DNA of 64,000 bases, from positions 620,001 through 684,000 of the forward strand of contig NZ_CP086615.1 of assembly GCF_020883455.1 (NCBI RefSeq), given 5' to 3'. Shown one piece after another: positions 1 to 64,000 of this stretch. The position numbers and the translations under genes were made by a program. Under the pieces are notes generated by a model that saw nothing but the letters and a program-made list of their open reading frames with translations, was not told the origin of the DNA and ran no database searches. The DNA comes from Spiribacter halobius (lineage in GTDB: Bacteria; Pseudomonadota; Gammaproteobacteria; Nitrococcales; Nitrococcaceae). How positions within the stretch are numbered: position 1 is the first letter of the stretch; each line of letters begins with the position of its first letter.

Positions 1-297
1 CTGCCACCGCTGCCGCGCTGGCATGCCGGGCGGCTGCCGGAGGCCGTGCTGGTGCGGCCGGAAGGCCCCGCCGAGCGAAGGGTCCTGCGGGCCTGGGTCG
101 CGGCACGCACCGACGAGGGCCCGCTGTGGCTGCTCCAGGTCGAGCGCGAGCGGCTGCAGGCGGGGCCGCTGTTCCTGAGCGTGGAGGCCGTGGCAGACAC
201 CTCGGAGCCCGGGACCACCCTGGCCGATCTCGCGGCCCGGACCGGCTACGATGGCCGCGAGGGGGAGATCGCGCGCTACCGGCCCAGCGAAAACTAG
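1..297 (+). CDS. 3' end of a gene of unknown function
   Basis: The reading frame is open from the first base of the window to a TAG stop, giving 98 residues of a protein whose start lies outside. The visible part is rich in Arg, Ala, Leu and Glu, has no obvious membrane segment, and ends in a hydrophilic tail (RYRPSEN). I do not recognise a family. The stop codon is the TAG inside the first arm of a palindromic repeat, so the last codons may have been altered when that repeat arrived. It converges with ubiX, which ends in the other arm of the same palindrome. Confidence 0.5.
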   Translation: MPPLPRWHAGRLPEAVLVRPEGPAERRVLRAWVAARTDEGPLWLLQVERERLQAGPLFLSVEAVADTSEPGTTLADLAARTGYDGREGEIARYRPSEN

Positions 298-355
298 CCC
301 GCATATCTCACCGATCCGCGCGCGCAGCCGTGAATCGGTGAGATATGCGGGCTAG
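294..355. repeat. Palindromic REP-like element with perfect 22-bp arms, full short form
   Basis: Arms 294-315 and 334-355 are perfect inverted complements and begin and end with CTAG. The core half reads gtgaatcggtgagatatg followed by cgggctag. The stop codons of both flanking convergent genes lie in the arms (TAG at 295-297 on the plus strand, TAG at 354-352 on the minus strand). It could act as a bidirectional terminator, though there is no T tract. Related copies or halves occur at 4733, 6061, 7834, 8018, 16981, 20884, 22431 and 55545. Confidence 0.85.
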
Positions 356-954
356 TCCCCCCAGCGCGGGGCCAGCGTCTGGGGCATGCCGAGGCGGTCC
401 AGGACGCGGGCGACGACAAAGTCCACCAGCTCGTCCAGGGACTGCGGACGATTATAGAAGCCGGGATTGGCCGGGAGGATGAGTGCACCCATGCGGGCCA
501 GGCGGAGCATGTTTTCCAGGTGGATCTCGGAGAGCGGCGTCTCGCGGACCACCAGGGTGAGCTCGCCGCGCTCCTTGAGCACCACGTCGGCGGCGCGCTC
601 GATCAGGCCCTCGCTGGTGCCCGCGGCGATGCGGCCGAGGGTGCCGGTGGTGCAGGGGCAGACCACCATCTGCCGGGGCGCGCCGGAGCCGGAGGCCACC
701 GGCGCGGTCCATGCGCGCGGGCCGAACACCTGGAGCTGTCCCTCGCGGGCGCCGTAGCGCTCCCCGAGGGCCGTGGCAATGTCGCCGGCGCGGGCGGGGA
801 GGGTGACGTCCTCCTCCATCTTCAGCACCAACCGCCCGGCCTCGGAGATGAGCAGATACACCGGGCGCCCGGCCGCGAGCAGGCATTCCAGCAGGCGCAG
901 GCCATAGCGCCCGCCGGAGGCACCGGTGATGGCAAGCGTCACCGGTGCGCTCAT
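352..954 (-). CDS. ubiX: Flavin prenyltransferase UbiX
   Basis: This 200-residue protein matches the UbiX/Pad1 family, which attaches a dimethylallyl unit to FMN to make the prenylated flavin cofactor of UbiD-type decarboxylases in ubiquinone synthesis. Visible signatures are the N-terminal Rossmann-like segment [12 protein letters not shown], the [15 protein letters not shown] segment, and the C-terminal [17 protein letters not shown] and [14 protein letters not shown] motifs. Length is normal for the family (about 190-210). The ATG overlaps the stop of mpl as ATGA, so the two are translationally coupled; mpl next to a ubiX homologue is also known in Pseudomonas. Its TAG stop is inside the palindromic repeat at 294-355. 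Confidence 0.93.
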
Positions 955-2300
955 GCCTGCGCGCCTCCGGTCCGCAGCGCGGCGAGAAGCCGCTCGTGGA
1001 TGCCCTCGAAGCCGCCGTTGCTCATCACCAGAACGGTATCGCCCGCATGGCATTCGTGGACGATGGCGGCAATCAGGGCGTCCACCGTGGTTGCCGTGCG
1101 GGCGCGCTCGCCGAGCGGCGCCAGCGCTGCCGCGAGATCCCAGTCGAGCCCGGATGGCTCGAGGACGAAGGCCAGATCGGCGCCGGCCAGGGCGTCGGCG
1201 AGCTGCCCGCGGTGGACACCCTGGCGCATGGTGTTGGAGCGCGGCTCCAGGACCGCCAGCAGCCGGCCGCTGCGCCCCGCGGCGAGCGCCCCAATGGTGG
1301 CGGCGATGGCGGTGGGGTGGTGGGCGAAGTCGTCCAAGACCTCCACGCCGGCCGCACGGCCCCGGGACTCCAGCCGTCGCCGGATGCCGCGAAACCCGGC
1401 CAGCGAGGCGGCGCCCTGCGCCAGGGGGACGCCGGCGTGGCGGGCGGCGAGCAGGGCAGCGGCCGTATTGCGGGCATTGTGGGCGCCGGGCAGGGGCGGC
1501 GTGAAGGGCAGGTCCTGCAGGTGCCAGTCCCCGTTGTCGGCGCCGAGCCGCCAGTCGTTGTCGGCGCCGGTGCCGAAGCGCGTCTGCACGCTCCAGCAAC
1601 CCATCTCCATCACCACTTCCAGGGCGGCATCGTCGCCGTTCACGAGGATCTGGCCGCTGCCGGGGACAGTGCGCACCAGGTGATGGAACTGCCGCTGGAT
1701 CGCGGCAAGATCGGGGAAGATGTCCGCATGATCGTACTCCAGGTTGTTGAGCACCAGGGTTCGCGGACGGAAGTGCACGAACTTGGAGCGCTTGTCGAAG
1801 AATGCGCTGTCGTATTCATCCGCCTCGATCACGAAGAACGGGCCCTCGCCGAGCCGTGCGGAGACGCCGAAGTTGCCCGGCAGCCCGCCAATCAGGAAGC
1901 CCGGCGCCAGCCCGGCATCCTCCAGCAGCCAGGCGAGCAGGCTGGCGGTGGTGGTCTTGCCGTGGGTGCCTGCCACCGCCAGCACCCAGCGCCCGCGCAG
2001 GACATGCTCGGCCAGCCACTGCGGGCCGGAGGTGAACGGCAGGTCGCGCTCCAGCACCGCCTCCACGCTGGGGTTGCCCCGGGACAGGGCATTGCCCACC
2101 ACCACACAGTCCGGGGCCGGCTCCAGCGCGGCCGGATCGTAGCCCTCGGTGACGTCGATGCCCTGGTCGGCCAGCAGCGTGCTCATGGGCGGGTAGACGC
2201 CGGCGTCTGCTCCGGTGACGCGGTGTCCCGAGGCCCGGGCCAGCAGCGCCACGCCGGCCATGAAGGTGCCGCAGATACCGAGGATATGGACGTGACTCAC
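951..2300 (-). CDS. mpl: UDP-N-acetylmuramate:L-alanyl-gamma-D-glutamyl-meso-diaminopimelate ligase Mpl
   Basis: Mpl is a cytoplasmic Mur-ligase-family enzyme that recycles cell-wall tripeptide by joining it to UDP-MurNAc with ATP. The 449-residue product starts [13 protein letters not shown], has the ATP-binding loop AGTHGKTTT near residue 110, the conserved [12 protein letters not shown] segment, and the Mur C-terminal domain with DDFAHHPTA and LEPRSNTMR. Length is normal. I chose the GTG start at 2300 because it directly precedes [10 protein letters not shown] and overlaps the upstream stop as GTGA. The order membrane protein - mpl - ubiX with two 4-base overlaps indicates one operon. Confidence 0.95.
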
Positions 2301-2803
2301 GAGCCGAGCACCATGCGCACGAACAGCGTTGCCCCGAAGGTGTAGGCGAGGGCGACCATCACCCCGGCCCCCATGGCGACGGACAGGGCATGGCGGAAGA
2401 TGTGGCCGACCACCGCCAGGTTCCAGAAGAGCAGGCCGATAAAGACGAGCACCGCTGCGGGCGCCTCGCTCTCCGGCGCGCCCGACAGGCGCAGCAGCGG
2501 CAGGGCCACGGCGGTGATCAGGGCGTCCGTGCCGAACAGCGCCGTGGCGGTCTGCACGAACCGCGCCCCGAGCCCCCGCAGCTGCAGGACCGCATAGGCA
2601 AAGGCGGCGTTGAAGCCGATCAATACCAGCAGCTGCAGCGCCGGGTCGCTCCCGGGGCTGAAGGTGCTGATGGCCGGATAGCTCACCGCGGCCGCCACCG
2701 CGGCCGTGAGCCCCACGAGGGCGGGCGAGTAGGGCACATCCTGTGGCCCCGCGCGCAGCAGGGCGATGTCCAGCAGGCTGCGGAGCAGCAGGTCGAGGCG
2801 CAT
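2297..2803 (-). CDS. Small multi-pass membrane protein, function unknown
   Basis: The 168-residue product has a short amphipathic N terminus (MRLDLLLRSLLDIALLRAG) followed by about four hydrophobic helices, near residues 28-48, 58-75, 88-105 and 115-160. I cannot name a family with certainty; the pattern recalls small Yip1-like integral membrane proteins, but this is a loose resemblance. It is the first gene of the mpl-ubiX operon, overlapping mpl by four bases, so it is co-translated with cell-wall recycling. It is divergent from cfa across about 150 bases that should hold both promoters. Confidence 0.6.
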   Translation of the reverse strand: MRLDLLLRSLLDIALLRAGPQDVPYSPALVGLTAAVAAAVSYPAISTFSPGSDPALQLLVLIGFNAAFAYAVLQLRGLGARFVQTATALFGTDALITAVALPLLRLSGAPESEAPAAVLVFIGLLFWNLAVVGHIFRHALSVAMGAGVMVALAYTFGATLFVRMVLGS

Positions 2804-2955
2804 GGACGCTCCGGCGCTGGCCTGGGCATGACGTTTGCAAAATGCCCGGCACGGTCCAACATTTCCCGGTAGGGCCGTCGATCGGCCGCACGCATGGTAA
2901 CCGTTTGCCGGCCCATCGGCACCCGCGGCCGGCGGACCCGAAACCGGAGGTGCAC

Positions 2956-4173
2956 ATGCTGCTCGAGCGAGTACTGGAGGAGGGCGTACACGCGGGAACG
3001 CTGCGCCTGGAGACTCCCGACGGCGGTACGCGGACGTTCGGCAGCGGCGCGCCGGAGGCCGAGCTGCGGCTGCACGACCGCCGTGCCGCCAAGCGCGTGG
3101 TGACCGATCCGGAGTTCATGCTCGGCCAGACCTACATGGACGGGCAGTGGAGCACGCCGGATCTGCGGGCGCTGCTCGACCTGCTGCTGCGCAACTTCGC
3201 CGCCGAGCTGCCGCGGCGCCGCCACCGCTGGCTGGAGGCGCTGCTGCGGCCGCTGCAGCAGTGGAACCGGCGCGCGGCGAGCCGGCGCAACGTGGCCCAT
3301 CACTACGATATCGACGAGTCGCTGTTCCGGCGCTTCCTGGACAGCGATCTGCAGTACTCCTGTGCCTATTGGCCCCGGCGAGACCTCACGCTGGAACAGG
3401 CCCAGGCGGCGAAGCGCGCCCACATCCGGCGCAAGCTCTGCCTGCAGCCCGGGCACCGTGTGCTGGACATCGGCTGCGGCTGGGGCGGGCTCGCCATCGA
3501 GCTGGCCGAGCAGGCCGGGGTTCGCGTGGTCGGGCTGACGCTGTCGGCGGAGCAGGCCCGGGTCGCCCGCGAGCGCGTGCGCGCGCGCGGGCTCGAGGAT
3601 CGGGTGGAGATCCGCCTCGAGGACTACCGCGATGTGCCCGAGACGTTCGACCGCATCGTCAGCGTCGGCATGTTCGAGCATGTCGGCACGCGCTACTACG
3701 ACACCTACTTCAACGGCGTGCACGAGCACCTGGCGCCGGGCGGCGTGGCACTGATCCATACCATCGGCCGGGTGACGCCGCCGGGGATCACCAATCCCTG
3801 GATCCGCCGCTACATTTTCCCCGGCGGCTATATCCCGGCGATGTCGGAGGTGATGGCGGCGGTGGAGCGGCAGGGCCTCACCAGCACCGACGTCGAGGTG
3901 CTGCGGCTGCACTACGCCTATACCCTCGCGGAGTGGTTCCGGCGCTTCCAGGGCGTGCGTGATGAGGTTGTCCGGGAGAAGGGGGAGCGCTTCTGCCGGA
4001 TGTGGGAGTTCTACCTGGCGGTGAGCGAGATGGCCTTTCGCTGGCGTGGCCTGGTGGTGTTCCAGTTCCAGCTCGCCCGGGACCAGACCGCGGTCCCGCT
4101 CACCCGCGACTATCTCTACGAGGCGTCGGTGCTGGAGGAGATCGCGGAACCCCGCCGCCAGGCCAGCGCGTGA
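2956..4173 (+). CDS. cfa: Cyclopropane-fatty-acyl-phospholipid synthase family protein
   Basis: This SAM-dependent methyltransferase is expected to add a methylene bridge across double bonds of membrane phospholipid acyl chains, a stress and stationary-phase modification. The 405-residue protein has an N-terminal lipid-binding region, the HHYDIDESLF and DLQYSCAYW segments, SAM motif I (VLDIGCGWGG, about residue 170), LTLSAEQ, and the active-site segment VGMFEHVG. The ATG at 2956 follows a GGAGG five bases upstream. The family cysteine expected in the C-terminal SEMAFR segment is absent (Val-Ser instead), as in several CfaB-type members; that cysteine is not needed for activity in E. coli Cfa. 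Confidence 0.9.
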   Translation: MLLERVLEEGVHAGTLRLETPDGGTRTFGSGAPEAELRLHDRRAAKRVVTDPEFMLGQTYMDGQWSTPDLRALLDLLLRNFAAELPRRRHRWLEALLRPLQQWNRRAASRRNVAHHYDIDESLFRRFLDSDLQYSCAYWPRRDLTLEQAQAAKRAHIRRKLCLQPGHRVLDIGCGWGGLAIELAEQAGVRVVGLTLSAEQARVARERVRARGLEDRVEIRLEDYRDVPETFDRIVSVGMFEHVGTRYYDTYFNGVHEHLAPGGVALIHTIGRVTPPGITNPWIRRYIFPGGYIPAMSEVMAAVERQGLTSTDVEVLRLHYAYTLAEWFRRFQGVRDEVVREKGERFCRMWEFYLAVSEMAFRWRGLVVFQFQLARDQTAVPLTRDYLYEASVLEEIAEPRRQASA

Positions 4174-4250
4174 GCGGTGCGTATTTTCGGAAGCCGTCCG
4201 GCTGACCCGCGGCGCTGCCGTCGAGCATGGACACGGTGCCAAGGCCGGCT

Positions 4251-4344
4251 CGGGGCCACGCTCGGCGGGACACGCTGTGAATACGTCCCTGTACGCTCCG
4301 ATGCGGCATCCCTGCCGCATAGGGTCCCGCCGAGCGTGGCCCCG
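4251..4344 (-). repeat. Dispersed long-stem palindrome, copy A
   Basis: Outer arms 4251-4271 and 4324-4344 are perfect 21-bp inverted complements. The interior carries an 8-bp inner hairpin (atgcggca / tgccgcat) and the conserved single-stranded strings gtgaatacgtccct and atccct. The same interior appears in copies B, C and D (4479, 16704, 62230), while the arm sequences differ in each copy but stay self-complementary. It lies in a 634-base gene-free stretch between cfa and the phosphofructokinase gene. Confidence 0.85.
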
Positions 4345-4478
4345 ATCCGGCCCGCGAGCGTGGCGGGCTGATCCGCGATCGAGGAGGCGACCGAAGCCGG
4401 CGGTCGGCAACCGCCGCGCGCGGGTGCCGACTTTTCCTCCCCAGACAGCCCGCCACGCCCCGGCGGCTGGCGGTCGTT

Positions 4479-4574
4479 GAGCGGTCCCCTCTCCCGGGAC
4501 CGTAGGCGACAGGGATGTCGCCTTCGAGCCTCCATGGATGGATTTACGGCGTGTCCCGGGAGAGGGGACCGCTC
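4479..4574 (+). repeat. Dispersed long-stem palindrome, copy B
   Basis: Arms 4479-4500 and 4553-4574 are a perfect 22-bp inverted pair. The interior is the reverse-complement orientation of copy A, with an inner ggcgac / gtcgcc hairpin around agggat. Only 134 bases separate it from copy A, so two oppositely oriented copies sit in one intergenic region. Apart from these copies and the half REP at 4733, I see only GC-rich sequence without a convincing gene in 4174-4807. Confidence 0.82.
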
Positions 4575-4732
4575 GCCGGCCCGGCTCCAAACGCCAGAAG
4601 CTGTCGGCCCGGCTCGCAACGTCAGAAGCTGCCGGTCCGGCGCGCGCACAGGGGAGACGGCGGATGTCGGCATCCGCCTGCGGCGGGTGCCGACCTACGA
4701 TGGGGGCTGCCTGCCAGGCAGAGACGCGGCTG

Positions 4733-4763
4733 CAGTCGTGAATCGATGCGTGATGCGGGCTAG
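4733..4763 (+). repeat. REP-like half element
   Basis: A diverged right half of the CTAG-ended repeat (cagtcgtgaatcgatgcg followed by tgatgcgggctag). No matching left arm is seen. It lies 45 bases before the start of the phosphofructokinase gene, so it is probably within or near the promoter/leader of that gene. Confidence 0.55.
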
Positions 4764-4807
4764 ACTGCCGCGCGAGCGAGGTCCTGAGCCGTGGAGGGAA
4801 GTGAGCG

Positions 4808-6064
4808 ATGCCGAAGAATGCCTTCTATGCCCAGTCCGGCGGGGTAACTGCCGTCATCAACGCCACCGCCTGCGGCGTCATCGAGACCGCGCGGGCGCAT
4901 CCGCAGGAGATCGGGACCGTCTACGCCGGGGCTCACGGCATCCTCGGCGCGCTCCAGGAAGAGCTCATCGATACCGCCGAGGAATCCGCCGAGACCATCG
5001 CCGCGCTGCGGCACACGCCGGCGGGGGCCTTCGGCTCCGCGCGCTACAAGCTGAAGGGCCTGGAGGAGAACCGGGCCCAGTATGAGCGCCTGATCGAAGT
5101 CTTCCGCGCCCACGACATCGGCTACTTCTTCTACAACGGCGGCGGCGACTCCCAGGACACCGCCCACAAGGTCTCCCGGCTCGGCGAGCACCTGGGCTAC
5201 CCGATTACCTGCATCGGCATTCCGAAGACCGTGGACAACGACCTGCCGGGCACCGACAGCTGCCCGGGCTTCGGCTCCGTGGCCAAGTACATCGCCGTCG
5301 CCACCCGCGAGGCGGGGCTCGATGTCGCCTCCATGGCGCGCACCTCCACAAAGGTCTTCATCCTCGAGACCATGGGGCGCCATGCCGGGTGGATCGCCGC
5401 AGCCTCGGCCCTGGCGCGGGAGGAAGAGGGGGATCCGCCCCATGTGATCCTGCTGCCGGAGGTGCCCTTCGAGCAGCAGCGCTTCCTCGAGCGGGTGCGC
5501 GCCAGCGTGGAGCGCTTCGGCTACTGCGTGGTGGTGGTCTCCGAGGGGGTGCGCACGGCGGACGGCGGCTTCCTCTCCGACCAGGGCTCGCGGGATGCCT
5601 TCGGCCACGTGCAGCTCGGTGGGGTGGCGCCGGTGGTGGCGGCGATGGTGAAGGAGGGGCTCGGCTACAAGTACCACTACGCCATCGCGGACTACCTGCA
5701 GCGCGCCGCCCGCCACATCGCCTCGGCGACGGACGTGGAGCAGGCTTACGCCATGGGCCGGGCCGCGGTGGAGCTGGCGCTCGCCGGGCGCAATGCGGTG
5801 ATGCCCACCATCGTGCGCGAGTCCGACGAGCCCTACCGCTGGCGGGTCGGCGAGGCGGCGCTGGAGGATGTCGCCAACGTCGAGGCGAGCATGCCCGCGG
5901 AGTACATCGACGACAGCGGCTTCTTCGTCACCGAGGCCTGTCTGCGCTACCTGCGCCCGCTGATCGCCGGCGAGGACTATCCGCCCTACGTCAACGGACT
6001 CCCCGCCTACGCCCGCCTGCGCCGGCGGCTGGTGGAAAAGCGCCTGCCCGCCTTCGAGGCCTAG
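4808..6064 (+). CDS. pfp: Pyrophosphate-dependent 6-phosphofructokinase
   Basis: This enzyme interconverts fructose 6-phosphate and fructose 1,6-bisphosphate using PPi, so the step is reversible and can serve glycolysis or gluconeogenesis. The 418-residue protein has the nucleotide/PPi loop NGGGDSQDT (about residue 110), the substrate motif PKTVDNDLPGTD, and METMGRHAGW-type sequence (ETMGRHAGW). The lysine in PKTVDND and the lack of the GGDGS loop are known marks of PPi-using rather than ATP-using members. A Shine-Dalgarno GGAGGGAAG precedes the ATG. The TAG stop lies in a CTAG repeat. PPi-PFKs are common in Ectothiorhodospiraceae and methanotrophs, supporting the taxonomic guess. Confidence 0.92.
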   Translation: MPKNAFYAQSGGVTAVINATACGVIETARAHPQEIGTVYAGAHGILGALQEELIDTAEESAETIAALRHTPAGAFGSARYKLKGLEENRAQYERLIEVFRAHDIGYFFYNGGGDSQDTAHKVSRLGEHLGYPITCIGIPKTVDNDLPGTDSCPGFGSVAKYIAVATREAGLDVASMARTSTKVFILETMGRHAGWIAAASALAREEEGDPPHVILLPEVPFEQQRFLERVRASVERFGYCVVVVSEGVRTADGGFLSDQGSRDAFGHVQLGGVAPVVAAMVKEGLGYKYHYAIADYLQRAARHIASATDVEQAYAMGRAAVELALAGRNAVMPTIVRESDEPYRWRVGEAALEDVANVEASMPAEYIDDSGFFVTEACLRYLRPLIAGEDYPPYVNGLPAYARLRRRLVEKRLPAFEA

Positions 6065-6114
6065 CCCGCCAGATCCGCGCCCGCAGCCGCAAATCGGTGA
6101 GCTATGCGGGCTAG
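6061..6114. repeat. REP-like element at the pfp stop codon
   Basis: It begins with CTAG at 6061 (TAG 6062-6064 is the pfp stop) and ends with CTAG at 6111-6114. The right half (aaatcggtgagctatg cgggctag) is intact, while the left arm continues with gcccgccagatccgcg, which matches the interior of the longer 7834-8017 element. It therefore looks like an internal-deletion derivative of that element. Confidence 0.8.
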
Positions 6115-6277
6115 CCCGGCCCGCGCATCGCCCGGGAAGTTGACCGGCATCAACTTCGCGGGCGATGCGGGCATCAAACCTTGCCTCCTTGCGCCGATAG
6201 AACGCTGGCGGGGGCCGTCCTCCGCCGAGAGGCGTGCCGGCAGCGCGCCGTTCCCCCGCGCGAGAGGACCAACAACA

Positions 6278-7837
6278 ATGCGCGTCAATCTCCCGGTTAC
6301 CGGGCGCGAATGCCCGGTGGGCGCCGACGAGCGCCTGATCAGCACCACCAACCTGAAGGGCGTGATCACCAGCGCCAACGACGCCTTCTGCCGGGTCTCC
6401 GGTTTCGCCCATGAGGAGCTGGTGCGCAAGGCGCACAACCTGGTGCGCCATCCGGACATGCCGGAGTCGGTCTACCAGGATTTCTGGGACACGCTGAAGG
6501 CCGGCCGGCCCTGGATGGGCGTGGTCAAGAACCGCTGCAGGAACGGCGATCACTACTGGGTGAGCGCCTTCGTCTCGCCGGTGTTCCAGGCCGGCGAGCA
6601 GGTCGGCTACCAGTCGGTGCGCCGCCAGGCGACGCCGGAGCAGAAGGCGCGGGCGGAGCGCCTGTACGCGCGGCTGCGCCGGGGCCGGAGCGTGCCGGGC
6701 GGGCGGCTGCGCGCCCTGCTGCCCTGGGTGACCGGGATTGCTGCCGCGGTGCTGGGCGTCGCGGCCGGCGCCGGCGTCGCCACCGGTGCCTATGCCACGG
6801 GCGGTGCCGCCGCGGGCCTGGCGCTGCTGGCGGCCGGGTACGGACCCTGGTGCCAGGCCCGGCGCAACGCCCGGCTGGAGGCCCGCTCGCGGGCGATCTT
6901 CAGCAATGACGTCGGTGCCGAGACCTATGGTGGTGGGCCGGATGCCGCCGGCTGTGCCGTGCTCGCCCTGGAGATGCAGGAGTCGCGGATCGACGCCCTG
7001 CAGACCCGGCTCTCGGCGCTGATGGACAGCCTTGCCGACGAGGCCCGGGGTGCCGGCGAGGCGGCGTCCACCAACCGGCGCGCCATCGATGGCCAGCGGG
7101 ACGACATCGATCAGGTGGCGACGGCCATGAACGAGATGTCCGCCACCGTCCAGGAGGTCGCGCGCAGCGGCAACGAGGCCTCGGAGGCCGCGGGGCAGGC
7201 GGCGCGGGAGGCGGAGTCCGGGCATGGCGTGGTCACCAGCGCCGGTCGGGCGATGACGCAGCTGGCCGCGGAGGTGCACGAGGCGGCCCAGGCCATGGAC
7301 CGGGTGGACGCCGACGCACGTGCCATCGGCAAGGTGCTGGAGGTCATCGGCGGGATCGCCCAGCAGACCAACCTGCTGGCGCTGAACGCCGCCATCGAGG
7401 CGGCCCGGGCCGGCGAGTCCGGGCGTGGCTTCGCCGTGGTGGCCGAGGAGGTGCGGGCGCTGGCGCTGCGGGTGAGCGAGGCCACCGGCGAGATCGAGCA
7501 GACCATCGACCGGCTCACCGGCGGCAGCAAGGCGGCCACGGGTGTGATGGAGCGCGGCGAGCGCTCGGCGCGGTCGGTGGCGGACGAGGTGACCCGGGCG
7601 GTGAGCGCCTTCGAGGCGGTGCAGGCCGCCGTCGGCCGCATCCACGACATGAACGCGCATATCGCCACCGCCGCCGAGGAGCAGTCGGCCACGGCGGAGG
7701 AGATCAACCGCAACGTGCAGCGGGTGAACGGTGCGGTGGGCACCACGGCGGATCAGGCCGAGGCGAGCGCCGCCGCGGCGGGCCGTCTGGTGGAGATGGT
7801 GGACGAGCTGCAGGGGCTGCTGCGGCAGTTCCGCTAG
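6278..7837 (+). CDS. Aer-like methyl-accepting chemotaxis protein with N-terminal PAS domain
   Basis: The 519-residue receptor should sense redox or energy state through a PAS domain and signal to CheA/CheW. Residues about 20-115 form a PAS domain ([43 protein letters not shown]) of the flavin-binding Aer type. A paired hydrophobic region follows at about 145-195, then a cytoplasmic signalling domain with the hairpin tip [19 protein letters not shown] and [15 protein letters not shown]. There is no periplasmic sensor domain. The ATG at 6278 follows GAGAGGA. The TAG stop is embedded in the following repeat. No che genes are nearby, so it is an orphan receptor. Confidence 0.9.
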
Positions 7838-8017
7838 CCCGGATCGCTCACCGATTCGCGAAGCGAGGACGCGTAGATGGCGGGCAGGACAAGGCGTGGG
7901 AGAGTCCGGGCGCGCAGGCGTACTCGACAGTACGTCGAGCACCCGGGCCGAGCGCAACGCCGGCCTGCCCGCCAGATCCGCGGCCGCAGCCGCGAATCGG
8001 TGAGCGATCCGGGCTAG
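7834..8017. repeat. Full-length CTAG-ended palindromic element (about 184 bp)
   Basis: Perfect 27-bp terminal inverted repeats, 7834-7860 and 7991-8017, both ending in CTAG, enclose about 130 bases that themselves fold: ggcgggcag pairs with ctgcccgcc and ctcgac with gtcgag. The MCP stop TAG (7835-7837) is in the left terminus. Shorter repeats at 294, 6061 and 55545 look like deletion products of this longer form because they keep its ends and pieces of its interior. The structure resembles a MITE or REPIN, but no transposase is present in the window. Confidence 0.82.
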
Positions 8018-8060
8018 GAGTCTGCGCCCGCAGCCGTGAAGCGGTGAGATATCCGGGCTA
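8018..8060. repeat. REP-like half element at the DUF192 stop
   Basis: A second right half (gtgaagcggtgagatatc, cgggctat) directly follows the long element. The stop codon of the DUF192 gene (TAG, 8060-8058 on the minus strand) is the end of this repeat. Confidence 0.7.
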
Positions 8061-8549
8061 TTCCAGCAGCTCGAGGCGGGTGCCGCGGCGGATGCCGAGG
8101 CGCTCGGCCTGACCCGCGGCGACCTCCAGGGCCGCGGCGATGGGCCGGTCGGTGCCGTAGCCGGTACCGCCCGGTTCCATGCGCTCGACCCCGATCACGA
8201 CCCCTTCGGCATCGACGTAGGCGATGTCCAGCGCGAGCCGGACATTGCGCATGTGCCAGCCGGTGACCCGGGGCTCGGGGAAGTCGAACCAGATCGGGTG
8301 CTGGCGAATGGCCGCCGCGGGAATGTGCTGCATGCCCTGGGCGCGCTCGCGGGCATCGTCGGCGATGCGCACCGGCAGCTCCCGCGGCTCGCCCCCGGTT
8401 GGCTGGATGCGCACGATGCCGTGCCCCATGGCGTGCCAGGCCTCGGGGCCGGCGAACTGGGCCGGTGTCTGGCCCGGGAAGAGCTGGCTCGCCAGCAGCA
8501 CCACGGCGCCGATGAGCCCACCCAGAAAAATGCGTCGATACCAGTTCAT
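8058..8549 (-). CDS. DUF192 family protein with signal anchor
   Basis: The 163-residue product starts with a hydrophobic signal or anchor (about residues 5-22, FLGGLIGAVVLLASQLF), then a DUF192 domain: VRIADDARERAQGMQHIP, IWFDFPEPRVTGWHMRNV, LDIAYVDAEGVVIGVERM and AAALEVAAGQAERLGI. The domain's GM...R...W.MRN pattern is the family hallmark. DUF192 proteins are usually exported or periplasmic and their activity is unknown. The ATG is the only start placing the signal segment at the N terminus. Its stop is in the repeat at 8018-8060. It lies 44 bases downstream of the EAL gene in the same direction and may be co-transcribed. Confidence 0.85.
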   Translation of the reverse strand: MNWYRRIFLGGLIGAVVLLASQLFPGQTPAQFAGPEAWHAMGHGIVRIQPTGGEPRELPVRIADDARERAQGMQHIPAAAIRQHPIWFDFPEPRVTGWHMRNVRLALDIAYVDAEGVVIGVERMEPGGTGYGTDRPIAAALEVAAGQAERLGIRRGTRLELLE

Positions 8550-8593
8550 GGGGCGCAGTCTGCCATGGCCGGGGGCAGCGGGTCGCGACACTG

Positions 8594-10207
8594 TCAGCGA
8601 TGGCGCCCGGCGACCCTCGCGGGGGTGTGACCGAGGGCGGTGATGGCCGGCACCGCCACCGGCGTATCGCCGAGGTAGCGCTCGGCGAAGGTCGCGGCAG
8701 GCAGCGGCGGTGAGACCAGGTAACCCTGCAGCGCGTCGCAGCCGAGATCGCGCGCCAGCCGGGCATCGGCGAGGTTCTCCACACCTTCGGCCACCGTGGT
8801 GAGGCCCAGCCCCCGACCAAGGCTGGCAATGGCCCCGAACAGGGTCCGCCGGCCGCTGACCCGGCTTGCCTGGTGGACGAAGCTGCGGTCGATCTTCAGG
8901 CAGTCCAGCGGCAGGCGGTGCAGGTAGCTCAACGACGAGTAGCCGGTGCCGAAGTCGTCGATGGCGATTCGCACACCCAGCGCGCGCAGTTCCTCGAGCA
9001 TGTCGCGGGCGCCGTGCGGGTCCTGCATGAAGCGCGACTCGGTGATCTCCAGCATCAGGAATTGCCCCGGGAGGCGATGCTCGGCGAGCAGGCGGCGCAC
9101 CAGCGGCACCACGCCATCGCCCTGCAGGTCCAGTCCGGACAGGTTGACGCCGAGGGTGATCGGCGCATGTCGTCGACGGTGCCAGCGCGCGCCCCAGTCG
9201 GTGACCCGCTCGAGCATGAAGGCGGTGATGTCGCCGATTAGCCCGGTGGCCTCGGCCAGCGGGATGAACTCCCCGGGGGGCGTTATGCCACCGTCGGTAC
9301 GTGGCCATCGGACCAGGGCCTCGGCGCCGGTGACCTGGCCGCTCGCGAGCGAAACCACGGGCTGCAGCCACGCCTCCAGGGCGCCCTGGCGCACCGCCTT
9401 GCGCAGGGCACCCTCGCGCTCGAGGGGCTCGCGGGCGTTGCCCCCGTATGCGCTGACGGTGGTCACGGTATTGCGCCGGCCCGTCCGCTTGCCGGCCTGC
9501 AGGCCGTGCATGGCCGCATCCAGCAGCTGTGCCGGCGTGTTGCCGTCCGCCGGCGCGCGGGCGAGGCCGATGTGGGCGTCGACGCCGAGGGCGACGCCGT
9601 CGATCTCCACCGGTGTGGCGAGTGCCGCCGCGACGGCATCCGCGAGCCCCCGCACACGGCCCTCGGTGGGCGCCTGACGCAGCAGCACGGCGAAGATGTC
9701 GCCCTCTAGCCGCGCCACCAGCTCCGTGGCCTCCACGAGACCGTGCAGGCGCTCGCCGACGGCGCGCAGGAAGCGGTCACCGGCGGAGCGGCCCAGGCCG
9801 GTGTTCACCCGGGTCAGGTTGGCGACGTCGAGCAGGATCAGGCCGAACTCGTCCGCGGACCCGTGGGTCTGCGTGCAGCGGTCGGCGAGCGCCTCCTCCA
9901 GGACCCGGCGATTGGGCAGTCCGGTGACGCCGTCCTCGCGCACGGCGAGCAGGGCGTTGGCGAGCTGGGCGCGGCGACAGGCAAGGCGGTAGACCAGCAC
10001 GCCGAGCCCGATGGTCATGGCCAGGACGAACAGCACCCCCTTGATCTTGGAGAGCAGCGTCAGCTGCTGCGGATCGCGGGCGACGGCGGCGATGAAGTCG
10101 TCGCTCAGCAGGATCCAGGCCAGGGACACGGCCGCGTAGACCACCGAGACGGTCAGCGCGAAGCCAAGCGGATTGGGTGGCTTGATCAGGCGCAGGCGGG
10201 GCAACAT
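8594..10207 (-). CDS. Membrane c-di-GMP phosphodiesterase (EAL) with degenerate GGDEF domain
   Basis: This protein is expected to hydrolyse the second messenger c-di-GMP. It has two N-terminal membrane helices (about residues 13-35 and 55-80), a GGDEF domain whose active-site loop is degenerate (RLEGDIF in place of GGDEF, about residue 180) and so probably not a cyclase, and an EAL domain with GAEALVRWP, EITES, AIDDFGTGYSSLSYL, KIDRSFV and EGVE, all catalytic positions present. The chosen ATG at 10207 follows a good AAGGAG; upstream in-frame starts lack one. It is divergent from dps across 165 bases containing a palindromic operator candidate. Confidence 0.9.
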   Translation of the reverse strand: MLPRLRLIKPPNPLGFALTVSVVYAAVSLAWILLSDDFIAAVARDPQQLTLLSKIKGVLFVLAMTIGLGVLVYRLACRRAQLANALLAVREDGVTGLPNRRVLEEALADRCTQTHGSADEFGLILLDVANLTRVNTGLGRSAGDRFLRAVGERLHGLVEATELVARLEGDIFAVLLRQAPTEGRVRGLADAVAAALATPVEIDGVALGVDAHIGLARAPADGNTPAQLLDAAMHGLQAGKRTGRRNTVTTVSAYGGNAREPLEREGALRKAVRQGALEAWLQPVVSLASGQVTGAEALVRWPRTDGGITPPGEFIPLAEATGLIGDITAFMLERVTDWGARWHRRRHAPITLGVNLSGLDLQGDGVVPLVRRLLAEHRLPGQFLMLEITESRFMQDPHGARDMLEELRALGVRIAIDDFGTGYSSLSYLHRLPLDCLKIDRSFVHQASRVSGRRTLFGAIASLGRGLGLTTVAEGVENLADARLARDLGCDALQGYLVSPPLPAATFAERYLGDTPVAVPAITALGHTPARVAGRHR

Positions 10208-10314
10208 GTCTCCTTCCGTGGCCGCGGTCCGGCAGCGCAATCCCCTGCGAAAGATAGCAGCGCGGTTGCCGGCCGCACACGCCGCCGCTGGCCATCGGGC
10301 GGTCGGCATGATAC

Positions 10315-10331
10315 ATTGAAATAGTTTCAAT
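10315..10331. promoter_or_regulatory. Palindromic operator candidate upstream of dps
   Basis: ATTGAAA-TAG-TTTCAAT is a perfect 7-bp inverted repeat in an otherwise GC-rich spacer, 42 bases before dps and 108 bases before the divergent EAL gene. Dps genes are commonly controlled by oxidative-stress or iron regulators; I cannot assign this site to one. Confidence 0.45.
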
Positions 10332-10372
10332 CAGCGGGCCGACGGCCCGAGACACTCGGACAGGAGGTTCAA

Positions 10373-10855
10373 ATGGCCGAAGCCGCACCTGCCATCAACA
10401 TCGGCATCGAGGAAAACGCCCGCGAGGAGATCGCCGGCGGTCTCGCGCGTCTGCTGGCGGACAGCTACTCGCTGTACGTCAAGACCCACAACTTCCACTG
10501 GAACGTCACCGGTCCGATGTTCCAGACCCTGCACGACATGTTCGAGCAGCAGTACACCGAGCTCGCCGAGGCGGTGGACGAGATCGCCGAGCGCATCCGT
10601 GCCCTGGGCTCCCCGGCGCCGGGCAGTTACACGCAGTTCTCGCGGCTGACCTCCATCCCCGAGGAGACCGGCCACCCGGACGCGCAGGAGATGATCCGCC
10701 AGCTCGTCTCCGATCAGGAGACCGTGGTGCGGACCGCGCGGGAGGTGTTCCCGGTGGTGGACCGTGCCAACGACGAGCCCACGGCCGATCTGCTCACCCG
10801 GCGCATGCAGGTCCACGAGAAGACCGCCTGGATGCTGCGCAGCCTGCTGGAGTGA
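10373..10855 (+). CDS. dps: Dps family DNA-binding ferritin-like protein
   Basis: Dps forms a 12-subunit shell that oxidises and stores Fe(II), using peroxide, and protects DNA. The 160-residue protein carries the inter-subunit ferroxidase motif [14 protein letters not shown] and the partner residues in [27 protein letters not shown]. The N-terminal tail is short and not lysine-rich, so DNA binding may be weak. A strong Shine-Dalgarno (AGGAGG) lies five bases before the ATG. A rho-independent terminator follows 28 bases after the stop, so it is a single-gene unit. Confidence 0.95.
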
Positions 10856-10883
10856 TCGCCGCGCCCGCCCGGGCGTGATGGCA

Positions 10884-10908
10884 GAGGGGCCCGGTTGGGC
10901 CCCTTTTT
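10884..10908 (+). terminator. Rho-independent terminator of dps
   Basis: A seven- to eight-pair G/C stem (aggggccc / gggcccct, loop ggtt) is followed by TTTTT. It lies 28 bases after the dps stop. Confidence 0.9.
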
Positions 10909-11073
10909 CGTATCGGCGCCCGTCCACCCCGCTCCTGCGGCGGCGTATCCGTGAGCAATGCCGGCCAGTGGCGCTATGCTGCTCGGCTGTAGCCCGCCGA
11001 TCCCGCCGATCCGCGCTGGCCAGCGTGGTGGGCGCGGCGGGCGGTGGCGATTCGCTCCTGCAACGGGAGACCC

Positions 11074-12915
11074 ATGGATACGACGCTGCTGGGTCAGGTG
11101 GTGATCTTCCTCGCCGCGGCCGTGCTGCTGGTGCCGCTGTTCACGCGCATCGGCCTCGGTGCGGTACTCGGCTACCTCGCCGCGGGGGTGCTGATCGGCC
11201 CGTCGCTGCTGGCGATCATCGACGATGCCGATGCCGTCCTGCGTTTCTCCCAGGTAGGCATCGCGCTGCTGCTGTTCGTCATCGGCCTGGAGCTCCAGCC
11301 CACGCGGCTGCGGGTCATGCGCCGGCCGGTATTCCTGCTCGGCGGCCTGCAGGTGCTGCTGACGGGCAGCGTGCTCGCCCTCGCCGCCGCCGCGCTGGGG
11401 CTCGCGGCGCTGCCGGCGGCAGTGGTGGGGGTGAGCCTGGCGCTGTCGTCGACGCCCCTGGTGCTGCAGCTGCTGGCCGAGCGGGACGAGCTGCAGACCG
11501 CCCATGGCCGCCACGGTTTCGCGCTGCTGCTGTTCCAGGACCTCGCCGCCATCCCGGCGCTGGCGGTGCTGCCATTGCTGGCCGCCCGCGGCGACATGGC
11601 CCGGCCGCCGGGCGAGCTGGCGCTGGAGGCCGCCTGGGCCCTGGGCGCCGTGCTCGCGCTGGTGCTGGGCGGGCGCTGGGTGCTGCGCCCGGCCTTCCGC
11701 CTCGCGGCGAGCGCCCGCAGCCGGGAGATCTTCACCGCCGCGGCGCTGCTGGTGGTGATCGGCTCTGCCCTGCTGATGGACGCCTCCGGACTGTCCATGG
11801 CCCTGGGTGCCTTTCTCGCCGGCGTGCTCCTCGCCGACTCCGAGTACCGGCACGAGATCGAGGCCGACATCGAGCCGTTCAAGGGCCTGCTGCTGGGGCT
11901 GTTCTTCATGGCCGTGGGCATGACGGCGGACCTGGGGCTGCTGCGGGATGCGCCCGGGGCTGTCATCGGGCTGGCTGCCGGGTTGCTGGCGCTCAAGGCG
12001 CTGACCATCGCCCTGGCCGCCCGTCTCTACGGCCTGCCCGGCCGTGACGCCACGGATCTCGGCGTGCTTCTCGCCCAGGGCGGCGAGTTCGGCTTCGTGC
12101 TGCTCACGGCCGCGGCGGCGGAAGGGGTGCTCGGCGCCGGTCTGGTGGATCGGCTCGTGCTCGCCATCGCCCTGTCCATGGCGGCGACGCCGCTGCTCTT
12201 CGCCGCCTCCGTGCGCTGGCTGCGGCCGCGCCTCGCCGCACGCCGGCGGCGCCGGTTCGACGTGCCCGAGGAGCATGCGCCGGAAGTGATCATCGCCGGC
12301 TTCGGGCGCTTCGGTCAGATCGTCGGGCGCGTCCTGCGGGGGCTGCGAATCCCCTACACCGTGCTGGAGGTCAACCCCGAGCAGGTGGACCTGGTCCGCC
12401 GCTATGGCAACACCGCCTACTATGGCGATGCCTCCCGCCTCGACGTGCTGCGCTCGGCTGGAGCGGAGCAGGCCCGCATCCTGGTGCTGGCCATGGACGA
12501 CGTGGAGGCGTCGGTGCGCACCGCAAAGCTGGTGCACCGGCATTTCCCGGGATTGCGGGTGTTCGCCCGTGCCCGCGACCGCCATCACAGCCACCTGCTG
12601 ACCAATGCCGGCGTGACCTGGGTGATCCGCGAGACGCTGCTCTCCAGCCTCGAGCTCACCCGCGGGGTGCTCGCTGCGCTCGGCCTGCCGGCCGACCAGG
12701 CCGAGCGCGCCGTTGTCACCTTCCGCGAGCAGGACGCCCAGGCGCTGGAGCGCCAGCGCGCGGTGTTCCGTGACGAGCAGGAGCTGATCCAGTCCGTGCA
12801 GGCGGCGGCCCGGGAGCTGGAGGCGCTGTACGAGGCAGATGACGCCCTGCCGGACCCTGGGGAGGCCTTGCCCGGGGACCGGAATGGGGGCGACGCGCGG
12901 ACGGATAGGCAATGA
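11074..12915 (+). CDS. Kef-type K+/H+ antiporter with RCK domain
   Basis: The 613-residue protein belongs to the CPA2 family. About 12 membrane helices fill residues 5-385, including GLELQPTRLRVMRR, the acidic-residue helix with LLFQDLAAIPAL, and the ALLAQGGEFGFV segment typical of Kef/RosB exchangers. A cytoplasmic RCK/TrkA-N domain follows (IIAGFGRFGQIVGRVL, then TAYYGDASRLDVLRSAGA), and a charged coiled tail ends the protein. Such systems export K+ under electrophile or osmotic stress. KefB and KefC cannot be told apart by eye; no KefF/KefG ancillary gene is adjacent. The ATG at 11074 follows GGGAG. Confidence 0.9.
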   Translation: MDTTLLGQVVIFLAAAVLLVPLFTRIGLGAVLGYLAAGVLIGPSLLAIIDDADAVLRFSQVGIALLLFVIGLELQPTRLRVMRRPVFLLGGLQVLLTGSVLALAAAALGLAALPAAVVGVSLALSSTPLVLQLLAERDELQTAHGRHGFALLLFQDLAAIPALAVLPLLAARGDMARPPGELALEAAWALGAVLALVLGGRWVLRPAFRLAASARSREIFTAAALLVVIGSALLMDASGLSMALGAFLAGVLLADSEYRHEIEADIEPFKGLLLGLFFMAVGMTADLGLLRDAPGAVIGLAAGLLALKALTIALAARLYGLPGRDATDLGVLLAQGGEFGFVLLTAAAAEGVLGAGLVDRLVLAIALSMAATPLLFAASVRWLRPRLAARRRRRFDVPEEHAPEVIIAGFGRFGQIVGRVLRGLRIPYTVLEVNPEQVDLVRRYGNTAYYGDASRLDVLRSAGAEQARILVLAMDDVEASVRTAKLVHRHFPGLRVFARARDRHHSHLLTNAGVTWVIRETLLSSLELTRGVLAALGLPADQAERAVVTFREQDAQALERQRAVFRDEQELIQSVQAAARELEALYEADDALPDPGEALPGDRNGGDARTDRQ

Positions 12916-13154
12916 AGGCCGGCCGCGCCTGCCCCGCCTCGCGCTGGCCGCCTGGTTGGCCTCCTCCGCGGCGACGGGGGCTGTGAGCGCCGTCTGTGCT
13001 TGTGGCCAATGAGCACATTCTGCGCGCGCCACCCCGGATGAAGGCCGCCAGGCATGGGCGTGACGGCTTTTTGCTTCTACAGTTACGCCCTAAGGCGCAG
13101 CCATAAGCGCCTCGGACCCGTAACGGGAACACGGCTGAACCCTGGAGGAGAATC
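12916..13154. other. Gene-free spacer between the Kef and TRAP genes
   Basis: These 239 bases hold no convincing gene. A TTTTTGCTTCTACAG stretch near 13066 is the only locally AT-rich part and may belong to the promoter of the TRAP operon. I see no clear terminator. Confidence 0.35.
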
Positions 13155-14117
13155 ATGCAGTTCGGCAAAGCGTTGCTCTTCAGCCTCCTGCTTGGCGTGG
13201 CGGCCAGCGCCGGCGCCCAGCAGCAGCTGTCCATCGCCACCGGCGGCACCGGGGGCACCTACTACCCCTACGGCGGCGGCCTCGCCGAGCTCATCGGCGA
13301 GCATGTGGACGGCTACACCGCCAGCGCCGAGGTCACCGGCGCCTCGGTGGAGAACATGGCGCTGATCCACCGCCAGGAGGTGGAGCTCGCCATCGCTCTG
13401 GCCGACACCGTTCGCCAGGCCTACGAGGGCAGCGGCGACTTCGAGGGGCGGCAGGTGGCGGACGTGCGCGCACTGGCGTCCATCTACCCCAATGCGGTGC
13501 AGATCGTCACCCTGGCGGATTCCGGCATCGAGACCCTGTCCGACCTGCGGGGCAAGCGAGTCTCCACCGGCGCCCCGGGCAGCGGCACCGAGATCAACGC
13601 CCGGACGGTGCTGGAATCCAACGGCATCACCTACGATGACATCGAAGTCGAGCGGCTGAACTTCAACGAGACCGCCGACGCCCTGCGCGACGGCGATATC
13701 GATGCCGGCTTCTGGAGCGTGGGCCCGCCCACCAGCTCGATCATCAACCTGGCCACCACGCGGGACATCCGCATCATCAGCCTGAGCGAGGAGGAGATCG
13801 AGAACGCCCTGGCGGCGGAGCCGGTGTTCGCCCCGTTCACGCTGGCCGGCGGGACCTACGAGGGCGTGGACGAGGATGTCCGCACCGTGGGCGTCCCCAA
13901 CGTGCTCACGGTCAATGCGGCGATGCCGGAGGAGCTTGCGTACCAGATCACCCGCACGCTGTTCGAGGAGGTCGAGGCGCTGATCGAGATCCATCCGGCG
14001 GCGAACAGCACGACGGTGGAGTTCAGCCTGGACGCCACGCCCATTCCGCTGCATCCCGGGGCGCTGCGCTACTACGAGGAAACCGGCGCCGAGGTGCCGG
14101 AGCGACTGCGGCAGTAG
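13155..14117 (+). CDS. TAXI family TRAP transporter solute-binding subunit
   Basis: This periplasmic binding protein captures a carboxylate-type substrate and delivers it to the TRAP permease encoded two genes downstream. The 320-residue product has a cleavable signal peptide (cleavage near SAGAQQQ), then the TAXI-family opening LSIATGGTGGTYYPYGGGLA, the segment VSTGAPGSGTEINART, and DGDIDAGFW. Length is typical. The ATG is preceded by CTGGAGGAGAA. The organisation binding protein - DUF1850 - fused DctQM is the standard TAXI-TRAP operon. Substrate cannot be read from sequence; glutamate and other dicarboxylates are known for some members. Confidence 0.93.
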   Translation: MQFGKALLFSLLLGVAASAGAQQQLSIATGGTGGTYYPYGGGLAELIGEHVDGYTASAEVTGASVENMALIHRQEVELAIALADTVRQAYEGSGDFEGRQVADVRALASIYPNAVQIVTLADSGIETLSDLRGKRVSTGAPGSGTEINARTVLESNGITYDDIEVERLNFNETADALRDGDIDAGFWSVGPPTSSIINLATTRDIRIISLSEEEIENALAAEPVFAPFTLAGGTYEGVDEDVRTVGVPNVLTVNAAMPEELAYQITRTLFEEVEALIEIHPAANSTTVEFSLDATPIPLHPGALRYYEETGAEVPERLRQ

Positions 14118-14121
14118 CCGC

Positions 14122-14613
14122 ATGGCGCGACGCTGGCCCGGCCCCGCGCGCTGGCGCGGGGCCGCCCTTGTGCTCGCTCTTGTGCTGCCGCTGCCGGCGC
14201 TGGCCGGCGGGGCGCGGCTGGAGGTCGTCACCGACGATGGCCGTATCCTGGCGCGCCTGCCGTTGCAGGCCGGCGAGCGCTGGTGCGTGCTCTGGGAGCA
14301 CTCGGTGGCCGGCTTCACCGTGCGCGACTGCTACACCTATCGCGACGGGCGCATGGTGCTGGTGGCGAGCCATCAGCCGGACTTCGCCGCCGGCCTCGGG
14401 CACGTCCCCGGGCGCGGCGTGCAGCGCAGTGACGGCAACGGCGGCTATTGGATCCGCGGCATCGACGAGCCCGTGCCCGGGGACCGGTACCGATTGCGGG
14501 TCGGCTCGGAGCGCGTGAACCACCGCATCCGACATCGTGACCGGGTCACCAGCCTCTCCGCCCAGGCCGCGGGCGAAGCGGTGACGCTGCGGCTGCGCGA
14601 GGGCGGCGGATGA
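14122..14613 (+). CDS. DUF1850 domain protein of the TAXI-TRAP operon
   Basis: The 163-residue product has a signal peptide (hydrophobic residues about 13-28, ending LPALAGG) and a DUF1850 domain with the hallmark WCVLWEHSVAGFTVRDCY near residue 55, containing two cysteines that could form a disulfide. It begins four bases after the binding-protein stop and overlaps the permease start as ATGA, so its product is probably needed in step with the transporter. DUF1850 proteins are repeatedly found between TAXI binding protein and fused permease; their role is not established. Confidence 0.88.
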   Translation: MARRWPGPARWRGAALVLALVLPLPALAGGARLEVVTDDGRILARLPLQAGERWCVLWEHSVAGFTVRDCYTYRDGRMVLVASHQPDFAAGLGHVPGRGVQRSDGNGGYWIRGIDEPVPGDRYRLRVGSERVNHRIRHRDRVTSLSAQAAGEAVTLRLREGGG

Positions 14614-16607
14614 GCGCGGAGCCGACGCGCAGGCTGTTGCTTGTCGACCCGAATGCGCCGCTGCCGGTGCGCTGGCTGCTGCCGCCGGTGGCGATGGCGC
14701 TGTCCCTGTTCCAGCTCTACGCGGCGGGGATCGAGCCCCTGGGGCTGTTCTACCAGCGTGGCATCCATCTGGCGCTGGTCCTGATGCTGGCCTTCCTGAT
14801 GTTTCCGGTCTTCGGCGAGGGCCGGCGTCGGGGCTGGCTGGGCGGACTGCTGGATACGGCCTTCTTCGCCGGCGCCGTGCTCACGGGCTTCTACCTCACC
14901 TGGTTCCTCGACGACATCGTCTCCCGCGCCGGATTCTGGACCGAGACCGACATCATCGTCGGCTGCATCGCGGTGCTGACACTGCTCGAGGCGAGTCGGC
15001 GGGCGGTGGGCCTCGGCATGACGGTGATCGGCCTGATCGCCATCGCCTATGCGCTGGCCGGCTCCCGCGGCGAGCTGCCGTGGCTCGGCGAGTGGCTGCC
15101 CGGCATCCTGAGCCACCGGGGCAACAGCCTCGAGCGCCTGGTAGGGCAGCTCTATCTCGGGCAGGAGGGCATCTACGGTCTGCCGCTGGGCGTCGCCGCC
15201 ACCTATGTCTTCACCTTCGTCCTGTTCGGGGCCTTCCTGGAGGTCACCGGGGCCGGGCGCTTCTTCATCGACCTCTCCTACGCCGCCACCGGGCGCCAGC
15301 GGGGCGGCCCGGCCAAGGCGGCGGTGCTCGCCTCCGCGGGCATGGGCTCGATCTCCGGCAGCGCCATCGCCAACGTGGTGACCACAGGCGCGTTCACGAT
15401 TCCGCTGATGAAGCGGCTCGGCTACCGCCCGGAGCACGCCGGCGGCATCGAGGCGGCGGCGAGCACGGGTGGGCAGATCATGCCGCCGCTGATGGGCGCC
15501 GGGGCTTTCCTGATCGCCGAATACACCGGCACCCCCTACATCGACGTGGTGATGGTGAGCGTGCTGCCGGCGATCATGTACTTCGCCACGGTGTACCTGC
15601 TGGTACACCTGATCGCCATCAAGGAGAACCTGCGGGGCATGGCGGGAGACGAGCTGCCGCGGGTGCGCGACGTGCTGCGGGACGGCTGGCACTTCCTGCT
15701 GCCGCTGGCCGTGCTGGTGGGGTTTCTGGTGCAGGGCCTCTCGCCCATGCGTGTCGGCTTCTATGCCATCGTCACCATCGTGCTGGCAGCGCTGGTCCGC
15801 GGCGCCTGGGCGCGGCTCGTGACCACCTCGGAGGCCGAGCCACCGGCACGGCGGCTGCTGGCCGGGGCCGGCGGGGCGCTCGGGCTCGGGATCCATGCCC
15901 TGCAGCTCGCGGCGCGCAACGCCGTGGCGGTGAGCATTGCCTGTGCCGTGGCCGGAATCATCGTCGGCGTGGTGGGCCTGACCGGTCTCGGGCTCAAGTT
16001 CTCCTCGATGATGATCGCGTTCTCCGGCGGCAATATCGTCCTGGCCCTGCTCATCGTCATCATCGCGAGCCTGGTGCTCGGCATGGGCCTGCCGGTGACG
16101 GCGAGCTACATCGTGCTGATCGTCCTGGTGGGGCCGGCCCTGCACAACGACTTCGGCATCCCGCTGCTGATCGCGCATCTGGTGGTGTTCTGGTATTCGC
16201 AGGACTCCAACGTCACCCCGCCCATCGCGCTGGCGGCGTTCGCCGCCTCGGCCATTGCCGGCAGCAGACCCATGGCCACCAGCGTCCAGGCCTGGAAGTT
16301 CGCCAAGGGGCTGTACCTGATTCCGCTGTTCATGGTCTTCAACGAGCCGCTGATCATGGGTGGGCCGTGGCTGGTGGTGGCCTGGAACGCGGTGATCGCC
16401 CTGGCCGCGCTGGGGGCCTTCGCCGCGGCGGTGGAGGGCTGGCTGTTCACGCGCCTTGCCTGGGCGACGCGCATCGCCATCGGGGTGGCCATGGCAGCGG
16501 TTTTCCAGCCGACGCTCTGGGTCGAGGTCGCCGGGGTCGGGGCCATCGCCCTGCTGGTCGCGGGCAACGCCCTTGCCGCCTACCGCCTGCGCAGCGCGGC
16601 GGCGTAG
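14610..16607 (+). CDS. Fused TRAP transporter permease (DctQ-DctM), TAXI type
   Basis: This 665-residue inner-membrane protein fuses the small (DctQ-like) and large (DctM-like) TRAP subunits, driving uptake with a sodium or proton gradient. The first four helices (about 20-135) form the small subunit. The large-subunit signatures are GAFLEVTGAGRFFIDLS, AVLASAGMGSISGSAIANV, EAAASTGGQIMPPLMGAGAF, and LGMGLPVTASYI followed by DSNVTPPIALAAFAA. Length fits other fused TAXI permeases. Translation is coupled to the DUF1850 gene (ATGA). The stop codon lies just inside the left arm of a composite inverted repeat. Confidence 0.94.
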   Translation: MSAEPTRRLLLVDPNAPLPVRWLLPPVAMALSLFQLYAAGIEPLGLFYQRGIHLALVLMLAFLMFPVFGEGRRRGWLGGLLDTAFFAGAVLTGFYLTWFLDDIVSRAGFWTETDIIVGCIAVLTLLEASRRAVGLGMTVIGLIAIAYALAGSRGELPWLGEWLPGILSHRGNSLERLVGQLYLGQEGIYGLPLGVAATYVFTFVLFGAFLEVTGAGRFFIDLSYAATGRQRGGPAKAAVLASAGMGSISGSAIANVVTTGAFTIPLMKRLGYRPEHAGGIEAAASTGGQIMPPLMGAGAFLIAEYTGTPYIDVVMVSVLPAIMYFATVYLLVHLIAIKENLRGMAGDELPRVRDVLRDGWHFLLPLAVLVGFLVQGLSPMRVGFYAIVTIVLAALVRGAWARLVTTSEAEPPARRLLAGAGGALGLGIHALQLAARNAVAVSIACAVAGIIVGVVGLTGLGLKFSSMMIAFSGGNIVLALLIVIIASLVLGMGLPVTASYIVLIVLVGPALHNDFGIPLLIAHLVVFWYSQDSNVTPPIALAAFAASAIAGSRPMATSVQAWKFAKGLYLIPLFMVFNEPLIMGGPWLVVAWNAVIALAALGAFAAAVEGWLFTRLAWATRIAIGVAMAAVFQPTLWVEVAGVGAIALLVAGNALAAYRLRSAAA

Positions 16608-16883
16608 GTCGTGTGCGGCGAAGCCGTGTGCGACGTCGGGTCGGTGCTTCGGATTGCACCATCCCACCGCGGCGGCGAGTCCTGCGGGCGAAGAGGCGGA
16701 GTGCGGGCCTGTCTCCCGGGACCCTAGGCGGCAGGGATGCCGCCTTGGAGCGTACAGGGATGTATTCACAGCGTGTCCCGGGAGACAGGCCCGCGCTTCG
16801 CCGGCCTGCCACTCAGCCCCGATGCGCCGGGAGGTCGCGGAACCTCTTCGACGTCGCACACGGCTTCGCCGTGCACGACCTAC
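16604..16883. repeat. Composite element with 35-bp terminal inverted repeats enclosing copy C
   Basis: Arms 16604-16638 and 16849-16883 are inverted complements with two mismatches in 35 bases. They enclose 210 bases that contain the long-stem palindrome copy C. The left arm includes the stop codon of the TRAP permease. The rest of 16884-17012 holds low-complexity GC-rich sequence and a half REP. Confidence 0.8.
16704..16795 (+). repeat. Dispersed long-stem palindrome, copy C
   Basis: Arms 16704-16723 and 16776-16795 are perfect 20-bp inverted complements. The interior matches copies A, B and D, with the inner hairpin ggcggca / tgccgcc and the conserved acagggatgtattcacagcg string. It is in the same orientation as copy B. 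Confidence 0.85.
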
Positions 16884-16980
16884 GGTGATTGCCGTTCAGC
16901 GGGGAAGATTCGGCGCGCGGGCGCGCCTCCTACAGGCCAAGTCCTCCCCCGAAGGCCGGAGCGCAGCCCGGTGGGAGCGG

Positions 16981-17016
16981 CGCCCCCGCCGTGAATCGGT
17001 GAGATATGTGGGCTAG
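16981..17016. repeat. REP-like half element at the CoA-transferase stop
   Basis: A right half of the CTAG repeat (gtgaatcggtgagatatg, tgggctag). The stop codon of the CoA-transferase gene (TAG at 17015-17013, minus strand) is the repeat's terminal CTAG. No left half is visible. Confidence 0.75.
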
Positions 17017-18221
17017 ATGGTGCCGTCGGCGCGCAGCCGGGCGATCTCATCGGCGTCGAGACCCAGGCACTGGGCCAGCACATGGTCGGTATCGGCGCCA
17101 AGGGTCGGTGGGGCACGGTCGGCGCAGGCGGGCTCGCCGTCGCTGCGGATGGGGCTCGGCACGCTGGGGACCTGACCCGCGAGGGGATGGGGCAGGTCGC
17201 GGCGCAGGCCGCGTGCCTGTACCTGCGGGTCGGCGAAGACCTGGTCGATGTGATTGATCGGGCCGCAGGGCACGCCGGCGGCCTCGAGGGCACCCACCCA
17301 GTGCGCCGTGCCCGCGGTTGCCAGCGCCCCGGCGAGGGCGGGGACGAGGCGCTCGCGGTTGGCGACGCGGTCGGCGTTGGTCGCATAGGCGGGGTCCCCG
17401 GCGAGGTCGGTGCGGCCGATGACCGCGCAGAGCCGCCGGAACTGGTCGTCGTTGCCCGCCGCGACGATGAGGTGTCCATCCGCGGTGGCGAAGGCCTGGT
17501 AGGGGACGATATTGGGGTGGGCGTTGCCGAGCCGCTCCGGCACCACCTCGCCGATCAGGTAGTTCGCCGCCTGGTTGGCGAGCATCGCCACCTGGACGTC
17601 CAGCAGGGCCATGTCGATATGCCGGCCCTCGCCGGTGGCGTCGCGCTCGCGGAGCGCGGCGAGGATGGCCGTGCTGGCGTAGACGCCGGTGAAGAGATCC
17701 GCGATGGCGACGCCGGTCTTCAGCGGCGGCCCGTCCGCCTCGCCGGTAATGCTCATGAGCCCGCCCATGGCCTGGATCAGCACGTCGTAGCCGGCGCGGT
17801 GGGCATACGGCCCGTCCTGGCCGAAGCCGGTAATGGAGCAGTAGACCAGCCCCGGGAGCTCGGCACGCAGCGCGGCATGATCCAGGCCGTAGCGGGCGAG
17901 GCCGCCGACCTTGAAGTTCTCGATGAGGACATCGCTGGTGGTGGCGAGGCGGCGCACCAGATCCTGGCCCGCCGGGCGGGTGATGTCGATGGTCACCGAG
18001 CGCTTGCCGCGGTTGGCGGCGAGGAAGTATGCGGACTCGCCGGTGGGCGCGCCCGCCGTATCCGCCAGGAACGGCGGGCCCCAGTGGCGGGTGTCGTCGC
18101 CGCGGCCAGGGCGCTCGATCTTGATCACCTCGGCCCCGAGATCCGCCAGTAGCTGGCCGCACCAGGGGCCGGCGAGGATGCGCGAGAGCTCGAGGACGCG
18201 GATGCCGGCGAGGGGCTGCAA
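17013..18221 (-). CDS. CaiB/BaiF class III CoA-transferase, probably succinate/glutarate-CoA type
   Basis: Family III CoA-transferases move CoA between carboxylic acids. The 402-residue protein begins [36 protein letters not shown], the family N terminus, and has [20 protein letters not shown], and the catalytic-Asp segment DMALLDVQ (Asp about residue 208). It is five bases downstream of glutaryl-CoA dehydrogenase in the same direction, so I infer that it activates glutarate with succinyl-CoA to feed that enzyme (lysine/glutarate degradation). The specificity is inferred from context only. Its stop lies in a half REP repeat. Confidence 0.88.
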
Positions 18222-18226
18222 CGCGG

Positions 18227-19408
18227 TCAGTTCCGGAAGGCCTGGATACCCGTCTGGGCGCGGCCGAGGATGAGCGCGTGGATGTCGTGGGTGCCCTCGT
18301 AGGTGTTCACCGACTCCAGGTTCAGCGCGTGCCGCATGACGGGGTAGCCCTCGAGGATGCCGTTGCCGCCGTGCAGGTCCCGGGCCTGGCGGGCGATCTC
18401 CAGCGCCTTGCCGGCATTGTTGCGCTTCACCAGCGAGATCATCTCCGGCGCCCAGGCGCCCTCGTCCAGCAGGCGGCCCACCCGCAGCGCCGCCTGCAGG
18501 CCGAGGGCGATCTCGGTCTGCATGTCGGCGAGCTTCTTCTGCACCAGCTGGTTCGCGGCCAGCGGGCGGCCGAACTGCTCGCGGCCGAGGGTGTAGTCGC
18601 GGGCGGCGTGCCAGCAGGCCTCGGCGGCGCCCATGGTGCCCCAGGCGATGCCGTAGCGGGCCTTGTTCAGGCAGCCGAAGGGCCCGGCGAGGCCGGCGAC
18701 GCCGGGGAGCAGGTTGGCCTCGGGCACGAAGGCGTCCTCGAGCACGATGCGGCCGGTGAGGGAGGTGCGCAGGGAGAGCTTGCCGTGGACCGCCGGCGTG
18801 TGCAGGCCCTCGCTGCCGCGCTCCACCAGAAACCCGCGGATGCGGCCCTGGTCAGCCTCGGATTTCGCCCACACCACCAGGATGTCCGCCTCCGGGCTGT
18901 TGCCGATCCAGGTCTTCTCCCCGGTCAGGCGGTAGCCGCCGTCCACCGCCCGGGCATGGGTCTCCATGCCGCCGGGGTCGGAGCCGTGCTCGGGCTCGGT
19001 CAGGCCGAAGCTGCCGATGTGCTCTCCGGTGAGCAGGCCCGGCAGCCAGCGATCGCGCTGGGCCTCGCTGCCGTAGGCGTGGATGGCATGGATGACCAGC
19101 GAGCTCTGGACGCTCAGCATGGTGCGGTAGCCCGAGTCCACCCGTTCCAGCTCGCGCGCCACCAGGCCGTAGGCGACATGCCCGGCGCCGTTGCCGCCCT
19201 GGGCGCGGGGCAGGGCAAGGCCGAACAGGCCGAGCTCCCCCATCTCGGTGAAGATCTCGCGGTCGAAGCGCTCCTCCCGAAAGGCGCTCACCACCCGTGG
19301 CCGCAACGCCCGCTCGCAGTACTCCCGGGCGCTGTCGCGGACTTCCCGCTCGTGCGCGTCAAGCTGGGCATCGAGCAGAAAGGGATCTTCCCACTGGAAC
19401 GCCGGCAT
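18227..19408 (-). CDS. gcdH: Glutaryl-CoA dehydrogenase
   Basis: This flavoenzyme oxidises and decarboxylates glutaryl-CoA to crotonyl-CoA, passing electrons to ETF. The 393-residue protein has acyl-CoA dehydrogenase signatures: [74 protein letters not shown], and the C-terminal [18 protein letters not shown], in which the Glu is the catalytic base. The last motif is characteristic of GCDH. The ATG at 19408 follows GGGAGGACG; a longer in-frame extension upstream lacks a good ribosome site. It forms an operon with the CoA-transferase. Confidence 0.93.
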
Positions 19409-19607
19409 CACGTCCTCCCACGCGGCGGTCGGCACACTGAGGCCTGGAGTGTAATGCGGCGGGCCGCGGCTGCCCATGCCCGCGCCGGCGACGGCGGCCC
19501 GGCCGGCCCTTGTGGCCGCCCGGCGGGTGGCCGAGACTGCTCGACGCTGGCGCTCGCGACGGCGCCACGGTCAACCCCCCCAACCAGAGCAGCCTGGGAG
19601 AGACAGC

Positions 19608-20891
19608 ATGCGCCTGGAGACCAAGGCCATTCATGCCGGTTACAGCCCCGAGCCGACGACCCGCGCGGTGGCCGTGCCGATCTATCAGACCACCTCCTAC
19701 GCCTTCGACGACACCCAGCACGGCGCGGATCTCTTCGATCTCAAGGTGGAAGGCAATATCTACTCGCGGATCATGAACCCGACCAACGCTGCGCTGGAGC
19801 AGCGCGTGGCGGATATGGAGGGCGGCATCGCCGGTCTGGCGCTCGCCTCGGGGATGGCGGCCATCACCTATGCCATCCAGTGCATCACCCGGGTCGGAGA
19901 CAACATCGTCACCACCAGCCAGCTCTATGGCGGTACCTACAATCTCTTTGCCCACGCCATGCCGAACATGGGATTGGAGGTGCGCTTCGCGAGCGCCGAC
20001 GAGCCCGATGCTCTGGCAAGCCGCATCGACGGGCGCACCCGGGCGGTGTTCTGCGAGACCGTCGGCAACCCCAACGGCAATGTCGTGGACGTCGAGCGCC
20101 TGGCCGCGATCGCCCATGCCCACGGCGTGCCGCTGATCGTGGACAACACCGTGCCCACGCCGGCCCTGTGGCGGCCGATCGAGAACGGCGCGGACATCGT
20201 CGTCCACTCGCTCACCAAGTACATGGGCGGCCATGGCACCACCGTGGGCGGCGTCATCGTGGACTCGGGCAACTTCCCCTGGGCGGATCACGCCGACAAG
20301 TACCCGATGCTCACCGAGCCCGATCCCTCCTACCACGGCGTGATCTACACGGAGGCCCTCGGGGCAGCCGCCTATATCGGCCGCTGCCGCGTCGCGCCGC
20401 TGCGCAACATGGGCGCAGCGCTGTCACCGATGAACGCTTTCCTGCTGATGCAGGGCATCGAGACCGTGCCGCTGCGCATGACGCGTCACTGCGAGAACGC
20501 CGTGCAGGTGGCGAGCCACCTCGAGGGGCACCCGGGCGTGACCTGGGTGAAGTACGCCGGCCTGCCCACCAGCGCCTACTACCCGCTCGCCGAGAAGTAC
20601 ATGGACGGCCGGGCCGCGGGCATCCTGAGCTTCGGCATCCGCGGCGGCGAGCCGGCCGGTGCGCGGTTCATCGATGCGCTCAAGCTCATCGTGCGCCTGG
20701 TGAATATCGGCGACGCCAAATCCCTCGCCTGCCATCCGGCCACCACGACCCACCGTCAGCTCAACGACGAGGAGCTGCTCACCGCTGGTGTGAGCCGGGA
20801 CATGGTTCGGCTCTCGGTGGGCATCGAGCACGTGGACGACATTCTGGAGGACGTGGACCAGGCCCTGGCCGCGGCCGGCGCGAGTCGGTGA
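19608..20891 (+). CDS. metY: O-acetylhomoserine aminocarboxypropyltransferase/sulfhydrylase
   Basis: A PLP-dependent Cys/Met-metabolism enzyme that makes homocysteine from O-acetylhomoserine and sulfide (or methionine from methanethiol). The 427-residue protein opens ETKAIHAGYSPEPTTRAVAVPIYQTTSY, and has YSRIMNPTNAALEQRVADMEGG, ETVGNPNGNVVDVE, and the PLP-lysine motif SLTKYMGGHGTTVGG (Lys about 204). Residues NIGDAKSLACHPATTTH close the active site. The ATG follows GGGAGAGA. No methionine riboswitch is evident upstream. The TGA stop lies inside a right half of the CTAG repeat. Confidence 0.93.
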   Translation: MRLETKAIHAGYSPEPTTRAVAVPIYQTTSYAFDDTQHGADLFDLKVEGNIYSRIMNPTNAALEQRVADMEGGIAGLALASGMAAITYAIQCITRVGDNIVTTSQLYGGTYNLFAHAMPNMGLEVRFASADEPDALASRIDGRTRAVFCETVGNPNGNVVDVERLAAIAHAHGVPLIVDNTVPTPALWRPIENGADIVVHSLTKYMGGHGTTVGGVIVDSGNFPWADHADKYPMLTEPDPSYHGVIYTEALGAAAYIGRCRVAPLRNMGAALSPMNAFLLMQGIETVPLRMTRHCENAVQVASHLEGHPGVTWVKYAGLPTSAYYPLAEKYMDGRAAGILSFGIRGGEPAGARFIDALKLIVRLVNIGDAKSLACHPATTTHRQLNDEELLTAGVSRDMVRLSVGIEHVDDILEDVDQALAAAGASR

Positions 20892-20905
20892 GATATGCGG
20901 GCTAG
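20884..20905. repeat. REP-like half element at the metY stop
   Basis: gtcggtgagatatgcgggct followed by ag matches the right half of the repeat exactly over its core. The metY stop TGA (20889-20891) is the tga of ggtgagat, a different stop frame from the CTAG cases, so the repeat has replaced the 3' end of the gene in another register. Confidence 0.75.
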
Positions 20906-20992
20906 CCCGCACGGAGATCGGGCGGGCACTTGTGGAACGGGCCGCTAGACTGGACGCAACGCGTGGGCAACGATCGACTGCGAGGGGGCTTA

Positions 20993-22396
20993 ATGACGCA
21001 GCAAGACCGGAACCGGGCGCAGCGCGCAGGCCGGGCGCTGGTGCTCATGCTGGCGCTGCTGGCGGCCGGCGGGCTGGCCGGCTGTGCCTACCTGTATACG
21101 GAGCAGCAGGCGCAGCAGGCCGCATGGGCCGAGGAGCGCGCGACGCTGCAGGGCCGGATCGAGGCGCTACAGGGCGAGCTCGCGGACCGCGAGTCTCGCA
21201 TTCGCGCCCTCGAGGACGAGGCCGCCCGTCTGGAGCAGCGCAACGAGGCGCTGGCCGGCACGGTCAGTGAGCTCGAGCAGGAGAACGCCAGCCTCAACGA
21301 CCGGGTAGAGACGCTGCGTGAGTCCGCGGCCCGGGTCGGCGAGCTGGAGGCGCGGCTGGCCGAGAGCCAGGACCGGATCGCGACGCTGGAGGCTGAGCGG
21401 GCCGAGCTTGCCGATCGCAGCAGCACGCTGCAGGCGCGTCTGGAACGGACCGAGCAGGCCGCGGACACGCTGTCCGCCCTGCGCGAGGAGATCGCCAGCG
21501 CCGAGATGCGGCTGCAGCAGGCGGAGCGGCGTCTGCAGGCGCGGCAGGGCGAGATCAGCGAGGCGGAGGCCGAGCTGGCTGACGTCAGAGCGGAGACGGA
21601 GGCAGCTCGGGATGCGTTGACCGCCACGGAAGAGGAGCTCGCCGGGTTGCGCCGCGAGCGGAGTCGCGTCGCGGAGGCGCTGGCCGCGCAGGAGGCCGAG
21701 CTGGCCGATGCGGAGCAACGCGCGGCGGCTCTGCAGGACGAGGTCGAGGCGCTGCGCGGGCAACGCGAAGGGCTGGCCGACGAGGCCTCTGCCCTGGAGG
21801 ACGAGCTCGCCGGCCTGCGGGATGAGCGTGAGCAGCTAAGGGAGGCGATTGCCGAAGCCGAGGCATCGCTGGCGGACAGCGAGCAGCGGGCCGCGGATCT
21901 GCGCACGGAGATCGCCGATCTCACGGAACGGCGTGAGGCGCTCGCGGGCGACATCGCGGCCATGGAAGAGGAGCATGCTGCCCTGCGCGAGGAGCGCCGC
22001 CGTCTGTCGGAGTCGGTCACGGCGCGTGAGGAGGCCGCCACGGAGGCCCGGCAGGAGGTCGCGCGACTGCGCGATGATATCGAAAGCCTGGAGCAGCGGC
22101 GTGACGAGCTTGCCGGACAGGTGGCCGGGCTGCGCGACGAGGTGGACGCCCTGCAGGCGGAGCGCGACACGCTCAGGGAGGCCGTCGCCGAGCGCGAGTC
22201 CCGCGTTGGCCGTCTCGAGGAGCGCCTGGCGGACCTGCGCCAGCGTGTCCGCGAGCGCACCACCGCCCTCGGCAACCTGACCTCCCTGGTCAGCGACGTG
22301 GAGAGCATGCTGGCGTCGACCCTGGATCGCCTCGAGGCGGCGGAAGCGGAGCTGGAGCAGTATCCCGGAGCGGATGCGCCGGAAGCGGCGCAGTAA
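20993..22396 (+). CDS. Long coiled-coil lipoprotein-like protein, function unknown
   Basis: The 467-residue product starts with a basic segment and a hydrophobic stretch (residues 15-30) ending in LAGC at 28-31, a lipobox-like site, so it is either a lipoprotein or an inner-membrane-anchored protein. Residues about 35-455 are almost unbroken heptads rich in Glu, Ala, Arg and Leu, with recurring elements such as LREEI, LEAERAEL and RDELAGQV; a single long coiled coil about 60 nm in length is predicted. I recognise no catalytic domain. It may act as a periplasmic spacer or scaffold. The ATG at 20993 follows GAGGGGG. Transcribed alone. Confidence 0.7.
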   Translation: MTQQDRNRAQRAGRALVLMLALLAAGGLAGCAYLYTEQQAQQAAWAEERATLQGRIEALQGELADRESRIRALEDEAARLEQRNEALAGTVSELEQENASLNDRVETLRESAARVGELEARLAESQDRIATLEAERAELADRSSTLQARLERTEQAADTLSALREEIASAEMRLQQAERRLQARQGEISEAEAELADVRAETEAARDALTATEEELAGLRRERSRVAEALAAQEAELADAEQRAAALQDEVEALRGQREGLADEASALEDELAGLRDEREQLREAIAEAEASLADSEQRAADLRTEIADLTERREALAGDIAAMEEEHAALREERRRLSESVTAREEAATEARQEVARLRDDIESLEQRRDELAGQVAGLRDEVDALQAERDTLREAVAERESRVGRLEERLADLRQRVRERTTALGNLTSLVSDVESMLASTLDRLEAAEAELEQYPGADAPEAAQ

Positions 22397-22430
22397 GGGG
22401 CGTGCCGCGGATCGCCACCGGCGGGATCAT

Positions 22431-22468
22431 GCGCCCGCAGCCGTGAATCGGTGAGATATGCGGGCTAG
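22431..22468. repeat. REP-like half element just outside the island
   Basis: gcgcccgcagccgtgaatcg and gtgagatatgcgggctag give an exact right half. It lies 27 bases to the left of the island's left attachment repeat and marks the last chromosomal sequence before it. Confidence 0.75.
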
Positions 22469-22495
22469 ATGGCTCCGCCGTCCAGGGAGATCGAA

Positions 22496-22544
22496 TGGTG
22501 GGCCGTGCTGGATTCGAACCAGCGACCAGCGGATTAAAAGTCCG
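22496..22544 (-). repeat. Left attachment repeat: 49-bp tRNA-Lys 3' fragment
   Basis: This is identical over 49 bases to 35436-35484 and contains CCA, acceptor 3' strand, T arm, variable loop and the 3' side of the anticodon arm, but no D arm or 5' acceptor strand. It diverges from the intact tRNA gene right after tccg. It is the displaced attachment copy, not a functional tRNA. Confidence 0.92.
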
Positions 22545-22568
22545 CTCCGGCGCCATCCTGAAAACCGC

Positions 22569-22692
22569 GTCACAGCAGGGCTTCCCCTCCTGGATGCCGC
22601 TTGCTGAAAGGGTTTCCCTCTGACAGCAAGTGACATCGGTTGCCACCTTATACCCTCCTGTGCTGTGATTCAACTGTGACAGTCACAGTTGA
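22569..22692. promoter_or_regulatory. Left-end cluster of CTGTGAC/GTCACAG sites and int operator
   Basis: GTCACAG occurs at 22569-22575 and 22682-22688, CTGTGAC at 22674-22680, and a variant CTGTGAT at 22663-22669. The last two exact sites form a perfect palindrome with 11-bp arms, 22670-22692, over the putative int start. The same heptamer recurs at the right end. The arrangement suggests arm-type integrase binding sites, possibly with autoregulation of int. Confidence 0.55.
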
Positions 22693-23974
22693 GTCCGACC
22701 AAGTGACCAAGCTGAGCGAGGATTACCTCAAGGCCCTGGAGCCCCCGCAGAAGGGGCGCCGGATCGTGTTTGACGACCACAAGAACGCGCCCCGCGGGTT
22801 CGGGGTGCGGATCACCCCGAGCGGGACCGTCTCGTTCGTCCTGCGCTACCTCACGAAGGACGGCAAGGACCGGATGCTGACCATCGGCGAATGGGGCGAG
22901 AACCAGTGGAGCCTTGCTGCGGCCCGAAAGCAGGGCGGCGAGTACCGCAAGCAGATCGACAGCGGCGCGGACATCCTGGAAGAGCGCAGGGCGCTGCGTG
23001 CGGAGTTGACCGTGGCCGATACCGTGAAGCGCTTCTACGTGGGCAAGCGCGACCTGGAGAGCTTCCGCGACATCCGGTGCGTGTTCGAGAAGTACCTCCT
23101 GCCGCAGCTCGGCAAGAAGCGCATCCGTACCGTCCGGCGGCGGGACATCATCGCCATGATCGACCCGCTGGTGCAGACCCACCCGCGACAGGCCGGGAAG
23201 CTGCTCGGGTACTGCAAGCAGCTATTCGCCTGGGCAGAGGATCGGGAGATAGTCGAGGCGAGCCCCGTGGCGACGCTGCGGGCCTCGAACATGGGCAAGG
23301 GGCTGACCTCCAGCAAGCGTGCCCGGGTGCTCTCCGATGACGAGCTGCGCGCGTTCTGGGGGCGCGTGGACGACTGCGGCATGCACAAGCTCACCGCGCT
23401 CGCGCTGCGCATGGTGCTGGTCACCGCGCAGCGGCCGGGCGAGGTCGCCGGCATGCGGTGGGACGAGATCAAGGACAAGGTGTGGACCGTGCCAGCCTCC
23501 CGGCGGGGTAAGACGAACGATGAGCACACCGTCCCGCTGACCGCGACGGCCGAGGCGATCCTGGAGGCAGCTCGCGCCGAGGTCGCGCGGCTGTCGAAGC
23601 GCCGCCACAAGAAGCCGAGCGGGCATGTATTCGAGAGCCATCCAGGGGCGCCCGTGTCCACGGCCGCCATGTCCAAGGCGGTGATGCGCTACGCGAAGGC
23701 GCTGGCGAACCAACCGGACGGCCCGGAGGGGCAGTGGCGGCCCCATGATCTACGGCGGACCGCTCGCACAGGGCTCGCCGCTGCCGGCGTGAGTGCGGAG
23801 GTGGCGGAGGCCGTTGTGGGCCATGTCCGTCCCGGCGTGCGCGGCGTCTATGACCGCCATGGCTACGACCACGAGAAGCGCGTGGCGCTCGAGGCGTGGG
23901 AGCGGCGCTTGTTGCGGATCGCTGAGGGCAAGCGGGCCGAGGACAACGTAGTGCCGATTATGGGAGAAAAGTAA
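22676..23974 (+). CDS. int: P4-type tyrosine recombinase (integrase)
   Basis: Site-specific recombinase that should integrate and excise the island at tRNA-Lys. The N-terminal DUF4102-like arm-binding domain contains KGRRIVFDDHKNAPRGFGVR and SFVLRYLTKDGKDRMLTIGEW. A SAM-like core-binding domain follows. The catalytic domain carries Arg in TAQRPGEVAGMRWDEI, HDLRRTARTGLA (His-x-x-Arg), the VVGHVRPG His, and the nucleophile Tyr in RGVYDRHGYDHEKR. All catalytic residues are present. The start is uncertain: I chose GTG 22676, inside the palindrome; an in-frame TTG lies 36 bases upstream and neither has a good ribosome site. The product is 432 residues from this GTG. Confidence 0.9.
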   Translation: MTVTVESDQVTKLSEDYLKALEPPQKGRRIVFDDHKNAPRGFGVRITPSGTVSFVLRYLTKDGKDRMLTIGEWGENQWSLAAARKQGGEYRKQIDSGADILEERRALRAELTVADTVKRFYVGKRDLESFRDIRCVFEKYLLPQLGKKRIRTVRRRDIIAMIDPLVQTHPRQAGKLLGYCKQLFAWAEDREIVEASPVATLRASNMGKGLTSSKRARVLSDDELRAFWGRVDDCGMHKLTALALRMVLVTAQRPGEVAGMRWDEIKDKVWTVPASRRGKTNDEHTVPLTATAEAILEAARAEVARLSKRRHKKPSGHVFESHPGAPVSTAAMSKAVMRYAKALANQPDGPEGQWRPHDLRRTARTGLAAAGVSAEVAEAVVGHVRPGVRGVYDRHGYDHEKRVALEAWERRLLRIAEGKRAEDNVVPIMGEK

Positions 23975-24567
23975 TGCGCATCTCGCCCGCCCGAACGCCC
24001 GGCACCACGGCGCTGCGTCCGGTTGATGGCTCTCATGCGGACGACGATATGCATGCCGCGCACTTCCAGATTCTCAGGGAGCGATGGGACGAAGGTAAAA
24101 ACCCCGTTGCGGCCCTCGATGCGTTGGCCTACGCAGTCGAATCCGGCGTATATCCGCCCACGTGGGTTATAGATTGGTTGGGAGGGGCCGCTGTCGAGTA
24201 TCTCGATAACGGCGGCCGTGCAGATTTCAACGAGCTTCTCGGGCTTCGACGCGGGAGAGGCAAGGCGAATCCGGTTCAGGCGCAAATTGACCGTGACCGC
24301 ATGGAGAAACTGGCGCTCGCCGTTTGGATATGGAATCGGCTTCTCGGAGTTTCCATCGGCGATGCCGCTTATCGTGCTGTGCGTCGTGCCGAAGCGCGCG
24401 ACGAAGAGACGGTGCCCGACGTGAGCTGGGTTGAGGATCAGTGTCGCCGCAAATGGCTACGTCACTTTGATGCGCAGCGAGGCGTGTTCGAGGAGATTTT
24501 CTCAAGCGACGATGCGATAAAAGCATTCGTTGCATCGTTCCCATCAGATGCCCGCGCTATGGGCTGA
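23974..24567 (+). CDS. Hypothetical island protein downstream of int
   Basis: The 197-residue product starts at an ATG overlapping the int stop (TAATG), so it is translated with int. It has no signal or membrane segment. Residues 45-60 (AALDALAYAVESGVYP) and 105-140 are helical and hydrophobic-charged, and a WIWNRLLGVSIGDAAYRAV segment could be a helix-turn-helix-like region. I do not recognise a family. Its codon usage is less GC-biased than the chromosome, in keeping with horizontal origin. Confidence 0.6.
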   Translation: MRISPARTPGTTALRPVDGSHADDDMHAAHFQILRERWDEGKNPVAALDALAYAVESGVYPPTWVIDWLGGAAVEYLDNGGRADFNELLGLRRGRGKANPVQAQIDRDRMEKLALAVWIWNRLLGVSIGDAAYRAVRRAEARDEETVPDVSWVEDQCRRKWLRHFDAQRGVFEEIFSSDDAIKAFVASFPSDARAMG

Positions 24568-24644
24568 AAACCGCGTTTCGACACATTCGCAACCGCTAAC
24601 TCCCACCTGAAACTGGCGCCGTCACTGACACGACGGAGCCAGAC

Positions 24645-24848
24645 ATGCCCGATAGCACACCAGTCCTCACCACCGCAGAGGCCGCCCGTTACCTCCAGGT
24701 GTCCGAACGCTCCCTGATCCGGTGGCGCGTCCAGCGCCGCGGTCCCGCGTGGACCTACGCCGGCCGTCAGGTGCGCTACCGCATCGAGGACCTGGATGCC
24801 TACCTCTCCGGCCGCACACGTCGGCCCGTGGCTGAGGAGGCGGCTTGA
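24645..24848 (+). CDS. AlpA/excisionase-like helix-turn-helix protein
   Basis: This 67-residue protein is a MerR-like HTH_17 DNA-binding domain: LTTAEAARYLQVSERSLIRW then VQRRGPAWTYAGRQVRYRIEDLDAYL. In gram-negative satellites and islands, AlpA-like proteins of this size activate the excision and replication genes or act as the recombination directionality factor. It heads a long run of genes overlapping by one to four bases, so it is probably the first gene of the island's replication operon. Confidence 0.82.
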   Translation: MPDSTPVLTTAEAARYLQVSERSLIRWRVQRRGPAWTYAGRQVRYRIEDLDAYLSGRTRRPVAEEAA

Positions 24849-24849
24849 G

Positions 24850-25266
24850 ATGACCCAGAAACAGCAAACCCCCGCCCCGGTGGCAGCCGGGAACGGGGGC
24901 GATGAGCATTCGACAGCGCTCACCCGAGAGTCTACTCCGGTCGGCCGCCTGACGAAACGGGGACGGATCCTCCGGGCGCTGTACCTCGGCGAATCCCTCA
25001 CCCGCTTGGACGCATGGAAGCGCCACGGGGACGCGTGCCTGCCGTCCACTATCAGCGAGCTGCAATCCCGTTACGGCGTAACGATTGCCCGCCGTACTGA
25101 GCGCGTCGAGGGGCGCTTCTCAGCGGCGCATGTCGCTAGGTACTGGCTCGCCCCCACCGAGCGCGAGGCCGCCCAGTGCGCCCTTGCTTCGGAGCTGTGC
25201 CGGGCTGGTCTGTACCGGACCGTTGGCGAGGCCCTGGAGGCTCTACGCGAGGGGGCAGCAGCGTGA
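24850..25266 (+). CDS. Helix-turn-helix domain protein, island regulator candidate
   Basis: The 138-residue product has a polar N-terminal tail (about 30 residues, Gln/Pro/Thr rich) and then a winged-helix-like region: LTKRGRILRALYLGESLTRL, WKRHGDACLPSTISELQSRY, GVTIARRTERVEG, and RYWLAPTERE. The pattern helix - helix - recognition helix - wing is that of phage and island HTH proteins that choose between promoters. It starts one base after the stop of the AlpA-like gene. Function beyond DNA binding is not assignable. Confidence 0.65.
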   Translation: MTQKQQTPAPVAAGNGGDEHSTALTRESTPVGRLTKRGRILRALYLGESLTRLDAWKRHGDACLPSTISELQSRYGVTIARRTERVEGRFSAAHVARYWLAPTEREAAQCALASELCRAGLYRTVGEALEALREGAAA

Positions 25267-25823
25267 GCAAGAAGCGCCGCGCAGAGGCCCACGTCCGGCT
25301 CTATCGGCATGAGTTGGAGTGCGAGGCGTATCGCTCGCTCTCGACTGACGCCCGCGCACTGCTGGTCGAGTTTCGGGCGCTCTACGACGGCCGAGAGAAT
25401 CGCGTCCACATGAGCATCCGAGAAGCCATGCGGCGACTCGGGGTTGGACGGTGGCGTGCGGAAAAGGCTCTCTACGAACTGTCGGACCGGGGCTTTATTC
25501 GCCTGATGGAACCGGGCGGCTTTAGCCGGAAAGTCCGGCACGCGACGGTCTATGCACTCACGAATGAACCGCTGGAGGACCGGGACGGTGCCACCGCCCC
25601 GAAGGACTTCATGCGGTGGCACCAAAAATCCACGGTGTTAGTGGCCAGCACCGACGGTGTTAGTGACCAGCACCGAGAGCACTCCGAGAAGCCCCAAAAA
25701 GCCCCCCACGGTGTTGGTGACCAGCACCGTAACGGCCCCAAACCCGAAACCCACGGTGTTGGTGACCAGCACACAGATAGGTTACCAGGTGGGCTCCCCG
25801 CTGCTGGAGGGATGAAAACATGA
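25263..25823 (+). CDS. Winged-helix replication-initiator-like protein with embedded iterons
   Basis: The 186-residue product has an N-terminal winged-helix domain (SLSTDARALLVEFRALYDG, MSIREAMRRLGVGRWRAEKALYEL, DRGFIRLMEP) of the type seen in phage replication initiators and helix-turn-helix Rep-like proteins. The C-terminal 60 residues are low complexity with repeated DGVSDQH/HGVGDQH peptides. Those repeats are the coding consequence of four 19-bp near-palindromic DNA iterons at 25634-25773. A DNA-binding initiator whose gene carries its own iterons is the architecture of phage lambda gene O and ori. Start GTG overlaps the upstream stop (GTGA). Function is inferred; replication has not been shown. 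Confidence 0.65.
   Translation: MSKKRRAEAHVRLYRHELECEAYRSLSTDARALLVEFRALYDGRENRVHMSIREAMRRLGVGRWRAEKALYELSDRGFIRLMEPGGFSRKVRHATVYALTNEPLEDRDGATAPKDFMRWHQKSTVLVASTDGVSDQHREHSEKPQKAPHGVGDQHRNGPKPETHGVGDQHTDRLPGGLPAAGGMKT
25634..25773. repeat. Four 19-bp near-palindromic iterons (candidate origin)
   Basis: Copies at 25634-25652, 25656-25674, 25710-25728 and 25755-25773 follow the consensus GGTGTTGGTGACCAGCACC. Each is nearly self-complementary around its central G, and all are in the same orientation. Spacing is 22, 54 and 45 bases. The reading frame is not kept: the first copy is read in a different frame from the others, so selection is on the DNA and not on the peptide. Confidence 0.8.
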
Positions 25824-26026
25824 CCTCCCAGCACTTTGGGCATCGACTATCTGCAATTGGCGAATCCGCATTGCGCGAAATCGTGCGTGACTGCCTGCGG
25901 GCGAACGGCCTTGGCGCTGACCTTCCAGAGGAGCGGGCCATATCGGCGGCAATCGAGCTGATCGAAAACGGATTCGTGCGCCTGGAGTACGACGGCGAAT
26001 CCTACCGGATGGAGGTAGTGGAATGA
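25820..26026 (+). CDS. Small island protein of unknown function
   Basis: A 68-residue acidic protein starting at an ATG that overlaps the preceding stop (ATGA). The central part, LREIVRDCLRANGLGADLPEERAISAAIELIENGFVRLEYDG, alternates helix and strand; no family is recognised. It is followed by another 4-base overlap. The tight overlaps on both sides are the main evidence that it is real. Confidence 0.6.
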   Translation: MTSQHFGHRLSAIGESALREIVRDCLRANGLGADLPEERAISAAIELIENGFVRLEYDGESYRMEVVE

Positions 26027-26250
26027 TCGGTTGCCCATGTGGCGGCTTCACCTTTCCCGCATCGGAGCGCCGGCGTGGGCTGGTGCTCAGGTACGAGCGT
26101 TGTGGTGCGTGCGGGTGGTGCGATCGCTGGCGATTGGAGAAAGGCGGTGTGTGTATTTCTGAAGGGCAAATCGCACGTCGCGAATACCGAACTATTACGG
26201 AACCATTTCCGAAGGGTTCCCGAACCATTGGCGAGCGAGGTGAGCGGTGA
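26023..26250 (+). CDS. Small cysteine-rich protein (zinc-ribbon-like)
   Basis: A 75-residue basic protein with Cys-x-Cys near the start (IGCPCGG) and CGACGWCDRW around residues 28-37; the spacing could bind one zinc ion. It overlaps both neighbours by four bases. Phage and satellite genomes often carry such small zinc-ribbon proteins; the function is unknown. Confidence 0.6.
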   Translation: MIGCPCGGFTFPASERRRGLVLRYERCGACGWCDRWRLEKGGVCISEGQIARREYRTITEPFPKGSRTIGERGER

Positions 26251-26516
26251 ACAATGTAATTGACCTCAACTCAAAGCGCCGTAGCAACGCGGCAGACTCT
26301 TACTTCGGCGTCTGCCCAGAATGCGGGGGCTGTGACGGGTATCTGAATATTGGCCGCAATCACTGGTTCCTTTGCGAGCGCCATAGGACATGCTGGTGCG
26401 TGGGCGCAAACCTTTTCTCCAGCTGGCAGGACGAGACAGAAACCGATTGGCGCCGCAACGCGGACAAGTTGCGCAGCTACCGGGACGTGACTTCAACGGG
26501 CGGAGGTGCCGCATGA
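26247..26516 (+). CDS. Small zinc-finger-like island protein
   Basis: The 89-residue product starts with GTG in a GTGA overlap. It has CPECGGCDGY, CERHRTCWC and a tryptophan-rich segment (FSSWQDETETDW). The pattern is widespread in phage proteins of unknown role, and in some cases forms a zinc knuckle. It overlaps the next gene by four bases. Confidence 0.6.
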   Translation: MNNVIDLNSKRRSNAADSYFGVCPECGGCDGYLNIGRNHWFLCERHRTCWCVGANLFSSWQDETETDWRRNADKLRSYRDVTSTGGGAA

Positions 26517-26701
26517 ACGAACCGATCCAGAAACGCCCACAGGTAGGCGATTGGGTCCAGGTCGGCGACCTGCCGGAGCTGTTCAAGGTCATCGACCGCG
26601 ACGGCGGGCTCTACGTGCTGGAAAGCAAACACGGTGCCCGGTGCCGGGCTGGGGTGCTGGTTGTGCGATTGGTTGATGAGCAGAAAAAGGAGGCAGCGTG
26701 A
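26513..26701 (+). CDS. Small KOW/SH3-like island protein
   Basis: A 62-residue product starting MNEPIQKRPQVGDWVQVGDL. The strands VGDWVQV, LFKVIDRDGG, LYVLESKHGAR and VLVVRLV suggest a small beta-barrel. The ATG overlaps the preceding stop. Nothing more can be assigned. Confidence 0.55.
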   Translation: MNEPIQKRPQVGDWVQVGDLPELFKVIDRDGGLYVLESKHGARCRAGVLVVRLVDEQKKEAA

Positions 26702-26862
26702 GAAAACCGAACGCAGGGTGGCGTCGCCGGCTGGTGCGCAAGATTCGCCGCGAGCTGGAAGGCAAGGGGCTGACGGCGAACCAGCGGCGGAAACTCCGCA
26801 TAGAGGAACAGGGCGCGGATTCTGTGCCCTGGGGGGATCCGGGTGAGCGTAGCTCGGCTTAA
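26698..26862 (+). CDS. Very small basic protein
   Basis: A GTG start in a GTGA overlap opens a 54-residue basic frame (VRKPNAGWRRRLVRKIRREL, then ADSVPWGDPGERSSA). It continues the chain of overlapping genes, and its 3' end overlaps the next gene by 20 bases. Coding status rests on this context and on continued use of the chain, so it is tentative. Confidence 0.4.
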   Translation: MRKPNAGWRRRLVRKIRRELEGKGLTANQRRKLRIEEQGADSVPWGDPGERSSA

Positions 26863-27247
26863 CCGCCTGGTGGAGGCCGTGGACGACCCGGAGCTGCAAG
26901 AGTGGCTCCGGGGCGGCCTCGAGGCCTGGCGGGCCGGTGAGGACCTGGACCGGGCGCTCGGTCTGAGCGGCCCGCAGGCGACCAAGGCGAGAGACGCGGC
27001 GATCCGCCGGTGCGCCGACCTCCTGGACCGGCATGGCGCACTCTCCACCTGGGCGAAAGCCGGTCACGTAGAGGCGGCCATGAAGCATTACGAGAGCATC
27101 GTCTGGCCGCGCCGCCATTCGCTGCCGAAGCGATTGGCAGATACGCCATTGAAGGCCGCATTGCACGAATGGATGACGATGGAAACCGCGAACGGCGTTC
27201 GCCCCATTCGGGTACAGCGTGCCCTCTACGAGATCCTGCGTTTCTGA
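26843..27247 (+). CDS. Hypothetical island protein
   Basis: The 134-residue, mainly helical product begins with GTG. Notable segments are LQEWLRGGLEAWRAGEDLDRALGL, KARDAAIRRCADLLD and HYESIVWPRRHSLPKRLADT. Its size and position just before the structural genes fit late-gene regulators or head-associated proteins, but I recognise no domain. The gene ends 68 bases before the capsid gene. Confidence 0.55.
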   Translation: MSVARLNRLVEAVDDPELQEWLRGGLEAWRAGEDLDRALGLSGPQATKARDAAIRRCADLLDRHGALSTWAKAGHVEAAMKHYESIVWPRRHSLPKRLADTPLKAALHEWMTMETANGVRPIRVQRALYEILRF

Positions 27248-27315
27248 ATGAAAAGTCCGCCCCATTCAGAAAAACGCCGGTAGCCTTGAAACTAGGCAAA
27301 CCGGAGTAACGCAGG

Positions 27316-28392
27316 ATGCTTGAAGCAACCGCCAACACTCGAGACTTCACCGTCTCGGACATCCGCGATGCGGGCGCCGATCTATTCGCCAAGGCGATGG
27401 GCGCACGCACCACGAATTCGCACCCCGTGGCCGAGCAGCTCCGAAATCGGGAACTGAGCCTGGCCGAGGCTGCATACATTCTCGGCGAGCCCGAGGTGAA
27501 GCGGCGCGGCGCAAGCGGCAAGACCGCAGGCCAGGTGGTCGGCTTCGGCCTCACTACCGATGACTTCGGCTCGGTGATGGAGGCCGCCGTCGGGCGCGTC
27601 GTCTCGCAGGCGTACCTTGCCGCGAGCGAGCATCGAAACCTGGTGCTCCCCTGGCCGGTGCCGAACTACCAGCCGGCACAGGTGGCCACCATTGACGTGG
27701 ACGCCGACACGGGCGAGATCGGCGAGCTGGAGGAAATCCCCAGCGTTCAGGTGAGCGTGCCGCCCGGCCATACCGGCAGTGTCGAGAGCTACGCGGCCAA
27801 CCTGATCGTTTCCTACAAGCTCGTCGTCAATGACCAGCTCGACGTGATCGCCACCACGGCCCGCGCCATTGCGGTCTCGGCAGCTCGGCGCGAGGCCCGC
27901 CGACTCTACGAGTTCCTCGAAGGTAACCCCACCATGGGTGACGGTGCCGCGATGTTCTCGTCTGGCGCGGGGAACCTGGTAACCGGCGTGAGCGGAGTCA
28001 CGGCCGCGAACCTCGGCACCGCTATGGCCGCCCTGCGCAACCAGAAGACGCCAGGCGACCAGTACGCCAACCACCGGGTGCAGACCCTCATCGTACCGCC
28101 GGCTGAGGAGCAGCCTACCTACCAGGCGCTCCGCGAGACCGGCATCGAAGGTGTCTCGGTGATCGCTGCGCCCTGGGTCGCCTCAAGCAACTGGTACGCG
28201 ATGGCCGCCCCGGAAGTGGCCCCCACCGTGGCGATGATGTACCTCGCCCCTCGCGGCGATACGGCCATGCGCACAGTGCGGACCTACCGCCGGCCGGGCG
28301 ACCGCCTGAACCGTCGCACCGGCGTCGAGATTGCCCACGACTTCGGATTCGCCCCCGTGTCCCGGGTGGGCATCGTCAAGCTGACCAACTGA
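27316..28392 (+). CDS. Phage major capsid protein (HK97-fold, Mu gpT-like)
   Basis: The 358-residue protein matches the pattern of phage capsid proteins of the Mu gpT / prohead protease-fused group: an N-terminal helical scaffold-like part (residues 1-90), then SYAANLIVSYKLVVNDQLDVIATTARAIAVSAARREARRLYEFLEGNPTMGDG, VTAANLGTAMAALRNQKTPG, HRVQTLIVPPAEEQPTYQALRETG, and the C-terminal EIAHDFGFAPVSRVGIVKL. These correspond to the long-helix and A-domain parts of the fold. It is expected to form the head shell. No protease or portal gene is upstream, which is odd for a normal phage. Confidence 0.8.
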   Translation: MLEATANTRDFTVSDIRDAGADLFAKAMGARTTNSHPVAEQLRNRELSLAEAAYILGEPEVKRRGASGKTAGQVVGFGLTTDDFGSVMEAAVGRVVSQAYLAASEHRNLVLPWPVPNYQPAQVATIDVDADTGEIGELEEIPSVQVSVPPGHTGSVESYAANLIVSYKLVVNDQLDVIATTARAIAVSAARREARRLYEFLEGNPTMGDGAAMFSSGAGNLVTGVSGVTAANLGTAMAALRNQKTPGDQYANHRVQTLIVPPAEEQPTYQALRETGIEGVSVIAAPWVASSNWYAMAAPEVAPTVAMMYLAPRGDTAMRTVRTYRRPGDRLNRRTGVEIAHDFGFAPVSRVGIVKLTN

Positions 28393-28402
28393 GGTGACGA
28401 CC

Positions 28403-28627
28403 ATGCGCAAGCGCAAGGATGAAACCCCTGACGAGGCAGTCGGCCGTCTGATGGCTGAGGCAGCCAAGAAGGCGGCACCCAAGGTCCGGGAGGCCTACGA
28501 GCTGGCCGTCGCCGAGAACGGACACACAGGCTCAGTGCTGGACCTGGTGGAGGACGTCCTCCAGCCGGCGCTCGCCGAGCACTTCGGCGAGGAATACACG
28601 CAGCGGCGCAAGCCGTTCGCGGCGTGA
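28403..28627 (+). CDS. Small protein after the capsid gene
   Basis: The 74-residue product, rich in Glu, Ala and Lys, starts at ATG 28403 after GAGGTGA. LMAEAAKKAAPKVREAYELAVAENG is amphipathic helix. It could be a head-associated or regulatory protein; no family is recognised. Ends immediately before the gene-free candidate packaging region. Confidence 0.55.
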   Translation: MRKRKDETPDEAVGRLMAEAAKKAAPKVREAYELAVAENGHTGSVLDLVEDVLQPALAEHFGEEYTQRRKPFAA

Positions 28628-28958
28628 GCGGTATCACCAGTCATGGTGTACATCGGGGGGCATGGATATGGCGGTCTACTCGGGCTAGTGCCGTCGCCCC
28701 GAAGCAACCCCGAGAGGAGCGGTGCGCGGCTACTCCTTCGGCGCACGCGGCTCCCCGTGCCGGTCTGCCTCTCAGGCCGGGATCGCCCTCGCGGCGCTGC
28801 ACAGAAACGGCGGGCTCAGCAGTATCAGCAGCGGCACGGGCGAGGCCCCCGGGCCTTCGGGTCCCCCTTGGCACTCTCTGTTGCGGGTCATTCGAGGCGC
28901 GAAAGTTGTCCAGTCACAGCACCGCCTATGGTTCCTTCCCGAGTGAGGCGATAGCCGT
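28628..28958 (+). other. Non-coding 331-base region before terS: cos/pac candidate
   Basis: No convincing gene is present. It lies just before a Nu1-type small terminase gene, where lambda-like phages place cosN and cosB. It contains a strong G/C inverted repeat around 28847-28868 (cccgggccttcgggtccc) and a lower-GC patch just before terS. Short open frames exist but lack a ribosome site and codon structure. The packaging role is inference from position. Confidence 0.4.
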
Positions 28959-29444
28959 ATGAAGCTGAGCAAGCAGCACCTCGCGGACCTGTTCGGCGTC
29001 ACGGTGCGCACGGTCTCCGAGTGGCAGCGCGATACCGAGTTCCCGGCACCGACGCGGGAAGGCCGCAGGAACCTCTACGACGCGGCCGCAGTGGTCGCCT
29101 GGTGGCGTGACCGGGAGATTGCCCGGCTCATCGAGGGCGAGGACGGCAAGCTGCTCGACTTGAACCACGAGCGCGCCCGGCTCGCGAAGGCGCAGGCCGA
29201 CCGACAGGAATACGCGCTGGCCCGCGAGCGCGGCGAGCTGGTCGAGGCGGCAGCGGTTGGTGAGGTGGTCGGCGACGACTACACGCGGATGCGCGCCCGA
29301 CTGCTGGCGTTGCCGACGAAGGCCGCCGCGATGGTCACGCCCGAGACCGACACCGCGGTCTGCCAGCAGATCCTCGACGACCTGGTGCGCGAGGCCCTCA
29401 ACGAGCTGAGCGATCCGAACACCGTCTACCAGGAGGCCCTGTAA
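28959..29444 (+). CDS. Phage terminase small subunit, Nu1 type
   Basis: The 161-residue protein begins with a winged-helix/HTH domain typical of Nu1: MKLSKQHLADLFGVTVRTVSEW, FPAPTREGRRNLYDAAAVVAWW. A long helix follows (LDLNHERARLAKAQADRQEYALARERGELVE), with the C terminus expected to bind the large subunit. Nu1 recognises cos sites to start DNA packaging. No large subunit is encoded here, so packaging would need a helper phage's TerL. The stop overlaps the tape measure start. Confidence 0.85.
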   Translation: MKLSKQHLADLFGVTVRTVSEWQRDTEFPAPTREGRRNLYDAAAVVAWWRDREIARLIEGEDGKLLDLNHERARLAKAQADRQEYALARERGELVEAAAVGEVVGDDYTRMRARLLALPTKAAAMVTPETDTAVCQQILDDLVREALNELSDPNTVYQEAL

Positions 29445-30826
29445 TGGCAGGCCGGACCTACACCTTTGGCGTTCGCGTCACCGGCGACGCCCGCGGCGGC
29501 GTCCAGGCGATGGAGATGACCGAGCGCGAGCTCAAGGAACTGCGCCGAGAGCTACAGCGCACGGACCGAGGTTTCAAGGACAGCCGCCGAGGATTCAATC
29601 GCTGGGCACGCGGAATGCTCAGCGTGCGCAACGCCATCGGCCCGCTGGTCGGTGTGGCCGGCGCGGGCATGCTCGCCCGCCTTGGGCAGCAAAGTATCTC
29701 CGCGGCCTCTGAGGTCGGTAAGGCGGCGGATACCGCTGGCGTCGGTGCTGAGTCCCTTCAGGAGTTGCGCTTCGCCCTCGGCGAGCTGGCGAACGTCAGC
29801 GAACAGCAGACCGATACCGCCCTCCAGCGGTTGAACCGTCGCCTCGGCCTTGCCGCGGATGGCAGCGGTGCCGCCAAGGACACATTCGATGAACTCGGCA
29901 TCGCGATGCGTGACGCCGGTGGCCGTGTCCGGGATACCGAGGTGGTCCTGGAAGAAGCGCTGCGGTCGCTCGCCGAGATCGACAACAACGCCACCCGGGC
30001 GGCCAAGGCATCGGAGCTGTTCGGCGAGGAGATGGGGCCACGGATCGCCGCCTCGCTCTCTGACGGCATCCGCGCTATGGAGGACTCCCGAGATCGAGCC
30101 CACGAGCTGAACGCGGTGCTCGGCGAGGACCTGGTGGAGAGCGCCGAGAAGTTCGACGACTGGCTGAGGCGGCTCTCAATTCGTCTCAGGGGCGGATTCC
30201 GCAGGGAGCTGTTGGAGGCCGGAGCGGCGCTGGAGCGGTTCTTCGAGATCGGTGAGGGCGAGGACCTGGCCTTCCGCATTGGCCGGCGCCTGGAGACGCT
30301 GGAAGAGGCGACGATGGGCCGGCTGGAACTCCCGGCGCGGCGCGTTGCGGAGCTTCGACAGGAGATCGTCTGGCTCGCCTCCGAGATGGACGCGCTGAAT
30401 CCCGGGCGCGTCCAGATGGACCCGATTCAGAACCAGTCCACCGAGCTGCCTCTGCCGGGGCTGCGATTCGGCTTTGCCGAAGACACGCAACGCGCTCTGG
30501 ATGCCGCGGCCCGTCGCCGACAGGCCCGCCGGTTCGCTGCCCTGAACTACGGCGGCAGCGCCGGCCCTGATCCCCTCGTAGACCTGCCCGAAGTCACCGC
30601 CGAGGCCGCTCAAGGTTACCGGCGCATCGCTGAGGAGGCGGAGAACGCCGGAGAGAGCACCCGCAGTCTTGACCGCGCCGCCCATGACCTCGGCTTCACG
30701 TTCGCCAGCGCCTTCGAGGACGCCATTCTCAACTTCGAGAGTTTCGAGGACGTGGTGAAAAGCGGCCTGCGGGACATTCAGGCCATCACCCATCGACCCT
30801 TCATCACTGCGAGGTGTGAACCGTGA
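29444..30826 (+). CDS. Truncated phage tail tape measure protein
   Basis: The 460-residue product opens TYTFGVRVTGDARGGVQAME, a tail-length tape measure N terminus, followed by helical regions with MAGRTYTF, ISAASEVGKAADTAGVGAESLQELRFA, LSDGIRAMEDSRDRAHELNAVLGED, and ends with DLGFTFASAFEDAILNFESFEDVVKSGLRDIQAI. In full-length homologues that last motif is followed by a long C-terminal part. Here it ends within a dozen unrelated residues (THRPFITARCEP), suggesting a deletion junction near 30787. A functional tail would not be built from this alone. Confidence 0.78.
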   Translation: MAGRTYTFGVRVTGDARGGVQAMEMTERELKELRRELQRTDRGFKDSRRGFNRWARGMLSVRNAIGPLVGVAGAGMLARLGQQSISAASEVGKAADTAGVGAESLQELRFALGELANVSEQQTDTALQRLNRRLGLAADGSGAAKDTFDELGIAMRDAGGRVRDTEVVLEEALRSLAEIDNNATRAAKASELFGEEMGPRIAASLSDGIRAMEDSRDRAHELNAVLGEDLVESAEKFDDWLRRLSIRLRGGFRRELLEAGAALERFFEIGEGEDLAFRIGRRLETLEEATMGRLELPARRVAELRQEIVWLASEMDALNPGRVQMDPIQNQSTELPLPGLRFGFAEDTQRALDAAARRRQARRFAALNYGGSAGPDPLVDLPEVTAEAAQGYRRIAEEAENAGESTRSLDRAAHDLGFTFASAFEDAILNFESFEDVVKSGLRDIQAITHRPFITARCEP

Positions 30827-31614
30827 CGATCTACAACCTGTTGCTGAAGGCCGACGAAGCGGTCGCCATGAGCGACACGAAGGCTATCAACCACGACGGC
30901 TCGCAGGTGACTCTGCACAAGGTGGACGCGCTGCCGGGCGCCATCCTGACGGGCTCGGGGAACAACACCGTGTTCGGCAAGTTCGCCCGCCTCGTCTACG
31001 AGCGCGGCTATACCGACTTCGACGGTATCGCGGCCGACATCGCCGAGCTGGCCCACGATGCGCTCGCGGAGCGCCTGGAGGAGCTGCGCAAGCCCGGCTC
31101 GCCGGAGGTGCCCGAGCTGGTGCGCCAGTTCCGCAATCTGATGGATCAGGGCGACCCCGAAGGCCTGTGCGGTGGCGTGAATTACCAGATGATCGTGGCC
31201 GGTCCGTCGAAGCGCCTCGGACGGATGGCGGGGGTGATGACCGACTTCCATAGCGGCAAGGTTCAGGAACTCGAGGTGCCGAGCTTCTCCGGCAACGACC
31301 CGGACGTATGCCCCCCGGCCGCCGCATCGGGCGTTCCCACCATCGAGCGCCAGGCTGCGGTGCTACGGGCGCAGTACCATTCGAGCGTGCGGTGGGCGCG
31401 GGAGACTGGCTTCAAGGGCTGCGAGCCGGAGCTGGTCGGCGGCGGTGACGTGGAGGCCACCATCATCCGCATGGACGGCGAAGTCACCCGGCACACCCTC
31501 GGGCCGCTGGTGGAGCAGGCGCGCTCAGCCAAGGTAGGGCGCAATGAGCCCTGCCCCTGCGGGAGCGGGCAGAAGTACAAGCGGTGTTGCCTGAGGACGC
31601 CCACCGCCGCATAG
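30823..31614 (+). CDS. SEC-C domain protein with possible Ntn-hydrolase-like N terminus
   Basis: The 263-residue product starts with GTG in a GTGA overlap. The N-terminal half (MTIYNLLLKADEAVAMSDTK, ALPGAILTGSGNNTVFGKF) shows the strand order of proteasome-like Ntn hydrolases, though I cannot confirm catalytic residues. The C-terminal residues about 235-258 are a SEC-C zinc-binding motif (VGRNEPCPCGSGQKYKRCC). SEC-C domains are found on many toxin, repair and secretion-associated proteins. It sits after a deleted tail gene, where phages carry moron genes, so a host-benefit or anti-phage role is possible but unproved. Confidence 0.65.
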   Translation: MTIYNLLLKADEAVAMSDTKAINHDGSQVTLHKVDALPGAILTGSGNNTVFGKFARLVYERGYTDFDGIAADIAELAHDALAERLEELRKPGSPEVPELVRQFRNLMDQGDPEGLCGGVNYQMIVAGPSKRLGRMAGVMTDFHSGKVQELEVPSFSGNDPDVCPPAAASGVPTIERQAAVLRAQYHSSVRWARETGFKGCEPELVGGGDVEATIIRMDGEVTRHTLGPLVEQARSAKVGRNEPCPCGSGQKYKRCCLRTPTAA

Positions 31615-31841
31615 CGGCTGACTCCCTGCCTGCGGTCGTCGCCTTCCGGGGCGACGGTGGGCATGCGAAGGATAGCAGCGCGGTGCGGCGCAGCATGGAA
31701 AGTTGAACATGAGCCGCAGCGAGCCCATACTGTGGATGTTCCCGCTCTGCCTCAGGCATCGGGCATTCGAGACTACGCAAAGGTCCGCCCAGCGTAGCCG
31801 TGCCGGCCAAAGCGATGACAAGCTTGGCCGGTGACGCGTTC

Positions 31842-31864
31842 AAGGCCTCCTTCGGGAGGCCTTT
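31842..31864 (+). terminator. Terminator hairpin used as intron target
   Basis: AAGGCCTCC-TTCG-GGAGGCCTT is a perfect 9-bp stem with a UUCG-type loop, followed by TGTCGTT and then the intron 5' end. It lies 227 bases after the SEC-C gene. The 31615-31841 stretch before it holds no gene that I can support. Confidence 0.85.
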
Positions 31865-31870
31865 GTCGTT

Positions 31871-33795
31871 GTGCGCCGGGCACGGCGCGCCGGCGCCGTG
31901 ACCGGCGCTGGATAACCGGTGAGCGAAAGCGAGCCGGGAAGTGGCCTGGGGGTGGAAGTCCCCTGCGGGCCCTGGTGACGGGAACCGCGAGCCGAACGGC
32001 AAGGGCATCATCGTGAGGTGCTGTCTGAAGGAAGCCTCAGGCGAATCTCCGACCCGACGAACAGGAACCGCATAGGAGGCGTGTCGTCGCGGGCGAGCAG
32101 GCAACGATCTGCGAACCCGATGTCACCCCGGAGCGGCGATACGTAGATGCGGCGGGTGTGGAGTGAAGGTCACGCGCCTTACCCCGGGAGGTCTGTCGGG
32201 CTGCTGTGAGCTACCGGCGCCGCGAGGTGCCGGGAAGGCCTGGCAGAAGTCAGCCGAGGCCATAGTAGTCGCCGGCACAGGGCGGCGAAGGGCCGAACGC
32301 GTGGAGCCGATCCGGCACTGGAGTGCTCGATGGCCGAAGCAGGCGTAGGCGAGGCGGCTGAGAGGTTGCCGCATCCCCGGAGGGCTGACGGCGGAACCGT
32401 CGGAGGTACGGGTGATGGACGCCAAGCGGCTGCGGCGCGCTCGAGACGAGCCGGGTCCGAGTCGACGGCGCTGCTGGAGGCGGCGCTGTGTCGCGAGAAC
32501 CTGATGGCGGCCTACCGGCGGGTGGTGCGCAACCGGGGGGCCCCCGGCATCGACGGAGTGACCGTCGATGAGCTGTGGGCCTACTGCCAGGCGCACTGGT
32601 CGTCGATCCGCGAGCGGCTGCTGGAGGGGACGTACCGTCCCTCGCCGGTACGGGAGGTGAAGATCCCCAAGCCCGGGGGTGGCTCCCGGGCACTGGGCAT
32701 CCCGACCGTGGTCGACCGGCTGATCCAGCAGGCGCTGGTGCAGGTGCTCACCCCGATCCTCGACCCGACGTTCTCGGGTGAGAGCTACGGCTTTCGCCCG
32801 GGGCGCAGTGCCCATCAGGCCGTCGAGCGTGCCCGCGGGCACGTGGCGGCGGGGCAGCGCTGGGTCGTGGACCTCGATCTGGCGCAGTTCTTCGACCGGG
32901 TCAATCATGACGTGCTGATGGCCCGGTTAGCGCGTCGGATCGAGGACCGGCGGGTGCTGCGCCTGATCCGGCGCTACCTGCAGGCCGGGGTGATGGCCGG
33001 TGGCGTGGTCTCGCCGCGGGCGGCGGGGACGCCGCAGGGCGGGCCGCTCTCGCCCCTGCTCTCGAACGTCCTGCTGGACGAGCTCGACCGGGAGCTGGAG
33101 CGGCGCGGCCACCGCTTCGTGCGTTACGCCGATGACGTCAGCGTCTACGTGCGCTCGCCCGAAGCGGGTGCGCGCGTGCTGGCATCGCTGGAGCGGTTCC
33201 TGTGGCGGCGGCTGCGCCTGGTGGTCAACCGTGAGAAGAGTGCGGTGGACCGCCCGTGGAAGCGCACGCTGCTCGGCTACAGCATGACCGCGCACCGTGA
33301 GCCGCGGCTGCGGGTGGCCCCCAGCTCGGTGCAGCGGCTCAAGGCCCGCCTGCGGGCCGCGCTGCGCCGCGGGCGGGGCCGCCACCTGCAGCGGGTGCTG
33401 GCGGCGCTGCAGCCGCTCATCCGGGGCTGGGTGGCCTACTTCCGCTTCGCCGAAGTCAAGGCGGCGTTCGAGGCGCTGGACCAGTGGCTCCGGCGCCGCC
33501 TGCGTTGCCTGCTGTGGCGGCAGTGGAAGCGCTGGCGCACCCGCGCCCGGCGGCTGATGCAGCACGGTGTCGAGCGCCTGCGAGCGTATCGCTCCGCCAC
33601 CAACGGGCGTGGCCCGTGGTGGAACGCGGGGGCGGCCCACATGCACGTGGCCATCCCCGCGCGCTGGCTGCACCGTCAGGGTCTCGTGAGCTTCCTCGGC
33701 GAGCACCGTCGACTTGCGAGCGCTGCGTGAACCGCCGTATACGGCCCCGTACGTACGGTGGTGTGAGAGCCGGGGCGGGTGACCGCCCCGGCTAC
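31871..33795 (+). mobile_element. Class C group II intron
   Basis: The 5' end GTGCGCC follows directly after a terminator hairpin and TTGT-like bases, the known target preference of bacterial class C introns. About 460 bases of structured RNA sequence precede the maturase gene. After the maturase stop comes a domain V-like hairpin (gaaccgccgta / tacggtggtgt, 33729-33765) and a domain VI-like stem (gccggggcgg / ccgccccggc), ending near ctac. The 3' boundary at 33795 is approximate by a few bases. The maturase is intact, so mobility is possible. Confidence 0.85.
32330..33730 (+). CDS. ltrA: Group II intron reverse transcriptase/maturase
   Basis: The protein aids splicing of its own intron and reverse-transcribes it during retrohoming. 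The 466-residue frame includes RENLMAAYRRVVRNRGAPGIDGVTVDEL (RT0/RT1), REVKIPKPGGGSRALGIPTVVDR (RT2), YGFRPGRSAHQAV, VVDLDLAQFFDRVNHD (first catalytic Asp), GTPQGGPLSPLLSNVLLDELD, and FVRYADDVSVYV with the YADD catalytic pair. A maturase X domain (LIRGWVAYFRFAEVK) follows. No HNH endonuclease domain, as expected for class C. The translation start is uncertain; the conserved part begins near residue 45. It overlaps domain IV of the intron. Confidence 0.9.
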   Translation: MAEAGVGEAAERLPHPRRADGGTVGGTGDGRQAAAARSRRAGSESTALLEAALCRENLMAAYRRVVRNRGAPGIDGVTVDELWAYCQAHWSSIRERLLEGTYRPSPVREVKIPKPGGGSRALGIPTVVDRLIQQALVQVLTPILDPTFSGESYGFRPGRSAHQAVERARGHVAAGQRWVVDLDLAQFFDRVNHDVLMARLARRIEDRRVLRLIRRYLQAGVMAGGVVSPRAAGTPQGGPLSPLLSNVLLDELDRELERRGHRFVRYADDVSVYVRSPEAGARVLASLERFLWRRLRLVVNREKSAVDRPWKRTLLGYSMTAHREPRLRVAPSSVQRLKARLRAALRRGRGRHLQRVLAALQPLIRGWVAYFRFAEVKAAFEALDQWLRRRLRCLLWRQWKRWRTRARRLMQHGVERLRAYRSATNGRGPWWNAGAAHMHVAIPARWLHRQGLVSFLGEHRRLASAA

Positions 33796-33805
33796 TCGAT
33801 TCTGG

Positions 33806-34243
33806 CTATAGGTGCGGCTCTAGGCGGCCAAGGTTCAATGCTTGTAGGACGCAGGCGTAAACATCTCGCATCCTCTCTCGGCCGAGCCGGTCCTTAAAGT
33901 ACAACCGCTTGCCGGTATTTGGATCCCGCTTGCCGAGCCGAATCAGTTCTAGGCGATGGAAGCCTACCGCATAGACCATGTCGCCTTTAACCCATGACCT
34001 CCGGTCCTGGAAGCGGCCAAGCTGCGGTAGGCACGCGCGAGGTAGCTCCAAGTGGTAGGGCATGACGGGATTCGGGGGTGTCGTGCTCAGCGCCACAACG
34101 GTCACCAGCCTTGGCCGACCCTTCATCTCCGGCGAGAGCACAATGACTGGCCGCTCGGGCTTAACCATCTCAGGTTCCTTAAACCCGCGGGAGAAGTCAC
34201 ACAGCAGTATTTGGCCGACCTTGGGGTGGATCGTTATTGGCAT
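33806..34243 (-). CDS. Type II toxin-antitoxin PemK/MazF-like toxin
   Basis: The 145-residue protein begins MPITIHPKVGQILLCDFSRG, and has KPERPVIVLSPEMKGRPRLVTVVALS, the conserved beta-barrel of MazF/PemK RNases. It ends VYAVGFHRLELIRLGKR and a C-terminal helical tail. MazF-type toxins cleave mRNA at short sequences. No obvious antitoxin overlaps the start; a small gene upstream on the same strand is separated by 141 bases. So either the antitoxin is elsewhere or this is a phage MazF-like protein of other use. The stop lies about 10 bases from the intron 3' end, so the intron inserted just beyond the toxin gene. Confidence 0.75.
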   Translation of the reverse strand: MPITIHPKVGQILLCDFSRGFKEPEMVKPERPVIVLSPEMKGRPRLVTVVALSTTPPNPVMPYHLELPRACLPQLGRFQDRRSWVKGDMVYAVGFHRLELIRLGKRDPNTGKRLYFKDRLGRERMRDVYACVLQALNLGRLEPHL

Positions 34244-34340
34244 CGCGCGACTGTAGCTGATCGGTCATTGGGGCCAAAGGGGCGCCGTTGCTCCGAATTT
34301 CTCACCCTTATGAATGGCGCATTCTCACCATCGTGAAATC

Positions 34341-34365
34341 AAAAAGCCCGGCGCGTGGCCGGGCT
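34341..34365 (-). terminator. Rho-independent terminator of the right-end operon
   Basis: On the minus strand, agcccggc and gccgggct pair over 8 bases around a 5-base loop, followed by TTTTTG. It lies 20 bases past the stop of the 115-residue gene, ending the leftward three-gene operon. Confidence 0.85.
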
Positions 34366-34384
34366 CTGTGGGGCTGGTGTTGAG

Positions 34385-34732
34385 TCAGTTGATCGACTCA
34401 CCCATCGGGATGGGGGTTATCTCCGTCATGTTGACGAGCAATCCGACCGACCCTCGCGGCAACCCATGTTCCAAGATCAAAGCCTCAGCCAAATCCTTGG
34501 GCTTTGCTTGGAGCGGTACGGCGGCGACGTAGTGTCCTTGCCGCTTCTCGCTGAGCCTGGCTAGCACCGTATCCGGGGCTCCGACTTCCTCCAGTAGCGA
34601 CTGGATGGACCGATACCCGACGTCTGTGAGGGGCTGTACCGTTACGGAGTTGCTGTCTTCAATGACCATCGCATGGAAGCCCTGCGCAATGGCCTCCTCA
34701 ATGGCGGCGATACCTTTATCCCTGTCACTCAT
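34385..34732 (-). CDS. Hypothetical protein, last gene of the right-end operon
   Basis: The 115-residue product starts MSDRDKGIAAIEEAIAQGFH and has VTVQPLTDVGYRSIQSLLEE and VPLQAKPKDLAEALILEHGLP. Mixed alpha/beta; no signal or membrane segment. The start overlaps the stop of the 51-residue gene upstream (TGATG). No family is recognised. Position near the att site suggests a regulator or immunity function, without proof. Confidence 0.55.
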   Translation of the reverse strand: MSDRDKGIAAIEEAIAQGFHAMVIEDSNSVTVQPLTDVGYRSIQSLLEEVGAPDTVLARLSEKRQGHYVAAVPLQAKPKDLAEALILEHGLPRGSVGLLVNMTEITPIPMGESIN

Positions 34733-34887
34733 CAGTCGGCCTCCTCTCGGGCGTTGTGTAGGGCATCCACAGGGCAATATAGCGACCTGACCAGCTCCAG
34801 CCCCTCCAGATACCGCCGATAGTCCACGGCGGCCTCCTCGCTGTCCGGCGCATACCCGTAGTGGGCGCACCAGCGCTCGAAGCTCAT
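34732..34887 (-). CDS. Small hypothetical protein, right-end operon
   Basis: A 51-residue acidic protein (MSFERWCAHYGYAPDSEEAAVDYRRYLEGLELVRSLY...) between two genes that overlap it by one and four bases. The tryptophan/tyrosine-rich, mostly helical make-up resembles small phage proteins with no known role. Confidence 0.5.
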   Translation of the reverse strand: MSFERWCAHYGYAPDSEEAAVDYRRYLEGLELVRSLYCPVDALHNAREEAD

Positions 34888-35333
34888 CCCGCGGCCCTCC
34901 CGGAGAGGTACTCCTCCAGGGCGCCGTCCGCCTCTCGCAACGCGGCGACCACCGACAGCACGGCGCTGGCCTCGTCGTTCTCCTGGTCCCGCAGGCGAAA
35001 GCCGATGCTCTCCAGTGTCCGCACGGCATCGGTGAGCGTGGCGGCGGCGGCCTCGATGTGGGGCATACGTAGGCGCTGGCGCAGGCTGCCCTCGGCGGGC
35101 TTCGTCTCCCGCATGTGCGCCAGCTCCGCCTGCTCGTGGCGCTGAGCGGCTTTCTCGATCTGCGACACAAGGCACGCGATCAGCCCCTCCAGCTCGCGCT
35201 GCGCCTCGACGTCTTGCAGGTTGTCGCCGAGATCTTCAGCACAGGAGGCGATGATGCGGCGGGCGGCGGTTCTGGCGTGGTTCAGCTCCACGCCGGCGTC
35301 GCTGAACAGGGCGTCAAAGGATTCGGATGGCAT
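34884..35333 (-). CDS. Helical hypothetical protein, first gene of the right-end operon
   Basis: The 149-residue acidic product is nearly all helix (ELNHARTAARRIIASCAEDLGDNLQDVE, ACLVSQIEKAAQRHEQAELAHM, EAAAATLTDAVRTLESIGFRLRDQ) and ends GALEEYLSGRAAG. No family is recognised. The stop overlaps the next start as ATGA. Its promoter must lie between it and the att site, where CTGTGAC sites also occur. Confidence 0.55.
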   Translation of the reverse strand: MPSESFDALFSDAGVELNHARTAARRIIASCAEDLGDNLQDVEAQRELEGLIACLVSQIEKAAQRHEQAELAHMRETKPAEGSLRQRLRMPHIEAAAATLTDAVRTLESIGFRLRDQENDEASAVLSVVAALREADGALEEYLSGRAAG

Positions 35334-35379
35334 GGTACTTCCTCCGCGTTGGTATGAGCGGGGAAGCCCGGTGACTATG

Positions 35380-35411
35380 CTGTGACTTGGCGGGGAAAAA
35401 GGCAGTCACAG
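35380..35411. promoter_or_regulatory. Right-end CTGTGAC/GTCACAG site pair
   Basis: CTGTGAC at 35380-35386 and GTCACAG at 35405-35411 form an inverted pair with an 18-base spacer, 25 bases inside the right attachment repeat. Identical heptamers flank the left attachment repeat, supporting an integrase arm-site role. Confidence 0.5.
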
Positions 35412-35435
35412 CGATCCGCAACTGCCTGTTTTTTC

Positions 35436-35511
35436 TGGTGGGCCGTGCTGGATTCGAACCAGCGACCAGCGGATTAAAAGTCCGATGCTCTACCAGCTGA
35501 GCTAACGGCCC
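35436..35511 (-). tRNA. tRNA-Lys (anticodon UUU)
   Basis: A complete 76-base cloverleaf with encoded CCA: acceptor stem ggccgt-type pairing, D arm (gctc...gagc), anticodon loop CTTTTAA, T arm with GTTCGAA. The 3' half (35436-35484) is the island's attachment site and was restored by the island's end, so the gene stays intact. Confidence 0.95.
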
Positions 35512-35579
35512 GGTTGCCGGCGAAATGGTAGCGGGCCCGGGCGGAGGCGGCAATGGCGCCGCCGCCCGCGGCTGTTCGG

Positions 35580-36419
35580 TCAGAGGCGATCGAGACGCTG
35601 CTGGGCGAGGTTGGCGGCGGTGGTGTCAGGGTATTCCTCGACCACCTGCTGCAGGGCAGTGCGCGCCTCCTCGGTGCGTTCCTCCTCGAAGTGGACGAAG
35701 CCGATCTTGAGCAGGGCGTCCGGGCGCTTGTTACTGTCCGGGTAGTCTTCGAGGACCTGCTCGAAGTGCTCCAGGGCGGCGTCGAACTCGCGCACGACGT
35801 AGTGGGACTCGCCGAGCCAGTAGCGGGCGTTGGCAGCGAGGCGGCTGTCCGGGTAGTCCTCGAGGAAGCGCCGGAACTGCTCGGCGGCCTGGTCGTAGCG
35901 GCCCTCGCGCAGGGTATCGAAGGCGGCCTGGTAGGCCTCGGACTCGCCCGCGCCGGGCTCGTCATCGGCGGCGCCGTCAGCATCCCCGGCGCCGGCGGCG
36001 TCGCCGCCCTCCGGTGGCGTCTCGCCGCTGGTAGTGTCCGGGCCGCCATCGCCGTCGTCCGCGCGCTCGCCGTCGGCGTCGGCGGTGTCGTCGTCGCTGC
36101 CGTCGGAATCGCTCTCCGCGGCGGCCGTCTCCAGTGCCCGCAGACGTTCGTCGACGTCCACGTAGATCTCGCGCTGGCGCTCCTTAAGGGACTGCACCTC
36201 CCGACGCAGGACCTCGATATCCCCGCGCAGGGCGCTGACCTCCTGGCGCAGGGCCTCGGAGCTGTTCATGAGCTCGATGAGCGCGCTGCTCTCGAGCCGG
36301 CGCTCGATCCGCTCCAGGCGCTCGTTCAGCTCGCTGTTGGACTGGGCCGCCGCCGGCCCCGCCGCGAACGCGAGGGCGGCGGCGAGGGCGAGGGCGGAGA
36401 GGGGACGGGCGATGGTCAT
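35580..36419 (-). CDS. cpoB: Cell division coordinator CpoB (YbgF)
   Basis: Periplasmic protein that links Tol-Pal constriction with peptidoglycan synthase PBP1B. The 279-residue product has a signal peptide (AAGPAAAQS), an N-terminal trimerising coiled coil (LNERLERIERRL to LKERQREIYVD), a highly acidic linker (residues about 105-160, Asp/Gly/Ala/Glu) and a TPR domain (EAYQAAFDTLREGRYDQAAEQF, ARYWLGESHYVV, ALLKIGFVHFEE). The acid linker is longer than in E. coli and could be a salt adaptation. It is the last gene of the tol operon. Confidence 0.93.
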   Translation of the reverse strand: MTIARPLSALALAAALAFAAGPAAAQSNSELNERLERIERRLESSALIELMNSSEALRQEVSALRGDIEVLRREVQSLKERQREIYVDVDERLRALETAAAESDSDGSDDDTADADGERADDGDGGPDTTSGETPPEGGDAAGAGDADGAADDEPGAGESEAYQAAFDTLREGRYDQAAEQFRRFLEDYPDSRLAANARYWLGESHYVVREFDAALEHFEQVLEDYPDSNKRPDALLKIGFVHFEEERTEEARTALQQVVEEYPDTTAANLAQQRLDRL

Positions 36420-36441
36420 GGCAACCTCGGGCGTCGTTGGC

Positions 36442-37014
36442 TCAGCGTTCGTAGACGAGCTCGGCCCGGCGGTTCTGCGCCCAGGCCTCCTCGTTGCTGC
36501 CGTTCGCGGCGGGCTGCTCCTCGCCGTAGCTCAGGGTCTCCACCTGGTCGTCGTCCACGCCGTTGAGCTGCAGCACACGGGCAACGGCCTGGGCACGGCG
36601 CTCGCCGAGGGCCAGGTTGTACTCGCGGGAGCCGCGCTCGTCGGTGTGGCCCTCCACCAGCACGCGCCGCTGGGGGTTCTCGGCGAGGTAGTCGGCGTGC
36701 GCCTCCAGCAGCTCGATGCCTTCGGCGTCGATGTTGCTGCTGTCGAATTCGAAATAGATCACGCGCTCGGAAAGCGGGCTGTCCGGGTCCTCCAGGGCAT
36801 CGCCCTCGAAGCCGGCCGCGCCCGCGGCACCGGCGGCTTCGGCTTCCTCCGCCTCGCGCCGGGCACGCTCGGCCTCGCGCTCGGCGGCCGCGCGCTCGGC
36901 GGCCTCGTCCATCTCGCGCATCTCTTCGTCGCCGATCTCGTCGTCGGTGGTGGCGCAGCCGGCAACGGCGGCGGCCACCAGCAGGATCAGCAGCCAGCGG
37001 GTAACCGTCTTCAT
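36442..37014 (-). CDS. pal: Peptidoglycan-associated lipoprotein Pal
   Basis: Outer-membrane lipoprotein of the Tol-Pal complex that grips peptidoglycan. The 190-residue product has a lipoprotein signal with lipobox VAGC (about residue 20), a charged Glu/Ala/Arg-rich linker and an OmpA-like domain: VIYFEFDSSNIDAEGIELLEAHADYL, VLVEGHTDERGSREYNLALGERRA and the final NRRAELVYER. These are the peptidoglycan-binding residues. The start MKTVTRW is at 37014; an in-frame upstream extension is less likely. Between tolB and cpoB. Confidence 0.95.
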   Translation of the reverse strand: MKTVTRWLLILLVAAAVAGCATTDDEIGDEEMREMDEAAERAAAEREAERARREAEEAEAAGAAGAAGFEGDALEDPDSPLSERVIYFEFDSSNIDAEGIELLEAHADYLAENPQRRVLVEGHTDERGSREYNLALGERRAQAVARVLQLNGVDDDQVETLSYGEEQPAANGSNEEAWAQNRRAELVYER

Positions 37015-37061
37015 GGTGAGCACTCCGTATCGCAGGGGCGAGAGCTTGGGGTAGAGGGTAA

Positions 37062-38357
37062 TCATTGCGGCAGCGGCGACCAGTCCGGCTCGCGCACCTC
37101 GGCGGGGAAGTCGGTGAGCTCGCCCTGGGCGCGGCCGTAGACGGACACGGTGGCGAGCTCGCTGTCTCCGCCGGTGGCCCGGGTGTACGCGATCATCGTA
37201 CCGCTTGCCGAGAAGCTCGGCGATTCGTCCAGCGAGCCCTCGGTGAGCACCCGCATGAGCTCGCGCTCGAGGTCCATGACGGCGATGCGGAAGTTGCCGT
37301 CCTGGCGATGGACGAAGGTCATCAGCCGGCCGTCCGTGGAGAGGTCCGGGCTCGCGTTGTAGCTGCCCTGGAAGGTGACCCGTTCCGCCTCGCCGCCATC
37401 GGCGGCGACGCGGTAGACCTGCGGGCTGCCACCGCGGTCGGAGGTGAAGTACAGGTGCTCGCCGTCCGGCGACCAGGCGGGCTCGGTGTCGATGCCGAAG
37501 TGCCGGGTCACCCGGCGGGGCTGCCGGTCACTGCCTGGCGTCAGGATGTAGATGTCCGGGTTGCCGTCCTTGGAGAGGGTCACCGCCAGGCGCTCGCCGT
37601 CCGGGGACCAGGCCGGGGCGCCGTTCAAACCGGGGTAGTCGGCCACCACCTCGCGCGCCCCGCTTGCCACCGTCTGCACGAAGATGCGCTGGTCGCGCCC
37701 GGACTCGAAGGAGACGTAGGCGATGCGCTCGCCGTCGGGAGACCAGTCCGGGGAGAGGATCGGCCGGCCCGAGGTGAGGATGGTCTGCGGCCCGTGACCG
37801 TCCGCCTGGGCGATCACGAGCTTGTGCTGCTGCTCGTCGCCGCTGCCCTCGACCTGGACGTAGGCGATGCGCGTATTGAAGCCGCCCGGGCGGCCGATCA
37901 GGCGCTGGAAGATCTCGTCGCTGATGGTGTGGGCGAGCGGGCGCAGGGCGTCGGCGTTGACGCGGAAGCGCTTGCCCTCCAGCCGGTCGCCGCCGTAGAC
38001 GTCCAGCAGCTCGTAGCGGACCGTATAGCGGCCCTCGGCTCCGCCCTCGATGCGGCCCACCACCAGGCTGTCCGCGCCGAGGGCGCGCCAGTTCTGGAAG
38101 CGGACGTCCTCGAAACGGCTCGGCTGGCCGAGGTGGTTCTCCGGGTCGAGCGGGTCGAACAGGCCGCTGCGGTAGAGGTCGGCGCGGATGATCCCGGCCA
38201 TGTCCGTTGTCGGCGGCACGGCGCCGGCGCCCACCTGAAAAGGCACCACCGCGATGGGCAGCGCGCCCTCGGCGCCGCCGGTGATCTCGATGCGCACCTG
38301 GCCCGCCGCCGGGGCGGCCAGTGCGAGGGCGAGGAGCAGGCACAGCAGCCGCAACAT
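37062..38357 (-). CDS. tolB: Tol-Pal system beta-propeller protein TolB
   Basis: Periplasmic propeller that contacts Pal and TolA. The 431-residue product has a signal peptide, an N-terminal domain (LPIAVVPFQVG, IIRADLYRSGLFDPL, RFRVNADALRPLAHTISDEIFQRLIG), and a six-bladed propeller with repeated DWSPDGERIAYVSFE / AWSPDGERLAVTL / EPAWSPDGEHLYFTSDRGG motifs. Start ATG 38357. It is followed by pal after a 47-base gap. Length is normal. Confidence 0.95.
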   Translation of the reverse strand: MLRLLCLLLALALAAPAAGQVRIEITGGAEGALPIAVVPFQVGAGAVPPTTDMAGIIRADLYRSGLFDPLDPENHLGQPSRFEDVRFQNWRALGADSLVVGRIEGGAEGRYTVRYELLDVYGGDRLEGKRFRVNADALRPLAHTISDEIFQRLIGRPGGFNTRIAYVQVEGSGDEQQHKLVIAQADGHGPQTILTSGRPILSPDWSPDGERIAYVSFESGRDQRIFVQTVASGAREVVADYPGLNGAPAWSPDGERLAVTLSKDGNPDIYILTPGSDRQPRRVTRHFGIDTEPAWSPDGEHLYFTSDRGGSPQVYRVAADGGEAERVTFQGSYNASPDLSTDGRLMTFVHRQDGNFRIAVMDLERELMRVLTEGSLDESPSFSASGTMIAYTRATGGDSELATVSVYGRAQGELTDFPAEVREPDWSPLPQ

Positions 38358-38424
38358 GAGGTCCCCCTTGCCGTGGGTCTTGGCCCGTCGCCATTGCGGG
38401 CGGCGGGTAGTGTAAGCCAGCTGT

Positions 38425-39513
38425 TCACTCATCGGGGCGGAACTCGAATCGCACGCCCTGGCGATAGGGAGCGGCGAGCTCGGGGTCGTCGGGCATTGGC
38501 AGCGGGTCGGCGCGCAGGACGGCCGTCTCCGCCGAGCGGTCGAAGGCGGGGTTGCCGCTGCTCTCCACCACGCGGGCTTCGAGCACCGTGCCACCGGCGC
38601 CGAGCCGGACCTCCACCACGCAGGACAGCCCATCCGGGGTGCCTGCGGGGCGGGTCCAGCTGCGCCGGACCTTGTCGCGGATGGCGGCATCGTACTGGCT
38701 GCGGGCCTGGGCGATGCGCCGCTCGCGGGCGGCCTGTTCCCGGGCCTCGGCTTCACGCCGCATCTCCTCGCGGAGCGCCTGCTCGCGCTCGCGTCGCGCC
38801 TGTTCCTCGGCTTCGCGCCGGGCCTGCTCCTCGGCCTCCCGGCGTGCCTGTTCCTCCGCCTCGCGCCGGGCCTGCTCCTCGGCCTCCCGGCGTGCCTGTT
38901 CCTCCGCCTCGCGCCGAGCCTGCTCCTCGGCCTCCCGGCGCGCCTGCTCCTCGGCTTCGCGGCGGGCCTGTTCCGCGGCCTCCTGTTCCCGGCGCGCCTG
39001 CTCCGCGGCCTCGCGCTCCCGCCGTGCCTGTTCCTCGGCCTCGCGCCGGGCCTGTTCGGCAGCCTCGCGCTCGCGTCGCGCCTGGGCTTCCGCTTCCTGG
39101 CGCGCCTGCTCCTGCGCCTCCCGCTCGCGCCGGGCCTGCTCGGCCGCCTCGCGTTCCCGCTCGGCCTGCGCGGCGGCCTCCTCGGCGGCCTGACGCTCCG
39201 CCTCGCGCTCGGCCTCGAGGCGCGCCTGCTCCTCGCGCAGGGCCTCCAGCCGCTCCTGTTCCGCCTGCCGCTGAGCCTCCAGCTCCGCCAGCGCCTCCTC
39301 GCGCTCACGCCGCTGCGCCTCGCGCTCGGCCTCCAGCCGCTCCACGGCCTGCTCCACCTCCTGCTCCTCCACGGCGATGGCCTGGATCGCCTCGCCGTCG
39401 TCGTCCGCGCCCCGGGTGGTGGGCGCGAGGTTGAGGCTCAGCGCGAACAGCCCGAGGAGGGCGACGTGGGCGAGTATCGAGTAGAAGACGTAGAGAAGAT
39501 CGCGGCCGGCCAT
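38425..39513 (-). CDS. tolA: Cell envelope protein TolA
   Basis: Inner-membrane protein spanning the periplasm from TolQR to TolB/Pal. The 362-residue product has one N-terminal helix (FYSILAHVALLGLFALSLNL), a long Glu/Ala/Arg/Gln helical domain II (about residues 50-270), and a C-terminal domain (RSQYDAAIRDKVRRSW, SCVVEVRLGAGGTVLEARVVESSGNPAFDRSAE). The middle has a tandem 24-bp repeat (38799-38966) coding for REAEEQAR. Its length may vary between strains. The gap to tolR is two bases. Confidence 0.93.
   Translation of the reverse strand: MAGRDLLYVFYSILAHVALLGLFALSLNLAPTTRGADDDGEAIQAIAVEEQEVEQAVERLEAEREAQRREREEALAELEAQRQAEQERLEALREEQARLEAEREAERQAAEEAAAQAEREREAAEQARREREAQEQARQEAEAQARREREAAEQARREAEEQARREREAAEQARREQEAAEQARREAEEQARREAEEQARREAEEQARREAEEQARREAEEQARREAEEQARREAEEQARREREQALREEMRREAEAREQAARERRIAQARSQYDAAIRDKVRRSWTRPAGTPDGLSCVVEVRLGAGGTVLEARVVESSGNPAFDRSAETAVLRADPLPMPDDPELAAPYRQGVRFEFRPDE
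38799..38966 (-). repeat. Seven tandem 24-bp repeats in tolA
   Basis: Seven consecutive 24-base units each encode REAEEQAR. Units 2-3 and 4-5 alternate synonymous codons, giving a 48-bp higher-order repeat. Such arrays can change in copy number by slippage or recombination and would alter TolA length by eight residues (about 1.2 nm of helix) per unit. Confidence 0.9.
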
Positions 39514-39515
39514 GC

Positions 39516-39965
39516 TCAGCCCTCCGCCGGCGGCTGCGTCATCAGCCCCACCTGAGGGACGCCGGCCTGCTTCAGCGCGGCCATGATCTCGATCACCCGG
39601 CCGTAGGGCACCCCGGCGTCCCCGCGCACCAGTACCGGTGTCTGGGGCTGCTCGCGCATCACGGCAGTGACGTTCACCACCACCTCCCGGGCGGAGACCG
39701 GCTCATCGTCCGCCTGGGCGCCGATGCTGAGGTAGAAGCGGCCCTCCCGGTCCACCTCCACGATCACCGGCTCGCGCTCCTCCTGGGGCAGCGGCTCGCT
39801 GCCGGCCTGGGGCAGCTCGATCTCCACGCCCTGGTAGAGCAGCGGCGCGGTCACCATGAAGATCACCAGCAGCACGAGCATGACGTCGATGTAGGGGACG
39901 ACGTTGATCTCCGCCATCGGCCGGCGGCGCGTGCGACGGGTACCGGCAGTGATGCCTCCCTTCAC
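39516..39965 (-). CDS. tolR: Tol-Pal protein TolR
   Basis: ExbD-family inner-membrane protein; with TolQ it forms the proton-driven motor of Tol-Pal. The 149-residue product has MAEINVVPYIDVMLVLLVIFMVTAPLL, the single helix carrying the conserved Asp, and the periplasmic domain (YLSIGAQADDEPV, VLVRGDAGVPYGRVIEIMAALKQAGVPQVGLMT). I chose GTG at 39965, with GGAGG upstream and 10 bases after tolQ; the extra N-terminal 25 residues are basic and cytoplasmic. A later ATG is possible. Confidence 0.93.
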   Translation of the reverse strand: MKGGITAGTRRTRRRPMAEINVVPYIDVMLVLLVIFMVTAPLLYQGVEIELPQAGSEPLPQEEREPVIVEVDREGRFYLSIGAQADDEPVSAREVVVNVTAVMREQPQTPVLVRGDAGVPYGRVIEIMAALKQAGVPQVGLMTQPPAEG

Positions 39966-39975
39966 CGGTGCCTCC

Positions 39976-40666
<691 letters not shown>

Positions 40667-40677
<11 letters not shown>

Positions 40678-41092
40678 CGTCGAGCCTCGTGCAGATCTCT
40701 GGGGGCAGCGGCCGCGGCCGGCCCGTGGTGTCCATGCAGACCACCTCGACCCGCCCCCGACAGAGGGTGGCCTCCGCGGGCGCCAGGGCGTGGGTCTCCT
40801 GGTGAAAGCAAAGCCGCGCCCGGCCCCGGCGGGCGGCCCGGGTGAGCACCTGCAGCCGGTCGTCCAACCGCGCCGGCGCGAGGTAGTCCACGCTCAGGGA
40901 ACGGACCACGAACAGCCGCCCGGTACGCTCGGTGAGCTCGGCCTGGCCGAAGCCGAGCGCCCGCAGCCATTCGGTGCGCCCGCGCTCGAACCAGCGCAGG
41001 TAGCTCGTATGGTAGGCGACGCCTCCGGCATCCGTGTCCTCGTAGTACACGCGCAGGGCGAGGGTGTGCGGCGCGGTGGGCTGATCGTGCAA
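40667..41092 (-). CDS. ybgC: Tol-Pal-associated acyl-CoA thioesterase YbgC
   Basis: A hot-dog-fold thioesterase. The 141-residue product has the family signature RVYYEDTDAGGVAYHTSYLRWFERGRTEWLRALG, containing the active-site Asp in DTDAGG. It acts on short-chain acyl-CoAs and may function in phospholipid metabolism at the division site. It is the first gene of the tol operon; its 3' end overlaps tolQ. The promoter must be in the upstream 41093-41238 region. Confidence 0.93.
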
Positions 41093-41620
41093 GCCGTCCG
41101 TCCATCCCCGCGTGGCGCAGCCATCACCGGGTGCCGGCGATCACGTTCGGGCGGGGAATAATTTGTTGCCATCTCCAGAAGATGCAGCGCATCGCTCAGA
41201 CGGAACACTAAACATCCGGGGCCCTCGGCGCAAGCCGGAAAAAGCGGACCCCCGGCCGCCCTGCGGCGACCGGGGGTCTGTCTGTAGAAGGCACCTGCAG
41301 GCCGGAATGAGGGGGTGACGGGGCTTTCGAACACCTGCAGGTGCGTAACCGTGGCGGGCCTCGCGGTGGCCCGCCTTGTCCTGCAGGTAGCAAACGCCGT
41401 GCCAGGATCCTCATCTCGCTGTTCTGTCAGGTTTTCTGACAATTTCTGCCGCCGTCGACGGCGCTGGAGCCGGTTCAGCTGTTGCCGGCGGGAGACGGGC
41501 GGGAGGGGCAGCGGGGGCTGTGCCGGCCCTCACGGGCAGAAATCCAGCCGTGCGGCGGGCGATCAGGCGGTCTGCGCGGCGGCGGCCCGCGCTGTCGCCG
41601 GATGGCGACAGGCCGGGGGG
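41093..41620. other. Intergenic region: glrR terminator and tol promoter
   Basis: The 528 bases between glrR and ybgC hold a terminator for the glrR operon (41239-41278), a perfect 12-bp palindrome cacctgcaggtg near 41331, a G/C hairpin near 41354-41374, and a locally AT-rich stretch around 41158-41168 (aataatttgttgcc) that is the best candidate for the tol promoter. No gene is supported. Confidence 0.5.
41239..41278 (-). terminator. Rho-independent terminator after glrR
   Basis: On the minus strand, GACCCCCGG and CCGGGGGTC pair, with a further inner pairing (ccgc / gcgg), and the stem is followed by CGCTTTTTCC. It lies about 340 bases past the glrR stop. Confidence 0.8.
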
Positions 41621-42976
41621 TCAGCGTGCCTGCTTGAACAGGCTCGGGTTGAGGTCGTGCCGGTTCAGCAGCTTGTAGAACTCGGTCCGGTTGCGCCGGG
41701 CGAGGCGCGCGGCCTGGCTGACGTTGCCCTCGGTGATCTGCAGCAGCTTCACGAGGTAGTCGCGCTCGAAGTCCCGTCGGGCGTCGGCGAAGGCAGGCAG
41801 GCCCGGGGTGTCATCGCGCAGGGCGCTCTGGACCAGGTCGTCCGGCACGATGGGGGCCGTGGAGAGTATTGCCGCCTGTTCCACGACGTTGTAGAGCTGG
41901 CGGATATTGCCGCGCCAGGGCGCGCTCACCAGCCGCTCCATGGCCTCGGGGGCGAAGCCGCGCAGGCGCTTGCCGTACTTGGCGGCGAGCTGGGAGAGAA
42001 AGTGGTTGGCGAGGAGCGGGATGTCCTCGCGGCGCTCGGCGAGCGGCGGCAGCGACAGGCTGACCACGTTCAGGCGGTAATAGAGGTCCTCGCGGAAGCG
42101 GCCTTCGGCCATCTCGTCCTCGAGGTCCCGATGGGTGGCGGAGATGATGCGCACGTCCACCGGCAGGGCGCGGGTGGAGCCCACCGGGCGGATCTGCTGC
42201 TCCTGGAGCACCCGGAGCAGCTTCACCTGCAGCGACAGGGGCATGTCGCCGATCTCGTCGAGGAACAGCGTGCCCCCGTCGGCGGCCTTGAACAGCCCCT
42301 CGTGATCGCTGGTGGCGCCGGTGAAGGCGCCCTTCCTGTGGCCGAAGAGCTCCGACTCCAGAAGGTTCTCCGGGATGGCACCACAGTTGACCGCGACAAA
42401 GGCCCCATCGGCGCGGCGGCTCGCCTGGTGCACGGCGCGGGCGAGCAGTTCCTTGCCGGTGCCGCTGTCGCCGTGGATGAACACGCTCGCCTCGCTTGGC
42501 GCCACCATGCGCGCGCGCTGCAGGACGTCCTCCATCGCCGGCGAGCGGGTGAGGATGTGGGCGCGCCAGGCCTCGTTCTCGCTCTCGGTGGCCTCGCTCC
42601 GGGCGCCGGAGAGGCGGATCGCGCTCTCCACCTGCTCGAGCAGCGCCGGCGCCTCGAAGGGCTTGGGGATGAAGCCGAAGACGCCGCTCTTGGTGGCCTC
42701 GACGGCATCCGGTATGGAGCCGTGGGCGGTGAGGATGATCACCGGCAGGTTGGGATGACGCCGGCGCAGGTTCTGGAACAGCGTCATGCCGTCCATGCCG
42801 TCCATGCGCAGGTCGGTGATGACCAGATGCGGGCGCACGCCGGCCACGTTGGCCAGGGCCTCCTCGCCGCTCTCCGCCGTGGCCACCTCGTAGCCCTGGG
42901 AGCGCAGCCGGATACAGAGCAGGCGCAGCACGCCCGGGTCGTCGTCGACGACGAGAATGCGGTGGCCAGTGGTCAT
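41621..42976 (-). CDS. glrR: Sigma-54-dependent response regulator GlrR (QseF)
   Basis: Transcription activator of the NtrC family, partner of the kinase encoded two genes upstream. The 451-residue product has a receiver domain ([11 protein letters not shown], phospho-acceptor Asp about 55 in [21 protein letters not shown]), an AAA+ domain with [26 protein letters not shown] (sigma-54 contact loop), [17 protein letters not shown] and REDLYYRLN, and a Fis-type HTH at the end ([23 protein letters not shown]). All key residues are present. Two bases after the QseG-like gene, so it is the last gene of the operon. Confidence 0.93.
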
Positions 42977-42978
42977 GG

Positions 42979-43548
42979 TCAGTTCCCCTGCGAGCGGTCT
43001 CGCTCCTGGATGCTGCGCTCGATGGCCTTCAGGCCCTCCAGCTGCTCGCGCAGTCGTTCGTTCTCCGCGCCCAGAGCCTCCACGCGGGACTCGGCCTCAC
43101 TGAGCCGCTGCCGCAGCTCCGCCGCCGTGCTCGCGCCGCTGCGCCGGGCGTCGAGCAGATCCCCCAGCAGCCCGGCGAGATGGGCGCGGGCCGGCTCCAC
43201 GCTGCCGCCGGTACAGGGGGCGAGGCGCCGCTCGATGTCCCCCGCCTGCTCTGGTGGCAATCGCAGCCGCAGGATAGCAGAGCGCAGCCGCGCCTCGGAG
43301 CACCCGGGGGCGCTCGCCCGCGGCTCCAGCGCCTCGGCCCGCTCGCGCAGCGCCTCCGGCCCGAGTCCGTCGCTGCGCGCATAGAAGGCGAGCAGATCCA
43401 GCGCCACCGGCTGCGGGCGCGGGCGCGGGGCCGGCGCCTCCGCGTCCGGTTCACGCCCGTCGGCTCCCTCCGGCAGCTCGATCGGCAGGTTCTGGCAGCC
43501 GGCCAGCAGTACGCCGGCCAGCGCCGCCGGGATCAGTCCCCGTCGCAT
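42979..43548 (-). CDS. qseG: QseG-like outer-membrane lipoprotein of the Glr/Qse system
   Basis: The 189-residue product begins with a lipoprotein signal (MRRGLIPAALAGVLLAGC, lipobox LAGC). The mature part has a Pro/Arg-rich stretch, then a helical region with one Cys pair (ASAPGCSEARLR, RLAPCTGG), and a C-terminal coiled coil (ELRQRLSEAESRVEALGAENERLREQLE). In E. coli QseG (YfhG) sits between glrK and glrR and is needed to activate the kinase. The identification rests on this location and architecture, as sequence identity is low. Confidence 0.8.
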   Translation of the reverse strand: MRRGLIPAALAGVLLAGCQNLPIELPEGADGREPDAEAPAPRPRPQPVALDLLAFYARSDGLGPEALRERAEALEPRASAPGCSEARLRSAILRLRLPPEQAGDIERRLAPCTGGSVEPARAHLAGLLGDLLDARRSGASTAAELRQRLSEAESRVEALGAENERLREQLEGLKAIERSIQERDRSQGN

Positions 43549-43588
43549 GGCACGCTCACACTCCCCGGCCGGCCGCGGCCGGCGGTCC

Positions 43589-45127
43589 TCATTCCCGTTG
43601 TTCCCGGACTGCCGGCAGCTGGCGCGGCAGGCTGATGCGCAGGCAGGCACCACGCTCGTGGCCCTCCACCACCTCCAGGCGGCCGCCATGCGCCATCACG
43701 TACTCCCGCGCGATGGACAGTCCGAGCCCCGACCCCTTCACGTAGCCCCTCGGCTGGGTGCGCCCCTGATAGAACGCCTCGAATATCCTATCGCGATCGT
43801 CCTCCGGTATGCCGGGCCCTTCGTCCGCCACCTCGATGGTCGCCGTGTGCCCGGTCTGTGCGGTAGCGATGCGCAGCCGCCCACCCTCCGGAGAGAAGCG
43901 CACCGCGTTCGAGACCAGATTGTCGATCACCGTGTGCAGCTTGCCGCGGTCGGCGGTGAGCTCGCACTGCCCCGTGTCCAGCTCCACCGCCAGGGCCTTG
44001 CTGCGGATTGCCGGCTTGTGGTCCTGTAGCACGGCGTCCACGAGGGAATCTGCCGAGACGCTCTCAGCATTCAGGCTCGGACGCTGTGACTGGGTGCGCG
44101 AGAAATCGATCAGATCCTCGATCAGCCCCTGCAGCCGCCGGCCGCTGTCGGTGAGGATCTCCGCGATCTCGCGCTGCTCGGCGTTGAGCGGGCCCACTGT
44201 CTCCTCGCGCAGCAGGTCGCCGCTTTCGCGAATGGCGGTGAGCGGTGTCTTCAGCTCGTGGGAGACGTGGCGCAGGAAGCGTGTCTTCTGGGCCTCGAGC
44301 TCGATCAGCCGCTGGCGCAGCCACTCCAGGCGCTCGCCCACGGCACGCAGGTCGTCCGGCCCGCGCACGCGGATGGGCTGCTCGAAGCGGCCGTCGCCGA
44401 GCTGGCGAATGGCCTGGTTGACCTGCCGTACCGGGCGCGAGATGAGCACGGTAAAGAGCCCGGAGGAGACCAGCGTCAGCGGGATCAGGGCGATGGCCAT
44501 CCAGAACAGCCACTGCTGGGCGGTGGCCGCGGTGCGCTGGAGGACGTCCACCTCGCGGTCGATGAGCTCGCTGCTGTTGGCCCGGATGCCGTCGGCCAGC
44601 GTGCGCAGGTCGGCGAACAGGGCGCCGAGCTGCTCCTGGCTCGGCGGCCCGAAGGCCGGTTCCCCGCCCTCTACCGCCGGCAGGGGTGGGGCGGCGACCA
44701 GCGGCGGCTCCGGGCCGGAGGCGGTGAGCGGGGGGACGACGAAGCTCCGCAGCCGGCGGTAGAGGGCCTCCTCGCGCTCGCCGATCGCCGCGATGGGCTG
44801 CTGATGCGCGGGCTCCGGGTTGAGGCGGGCGAGACGCTCCACCAGCCCCTGAAACTGTTCGTGGTTCTCACGGTAGACGTCGAACAGCGCCGGGTCGCCG
44901 AGCAGCACGAACTGGCGGGCGGTCCGCTCCATGGCGGTAAGCGATTCCGACAGGCTGCGGCTGCTCTGCACCGCGCGTACGGCGTCGTAGACCGCGGTGC
45001 GCGCCTGCTCCGAGAGCCGGTCGACGTAGACACCGCCGAAGCCGAGCGCGAGCAGCAGCGGCAGGGCCACGACCCCGAACCCGACCAGGATCAGCCCAAG
45101 GGTGGAACGCAGACCGGGCAGGCGCAT
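43589..45127 (-). CDS. glrK: Sensor histidine kinase GlrK (QseE)
   Basis: Inner-membrane kinase of the two-component pair with GlrR. The 512-residue product has two membrane helices (about residues 10-32 and 208-230), a periplasmic sensor domain with a Pro-rich insertion (LVAAPPLPAVEGG), a HAMP region (SRPVRQVNQAIRQLGDGRFEQPI), a His phosphoacceptor domain (FLRHVSHELKTPLTAIRESG), and an ATP-binding domain with NLVSNAVRFSPEGG, VADEGPGIPEDDRDRIFEAFYQG and GSGLGLSIAREYV. E. coli GlrK controls glmY and the envelope. Confidence 0.92.
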   Translation of the reverse strand: MRLPGLRSTLGLILVGFGVVALPLLLALGFGGVYVDRLSEQARTAVYDAVRAVQSSRSLSESLTAMERTARQFVLLGDPALFDVYRENHEQFQGLVERLARLNPEPAHQQPIAAIGEREEALYRRLRSFVVPPLTASGPEPPLVAAPPLPAVEGGEPAFGPPSQEQLGALFADLRTLADGIRANSSELIDREVDVLQRTAATAQQWLFWMAIALIPLTLVSSGLFTVLISRPVRQVNQAIRQLGDGRFEQPIRVRGPDDLRAVGERLEWLRQRLIELEAQKTRFLRHVSHELKTPLTAIRESGDLLREETVGPLNAEQREIAEILTDSGRRLQGLIEDLIDFSRTQSQRPSLNAESVSADSLVDAVLQDHKPAIRSKALAVELDTGQCELTADRGKLHTVIDNLVSNAVRFSPEGGRLRIATAQTGHTATIEVADEGPGIPEDDRDRIFEAFYQGRTQPRGYVKGSGLGLSIAREYVMAHGGRLEVVEGHERGACLRISLPRQLPAVREQRE

Positions 45128-45160
45128 GCCCGTCAGCTCCGTGCCAGGGTCACGGCCATG

Positions 45161-46204
45161 TCAGTCGTCCGCGAACAGGTCCGGGAGCACCTCGTTGCCC
45201 CGCGGCGGGGGCGTGCGGCCGAAGTGCAGATAGGCGTTGCGCGTCGCCATGCGCCCGCGCGGGGTGCGGTGCAGATAGCCCTGCTGGATCAGGAACGGCT
45301 CGATGACGTCCTCGATGGTGCCGCGCTCCTCGCCGATGGCCGCGGCCAGGCTCTCCACGCCCACCGGCCCGCCGTCGAACTTCTCCAGGATGGCCAGCAG
45401 CAGGCGCCGGTCCTGCATGTCGAAGCCGTTGTCGTCCACCTTGAGCAGGTCCATGGCGGCACGGGCCACTTCCAGGCTGATGCGCCCGTCGGCGCGCACC
45501 TCGGCGTAATCGCGCACCCGGCGCAGCAGCCGGTTGGCGATGCGCGGAGTGCCGCGGGAGCGGCGTGCGATCTCGCCGGCGCCGCCGGCGTCGATGGCCA
45601 GCGCGAGCAGGCTCGCCGAGCGCTCGACGATGGCGGTGAGCTCCTCCACCGAGTAGTACTCCAGCCGCTGCACGATGCCGAAGCGGTCCCGCAGGGGCGA
45701 GGTCAGCAGGCCGGCGCGGGTGGTGGCGCCCACCAGGGTGAACGGCGGCAGGTCGAGCTTGATGGAGCGCGCCGCCGGGCCCTCGCCGACGAGGATGTCG
45801 ATCTTGCAGTCCTCCATGGCCGGGTAGAGGACCTCCTCCACCACCGGCGAGAGGCGGTGGATCTCGTCGACGAAGAGCACGTCGCCGGGCTCGAGGTTGG
45901 TGAGCAGGGCGGCGAGATCCCCCGGGCGGTCGATCACCGGGCCCGAGGTCTGGCGCAGGTTCACGCCGAGCTCGTGGGCGATGATGTGGGCGAGGGTGGT
46001 CTTGCCGAGGCCAGGGGGGCCGAAGACCAGCACGTGATCCATGGCCTCGCCGCGCCCGCGCGCGGCGTGGACGAAGATCTCGAGCTGCTCCCGGACCGCG
46101 GCCTGGCCGACGTAGTCGGCCAGCCGGCGCGGCCGGATGGCCCGGTCGACGGCCTCGTCCTCGCCGCTGGCCTCACCGCTGACGATGCGGTCGTTCTCGA
46201 TCAT
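45161..46204 (-). CDS. ruvB: Holliday junction branch migration ATPase RuvB
   Basis: AAA+ motor that drives branch migration of Holliday junctions with RuvA. The 347-residue product has [20 protein letters not shown], Walker [16 protein letters not shown], Walker [16 protein letters not shown], sensor [22 protein letters not shown], the arginine finger region, and a C-terminal winged helix ([37 protein letters not shown]). Length is typical. It lies 14 bases after ruvA. All motifs are intact. Confidence 0.96.
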
Positions 46205-46218
46205 CGCGCCACTCCCGG

Positions 46219-46821
46219 TCAGCGCACCGCCTTCTGCAGGGCAGCGCGAATCAGCGTCTCACTGCTCTGCCCCTCGGTGTCCAGCCCGTCCAGCAGCCGG
46301 CTGGCCTCGGCCGGCTTGTAGCCGAGCGCCACCAGTGCGCTCGCCGCCTCGCTGCGGGCGTCGTCGGCGGGTGCCGCCGGGGCTACCCCCGGCATGCCGG
46401 CGCCGCCCGCTGCCGGGGCCGCGCCCAGGCGGTCCTGCATCTCCATGACCAGGCGCTCGGCGGTCTTGCGCCCGACGCCTGGCAGCCTGGTGAGAGTGGC
46501 CGTGTCCCGCTGCTGCACACAACGCCGGAACTCGCCGGCGCTGATGCCGGACAGCAGGCCCAGAGCCAGCTTCGGGCCAACGCCGCTCACCCGGATCAGG
46601 CTGCGGAACAGCGCCCGCTCGGCCTCGGTCAGGAAGCCGAACAGCACCGGAGCCTCGTCTCGCATGGCGAGGTGCACGCGCAGGGTTACCCGCTCGCCGG
46701 CGGCCGGCAGCTCATAGAACGTGGACATGGGTGCCTCGACCTCATAGCCCACGCCCTGCACGTCCACCAGCAGCCAGGGCGGCTGCTTGTCGATGAGGGT
46801 GCCCTGCAGGCGGCCGATCAT
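46219..46821 (-). CDS. ruvA: Holliday junction protein RuvA
   Basis: Tetrameric protein that binds the junction and recruits RuvB. The 200-residue product starts [31 protein letters not shown], has two helix-hairpin-helix motifs ([18 protein letters not shown] and [17 protein letters not shown]), and a C-terminal domain ([24 protein letters not shown]) that binds RuvB. Downstream of ruvC by 24 bases. Confidence 0.95.
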
Positions 46822-46845
46822 GGCGCTCTACTCTCTCCCGTCGGT

Positions 46846-47352
46846 TCAGCGCGCGGCGAGCCGCGCCGCCATGCGATCGTGCTGGGCGTGGCAGAGGGCG
46901 ATCGCGAGCGCGTCCGCCGCGTCCTCCTGCAGCCGGCCCTCGAGGCCGAGGATCATCCGCACCATATAGGCCACCTGGCGCTTGTCGGCGGCGCCGCCGC
47001 CCACCAGCGCCTGCTTTACCGCCCGCGGGCCGTACTCGCTCACCGGCAGACCGTGGCTGGCGCAGGCGCAGATGGCCGCACCCCGGGCCTGCCCCAGCTT
47101 GAGGGCGGAGTCGGCGTTGCGGTTGACGAACACCTGCTCGATGGCCGCCTCGCCGGTGCCATGCTCGGCGATGAGGGCGCCCAGACCCTCGAAGATGGTG
47201 CGCAGCCGCCCCGGGAAGGCCCCGTCACCGGCCTGGATGACGCCGCTGGCGACATACCGGCTCTGCCCGCCATGCAGCTCCAGCACGCCGAAGCCGGTGC
47301 GCCGGGAGCCGGGGTCGATGCCGAGGATGCGGCGCGGCCCGGCGTTGCCCAC
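46846..47352 (-). CDS. ruvC: Holliday junction resolvase RuvC
   Basis: RNase H-fold endonuclease that cuts Holliday junctions. The 168-residue product starts with GTG (VGNAGPRRILGIDPGSRRTGFGVL); catalytic Asp in GIDPG, Glu in AIEQVFVNRNADSALKLGQARG, and the Asp pair in EDAADALAIALCHAQHD. Start chosen by homology and by the GAGGAGG at the end of yebC, though the spacing is long (about 13). A longer upstream frame overlaps yebC and is unlikely. Confidence 0.93.
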   Translation of the reverse strand: MGNAGPRRILGIDPGSRRTGFGVLELHGGQSRYVASGVIQAGDGAFPGRLRTIFEGLGALIAEHGTGEAAIEQVFVNRNADSALKLGQARGAAICACASHGLPVSEYGPRAVKQALVGGGAADKRQVAYMVRMILGLEGRLQEDAADALAIALCHAQHDRMAARLAAR

Positions 47353-47359
47353 GGTGCGT

Positions 47360-48103
47360 TCAGGCCTCCTCGTAGGCGGAGGCCTGAACGTCCGCATTGG
47401 TGTAGACGTGCTGGACGTCGTCCAGGTCCTCGAGGCGCTCGATCAGGCGCAGGGTCTTCGCGCCCTCGTCCTCGCCCACGGCGACCGTGGTCTCCGGGCG
47501 CATGGTCACCTCGGCATCCGCCGGCTCGAGGCCGGCGGCGGTCAGGGCCTCGCGCGCCGCCGTGAACGCCTCCGGGGCGGTCAGCACCTCGAAGGAGCCG
47601 TCGTCGTTGCTGACCACGTCCTCGGCGCCGGCCTCCAGGGCGGCCTCCATCAGGGCGTCCTCGTCGGTGCCCGGGGGGAACAGCAGCACGCCCCGTTGCT
47701 GGAACAGGAAGGCCACGCAGCCGTCGGTGCCGAGGTTGCCGCCGTGCTTGCTGAAGGCGTGGCGGACCTCGCTCACGGTGCGATTGCGGTTGTCGGTCAT
47801 GCAGTCGACCATGATCGCCACACCGCCCGGGCCGTAGCCCTCGAACCGGGCCTCCTCGTAGGCGGCGCCGTCGTCGGTCCCGGCGCCGCGGGCGGCGGCG
47901 CGCTCGATCTTGTCCTTCGGCATGTTCACCGCGAGCGCGCGGTCGATGGCGAGCCGCAGCCGCGGGTTGGCGTCCGGGTCGTCCCCGCCCTGGCGCGCGG
48001 CCACCGTGATCTCCCGGATCATCTTGGTGAAGATCTTGCCCCGCTTGGCGTCCTGCGCCTTCTTGCGGTGCTGGATATTCGCCCACTTGCTGTGTCCGGC
48101 CAT
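47360..48103 (-). CDS. yebC: YebC/PmpR family transcriptional or translational regulator
   Basis: The 247-residue product has the family hallmark [28 protein letters not shown] and [22 protein letters not shown], then [16 protein letters not shown]. YebC proteins are regulators; recent work links some to translation of proline-rich stretches. It is directly upstream of ruvCAB, the usual order in proteobacteria. Seven bases separate its stop from the ruvC GTG. It is the first gene of the operon, with the promoter in the 48104-48212 region. Confidence 0.95.
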
Positions 48104-48212
48104 GGTCCTCCCCGCTCGGCTCGACAGCCTGCCTTCAAGCCCGCAAGCCTAGCATGAGCGGGCCTTGCGCCGGATGGCGAGTCCTCCTGTGCAGGCGATG
48201 CCTTCGAGGGTC

Positions 48213-48370
48213 GGGTTGAACACAACGACACAACGGGCACAACGATGCACAACGTCAGAGGTGAGGGACTGGCTGTGGGACTGCCGTCGGATGATTCCGG
48301 TCACCTGCCTCGCAAGCCAATTGCTCTTCGTTGTGCTCCGTTGTGTTCGTTGTGTCGTTGTGTTGAACCC
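48213..48370. repeat. 158-bp inverted repeat built of acaacg units
   Basis: Arms 48213-48254 and 48329-48370 match as inverted complements at 37 of 42 positions and are made of repeated (c)acaacg units. The 74-base middle is not repetitive. On transcription it folds as one long hairpin between yebC and the patatin gene, which are transcribed the same way. It is different in sequence from the other repeat families here. Confidence 0.82.
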
Positions 48371-48388
48371 TACCCTGGGAATCGGCAG

Positions 48389-49436
48389 CTACCCCCCAAG
48401 CCCGGGGACGCGGAAGTCGGTCCACGGGAGGGTGGCGTGGCGGCCGAGGGCGTGGCGGTGGTTGGCGAGCCAGGCATCGGCGCGGTCGCGGCCGCGGGCG
48501 TGGAGCTGAGTGAGGAAGCCCCAGTCGGCGTTCATCGAGCTGGCCTGGCCGAAGCCGGTGAAGGCGTCGTCGGCGCTGATGCGGTGCAGGCGGGTGCGGC
48601 GGGCGAGCCACGGCCGGAGTTCGGCGCAGAGCTCGAGCTCGCGCAGCAGCCCGGCGTTGAAGGTGAGGTCGCTCGCGCGCAGCGTGATCTCCTCGGCGGT
48701 GGTGGGCACGGTCTCGCTCCAGCTCTCCTTCAGCTGCACCAGCATCAGGTCCCGGCTGCCGCCGGCGCGCAGCAGCGGCAGCAGCGGCGGATTGCTGCTG
48801 TAGCCGCCGTCCCAGTAGTACTCGCCGTCGATGGCCACGGCCTGGAACAGCATGGGCAGGCAGGCGGAGGCCTGCAGCGCCTCGCTGGTGACGTCGCGGT
48901 TGCCGAACAGCCGCAGGCGGCCACTGTGCACGCTGGTGGCGGAAACGAACAGCCGGGGCGCGCTCGGGTGGCGCAGGGCATCGAAGTCGACACTGTCGGC
49001 GAGAACCCCGGCCAGGGCGTTGAAGCCACCGGGATTCAGCTGATAGGGCGAGGCCATCCGGGAGACCGTGCGCAGCATCACCAGGGCCGGGCTCTGGTCG
49101 CCGGCGAGCAGGCCGCTCGCCGCCATGCCGGTGCTGCGCGCGGCGTCGCTGACTCGCCGCCAGAAGGCAGCGAGGGCTTCGCGGGCGCCCTCGGCGCCCC
49201 CCCCGGGTCCAGCCGCTGGCGGTCACGGCGGCGTTAAGCGCCCCGGCGCTGGCGCCGCTCAGCGCCGCCAGGCGCACGTCCCGCTCCTCCAGCAGCCGGT
49301 CGAGCACGCCCCAGGTGAAGGCCCCGTGGGCACCGCCGCCCTGCAGGGCGAGCAGCAGCGGCCGGCGTCCGGGTAGCCAGCGCCAGGCCCGGCGGGCCAG
49401 GGCGCCGCCGGGTGGGGACGGCGATGACTCAGGCAT
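48389..49436 (-). pseudogene. Frameshifted patatin-like phospholipase
   Basis: The N-terminal frame (from ATG 49436) shows LLALQGGGAHGAFTWGVLDRLLEE, the oxyanion-hole loop, and LSGASAGALNAAVTASGW with the GxSxG nucleophile. After a run of eight C (49197-49204, plus strand) the frame shifts, and the rest continues in another frame with STGMAASGLL, LPMLFQAVAIDGEYYWDGGYSSNPP (the catalytic Asp in DGG) and LMLVQLKESW. Removing one C restores a continuous patatin of about 349 residues. Either a real inactivating or phase-variable slip, or a sequencing error in the homopolymer. If intact, it would be a lipid acyl hydrolase. Confidence 0.85.
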
Positions 49437-49587
49437 TGGCCTCCCTTGCCGATATGGCGATCAGTGGGCACGGACGCGGGATGCATGGCCGCCGGCGGGC
49501 CCGGGCCCTGTGCTAATGTCGAGCAGGATACCCATCCGGGCAGAAGATGGGTCGAACGGGTTCTCATGCTGGGGGTTGCCGATAACG

Positions 49588-50835
49588 ATGAGCACTGGAG
49601 TCGCGCCGCAACTGCTGGAGACGGTGGTACCGCTGCGGGAGCTGGACGACGACGGCCTGCAGACCCTGGCCGCCGAGGCCGAGCTGGTGGACGTGGGCGG
49701 GCGCAGCGTCATCTTCCGTGCCGGCCAGGAGGAGGACTGGCTCTACTACGTCCTCTCCGGCGAGGTGATCCTCGTGGATGCCGACGGCGGCCAGCGCAGC
49801 GTCGTCGGCATGGGCGACGTGGCCGTCGCCGAGGAGCCGCTCGGCTTCGAGGCGCCCTATGCCGTCAACGCGCTCGCCCGCACCGAGGTGCGCCTGATTC
49901 GCCTTGCCCGCTCGCGGGTGCTGGAGCAGCTGGAGAGCCAGCGGCTGCCGGACTACGAGGTCGGTGCCGTCGGGGGGGACAGCGCTGGCGCCGACGGGCT
50001 GTTCGCCGGGCTCGTGCAGGATCTCATGGAGGACCGTCTCGAGCTGCCGAGCATGCCGGACATCGCCGTACGCGTGCGCCAGGCGGTGAGCGACGAGAAG
50101 AGCAACGCCGCCACGGTCACCAAGATCATCCAGGCCGATCCGGTGGTCGCCGCGCGCGTGCTGCAGGCGGCGAACAGCGCGCTCTACGGCGGCCAGCGCT
50201 CGGTGGACAGCCTCAACCAGGCGGTGGTGCGGCTCGGCCTGCGCAACGTCCGCGAGCTGGTGATGGCGGTGACCATGCGCGAGGTCTTCAAGACCCGCCA
50301 TCCGCTGCTCAACCGGCGCATGGTGGAGCTGTGGATGCACAGCACGCTGGTGGCCTCGGTGGCGGCGGTGCTGGCCCGGCGCCTGGGCAGCGGCTTCGAT
50401 CCGGACCGGGCGCTGCTGGCCGGGCTGGTGCACGACATCGGCGTGGTGCCGATGATCGGCCACGCGGGCGACTACCCCGAGCTGGCCGAAGACCCGACGC
50501 GTCTCGAGGAGGCCATCGGCCGCTACCGCGGCGACGTTGGCTCGATGATCCTGCGGCGCTGGAACTTCCCCGACGACATGATTGCAGTGGTGCTGGATGC
50601 CGAGGACTGGACCCGCGCCGGGGAGGGCAAGGCAGACTACGCCGACCTCGTCATCGCCGCCCAGCTGCAGACCTACGCCGGCACGCCGGATGCCGGCCGC
50701 TATCCGGATCTTGACGGCCTGCCGGTGGCGGCGCGCCTCGGCCTTGCCGCCGCCGGCGTCACCCAGCAGGAGCCGATCCTCGAGGAAGCGCGGGAGGAGA
50801 TCGCCGAGGTGCAGAAGCTGCTCATCGGCGGCTGA
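49588..50835 (+). CDS. cNMP-binding and HDOD domain signalling protein
   Basis: The 415-residue product combines an N-terminal cyclic-nucleotide-binding-like barrel (residues 20-130: RSVIFRAGQEEDWLYYVLSGEVILVDADGG, EPYAVNALARTEVRLIRLAR-type segment) with an HDOD domain (about 150-350: LPSMPDIAVRVRQAVSDE, VTKIIQADPVVAARVLQAANSALYGG, LGLRNVRELVMAVTMRE, LLAGLVHDIGVVPM). The full HD metal pair is only partly kept, as usual for HDOD. Such proteins relay stress or nucleotide signals without known enzymatic activity. The ATG at 49588 was selected as the first start that suits the domain; the ribosome site is weak. Confidence 0.85.
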   Translation: MSTGVAPQLLETVVPLRELDDDGLQTLAAEAELVDVGGRSVIFRAGQEEDWLYYVLSGEVILVDADGGQRSVVGMGDVAVAEEPLGFEAPYAVNALARTEVRLIRLARSRVLEQLESQRLPDYEVGAVGGDSAGADGLFAGLVQDLMEDRLELPSMPDIAVRVRQAVSDEKSNAATVTKIIQADPVVAARVLQAANSALYGGQRSVDSLNQAVVRLGLRNVRELVMAVTMREVFKTRHPLLNRRMVELWMHSTLVASVAAVLARRLGSGFDPDRALLAGLVHDIGVVPMIGHAGDYPELAEDPTRLEEAIGRYRGDVGSMILRRWNFPDDMIAVVLDAEDWTRAGEGKADYADLVIAAQLQTYAGTPDAGRYPDLDGLPVAARLGLAAAGVTQQEPILEEAREEIAEVQKLLIGG

Positions 50836-50869
50836 GACCTGACAACACTTCCGAAACGATTGGTATGGG

Positions 50870-52570
50870 TCAGGGCTGCTTCTCGCGCAGCGCCCGGCGC
50901 AGGACCTTGCCCACGGGCGTTTTCGGCAGCTCCGGCAGGAACTGGATCCGGCGCGGCACCTTGTAGGCGGTCAGGCTGTGCCGGCACCACTCGCGCAGGG
51001 CGTCGGGCTCGAGGTCGTTGCCGTCGGCGACGATGTAGGCCACCACCTGTTCGCCCCCTTCCATCGCCGGCTGCCCGACCACGGCGGCCTCGAGCACCCT
51101 GGGATGGGTCAGCAGCACGTTCTCCACCTCCGCCGGGAAGACGTTGAAGCCGCTGACGTCGATCATGTCCTTGCGGCGGTCCACGATGCGCAGATAGCCG
51201 CGCTCGTCGAGGACGGCGATATCGCCGGTGTGCAGCCAGCCGTCCTCCAGTGCCTGGGCGGTCTCCTGCGGGCGCTGCCAGTACCCCTGCATCACCTGCG
51301 GTCCGCGTACCAGCAGCTCGCCGGGCCGACCGGGCGCGGCCTCGGTGCCGTCATCGCCGACCAGCCGCACCTCGGTGCCGGGTAGCGGCAGTCCGATGGT
51401 GCCGAGGCGCACCTCGCCGCGGGGCGGGTTGACCGTGACCACCGGGCTCGTCTCCGAGAGCCCGTAGCCCTCGCAGATCGGGCTGCCCACGAGCGAGTGC
51501 CACTCGGTGGCCACCTGGGGATGCAGCGCGGTGCCGCCGGCGATGCTGAGATCGATGCTGGTGGGCGGGCTGGCGCGGAACCACGGCTCGCGCAGCAGGC
51601 CCTGGAACAGGGCGTTGACCCCGGAGAACTTGGTTACTGCAAAGCGCTCGAAGGCCCGCCGCAACTTCGACGGTGGCCGCGGCGAGGGGCAGAGCACGTT
51701 GTGGCAGCCCGCCGCGAAAAAGACCAGGAGGTTAAAGGTGAAGGCGAAGATGTGGTAGAGCGGCAGGGCGGTCAGGACCACGTCCTCGCCGCGGCGGATC
51801 GCCGGTCCCGCCACCGTGTCCACCTGGGCGAGATTCGCCAGCAGGTTGCCGTGGGTCAGCGCCGCGCCCCTGGCGACCCCGGTGGTGCCGCCGGTGTACT
51901 GGAGCAGGGCGAGGTCCTGCGGGGTCAGGCTCACCGTCTGCAGCGGGTACCGGGCACCGCGCCGCAGCGCCTGCCGGAAGGGGGCTGCGCCCGCTGGCTG
52001 AGGCGGGCGCTCGCGGCGGACATGGCGCAGCACCGCATGCACCAGCCAGCGTCGGGGGGGCGGCATCAGGTCGGCGATGCCGAGGGTGACCACCCGCTCC
52101 ACCGCGGTGCCCTCGAGGGCCTCGGCGAGCTTGTCGGCGAACAGGTCGATGATCACCAGCACGCGGGCGCCGGCGTCGGTGAGCTGATGGCGCATCTCCG
52201 GCGCGGTGTAGAGCGGGTTGACGTTAACGAGCACCGCGCCGGCGCGCAGTATGCCGAAGGCGGCCACGGGATAGCCGAGGCAGTTCGGCGTCTGCACCGC
52301 GACCCGGTCACCGGGACGGATGCCGGCGTCATGCTGCAGCCAGGCGGCGAAGGCGTCGGCCAGACGGTCGACGGTAGCGAAATCGAGGGTGCCGGTAAGG
52401 CCGTTGTCGAGGCACACGGAGAACGCCGGGGCGCGTGAGTAGCGCTGCGCCGTGCCGCGCACGAGCTCATCCAGGCTCGCCTCGGCCCGCGGGCGGAACG
52501 GCTCGTCGTAGCCGCCCACGGCACGCGAGGGTGCCGATGCGCCCGCCATGGGTTGCTCGACGCCGGTCAT
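50870..52570 (-). CDS. fadD: Long-chain fatty acid-CoA ligase family protein
   Basis: AMP-forming acyl-CoA synthetase, expected to activate fatty acids. The 566-residue product has PLYTAPEMRHQLTDAGARVL, the P-loop-like LLQYTGGTTGVARGAALTHGN (A3), ALPLYHIFAF, YGLSETSPVV, GWLHTGDIAVLDERGYLRIVDRRKDMI (A7/A8), and the A10 lysine in KTPVGKVLRRALRE. Length matches FadD. Exact substrate is not determinable. It is convergent with the HDOD gene and divergent from pabB. Confidence 0.9.
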   Translation of the reverse strand: MTGVEQPMAGASAPSRAVGGYDEPFRPRAEASLDELVRGTAQRYSRAPAFSVCLDNGLTGTLDFATVDRLADAFAAWLQHDAGIRPGDRVAVQTPNCLGYPVAAFGILRAGAVLVNVNPLYTAPEMRHQLTDAGARVLVIIDLFADKLAEALEGTAVERVVTLGIADLMPPPRRWLVHAVLRHVRRERPPQPAGAAPFRQALRRGARYPLQTVSLTPQDLALLQYTGGTTGVARGAALTHGNLLANLAQVDTVAGPAIRRGEDVVLTALPLYHIFAFTFNLLVFFAAGCHNVLCPSPRPPSKLRRAFERFAVTKFSGVNALFQGLLREPWFRASPPTSIDLSIAGGTALHPQVATEWHSLVGSPICEGYGLSETSPVVTVNPPRGEVRLGTIGLPLPGTEVRLVGDDGTEAAPGRPGELLVRGPQVMQGYWQRPQETAQALEDGWLHTGDIAVLDERGYLRIVDRRKDMIDVSGFNVFPAEVENVLLTHPRVLEAAVVGQPAMEGGEQVVAYIVADGNDLEPDALREWCRHSLTAYKVPRRIQFLPELPKTPVGKVLRRALREKQP

Positions 52571-52645
52571 GCCTTGCTCTCCTCACTCGGGGCTGCGGCG
52601 TCGCCCGCAACCCCCTGATACACTGCCCGTCTTGGCGTCCGGGCG

Positions 52646-53995
52646 ATGATCATGCACGACCATACGCTACCGTATCCATCCGATCCGGTACAGACCTTTG
52701 CCGCCCTGCGGGGCGGCTGGCCGCATGCGGTATGGCTGGACGGCGAGGCCGGCGGGCGCTTCAGCATCATGAGCGCCGATCCCCGGGAATTGCTCGTGAG
52801 CGTCGGCGGTCGCACCCGCATCACGCCGCGCGCGGGTGCCGCGCGTACGAGCGACGCAGACCCGCTGGCGCTGCTCGCCGAGCGGCTGGGGCCCAAACGC
52901 CCGGCGAGCGCGCCGCCGTTCTCTGGTGGCGCTATCGGCTACTTCGGCTACGAGCTCGGCCGGCGGTTGCAGGGGCAGCAGCCGGCGCTGCCGGATGGCC
53001 CCGAGATGGCAGTGGGCCTCTACGACTGGGCGCTGGTCATGGATCACCACGAGCGCCGGGCCTCGCTAAGGGGTGCGCCGCCAGCCGGCCTGATGGCGAC
53101 CCTGCGCGCGGGTGCCCCACCTGGGGCGGTAGGAGACTGGGCGTCCACGGGGCCGGTGGCGGCGACGCCCGGGGAGGCCGGCTACCGCGAGGCCTTCCGC
53201 CGTGTGGCGCGCTACATCCGCGACGGCGACTGCTACCAGGTCAATCTCGCGCGCCGCTTCCAGGCGCCGGTGAGCGGAGACCTCCTGGCCGCCTACCGCT
53301 CCTTCCGGCGTCTTGCCGGCGGGCCGTTCGCCGCCTACCTGGAGCTGCCAGGCGGGCCTGTGCTGAGCGGCTCGCCGGAGCGCTTCCTCGCCCTGCGCGA
53401 CGGCCAGGTGGAGACGCGGCCGATCAAGGGCACCCGGGCGCGCGGCAGCGACCCGGCGAGCGACGCCGCGGCCCGGGCGGCGCTCACCGACAGCAGCAAG
53501 GATCGGGCCGAGAACGTGATGATCGTCGATCTGCTGCGCAATGATCTTGGGCGCAGCTGTGCCACCGGCAGCATCCGGGTCCCCGAATTGTGCGCCGTGG
53601 AAAGCTTTGCCACGGTGCACCATATGGTCAGCGCGGTCACCGGTCGCCTCGCCCCCGGACGCCATGCCACCGACCTGCTGCGGGACTGCCTGCCCGGCGG
53701 CTCCATCACGGGGGCGCCCAAGTACCGGGCGATGGAGATCATCGAGGAGCTGGAAGGGGGGCCGCGTGGCGTCTACTGCGGCGCCATCGGCTACCTCGGT
53801 TTCGACGGCGCCATGGACACGAGCATCGCCATCCGCACCGCCACCGTCCGCGACGGCCGGCTCGAGTACCGGGCAGGGGGCGGCCTGGTGGCGGACTCCG
53901 AGTGTGCCGCCGAATTCGCCGAGACCGAGACCAAGGCGGCGGCCTTTCGGCGACTGATCCACGTGTCCCGTTTCGCCTGTTCCTTCTCACTCTGA
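52646..53995 (+). CDS. pabB: Aminodeoxychorismate synthase component I
   Basis: Converts chorismate and ammonia to 4-amino-4-deoxychorismate for folate synthesis, with the glutaminase PabA. The 449-residue product has the tryptophan-site region (SIMSADPRELLV), FSGGAIGYFGYELGRRL, YQVNLARRF, GSPERFL, the lysine-bearing RPIKGTRARG, ENVMIVDLLRNDLGR, and PGGSITGAPKYRAMEIIEELE, all typical of PabB. The final 11 codons (HVSRFACSFSL) overlap the outer stem of a structured repeat, so the native C terminus has been replaced. Start ATG 52646; the ATG at 52652 is an alternative. Confidence 0.92.
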   Translation: MIMHDHTLPYPSDPVQTFAALRGGWPHAVWLDGEAGGRFSIMSADPRELLVSVGGRTRITPRAGAARTSDADPLALLAERLGPKRPASAPPFSGGAIGYFGYELGRRLQGQQPALPDGPEMAVGLYDWALVMDHHERRASLRGAPPAGLMATLRAGAPPGAVGDWASTGPVAATPGEAGYREAFRRVARYIRDGDCYQVNLARRFQAPVSGDLLAAYRSFRRLAGGPFAAYLELPGGPVLSGSPERFLALRDGQVETRPIKGTRARGSDPASDAAARAALTDSSKDRAENVMIVDLLRNDLGRSCATGSIRVPELCAVESFATVHHMVSAVTGRLAPGRHATDLLRDCLPGGSITGAPKYRAMEIIEELEGGPRGVYCGAIGYLGFDGAMDTSIAIRTATVRDGRLEYRAGGGLVADSECAAEFAETETKAAAFRRLIHVSRFACSFSL

Positions 53996-54226
53996 GGCCC
54001 GCAGCGGCGCCAGCGCCAGGCGCCCCGACGACGGCGTAGCGAGGCCTACGTCGAGGAGGGGCAACGCCGCGCTGGCGCCGCTGCGGGCCTCCCTCCGGGC
54101 GTGCCGCTGCTGCGCGCTCGCGGCGTTGGCGTCGCTTGACGTGACCCGGCCACGCCGGCGCGCCGCCGCCTTGCGAGCGCGCAGCAGCGGCACGCAGAGT
54201 GAGAAGGAACTGGCGAAACGGGACAC
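53963..54226. repeat. Three-way-junction palindromic element at the pabB 3' end
   Basis: Outer stem: 53963-53994 pairs with 54195-54226 (31 of 32). Inside are two perfect hairpin stems: 53994-54016 with 54069-54091 (23 bp) and 54100-54121 with 54173-54194 (22 bp), giving a cloverleaf-like fold of 264 bases. The rest of 54227-54369 up to phaA holds only the phaA promoter/leader and no gene. No target-site duplication or transposase is seen. Confidence 0.88.
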
Positions 54227-54369
54227 TGGATGGCCGCCGAACGGCTGTGCTGCGCATCGGCAACCCCCGGCTGACGCTGATATGATGCAGTGACGCAAAA
54301 GCCGACCGAGCACGGTCGGGAGCCCATCCGGCGCCTGGCGCCGGCAGCCAAGCAACGGGGAGAGCAGCA

Positions 54370-55548
54370 ATGGAAGACGTCGTTATCGTAGCGGCCGGGC
54401 GCAGCGCGGTCGGAGCATTCGGCGGGGCGCTGGGCCAGGTGACCGCAGTGGAGCTCGGCGCGCAGGTGATCCGCGGCGTGCTCGAGCGCTCCGGCGTCGA
54501 CGGCGAGCAGGTCGAGGAGGTGATCTTCGGCCAGGTGCTCACCGCCGCCGCGGGCCAGAACCCGGCCCGCCAGGCGGCGATTCACGCCGGCCTGCCGGTG
54601 ACCTGCCCGGCCATGACCATCAACAAGGTCTGCGGCAGCGGCCTGAAGGCCACCCACCTGGCGAGCCAGGCGATCAAGCTCGGCGATGCCAGCGTCATCA
54701 TCGCCGGCGGCCAGGAGTCCATGAGCACGGCGCCCCACGCGCTGCCCAAGTCCCGCACCGGCCAGCGCATGGGTGACTGGAAGCTCGAGGACACGATGAT
54801 CAAGGACGGCCTGTGGGACGCCTTCAACGATTACCACATGGGCGTTACCGCGGAGAATCTGGTGCAGAAGCACGGCATCAGCCGCGAGGAGCAGGACGAG
54901 TTCGCGGCCCGCTCCCAGCAGCTGACGGAGGCCGCGCAGAAGGCCGGGCGCTTCCGTGACGAGATCATTCCCATCGAGATCCCGCAGCGCAAGGGCGACC
55001 CGGTCATCTTCGACGAGGACGAATTCCCGCGCCACGGCGTCACCGCCGAAGGCCTCTCCAAGCTGCGCCCCGCATTCGCGAAGGATGGCAGCGTGACTGC
55101 CGGCAACGCCTCCGGCATCAACGACGGCGCCGCTGCGCTGCTGATGATGTCCGCGAGTCAGGCCAGGGCGTTGGGCCTGGAGCCGCTGGCACGGGTGCGT
55201 GCGTACGCCAACGCCGGCGTGGAGCCATCGATCATGGGCTCCGGCCCGGTGCCGGCGACCCGCCGCTGCCTGGAGCGGGCCGGCTGGGGCATCGACGAGC
55301 TCGACCTGATCGAGGCCAACGAGGCGTTCGCCGGCCAGGCGCTGGCGGTGAGCAAGGAGCTCGGCTGGGACATGGAAAAGGTCAACGTCAATGGCGGCGC
55401 CATTGCCATCGGTCACCCGATTGGTGCCTCCGGTGCGCGCATCCTGGTGACGCTCCTCTACGAGATGCGCCGGCGGGACGTCAGCAAGGGCCTGGCGACG
55501 CTGTGCATCGGTGGCGGCCAGGGCGTCGCTCTCGCCGTCGAGCGCTAG
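54370..55548 (+). CDS. phaA: Acetyl-CoA acetyltransferase (beta-ketothiolase)
   Basis: Condenses two acetyl-CoA to acetoacetyl-CoA, the first step of PHB synthesis. The 392-residue product carries the active-site Cys88 in [35 protein letters not shown], the catalytic His (about 349) in [15 protein letters not shown], and the second Cys (about 379) in [11 protein letters not shown]. Length is standard. The ATG follows GGGGAGAG. It starts the PHA cluster, with phaR and phaB following. Its TAG stop is in a CTAG repeat. Confidence 0.94.
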
Positions 55549-55643
55549 CCCGCCTTGCTTGCCGATGCGCGAAGCGAGCGCTACGCGGGCCCGCCCGCCG
55601 GATCCGCGCCCGCAGGCGTGAATCGGTGAGGAAGGCGAGCTGA
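55545..55643. repeat. CTAG-type palindromic repeat at the phaA stop
   Basis: Begins at CTAG (TAG 55546-55548 is the phaA stop) and includes gatgcgcgaagcgag, gatccgcgcccgcag and gtgaatcggtgag, which match in order the parts of the 7834-8017 element. The right end is degenerate (no CTAG). It lies between phaA and phaR. Confidence 0.72.
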
Positions 55644-55706
55644 AGACCCTTCTGCCCGGTCGGCGCGCAGCCGCCGGCCGGGCCTGGCCAGGGAACACCC
55701 GATTCC

Positions 55707-56246
55707 ATGTCTGAAACGCGGCTGATCAAGAAATATCCGAACCGCCGGCTCTACGACACGGCGATCAGCAGCTATATCACGCTGGCCGACGTCAAGCGTC
55801 TGGTGCTGGACGGCGTCGACTTCCAGGTGGTGGACGCCAAGACCCGCGCGGACCTGACCCGCACCATCCTGCTGCAGATCATCAGTGAGGAGGAGGAGGG
55901 TGGCGAGCCCATCTTCTCCAGCGAGCTGCTGGCCCAGATCATCCGTGCCTATGGCGGCAACATGCAGAACATGCTCACCAGCTATCTGGAAAAGAGCATG
56001 GAGCTGTGGTCCGAGCAGCAACGGGTGTTCCGTGAGCGCACCCGGCACTTCATGGACACCAATCCCATGCAGATGCTTACCCAGATCGCCGAGCGCAATC
56101 TCTCCATGTGGCAGGCGATGAGCGGCCTCGGCGGGGAGAAGAACGGCGAAGAGGACGAGCAGGGCGGAAAGGACGCCGGCAGCGACCGAGAGACCCCTCC
56201 GGAGTCCAAGCGCAGCAAGGGCGAGAGTCGCCGCCGACGCGGCTGA
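55707..56246 (+). CDS. phaR: Polyhydroxyalkanoate synthesis repressor PhaR
   Basis: DNA-binding and granule-binding regulator of PHA genes (phasins). The 179-residue product starts with the invariant PHB_acc N domain: LIKKYPNRRLYDTAISSYITLADVKRLV, DFQVVDAKTRADLTRTILLQII, then the PHB_acc region FSSELLAQIIRAYGGNMQNMLTSYLEKSMELW. The C-terminal tail is Glu/Arg/Gly-rich and disordered. Located between phaA and phaB, so it probably reports the level of PHB to the same operon. Confidence 0.93.
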   Translation: MSETRLIKKYPNRRLYDTAISSYITLADVKRLVLDGVDFQVVDAKTRADLTRTILLQIISEEEEGGEPIFSSELLAQIIRAYGGNMQNMLTSYLEKSMELWSEQQRVFRERTRHFMDTNPMQMLTQIAERNLSMWQAMSGLGGEKNGEEDEQGGKDAGSDRETPPESKRSKGESRRRRG

Positions 56247-56453
56247 GGCGGCTGCGCAACATCCGGCATGCTGCAGGCATGCCGGATTCCTCCGCATTGA
56301 CACCTCCCAATGCTGTCTCTATGATGCGACGCCACAATTGTGCGTCGCACAAGTTCCTGAATGCCGCCTGAAAAGCGGATTTCCGGCTCTTCCGCGGCGC
56401 GTCATCTCGGGGATGCTGCAGGGCATCCGTCCACAGGGTTCGGAGGTTGCAAC

Positions 56454-57200
56454 ATGACGGAGCGAGTCGCGCTGGTGACGGGGGGTAACGGGGGTATCGG
56501 CACGGAGATCTGCCGGCAGCTCTCCAGCGGGGGCTACCGCGTAGTGACCACCTGCGTAAACCCTGAAGCCGAAGGCGTCGAAGCCTGGGCGGCCGCTCTG
56601 CGCGAGGAAGGACACGATATCGGCTGGGTGCAGTGCAACGTCGCCGATTTCGACGCCTGCGCCCGCATGGCCACCGAGGTGGAGGCCGAGTTCGGCAGCG
56701 TCGACGTGCTGGTGAACGTGGCGGGCATCACCCGCGACGCCTTCCTGCACAAGATGGATGCGGACAACTGGCGCTCGGTGATCGACGTCAACCTGAACAG
56801 CGCCTTCAACGTGACCCGTCAGTTCGTCACCGGCATGCGCGAGCGCGGCTTCGGCCGCATCGTGAACATCTCCTCGGTGAACGGGCAGACCGGGCAGTTC
56901 GGCCAGACCAACTACTCCGCCGCCAAGGCGGGCATGCATGGCTTCACCATGGCGCTGGCGAAGGAAAGCGCGCCGAAGGGTGTCACCGTCAACACGGTCT
57001 CCCCGGGCTATGTGCGCACGTCCATGACCGACGCGATTCCGGATAAGGTGCGCGAGGCGATCATCGGCCAGATCCCCGCCGGCCGCCTCGGCGAGCCGCA
57101 GGATATCGCCCGTGCGGTGGCCTTCCTGGTGGCGGATGAGGCCGGCTACATCAACGGCGCCAACATTCCGGTGAACGGCGCGCTGTTCTGCAGCTTCTAA
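56454..57200 (+). CDS. phaB: Acetoacetyl-CoA reductase
   Basis: NADPH-dependent short-chain dehydrogenase that makes (R)-3-hydroxybutyryl-CoA, the PHA monomer. The 248-residue product has the cofactor loop VTGGNGGIGTEICRQL, NVAGITRD, the catalytic Ser-Tyr-Lys in NISSVNGQTGQFGQTNYSAAKAG, and VSPGYVRTSMTDAI. It ends in the typical GANIPVNGALF. Start ATG 56454 after CGGAGG. Confidence 0.94.
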   Translation: MTERVALVTGGNGGIGTEICRQLSSGGYRVVTTCVNPEAEGVEAWAAALREEGHDIGWVQCNVADFDACARMATEVEAEFGSVDVLVNVAGITRDAFLHKMDADNWRSVIDVNLNSAFNVTRQFVTGMRERGFGRIVNISSVNGQTGQFGQTNYSAAKAGMHGFTMALAKESAPKGVTVNTVSPGYVRTSMTDAIPDKVREAIIGQIPAGRLGEPQDIARAVAFLVADEAGYINGANIPVNGALFCSF

Positions 57201-57586
57201 GCACGCACCCGGATGGCCGGCCTGCCGACGTCAGCGGCGGCAGGCCCGGTAAGCCAAGCCGGCCGGTGTTGCAGAGCAACATCGGCCGGGGAAAAAAACG
57301 GGAGACCTGGTCTCCCCGTTGAGTCAAGGCGCTCTTCTCCTCGGACCCGTCTGATCAGGGCTCAGCTCGTCCGATTTGGAGCGCTTCGGGGGCGATGGCT
57401 GCCTTCGCTCGTGTTGTTATGGCGGCAGCCGCCTCTCCTCCTCCCGGCCGCACGCACCTGGGGTTTCCTGGTGCCTCGATCGGCACTCTCTTATCGACCC
57501 GGGCTGTGTTTACTGCTGGGCATTGTAGCTGCAGACCCCTGCTCCGCAAGGGTTTTCGTTGCTGCGTCGCAGCAGCGGCCCGGCAG
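57201..57586. other. Gene-free stretch between convergent phaB and phaC
   Basis: These 386 bases contain a terminator for the phaE-phaC operon (57292-57320, minus strand) and a nearby imperfect hairpin (ggccggtgttgc / gcaacatcggcc). I find no gene, phasin or RNA that I can support in the rest. Confidence 0.5.
57292..57320 (-). terminator. Terminator of the phaE-phaC operon
   Basis: Minus strand: acggggagac and gtctcccgt pair with one bulge, followed by seven T. It lies 267 bases past the phaC stop. Confidence 0.78.
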
Positions 57587-58624
57587 TCATTGCGCGGGCT
57601 GGTCAGGTCCAGCGGTGTGCAGCCAATCGACGAGCGCCGGATACAGCTCGCGATGGGCGCGGCCGCCGATGAAGAGCCCCAGGTGACCGCCGGGCAGGGC
57701 GTGGTCGCGGCAGGGGCCGCGCACCAGCTCCGTCACGGCCCGCGCCGCCGCCGGGGGCACCAGATGGTCGTCCAGGGCGTAGGCGTTGAATACCGGGCAG
57801 CGCACCGCCTCCGGCCGCACCGGCATGCCATCCAGACGCAGCTCGCCCTGGGCGAGGGCATTGCGCTGGTAGATGTCGCGCGCGAACTGGGCAAAGGCCT
57901 GGCCGGCCTGGTCCGGGCCGTCGTACATCCAGCGCTCCATGCGCAGGAACTCCGCGAGCGTCTCGTCGTCGGCATCGGCGAGCCGGGCGAGGCCGGCGTA
58001 GCGCTCGATGCCGAGGGCGAAAGGCTTGAGCGCGGAGAACACCGCGGCGAGGCCCGGTCCGCTCGGATTGCCCGCGGCGCCGACCAGGGCATCGAAGTCG
58101 ATGCCGCGGGCGAGCCGCGCCAGCGGGTCCCCCGGCGTGCCGGTATCCACGGGCGTGGCGAGCAGGGTAAGGCTGCGGACGCTGGCCGGTGCCAGGGCGG
58201 CATGGCAGAGGGCCAGCACGCCACCCTGGCAGACGCCGAGAAGATGCGGGCGCTGCCCGCCGTGGCGGCCGGCAATGTGCGCCACCGCCTCGGTCAGGTC
58301 GCCGAGGATGTAGTCCTCCAGGCCCAGAAACCGGCGCGCGGGACCGGGTGGATGCCAGTCCAGCAGGTACACGCTATGGCCCCCGGCAGCCAGCCGGCGC
58401 AGCACTGATCGCTCGGCGCTCAGGTCCAGCAGATGCGGCCGGTTGACCAGGGAATACACCACCAGCAGCGGGGTGGCGCCTGCCTCGCCGTAGCGGTGGA
58501 GCACCGCGTTCTCGGTCTCGCCGGCGCGCACGGCAGGGGTGACGCCCTCGCCCGGTTCCGGCAGGCGACCTAGCCGGCCGACCGCCCGGGCCAGGCGTTG
58601 CAGGGAGGCGTCCGCCGCGGTCAT
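57587..58624 (-). CDS. phaC: Class III PHA synthase subunit PhaC
   Basis: Polymerises hydroxyacyl-CoA into PHA; works as a complex with PhaE. The 345-residue length is that of class III (about 355), far below class I (about 560). The lipase-box-like nucleophile motif is GVCQGG (Cys about 132). The catalytic Asp is in YALDDHLVP and the His in GGHLGLFIGG. Other signatures: VVYSLVNRPHLLDL and LLDWHPPGPA. The ATG overlaps the phaE stop (ATGA). Class III synthases are characteristic of Chromatiales. Confidence 0.92.
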   Translation of the reverse strand: MTAADASLQRLARAVGRLGRLPEPGEGVTPAVRAGETENAVLHRYGEAGATPLLVVYSLVNRPHLLDLSAERSVLRRLAAGGHSVYLLDWHPPGPARRFLGLEDYILGDLTEAVAHIAGRHGGQRPHLLGVCQGGVLALCHAALAPASVRSLTLLATPVDTGTPGDPLARLARGIDFDALVGAAGNPSGPGLAAVFSALKPFALGIERYAGLARLADADDETLAEFLRMERWMYDGPDQAGQAFAQFARDIYQRNALAQGELRLDGMPVRPEAVRCPVFNAYALDDHLVPPAAARAVTELVRGPCRDHALPGGHLGLFIGGRAHRELYPALVDWLHTAGPDQPAQ

Positions 58625-59382
58625 TGCCCTGGGGGTTCCCCGGCCATCTCCCGGCGCAGGGCGTGGATCTCCTCGCGCAGCGCGGTGATGTCGCGGCGGT
58701 GCCGCCGACGCTGCCGCTGCAGCTCGGCGGCGAGGTCGTCCAGGCCACGCGCCGAGGGCAGGCCCAGGGCCTCGAGGCCGTCGTCGGTAATGCTGCGCAG
58801 CGTGCCCGTCAGCTCGCTCCAGCGGTTCACAAGGGCGGCCATGGCGGACTGGGTTGCGTCCTCGGCGAGCCAGCGCTCGTACCGCGGCTCGGCGGTGTCG
58901 CACCACAGCCGGGCCAGGGTGAGGGCATCGGCGTCCGGCGGTGCCTCATCCAGCGCGCGCCGGTAGGCACCGACGCATTCGCCGGTGAGCACGGTTACCC
59001 GGTCGAGGTAGGTGGCCAGGGCCGAGCGGTAAGCCTGCAGCTGCACCGGCAGGCGCGCATAGCGTTCGCTGCGCGCGCCGCCCGGCCCGAGGGGCGGCAG
59101 TCCCTCCCGTCCGAGGGGGCTGGCCTGCGCCAGGGCCTCCATGGCCTCCAGCCAGCGCGCGACCCCGGTGTGCAGTGTCTCGGCGCCGGCGTCCTGGCGC
59201 TCGCGCGCGGCTGCCAGCGCCGCTTCCACCCGCTCGGCCGCGCTCTGGCCGTCACCCGCGCGCAGCGCCTCGGCACTGTCCTCGAACAGCCGCCATACCC
59301 CGAGCGGGTCGGCGGTGTTCGGCCACAGCGCCTCCAGCATCTCGGCCCAGCTGCCCAGGCGTTCGCCGCTCTGCGCCGTCAT
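58621..59382 (-). CDS. phaE: Class III PHA synthase subunit PhaE
   Basis: Non-catalytic partner of PhaC required for activity. The 253-residue helical product has SWAEMLEALWPNTADPLGVWRLFEDSAE, RYARLPVQLQAYRSALATYLDRVTVL, DADALTLARLWCDTAEPRYERWLAEDATQSAMAALVNRWSEL, and the C-terminal coiled part LAAELQRQRRRHRRDITALREEIHALRREM, matching PhaE family segments. The stop overlaps phaC. The start MTAQSGERL is at 59382. It is the first gene of the operon. Confidence 0.88.
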   Translation of the reverse strand: MTAQSGERLGSWAEMLEALWPNTADPLGVWRLFEDSAEALRAGDGQSAAERVEAALAAARERQDAGAETLHTGVARWLEAMEALAQASPLGREGLPPLGPGGARSERYARLPVQLQAYRSALATYLDRVTVLTGECVGAYRRALDEAPPDADALTLARLWCDTAEPRYERWLAEDATQSAMAALVNRWSELTGTLRSITDDGLEALGLPSARGLDDLAAELQRQRRRHRRDITALREEIHALRREMAGEPPGQ

Positions 59383-59462
59383 GAGTGTCCCCAGCCAGAG
59401 AGGCCGACATCCTACCACTGGGCGGGTGGCCGCACCGATGCGCAGCAGCACCCGGGTGCCGG

Positions 59463-60881
59463 CTACCCGGGCGGGGCGATGGCCGACTCCCAGCGCTCGC
59501 GCAGGGCATCGGCCCGCGCGCGCTGGCTGCCCGAGGCCGATGGACTGATCCGGTCCAGCTGCGAGAGGCCCGCCCGCAGGTCGCCCTGGACGGCGTAGTA
59601 CTGGGCCATGGACAGGGCGGACTCGGCCTCGTCGTTGGCGGCGCTGGCCGCGCGGGCCCGCAGCCGCCAGAGTTCCGGGGCGTCGGGATTGTCGCGGGTC
59701 AGCTGGCTCGCCACGGCCAGCCCCTGGGCGGGGCGGCCGGCCGCGAGCAGGATCTCCACCCGGCGATAGGCGAGGGCAGGATCCTCGGGGAACAGGCTGA
59801 GCCCCTCCTCGAGCCAGTCCAGTGCCTCCTCGCTGCGCTCGGCTGCGCTGGCGGTCTCCGCCAGCGCCAGGTAGTAGGCCGCATGCTCGCCGTCCTGTGC
59901 GAGCAGTGCCCGCAGGCGCTCGCTGGCGGCCTCGGTCTCTCCGAGGCGCCGCTGCAGCACAGCCAGCCCGTACTGCGCGCCGGGGTCGTCCCCGGACTTC
60001 TCGAGGCGGGCCCGGAAGCGGGCCAGCGCCTCGTCCGGATCCTCGGCGAGCAGGGCCTCGAGCCGGGCGCGCATCAGTGCAAAGCCCGGGCTCTCGAAGG
60101 GATCGGACACCGTCATCTCCCGCGCGATGGAACGGGCATCGGCGATGCGCGCCTCGGTAAGGGGGTGGGTGCTCAGGAACGGGGGCGGGGCGCTGCGGTA
60201 GCGTCCGCTCTCCAGCAGGGTGGCGAAGAAGTCCGGCATGCCCTCTGGGTCGAAACCGGCGTCCGCGAGCATGCGCAGGCCGACCCGGTCCGCCTCCCGT
60301 TCGTGGTCCCGGGAATAGGCGAGCTGGCTCTCGATGCCGCTGGCCATGCCGGAGGTGGCGGCGGCCATGCCGGCCTGGGGGTCCTGGGTGCTGAGCAGCA
60401 GCCCCGCGAGGACCAGTGCCGCGGTGCGCAGGCTGGACTGCTGGCCGGCGGCGATGCGCCGGGCGATGTGCCGCTGGGTGACGTGGGCGAGCTCGTGGGC
60501 GATGACCGAGGCGAGCTCGCTTTCCGTGCGCGCGGCCGTGATCAGGCCGCTGTGGAGCCCGATGTAGCCGCCGGGCATGGCAAAGGCGTTGATGCGCGGG
60601 TCGTCGATGACGAAGAACTGGTACTCACCGGCCGGGGCGCTGCTGCTCCCGGCGATGCGCCGGCCGAGGTCGCGCACGTAGGCGGCTACCGCCGGATCCT
60701 CGACCAGATCCACCTCACGCCGGATCTCGCGCATCATCTGCTCCCCGATGCGCGCCTCGTCCGTCGGCGAGAGCACGTCGGCCGCCGGTGTGCCCATGTC
60801 CGGGAGCGAGAGGTCGAGCTGGGCCGCCGCGGGCGGCGGTGCCAGCAGCAGTGCAGCGAGTAGCAGAGTGACGATACGCAT
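59463..60881 (-). CDS. bepA: BepA-like M48 metalloprotease with TPR repeats
   Basis: Periplasmic zinc protease/chaperone that aids or degrades outer-membrane proteins such as LptD. The 472-residue product has a signal peptide (LLAPPPAAAQ), the M48 domain with zinc motif VIAHELAHVTQRHIARR (HELAH), the third ligand in YSRDHEREADRVGLRM, and a C-terminal TPR domain (from about residue 300: AQYGLAVLQRRLGETEAASERL, YYLALAETASAAERSEEALDWLEEGL). Length matches BepA (487). ATG at 60881 precedes a signal peptide; the upstream in-frame extension is unlikely. Confidence 0.92.
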   Translation of the reverse strand: MRIVTLLLAALLLAPPPAAAQLDLSLPDMGTPAADVLSPTDEARIGEQMMREIRREVDLVEDPAVAAYVRDLGRRIAGSSSAPAGEYQFFVIDDPRINAFAMPGGYIGLHSGLITAARTESELASVIAHELAHVTQRHIARRIAAGQQSSLRTAALVLAGLLLSTQDPQAGMAAATSGMASGIESQLAYSRDHEREADRVGLRMLADAGFDPEGMPDFFATLLESGRYRSAPPPFLSTHPLTEARIADARSIAREMTVSDPFESPGFALMRARLEALLAEDPDEALARFRARLEKSGDDPGAQYGLAVLQRRLGETEAASERLRALLAQDGEHAAYYLALAETASAAERSEEALDWLEEGLSLFPEDPALAYRRVEILLAAGRPAQGLAVASQLTRDNPDAPELWRLRARAASAANDEAESALSMAQYYAVQGDLRAGLSQLDRISPSASGSQRARADALRERWESAIAPPG

Positions 60882-61032
60882 AAGTGCTGTGCCGTGGGTG
60901 CTGTGCGATGGACTCCGGCGGGCCGGGCCACGTTCCCCCGAGGCCGTCGCCTGTGGGAAAGTATAGCGACTGGGCCCGACGGCCGGCGCCGTCTGGCCAC
61001 GGCAGCAGGGGGCTCCGCGCTTGGCATCGCCG

Positions 61033-62169
61033 ATGTACACCGTCCGGGACTGGATCTATCGCCACCTGAGCGACCCACAGGTAGTGGCGCTCACCGTGGT
61101 GCTGCTGGTGGGCTTCGGCATCATCACGTTCTTCGGCAGCATGCTGGTGCCGGTATTCGCCTCGGTGGTGCTCGCCTATCTGCTGGAGGGCGTGGTGCGG
61201 GTGCTGGCCCGCTACGGGGTGCCGCGGCGGCTGGCGGTGCTGCTGATATTCACCGTGTTCCTGTTCTGCCTGACGCTGGTGCTGTTCGCCCTGGTGCCGA
61301 CCATCATGCGCCAGATCCTGCAGCTGGTGGAGAATCTGCCGGCGATGCTGGAGCAGGGCCAGGCGGCGCTGCTGCGCCTGCCCGAGCGCTATCCGCACCT
61401 GTTCTCGACCGAGCAGATTTCGGCGCTGCTGGACGGCATCCGGCGCGAGGCGGTGGCCTACGCCCGTGGCGTGGCCTCGTCCATATCGCTCGCCTCGGTG
61501 GTGATGGTGCTGACGATCGTGGTCTACGCGGTGCTGCTGCCGGTGCTGATCTTTTTCTTCCTCTGGGACAAGGACAAGATCCTCGGCTGGCTCGGGCGCT
61601 TCATGCCCCGCCACCATGGCCTGGCGAGCTCCGTCTGGCGCGAGGTGGATCTGCAGATCGGCAACTACGTGCGCGGCAAGTTCGTCGAGATCGCCATCGT
61701 CTGGGCGGGCAGCTACGTGACGTTCCTGTTCCTGAATCTCGATTTCGCCATGCTGCTGGCGCTGCTGGTGGGGCTGTCGGTGATCATCCCCTACGTGGGC
61801 GCCACCGTGGTCACCCTGCCCATCGCCATCGTCGCCTACTTCCAGTTTGGCACCAGCAGCGAGTTCGTATGGGTCCTCGTGGCCTACGCCATCATCCAGG
61901 CCATCGACGCCAACATCCTGGTGCCGGTGCTCTTCTCCGAGGCGGTCAACCTGCACCCGGTGGCGATCATTGTCGCCATCCTGATCTTCGGCGGCATCTG
62001 GGGCTTCTGGGGCGTGTTCTTCGCCATCCCCCTGGCGACGGTGATCCAGGCCGTCCTCAACGCCTGGCCCCGCGCCACCGACGAAAGCCGCGCCGCCGCC
62101 CGCGACGACGAGGCACCGCTCCGCCCCCGGGAGATCAAGGCCGACGAGGCCCTGGCGGGCAAGCGCTAG
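61033..62169 (+). CDS. perM: AI-2E family transporter, PerM-like permease
   Basis: Inner-membrane protein of the AI-2E family; roles range from signal export to ion transport and its function here is unknown. The 378-residue product has about eight helices, with LPVLIFFFLWDKDKILGWL, REVDLQIGNYVRGKFVEIAIV, GLSVIIPYVGATVVTLPIAIVAYF and IIQAIDANILVPVLFSEAVNLHPVAIIVAILIFGGIWGFWGVFFAIPLATVIQAV; the last is a strong family marker. I chose ATG 61033; a TTG four codons upstream is possible. It is divergent from bepA, which is a common neighbour in gammaproteobacteria. Confidence 0.9.
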   Translation: MYTVRDWIYRHLSDPQVVALTVVLLVGFGIITFFGSMLVPVFASVVLAYLLEGVVRVLARYGVPRRLAVLLIFTVFLFCLTLVLFALVPTIMRQILQLVENLPAMLEQGQAALLRLPERYPHLFSTEQISALLDGIRREAVAYARGVASSISLASVVMVLTIVVYAVLLPVLIFFFLWDKDKILGWLGRFMPRHHGLASSVWREVDLQIGNYVRGKFVEIAIVWAGSYVTFLFLNLDFAMLLALLVGLSVIIPYVGATVVTLPIAIVAYFQFGTSSEFVWVLVAYAIIQAIDANILVPVLFSEAVNLHPVAIIVAILIFGGIWGFWGVFFAIPLATVIQAVLNAWPRATDESRAAARDDEAPLRPREIKADEALAGKR

Positions 62170-62229
62170 GCAATGCCGGCCCGGTATCCGCGGTGCCGCT
62201 AGCGGGTTTGAGGCCGTGCCGGGTGTGTC

Positions 62230-62325
62230 GTGGGGCGGGAGCGCCCGGGACACGCCGTGAATCCGTCCCTGGAGGCTCGTAGGCGAGATCCCTCTCGCCT
62301 ACGGTCCCGGCCGCTCCCACCCCAC
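62230..62325 (-). repeat. Dispersed long-stem palindrome, copy D
   Basis: Arms 62230-62251 and 62304-62325 pair at 20 of 22 positions (plus one G-T). The inner hairpin is gtaggcgaga / tctcgcctac, and the same interior strings occur as in copies A-C. Its orientation matches copy A. It is downstream of perM, convergent with phoH. Confidence 0.82.
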
Positions 62326-62400
62326 GCCACCCTGCCGGCGCCTGCACCGTCTTCCGCGGGCGGCGATGCCGTAACGCTGGCTGGGGCAAGTGCGTAATCA

Positions 62401-62429
62401 CTTTGAACTTTGAACTGTCAACTTTGAAC
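62401..62429 (+). repeat. TTTGAAC heptamer repeats at the phoH 3' end
   Basis: ctttgaactttgaactgtca followed by actttgaac. These match the heptamer arrays found 97 bases past the phoH start on the other side of the gene. Between them and the phoH stop lies an 11-bp hairpin (62431-62441 with 62445-62455) whose three-base loop tca is the phoH stop codon. Confidence 0.7.
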
Positions 62430-62441
62430 GCGCAGGCGCTG

Positions 62442-63728
62442 TCACAGCGCCTGCGAGGCGAAGTCCGCCAGCCGCGAGCGCTCGCCGCGGGTCAGGGTCA
62501 GGTGGCCGGCGTGGTCCCAGGGGCGGAAGCGGCGGACCACGTAGGTCAGGCCCGAGGTGGTGGGAGTGAGGAAGGGCGTGTCGATCTGGCCGATGTTGCC
62601 GAGGCAGACCACCTTGGTGCCGGGGCCGGCGCGGGTGATGAGGGTGCGCATCTGCTGTGGGGTCAGATTCTGCGCCTCGTCCAGCACGACGTAGCGGTTC
62701 AGCAGGGTGCGGCCGCGCATGAAGTTCAGCGAGCGCACCCGGATCCGGCTCTGCAGGACATCCCGGGTGGCGGCCTGGCCCCAGCGGCCGGCGCCGGCCG
62801 GCTCGGCGAGCACTTCCAGGTTGTCCATGAGCGCGCCCATCCAGGGCGTCATCTTCTCCTCCTCGGTGCCGGGCAGGTAGCCGATCTCCTCGCCGATGGC
62901 GACCGTGGCCCGGGTCATGAGGATCTCGCGGTAGCGCTGGCCCTCCAGGGTCTGGGCGAGCCCGGCGGCCAGCGCCAGCAGCGTCTTGCCGGTGCCGGCC
63001 GGCCCGAGCAGGGTGACGAAGTCCACCTCCGGATCGAGCAGCAGGTCGAGCGCCAGACACTGCTCGCGGTTGCGGGCGTGGATGCCCCAGACGGAATCGC
63101 CCGTCTCCGTGGTGTCGGGCACCGCCTGCAGCCGGGCGCCGTTGTCGCCGACCGCGACCGCCCGCGCCAGGCGGCCGTTGCCGTCGATCAGGAACTCGTT
63201 CGGTGCCACGCCCTCCGCCGGGTGCAGCCAGGGCGGCTCGTCGTCGCCCGGCAGGGCGGCGACCTCGTGCATGCCGGTGGGCAGGAGCTCGGGGTCGTCC
63301 AGGCGTGCCTCGCTCTCGTGGTCCTCGGCGTGGACGCCGAGGACCGTGGCCTGGATGCGCAGGTTGATGTCCCGGGCGACCAGGGTGAGGCGCACATCCG
63401 GGCGGGTGTGGGCGAGGGTCTCGGCGGCCTCGAGGACAGCGTCGCTGCCCTCGTGCCGGGTCTCGGCGGTGAGGAAGTGCAGCCGCCCGAGGCCGTCGCC
63501 CAGAGGCAGGCCGCGCTCCAGCGCCTGGGGTCCGGCGCCGGCCAGCAGCCCGTCCAGGAAACGCGCCGCCTGGAGCGCGTTGCGGGCCTCGTCACTGCTG
63601 CCGTGGCGGGCGGCATCCAGCCCCCGCAGCACCGCCAGCGGCAGATAGAGGTCGTCGCCCCCGAACCGGAACAGCGCCGCCGGGTCGTGCAGCAGCACGG
63701 AGGTATCCAGCAGCCAGGCCCGCCGCAT
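62442..63728 (-). CDS. PIN-PhoH family ATPase (PhoH2-like)
   Basis: The 428-residue product fuses an N-terminal PIN nuclease domain (RRAWLLDTSVLLHDPAAL, LAVLRGLDA, RLTLVARDINLRIQA) with a C-terminal PhoH ATPase domain: LLGPAGTGKTLLALAAGL (Walker A), ATVAIGEEIGYLPGTEEEKMTPWMG, RYVVLDEAQNLTPQQMRTLITRAGPGTKVV (Walker B/sensor), and a Q-rich helicase-like motif. Members act as RNA helicase/ribonuclease. E. coli PhoH lacks the PIN part. No antitoxin-like gene is adjacent. It is flanked by TTTGAAC heptamer repeats on both sides. Confidence 0.9.
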   Translation of the reverse strand: MRRAWLLDTSVLLHDPAALFRFGGDDLYLPLAVLRGLDAARHGSSDEARNALQAARFLDGLLAGAGPQALERGLPLGDGLGRLHFLTAETRHEGSDAVLEAAETLAHTRPDVRLTLVARDINLRIQATVLGVHAEDHESEARLDDPELLPTGMHEVAALPGDDEPPWLHPAEGVAPNEFLIDGNGRLARAVAVGDNGARLQAVPDTTETGDSVWGIHARNREQCLALDLLLDPEVDFVTLLGPAGTGKTLLALAAGLAQTLEGQRYREILMTRATVAIGEEIGYLPGTEEEKMTPWMGALMDNLEVLAEPAGAGRWGQAATRDVLQSRIRVRSLNFMRGRTLLNRYVVLDEAQNLTPQQMRTLITRAGPGTKVVCLGNIGQIDTPFLTPTTSGLTYVVRRFRPWDHAGHLTLTRGERSRLADFASQAL

Positions 63729-63824
63729 CAGGGGAGCGCCCCCAGGGGGGTGACGATGGGTCTGGCGGGGGCGGCGTTGGGGGCGTCTGTGGCGATGGTG
63801 GCCATCCGGGCTCCTTCGGGGGCG

Positions 63825-63927
63825 CAGTTCAAAGTTCCGAGTTCAAAGTTCAAAGAGTGCCGCAGGGCGCGGAAGTGCCCGCAAGTCCCGTCCGGGCTTT
63901 GAACTTTGAACTTTGAACCTTGAACTG
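63825..63927. repeat. Inverted pair of TTTGAAC heptamer arrays upstream of phoH
   Basis: Arms 63825-63855 (cagttcaaagttccgagttc continuing) and 63897-63927 (ctttgaactttgaactttga continuing) are inverted copies over 31 bases with a few mismatches. They are built from the heptamer TTTGAAC. The intervening 41 bases are GC-rich. Confidence 0.75.
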
Positions 63928-63965
63928 GCTAGCGGGCTGCGGCCAGCGGCCGCAGCCCGCTAGCC
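63927..63965. repeat. Perfect 18-bp hairpin holding the next gene's stop codon
   Basis: Arms 63927-63944 and 63948-63965 are perfect complements around a 3-base loop. The stop of the partial gene at the window end (TAG, 63962-63960) is in the right arm. The arm sequence contains CTAGCGGGCTG, resembling the CTAG-ended repeats. No T tract follows. Confidence 0.75.
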
Positions 63966-64000
63966 TTTCACCGGCTCGATGATCGCGTCCAGGTTGAGCT
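63960..64000 (-). CDS. C-terminal end of a gene running in from the right
   Basis: Thirteen codons before the stop read LNLDAIIEPVKG. The rest lies outside the window, so no function is assigned. The stop TAG is inside the 63927-63965 hairpin. Confidence 0.45.
   Translation of the reverse strand, partial: LNLDAIIEPVKG

Follow-up and report, generated by a model that had tools for sequence, protein, structure and literature searches.

Four 19-bp near-palindromic repeats, GGTGTTRGTGRCCAGCAC(C), lie at the 3' end of a winged-helix gene (25263-25823), all on the + strand, in the 64-kb stretch of DNA analysed here (the window), and we consider it reasonably probable that this gene encodes a short replication initiator and that its 3' end is the origin of the integrated island that contains it. 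What was computed in support of this reading comprises the repeats, their phased spacing, their independence of reading frame, the covariation of recognition helix and repeat, a stability minimum at a fixed place, the gene module and its tRNA borders; binding by dimers, melting, replisome recruitment, and replication (versus transcription) as the outcome are steps that we infer.

A scan of the window allowing up to three mismatches returned five rows, namely the four iterons and the opposite strand of the third, and the same scan found none in 100 dinucleotide shuffles, confirming the four near-palindromes that an earlier, sequence-only reading had reported in the 3' part of the gene:

25634-25652, + strand: iteron 1, GGTGTTAGTGGCCAGCACC, 6 of 9 dyad pairs, in a frame that differs from the other copies
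25656-25674, + strand: iteron 2, GGTGTTAGTGACCAGCACC, 7 of 9 dyad pairs
25710-25728, + strand: iteron 3, GGTGTTGGTGACCAGCACC, 8 of 9 dyad pairs
25755-25773, + strand: iteron 4, GGTGTTGGTGACCAGCACA, 7 of 9 dyad pairs

The iterons start 22, 54 and 45 bp apart. Iteron 1 is translated as TVLVAST in one frame, and iterons 2-4 share another, in which they encode GVSDQHR, GVGDQHR and GVGDQHT; the claim of that reading that the copies stand in different frames thus holds for copy 1 against copies 2-4, which makes two frames, not four. As single 19-mers, 39 places in this GC-rich window reach 8 or 9 of 9 pairs, and the third iteron is the sole one of the four among them. The signal in the window is repetition and spacing, rather than the palindrome by itself.

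The gene sits in an int-AlpA-winged helix module within an island whose ends are identical copies of a tRNA-Lys 3' end (exact 14-mers pair 22496-22544 with 35436-35484):

22496-35484, strand not assigned: integrated island, ~13 kb, with identical 49-nt copies of the tRNA-Lys 3' end as direct repeats at its two ends
22640-23974, + strand: tyrosine integrase (PF00589 E 4.4e-22, phrog_1 E 1.9e-58)
24645-24848, + strand: AlpA/excisionase-type small helix-turn-helix protein (HTH_17 E 5.3e-13)
24850-25266, + strand: second small winged-helix-like protein (HTH_39 E 5.5e-4, under the Pfam cut-off; phrog_4973 E 5.3e-7), overlapping the start of the initiator-like gene
25263-25823, + strand: winged-helix initiator-like gene, GTG start, 186 aa
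25820-26026, + strand: ORF of 68 aa that follows the initiator-like gene and overlaps its stop codon
35436-35511, - strand: tRNA-Lys(TTT), the island integration site, overlapping the right 49-nt repeat

The AlpA-type protein also matches phrog_66, excisionase and transcriptional regulator (E 5e-10), and the 68-aa ORF was without match in Pfam and PHROG. A Pfam search with the initiator-like protein up to E 5 gave no match, and its PHROG matches are weak and to replication proteins only (phrog_270, replication initiation protein, E 0.011; phrog_186, DnaD-like helicase loader, E 0.028). An AlphaFold2 model built on a 30-row alignment predicts a winged helix at about residues 11-100 (block pLDDT 88-98) followed by a disordered tail, the repeat-coding residues 121-186 having pLDDT 51-59.

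Relatives of this protein were reached through plasmids: tblastn returned two distant homologues, in Tritonibacter and Sinorhizobium meliloti, that have the same domain with different repeats behind it, and family profiles were built from these two. With the profiles, the family was found in 29 of 398 proteobacterial genomes (E <= 1e-4, own genome included), in 20 of 385 genomes of an alphaproteobacterial set (E <= 1e-5), at 71 named genome loci, mainly in Rhodobacterales and Rhizobiales, and on 7 viral contigs. Searches with single members were less productive. The window protein was the only clear match among 144 related genomes (two others reached E 6e-4 and 7.5e-4), no match in 50,697 phage records was obtained by tblastn with any of three members (the window protein, L008 or L088), and pattern scans with the window protein (viral and genome contigs) and with L007 (viral contigs) gave no confirmed relative; the iteron pattern itself hit the viral contigs at two one-copy places, with no array in the 400 nt on either side. 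Searches of open-access full text, a scope outside which most subscription papers fall, showed no description of the family.

For analysis of the repeats, 92 tails were assembled from the window, the two plasmid loci, 12 proteobacterial-set loci (chosen by eye from 29 others, partly for visible repeats) and 77 of the 78 named-genome and viral loci; 17 proteobacterial-set loci, 22 alphaproteobacterial-set loci and the incomplete L129 were left out. Removal of near-duplicates reduced the 92 to 83 non-redundant tails. A repeat was called significant if its score exceeded that of all 20 dinucleotide shuffles and was at least 5, and by this definition 46 of the 83 tails carry significant repeats (34 of 68 when only members from the named-genome and viral-contig sets are counted), leaving 37 without; in one of the 46, L090, the repeats are oddly placed and probably a chance hit. 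A score of at least 7 was reached by 36 of the 83 tails, compared with 0/82 for the 400 nt of winged-helix coding sequence before the tail, 0/76 for upstream and 1/82 for downstream controls from the same loci, the single exception being L086, in which an insertion has shifted the array into the downstream region. The repeat sequence varies from member to member (for example, GTCCGTTCTGAGCGGAC in L064, GTCACGAAAACCGTGAC in L041 and GTCCCAAAAAACGGGAC in L089), and the consensus dyad is significant (p < 0.05) in 26 of the 46. Among 25 non-significant tails that have the AT-rich element described below, mean dyad peaks at -23, -67/-69, -122 and -143/-144 fit the array (z 1.8-2.9); unpredicted peaks occur as well (-167, -30/-31, -16/-17), and the highest of all (z 4.5) falls within the element itself.

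The commonest start-to-start spacings in the family are 22 (28 times), 44 (18), 33 (11), 53 (11), 32 (10) and 45 bp (7), and the 118 spacings of at most 70 bp give R 0.737 at a period of 10.75 bp versus R 0.141 at 3. Because the members are related, permutation and phase tests overstate independence, and the phase test was therefore repeated with 15-23 representatives (45-60% identity limits), for which R was 0.66-0.72 and was equalled in none of 5000 random sets. As the period is 10.75 bp and not 3, the sites face one side of the helix, a phasing that would not be expected from protein coding.

The coding frames of the repeats point the same way. Among the 46 members with significant repeats, the coding copies occupy at least two frames in 26, every copy is outside the gene in 8, and copies occur both inside and outside it in 27 (these classes overlap), while in 5 there are at least two coding copies, all in one frame. 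The stop codon ranges in position from before the first repeat to beyond the last, and falls within 60 nt of the tail start in 14 of 92 relatives. In three relatives (L086, L111 and L115), an insertion of 0.7-1.3 kb separates the end of the gene from the whole array with its element; in L115, the first 60 nt on the array side repeat the gene's tail at 93% identity, as if the array region were a recombination site. That the repeats are maintained for the peptide sequence they encode, as might be supposed from the three window copies that share a frame and from the five one-frame members, is hardly credible given the multi-frame and out-of-gene copies, spacings that do not follow 3 and the predicted disorder of the tail. 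The earlier proposal that the DNA is conserved independently of the peptide is thereby borne out, both by the frames and by the arrays left whole beyond an insertion, and comparison of homologues gave the reverse of the pattern named beforehand as telling against it, in which the peptide is kept and the palindrome lost.

If the protein reads its own repeats, its recognition helix and the repeat sequence would be expected to change together. Repeat-profile distances among the 46 members were compared with distances in a 13-residue recognition-helix segment and with those in the rest of the domain, giving Spearman correlations of 0.617 for the recognition helix and 0.379 for the rest. The partial correlation of helix with repeat, with the rest of the domain held constant, was 0.534 (0/499 permutations as high), versus 0.107 for the reverse partial (rest of the domain, helix constant). 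This covariation supports the suggestion of the sequence-only reading that the winged helix binds the repeats.

The last repeat is followed directly by a conserved AT-rich element, which has the form CATATATACATCTAGCCATAGGCAGG in Rhodobacterales. Of the 83 tails, 63 pass the element score and 20, including the window, fall below the cut. This score rewards AT and requires CCA, so that the AT-richness and the CCA of the element are built into it, and for this reason the stability minimum was re-anchored on the last iteron. So measured, the position of the least stable 15 nt within 150 nt of the last iteron is between +11 and +20 for 20 of the 27 members, and +13 for the window, with a narrow lead (-1.257 versus -1.267 for the next placement). 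The centre of the last repeat is 18-25 nt from the CCA in 34 of 38 members and 21 nt from it in the window:

25774-25790, + strand: degenerate AT-rich element, CAGATAGGTTACCAGGT, under the element score cut

Neither this element nor the island borders had been noted in the sequence-only reading. The AT-rich stretch is short, about 14 bp, and the exact DnaA box was absent from 22,050 nt of origin regions (about 1 expected, so a weak result), with 5 in 82,600 control nt. The element also resembles a promoter with a start site, joined in some relatives by a Shine-Dalgarno sequence.

This resemblance underlies the main alternative, in which the protein regulates transcription, the repeats serve as its operators, with the last one over the -35 region, and the element is a -10 region and start site (TATAnT, five to six bases, CAT), upstream copies on one helical face helping to activate or repress the downstream genes. 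A DNA-binding domain alone is natural for such a protein, and phased operators are common in regulation. By our own arithmetic, the distance to the CCA places the last repeat at about -34 to -16 if the CAT is the start. In 34 of 47 loci the next called gene runs in the same direction, at a distance within 150 nt in 18, and in L090, L091, L094, L100, L101 and L116 an ATG preceded by AGG-rich sequence lies 15-18 nt past the CCA. Against these points, the next called gene is opposite in the remaining 13 of the 47 loci, five islands have the element with no + strand ATG ORF of at least 50 aa starting within 300 nt, start codons past the element are not enriched (38/63, versus 56% of 1161 random places), and a -35/-10 consensus scan of the window found 0 promoters (0.4 expected). 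The profile, fold and PHROG matches favour initiators, and if the protein were a regulator the scanned elements would have no replication gene. We regard this explanation as a real possibility, if a rather unlikely one; the roles of origin and operator are compatible with each other.

The matches in question tentatively place the domain near known initiators. In a profile search of the PDB, RepA_N initiator domains (4pt7, 4pta, 4pql, 5kbj) came top over the whole domain (E 0.0009-0.0017), and ordinary regulators matched over short stretches at similar E; Foldseek again placed the 4pt7, 4pta, 4pql and 5kbj entries first (E 8.2e-4). With VIA-align, RepA_N domains scored Z 8.6-10.0, unrelated winged helices 8.5 and the PLE RepA domain 4ro3 7.7. 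Pfam RepA_N (PF06970) was matched weakly by 4 of 30 relatives (best E 9.1e-4) and not by the window protein. In PHROG, the window protein and its relatives match mostly initiators and DnaD-like loaders, with the N-terminal part only, and relatives weakly match the O-like phrog_345, phrog_678 and phrog_391, where the window protein matches only phrog_270 and phrog_186. From these searches the domain resembles that of RepA_N and lambda-O-type initiators, minus their C-terminal domain.

The genes around the initiator-like gene recur in the relatives. In the 59 loci for which 3.5 kb or more of upstream sequence was available, an integrase was present in 55, AlpA in 49 and the second winged-helix-like protein in 22, at median places of -2107, -621 and -299; by our own arithmetic the window places of -1956, -516 and -205 are close to these medians. 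A tRNA gene was found in 35 of the 53 loci with enough flank on both sides, and in 29 of these 35 an exact 14-18-nt repeat that starts at the tRNA 3' end recurs across the gene, delimiting islands of 3.9-9.9 kb (median 5.8 kb), which are like the 13-kb tRNA-Lys island of the window. The element was found by pattern in 28 of the 29 tRNA-bounded islands, L118 being without; in L113 the call came from a loose pattern at a distance from the gene, and a narrower pattern did not confirm it. Cargo varies, with MmeI-type restriction in L079 and a terminase small subunit in L075. DUF6074, considered as a partner, was rejected, being downstream in only 9 of 59 loci, all of the rhizobia-like group. No primase was found among 60 cargo ORFs of 26 relatives' islands in the Pfam families listed (25 of 32), and the window and scanned relatives gave no other replication gene except a topoisomerase-like ORF in L141. 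That ORF (L141:1387-3789, 800 aa) lies in a small prophage, directly upstream of the initiator-like gene and overlapping its start, and its matches to HATPase_c (E 1e-6) and the TOP6A/Spo11 Toprim domain (E 3.6e-6) suggest a fused topoisomerase VI-like protein, which we take to be Topo VIII.

Two further protein families were observed in these islands. By eye, 11 of 26 Rhodobacterales-type islands encode a protein of ~200-255 aa that has a CHxGG motif and, close to the N terminus, an MGGxGSG motif. At six loci, a family of 173-192 aa that ends in a GG-AIV motif starts 15-18 nt past the element, with no match in PHROG or Pfam for the three of the six scanned:

L090:1557-2084: 173-192-aa family
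L091:10528-11103: 173-192-aa family
L094:10558-11076: 173-192-aa family
L100:578-1102: 173-192-aa family
L101:5216-5740: 173-192-aa family
L116:10541-11113: 173-192-aa family

The window island itself runs from the integrase through a 197-aa ORF, AlpA/HTH_17, the small winged-helix-like gene, the initiator-like gene and small ORFs to genes for a capsid-like protein (PF25209 E 4.1e-26), a Nu1-like terminase small subunit (28959-29444, phrog_57 E 1.1e-35), a tape-measure-like protein and a SEC-C protein, followed by a group II intron at 32007-33800 and then a gene for a PemK-like toxin. The capsid-like, Nu1-like and tape-measure-like genes adjoin at 27316-30826, as a satellite-like set or a prophage remnant. 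The intron has three Rfam matches, and the ORF at 32330-33730 within it looks, by eye, like its reverse transcriptase; the PemK/MazF-like toxin gene (33806-34243, minus strand, E 5.4e-10) lies near the island end. At the other end, a perfect 23-bp palindrome, TCAACTGTGACAGTCACAGTTGA, occupies 22670-22692 within the 5' end of the integrase ORF (first-start-codon call) and is possibly a site for the integrase or AlpA. Neither a large terminase nor a portal was matched in the scanned ORFs of the island, and the window ORFs scanned, which did not include the small ORFs at 26698 and 28394, gave no match to a primase, a helicase or a loader. Elsewhere in the genome, a single GpA-type large-terminase match (G000:C1:2766971-2767720, at 2.77 Mb, outside the window) possibly marks a putative helper prophage.

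This gene content bears on two further explanations. The window copy could be a decayed initiator gene, no longer functional in an island that has itself lost many of its parts. Its element is degenerate and scores below the cut; the island has capsid, terminase-small-subunit-like and tape-measure-like genes, and neither a large terminase nor a portal was matched in the ORFs scanned; and a group II intron interrupts the island. Yet the reading frame is open, the four repeats are clean, their 22/54/45 spacing and the stability minimum are as in the family, and the missing C-terminal domain is common to the family, all of which makes decay improbable. The repeats might also be a packaging or partition site bound by the protein, as binding to repeats within or beside the gene is known both for small terminase subunits and for partition proteins. 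We reject this as very improbable, because the island has its separate Nu1-like terminase small subunit and no partition ATPase was matched among the genes scanned.

The favoured reading, that of an origin within an initiator gene, can be set beside several known systems. In pSK41, four Rep boxes are located within rep; the protein can do without the linker segment specified by these boxes, and its C-terminal domain is required (PMC5703833). RepA_N proteins (pSK41, pTZ2162) have a winged-helix N-terminal DNA-binding domain, to which the predicted winged helix of the window family gives its best PDB matches, and iterons within the rep gene, as in the window, where all four are inside the gene, and in relatives, where they are inside or just past it. 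RepA_N proteins also have a host-recruiting C-terminal domain (for DnaG in pSK41), whereas the window family is without one, its gene ending with or before the linker; unlike RepA_N systems, its array ends in a fixed AT-rich element. RepA of PLE, a Vibrio satellite, is described as binding semi-palindromic iterons, its DNA-binding domain covarying with the origin (PMC7145576, PMC8263062); there the iterons lie in a noncoding region, whereas those of the window lie within the gene.

For lambda and Stx phages, one account gives inverted-repeat iterons and an AT-rich tract within the initiator gene, O, and names genes O and P (PMC7466680). The window shares inverted-repeat iterons with an adjacent AT-rich tract in the gene, its element being degenerate. 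The C-terminal domain of lambda O binds P, and lambda O extends past the origin and works with P, whereas the window-family gene stops at or soon after the array; the model of the window protein predicts no folded C-terminal part of the lambda type, and no loader was found among the ORFs scanned. The parallel with phage lambda is therefore incomplete: lambda O depends on a C-terminal domain, and the window protein has none.

Among islands, gram-negative PICIs have int, alpA and a rep gene followed by ori (PMC6092414), with origins made of iterons and an AT-rich region (PMC6092414, PMC10803314). PICI and PICMI elements are like the window and its relatives in their integrase, AlpA, tRNA or other specific site, gene order and small size, but they carry a primase (pri-rep or prim), and none was matched in the window ORFs scanned or among the Pfam families listed for the relatives' cargo, for which reason we do not class the window island as a PICI. 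PICI iterons form two sets flanking the AT-rich region, whereas those of the window family stand on one side, in the gene. Finally, the PFGI-1/pKLC102-type oriV of an integrative island is described as four direct repeats of a 23-bp palindrome adjoining AT-rich DNA (PMC2647930); it lies outside a coding gene on a large conjugative island, whereas the window array is inside a gene on a small one.

As a working model, AlpA and the integrase would excise the island, and the winged helix, probably as a dimer, would bind each near-palindromic iteron. Because the iterons are whole helical turns apart, the bound dimers are proposed to sit on one DNA face, where they would wrap or bend the DNA; the strain would open the weak AT-rich element just beyond the last iteron, where the replisome of either the host or a helper phage would load. 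As the C-terminal recruitment domain is absent, either a further partner or direct recruitment must be assumed.

The origin reading is favoured by the place of the gene after AlpA, like that of rep and ori in PICIs, by the array and the weak element, and by the lack of any other replication gene matched, and also by the five islands that keep the element though they have no nearby downstream + strand ORF. Counting against it are the missing C-terminal domain, the short AT stretch, the absence of a DnaA box and the promoter-like look of the element; the 37/83 tails without significant repeat and the 20/83, window included, below the element score; and a fold match only slightly above that of unrelated winged helices, together with 50,697 phage records that gave no match to the three members tried. 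The autonomous origin proposed from the sequence therefore stands as the best, inferred reading, with its lambda parallel reduced to a partial one and the explanation by a regulator and promoter remaining beside it.

Initiators with the origin inside their gene are known; what would be new here is that arrangement without a C-terminal domain. To our knowledge, origins inside initiator genes (lambda, RepA_N plasmids) always come with a C-terminal recruitment domain. We tentatively suggest, as a doubtful extension, that these are widespread minimal integrative elements whose replicon is one DNA-binding domain plus a phased array of ~150 bp with an opening element, with no primase, helicase, loader or recruitment domain; the array may perhaps also serve as the cargo promoter, copying and expression being switched by one complex, and helix and iterons might be exchanged as a pair to give new compatibility groups. 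The family marks tiny tRNA islands of Rhodobacterales, whose cargo can include restriction or terminase-small-subunit genes, and offers dozens of natural pairs of recognition helix and repeat in a fixed geometry for the study of specificity change. If a bare DNA-binding domain suffices, these islands would be among the smallest natural replicons and would provide a clean test of which tasks of an initiator are necessary.
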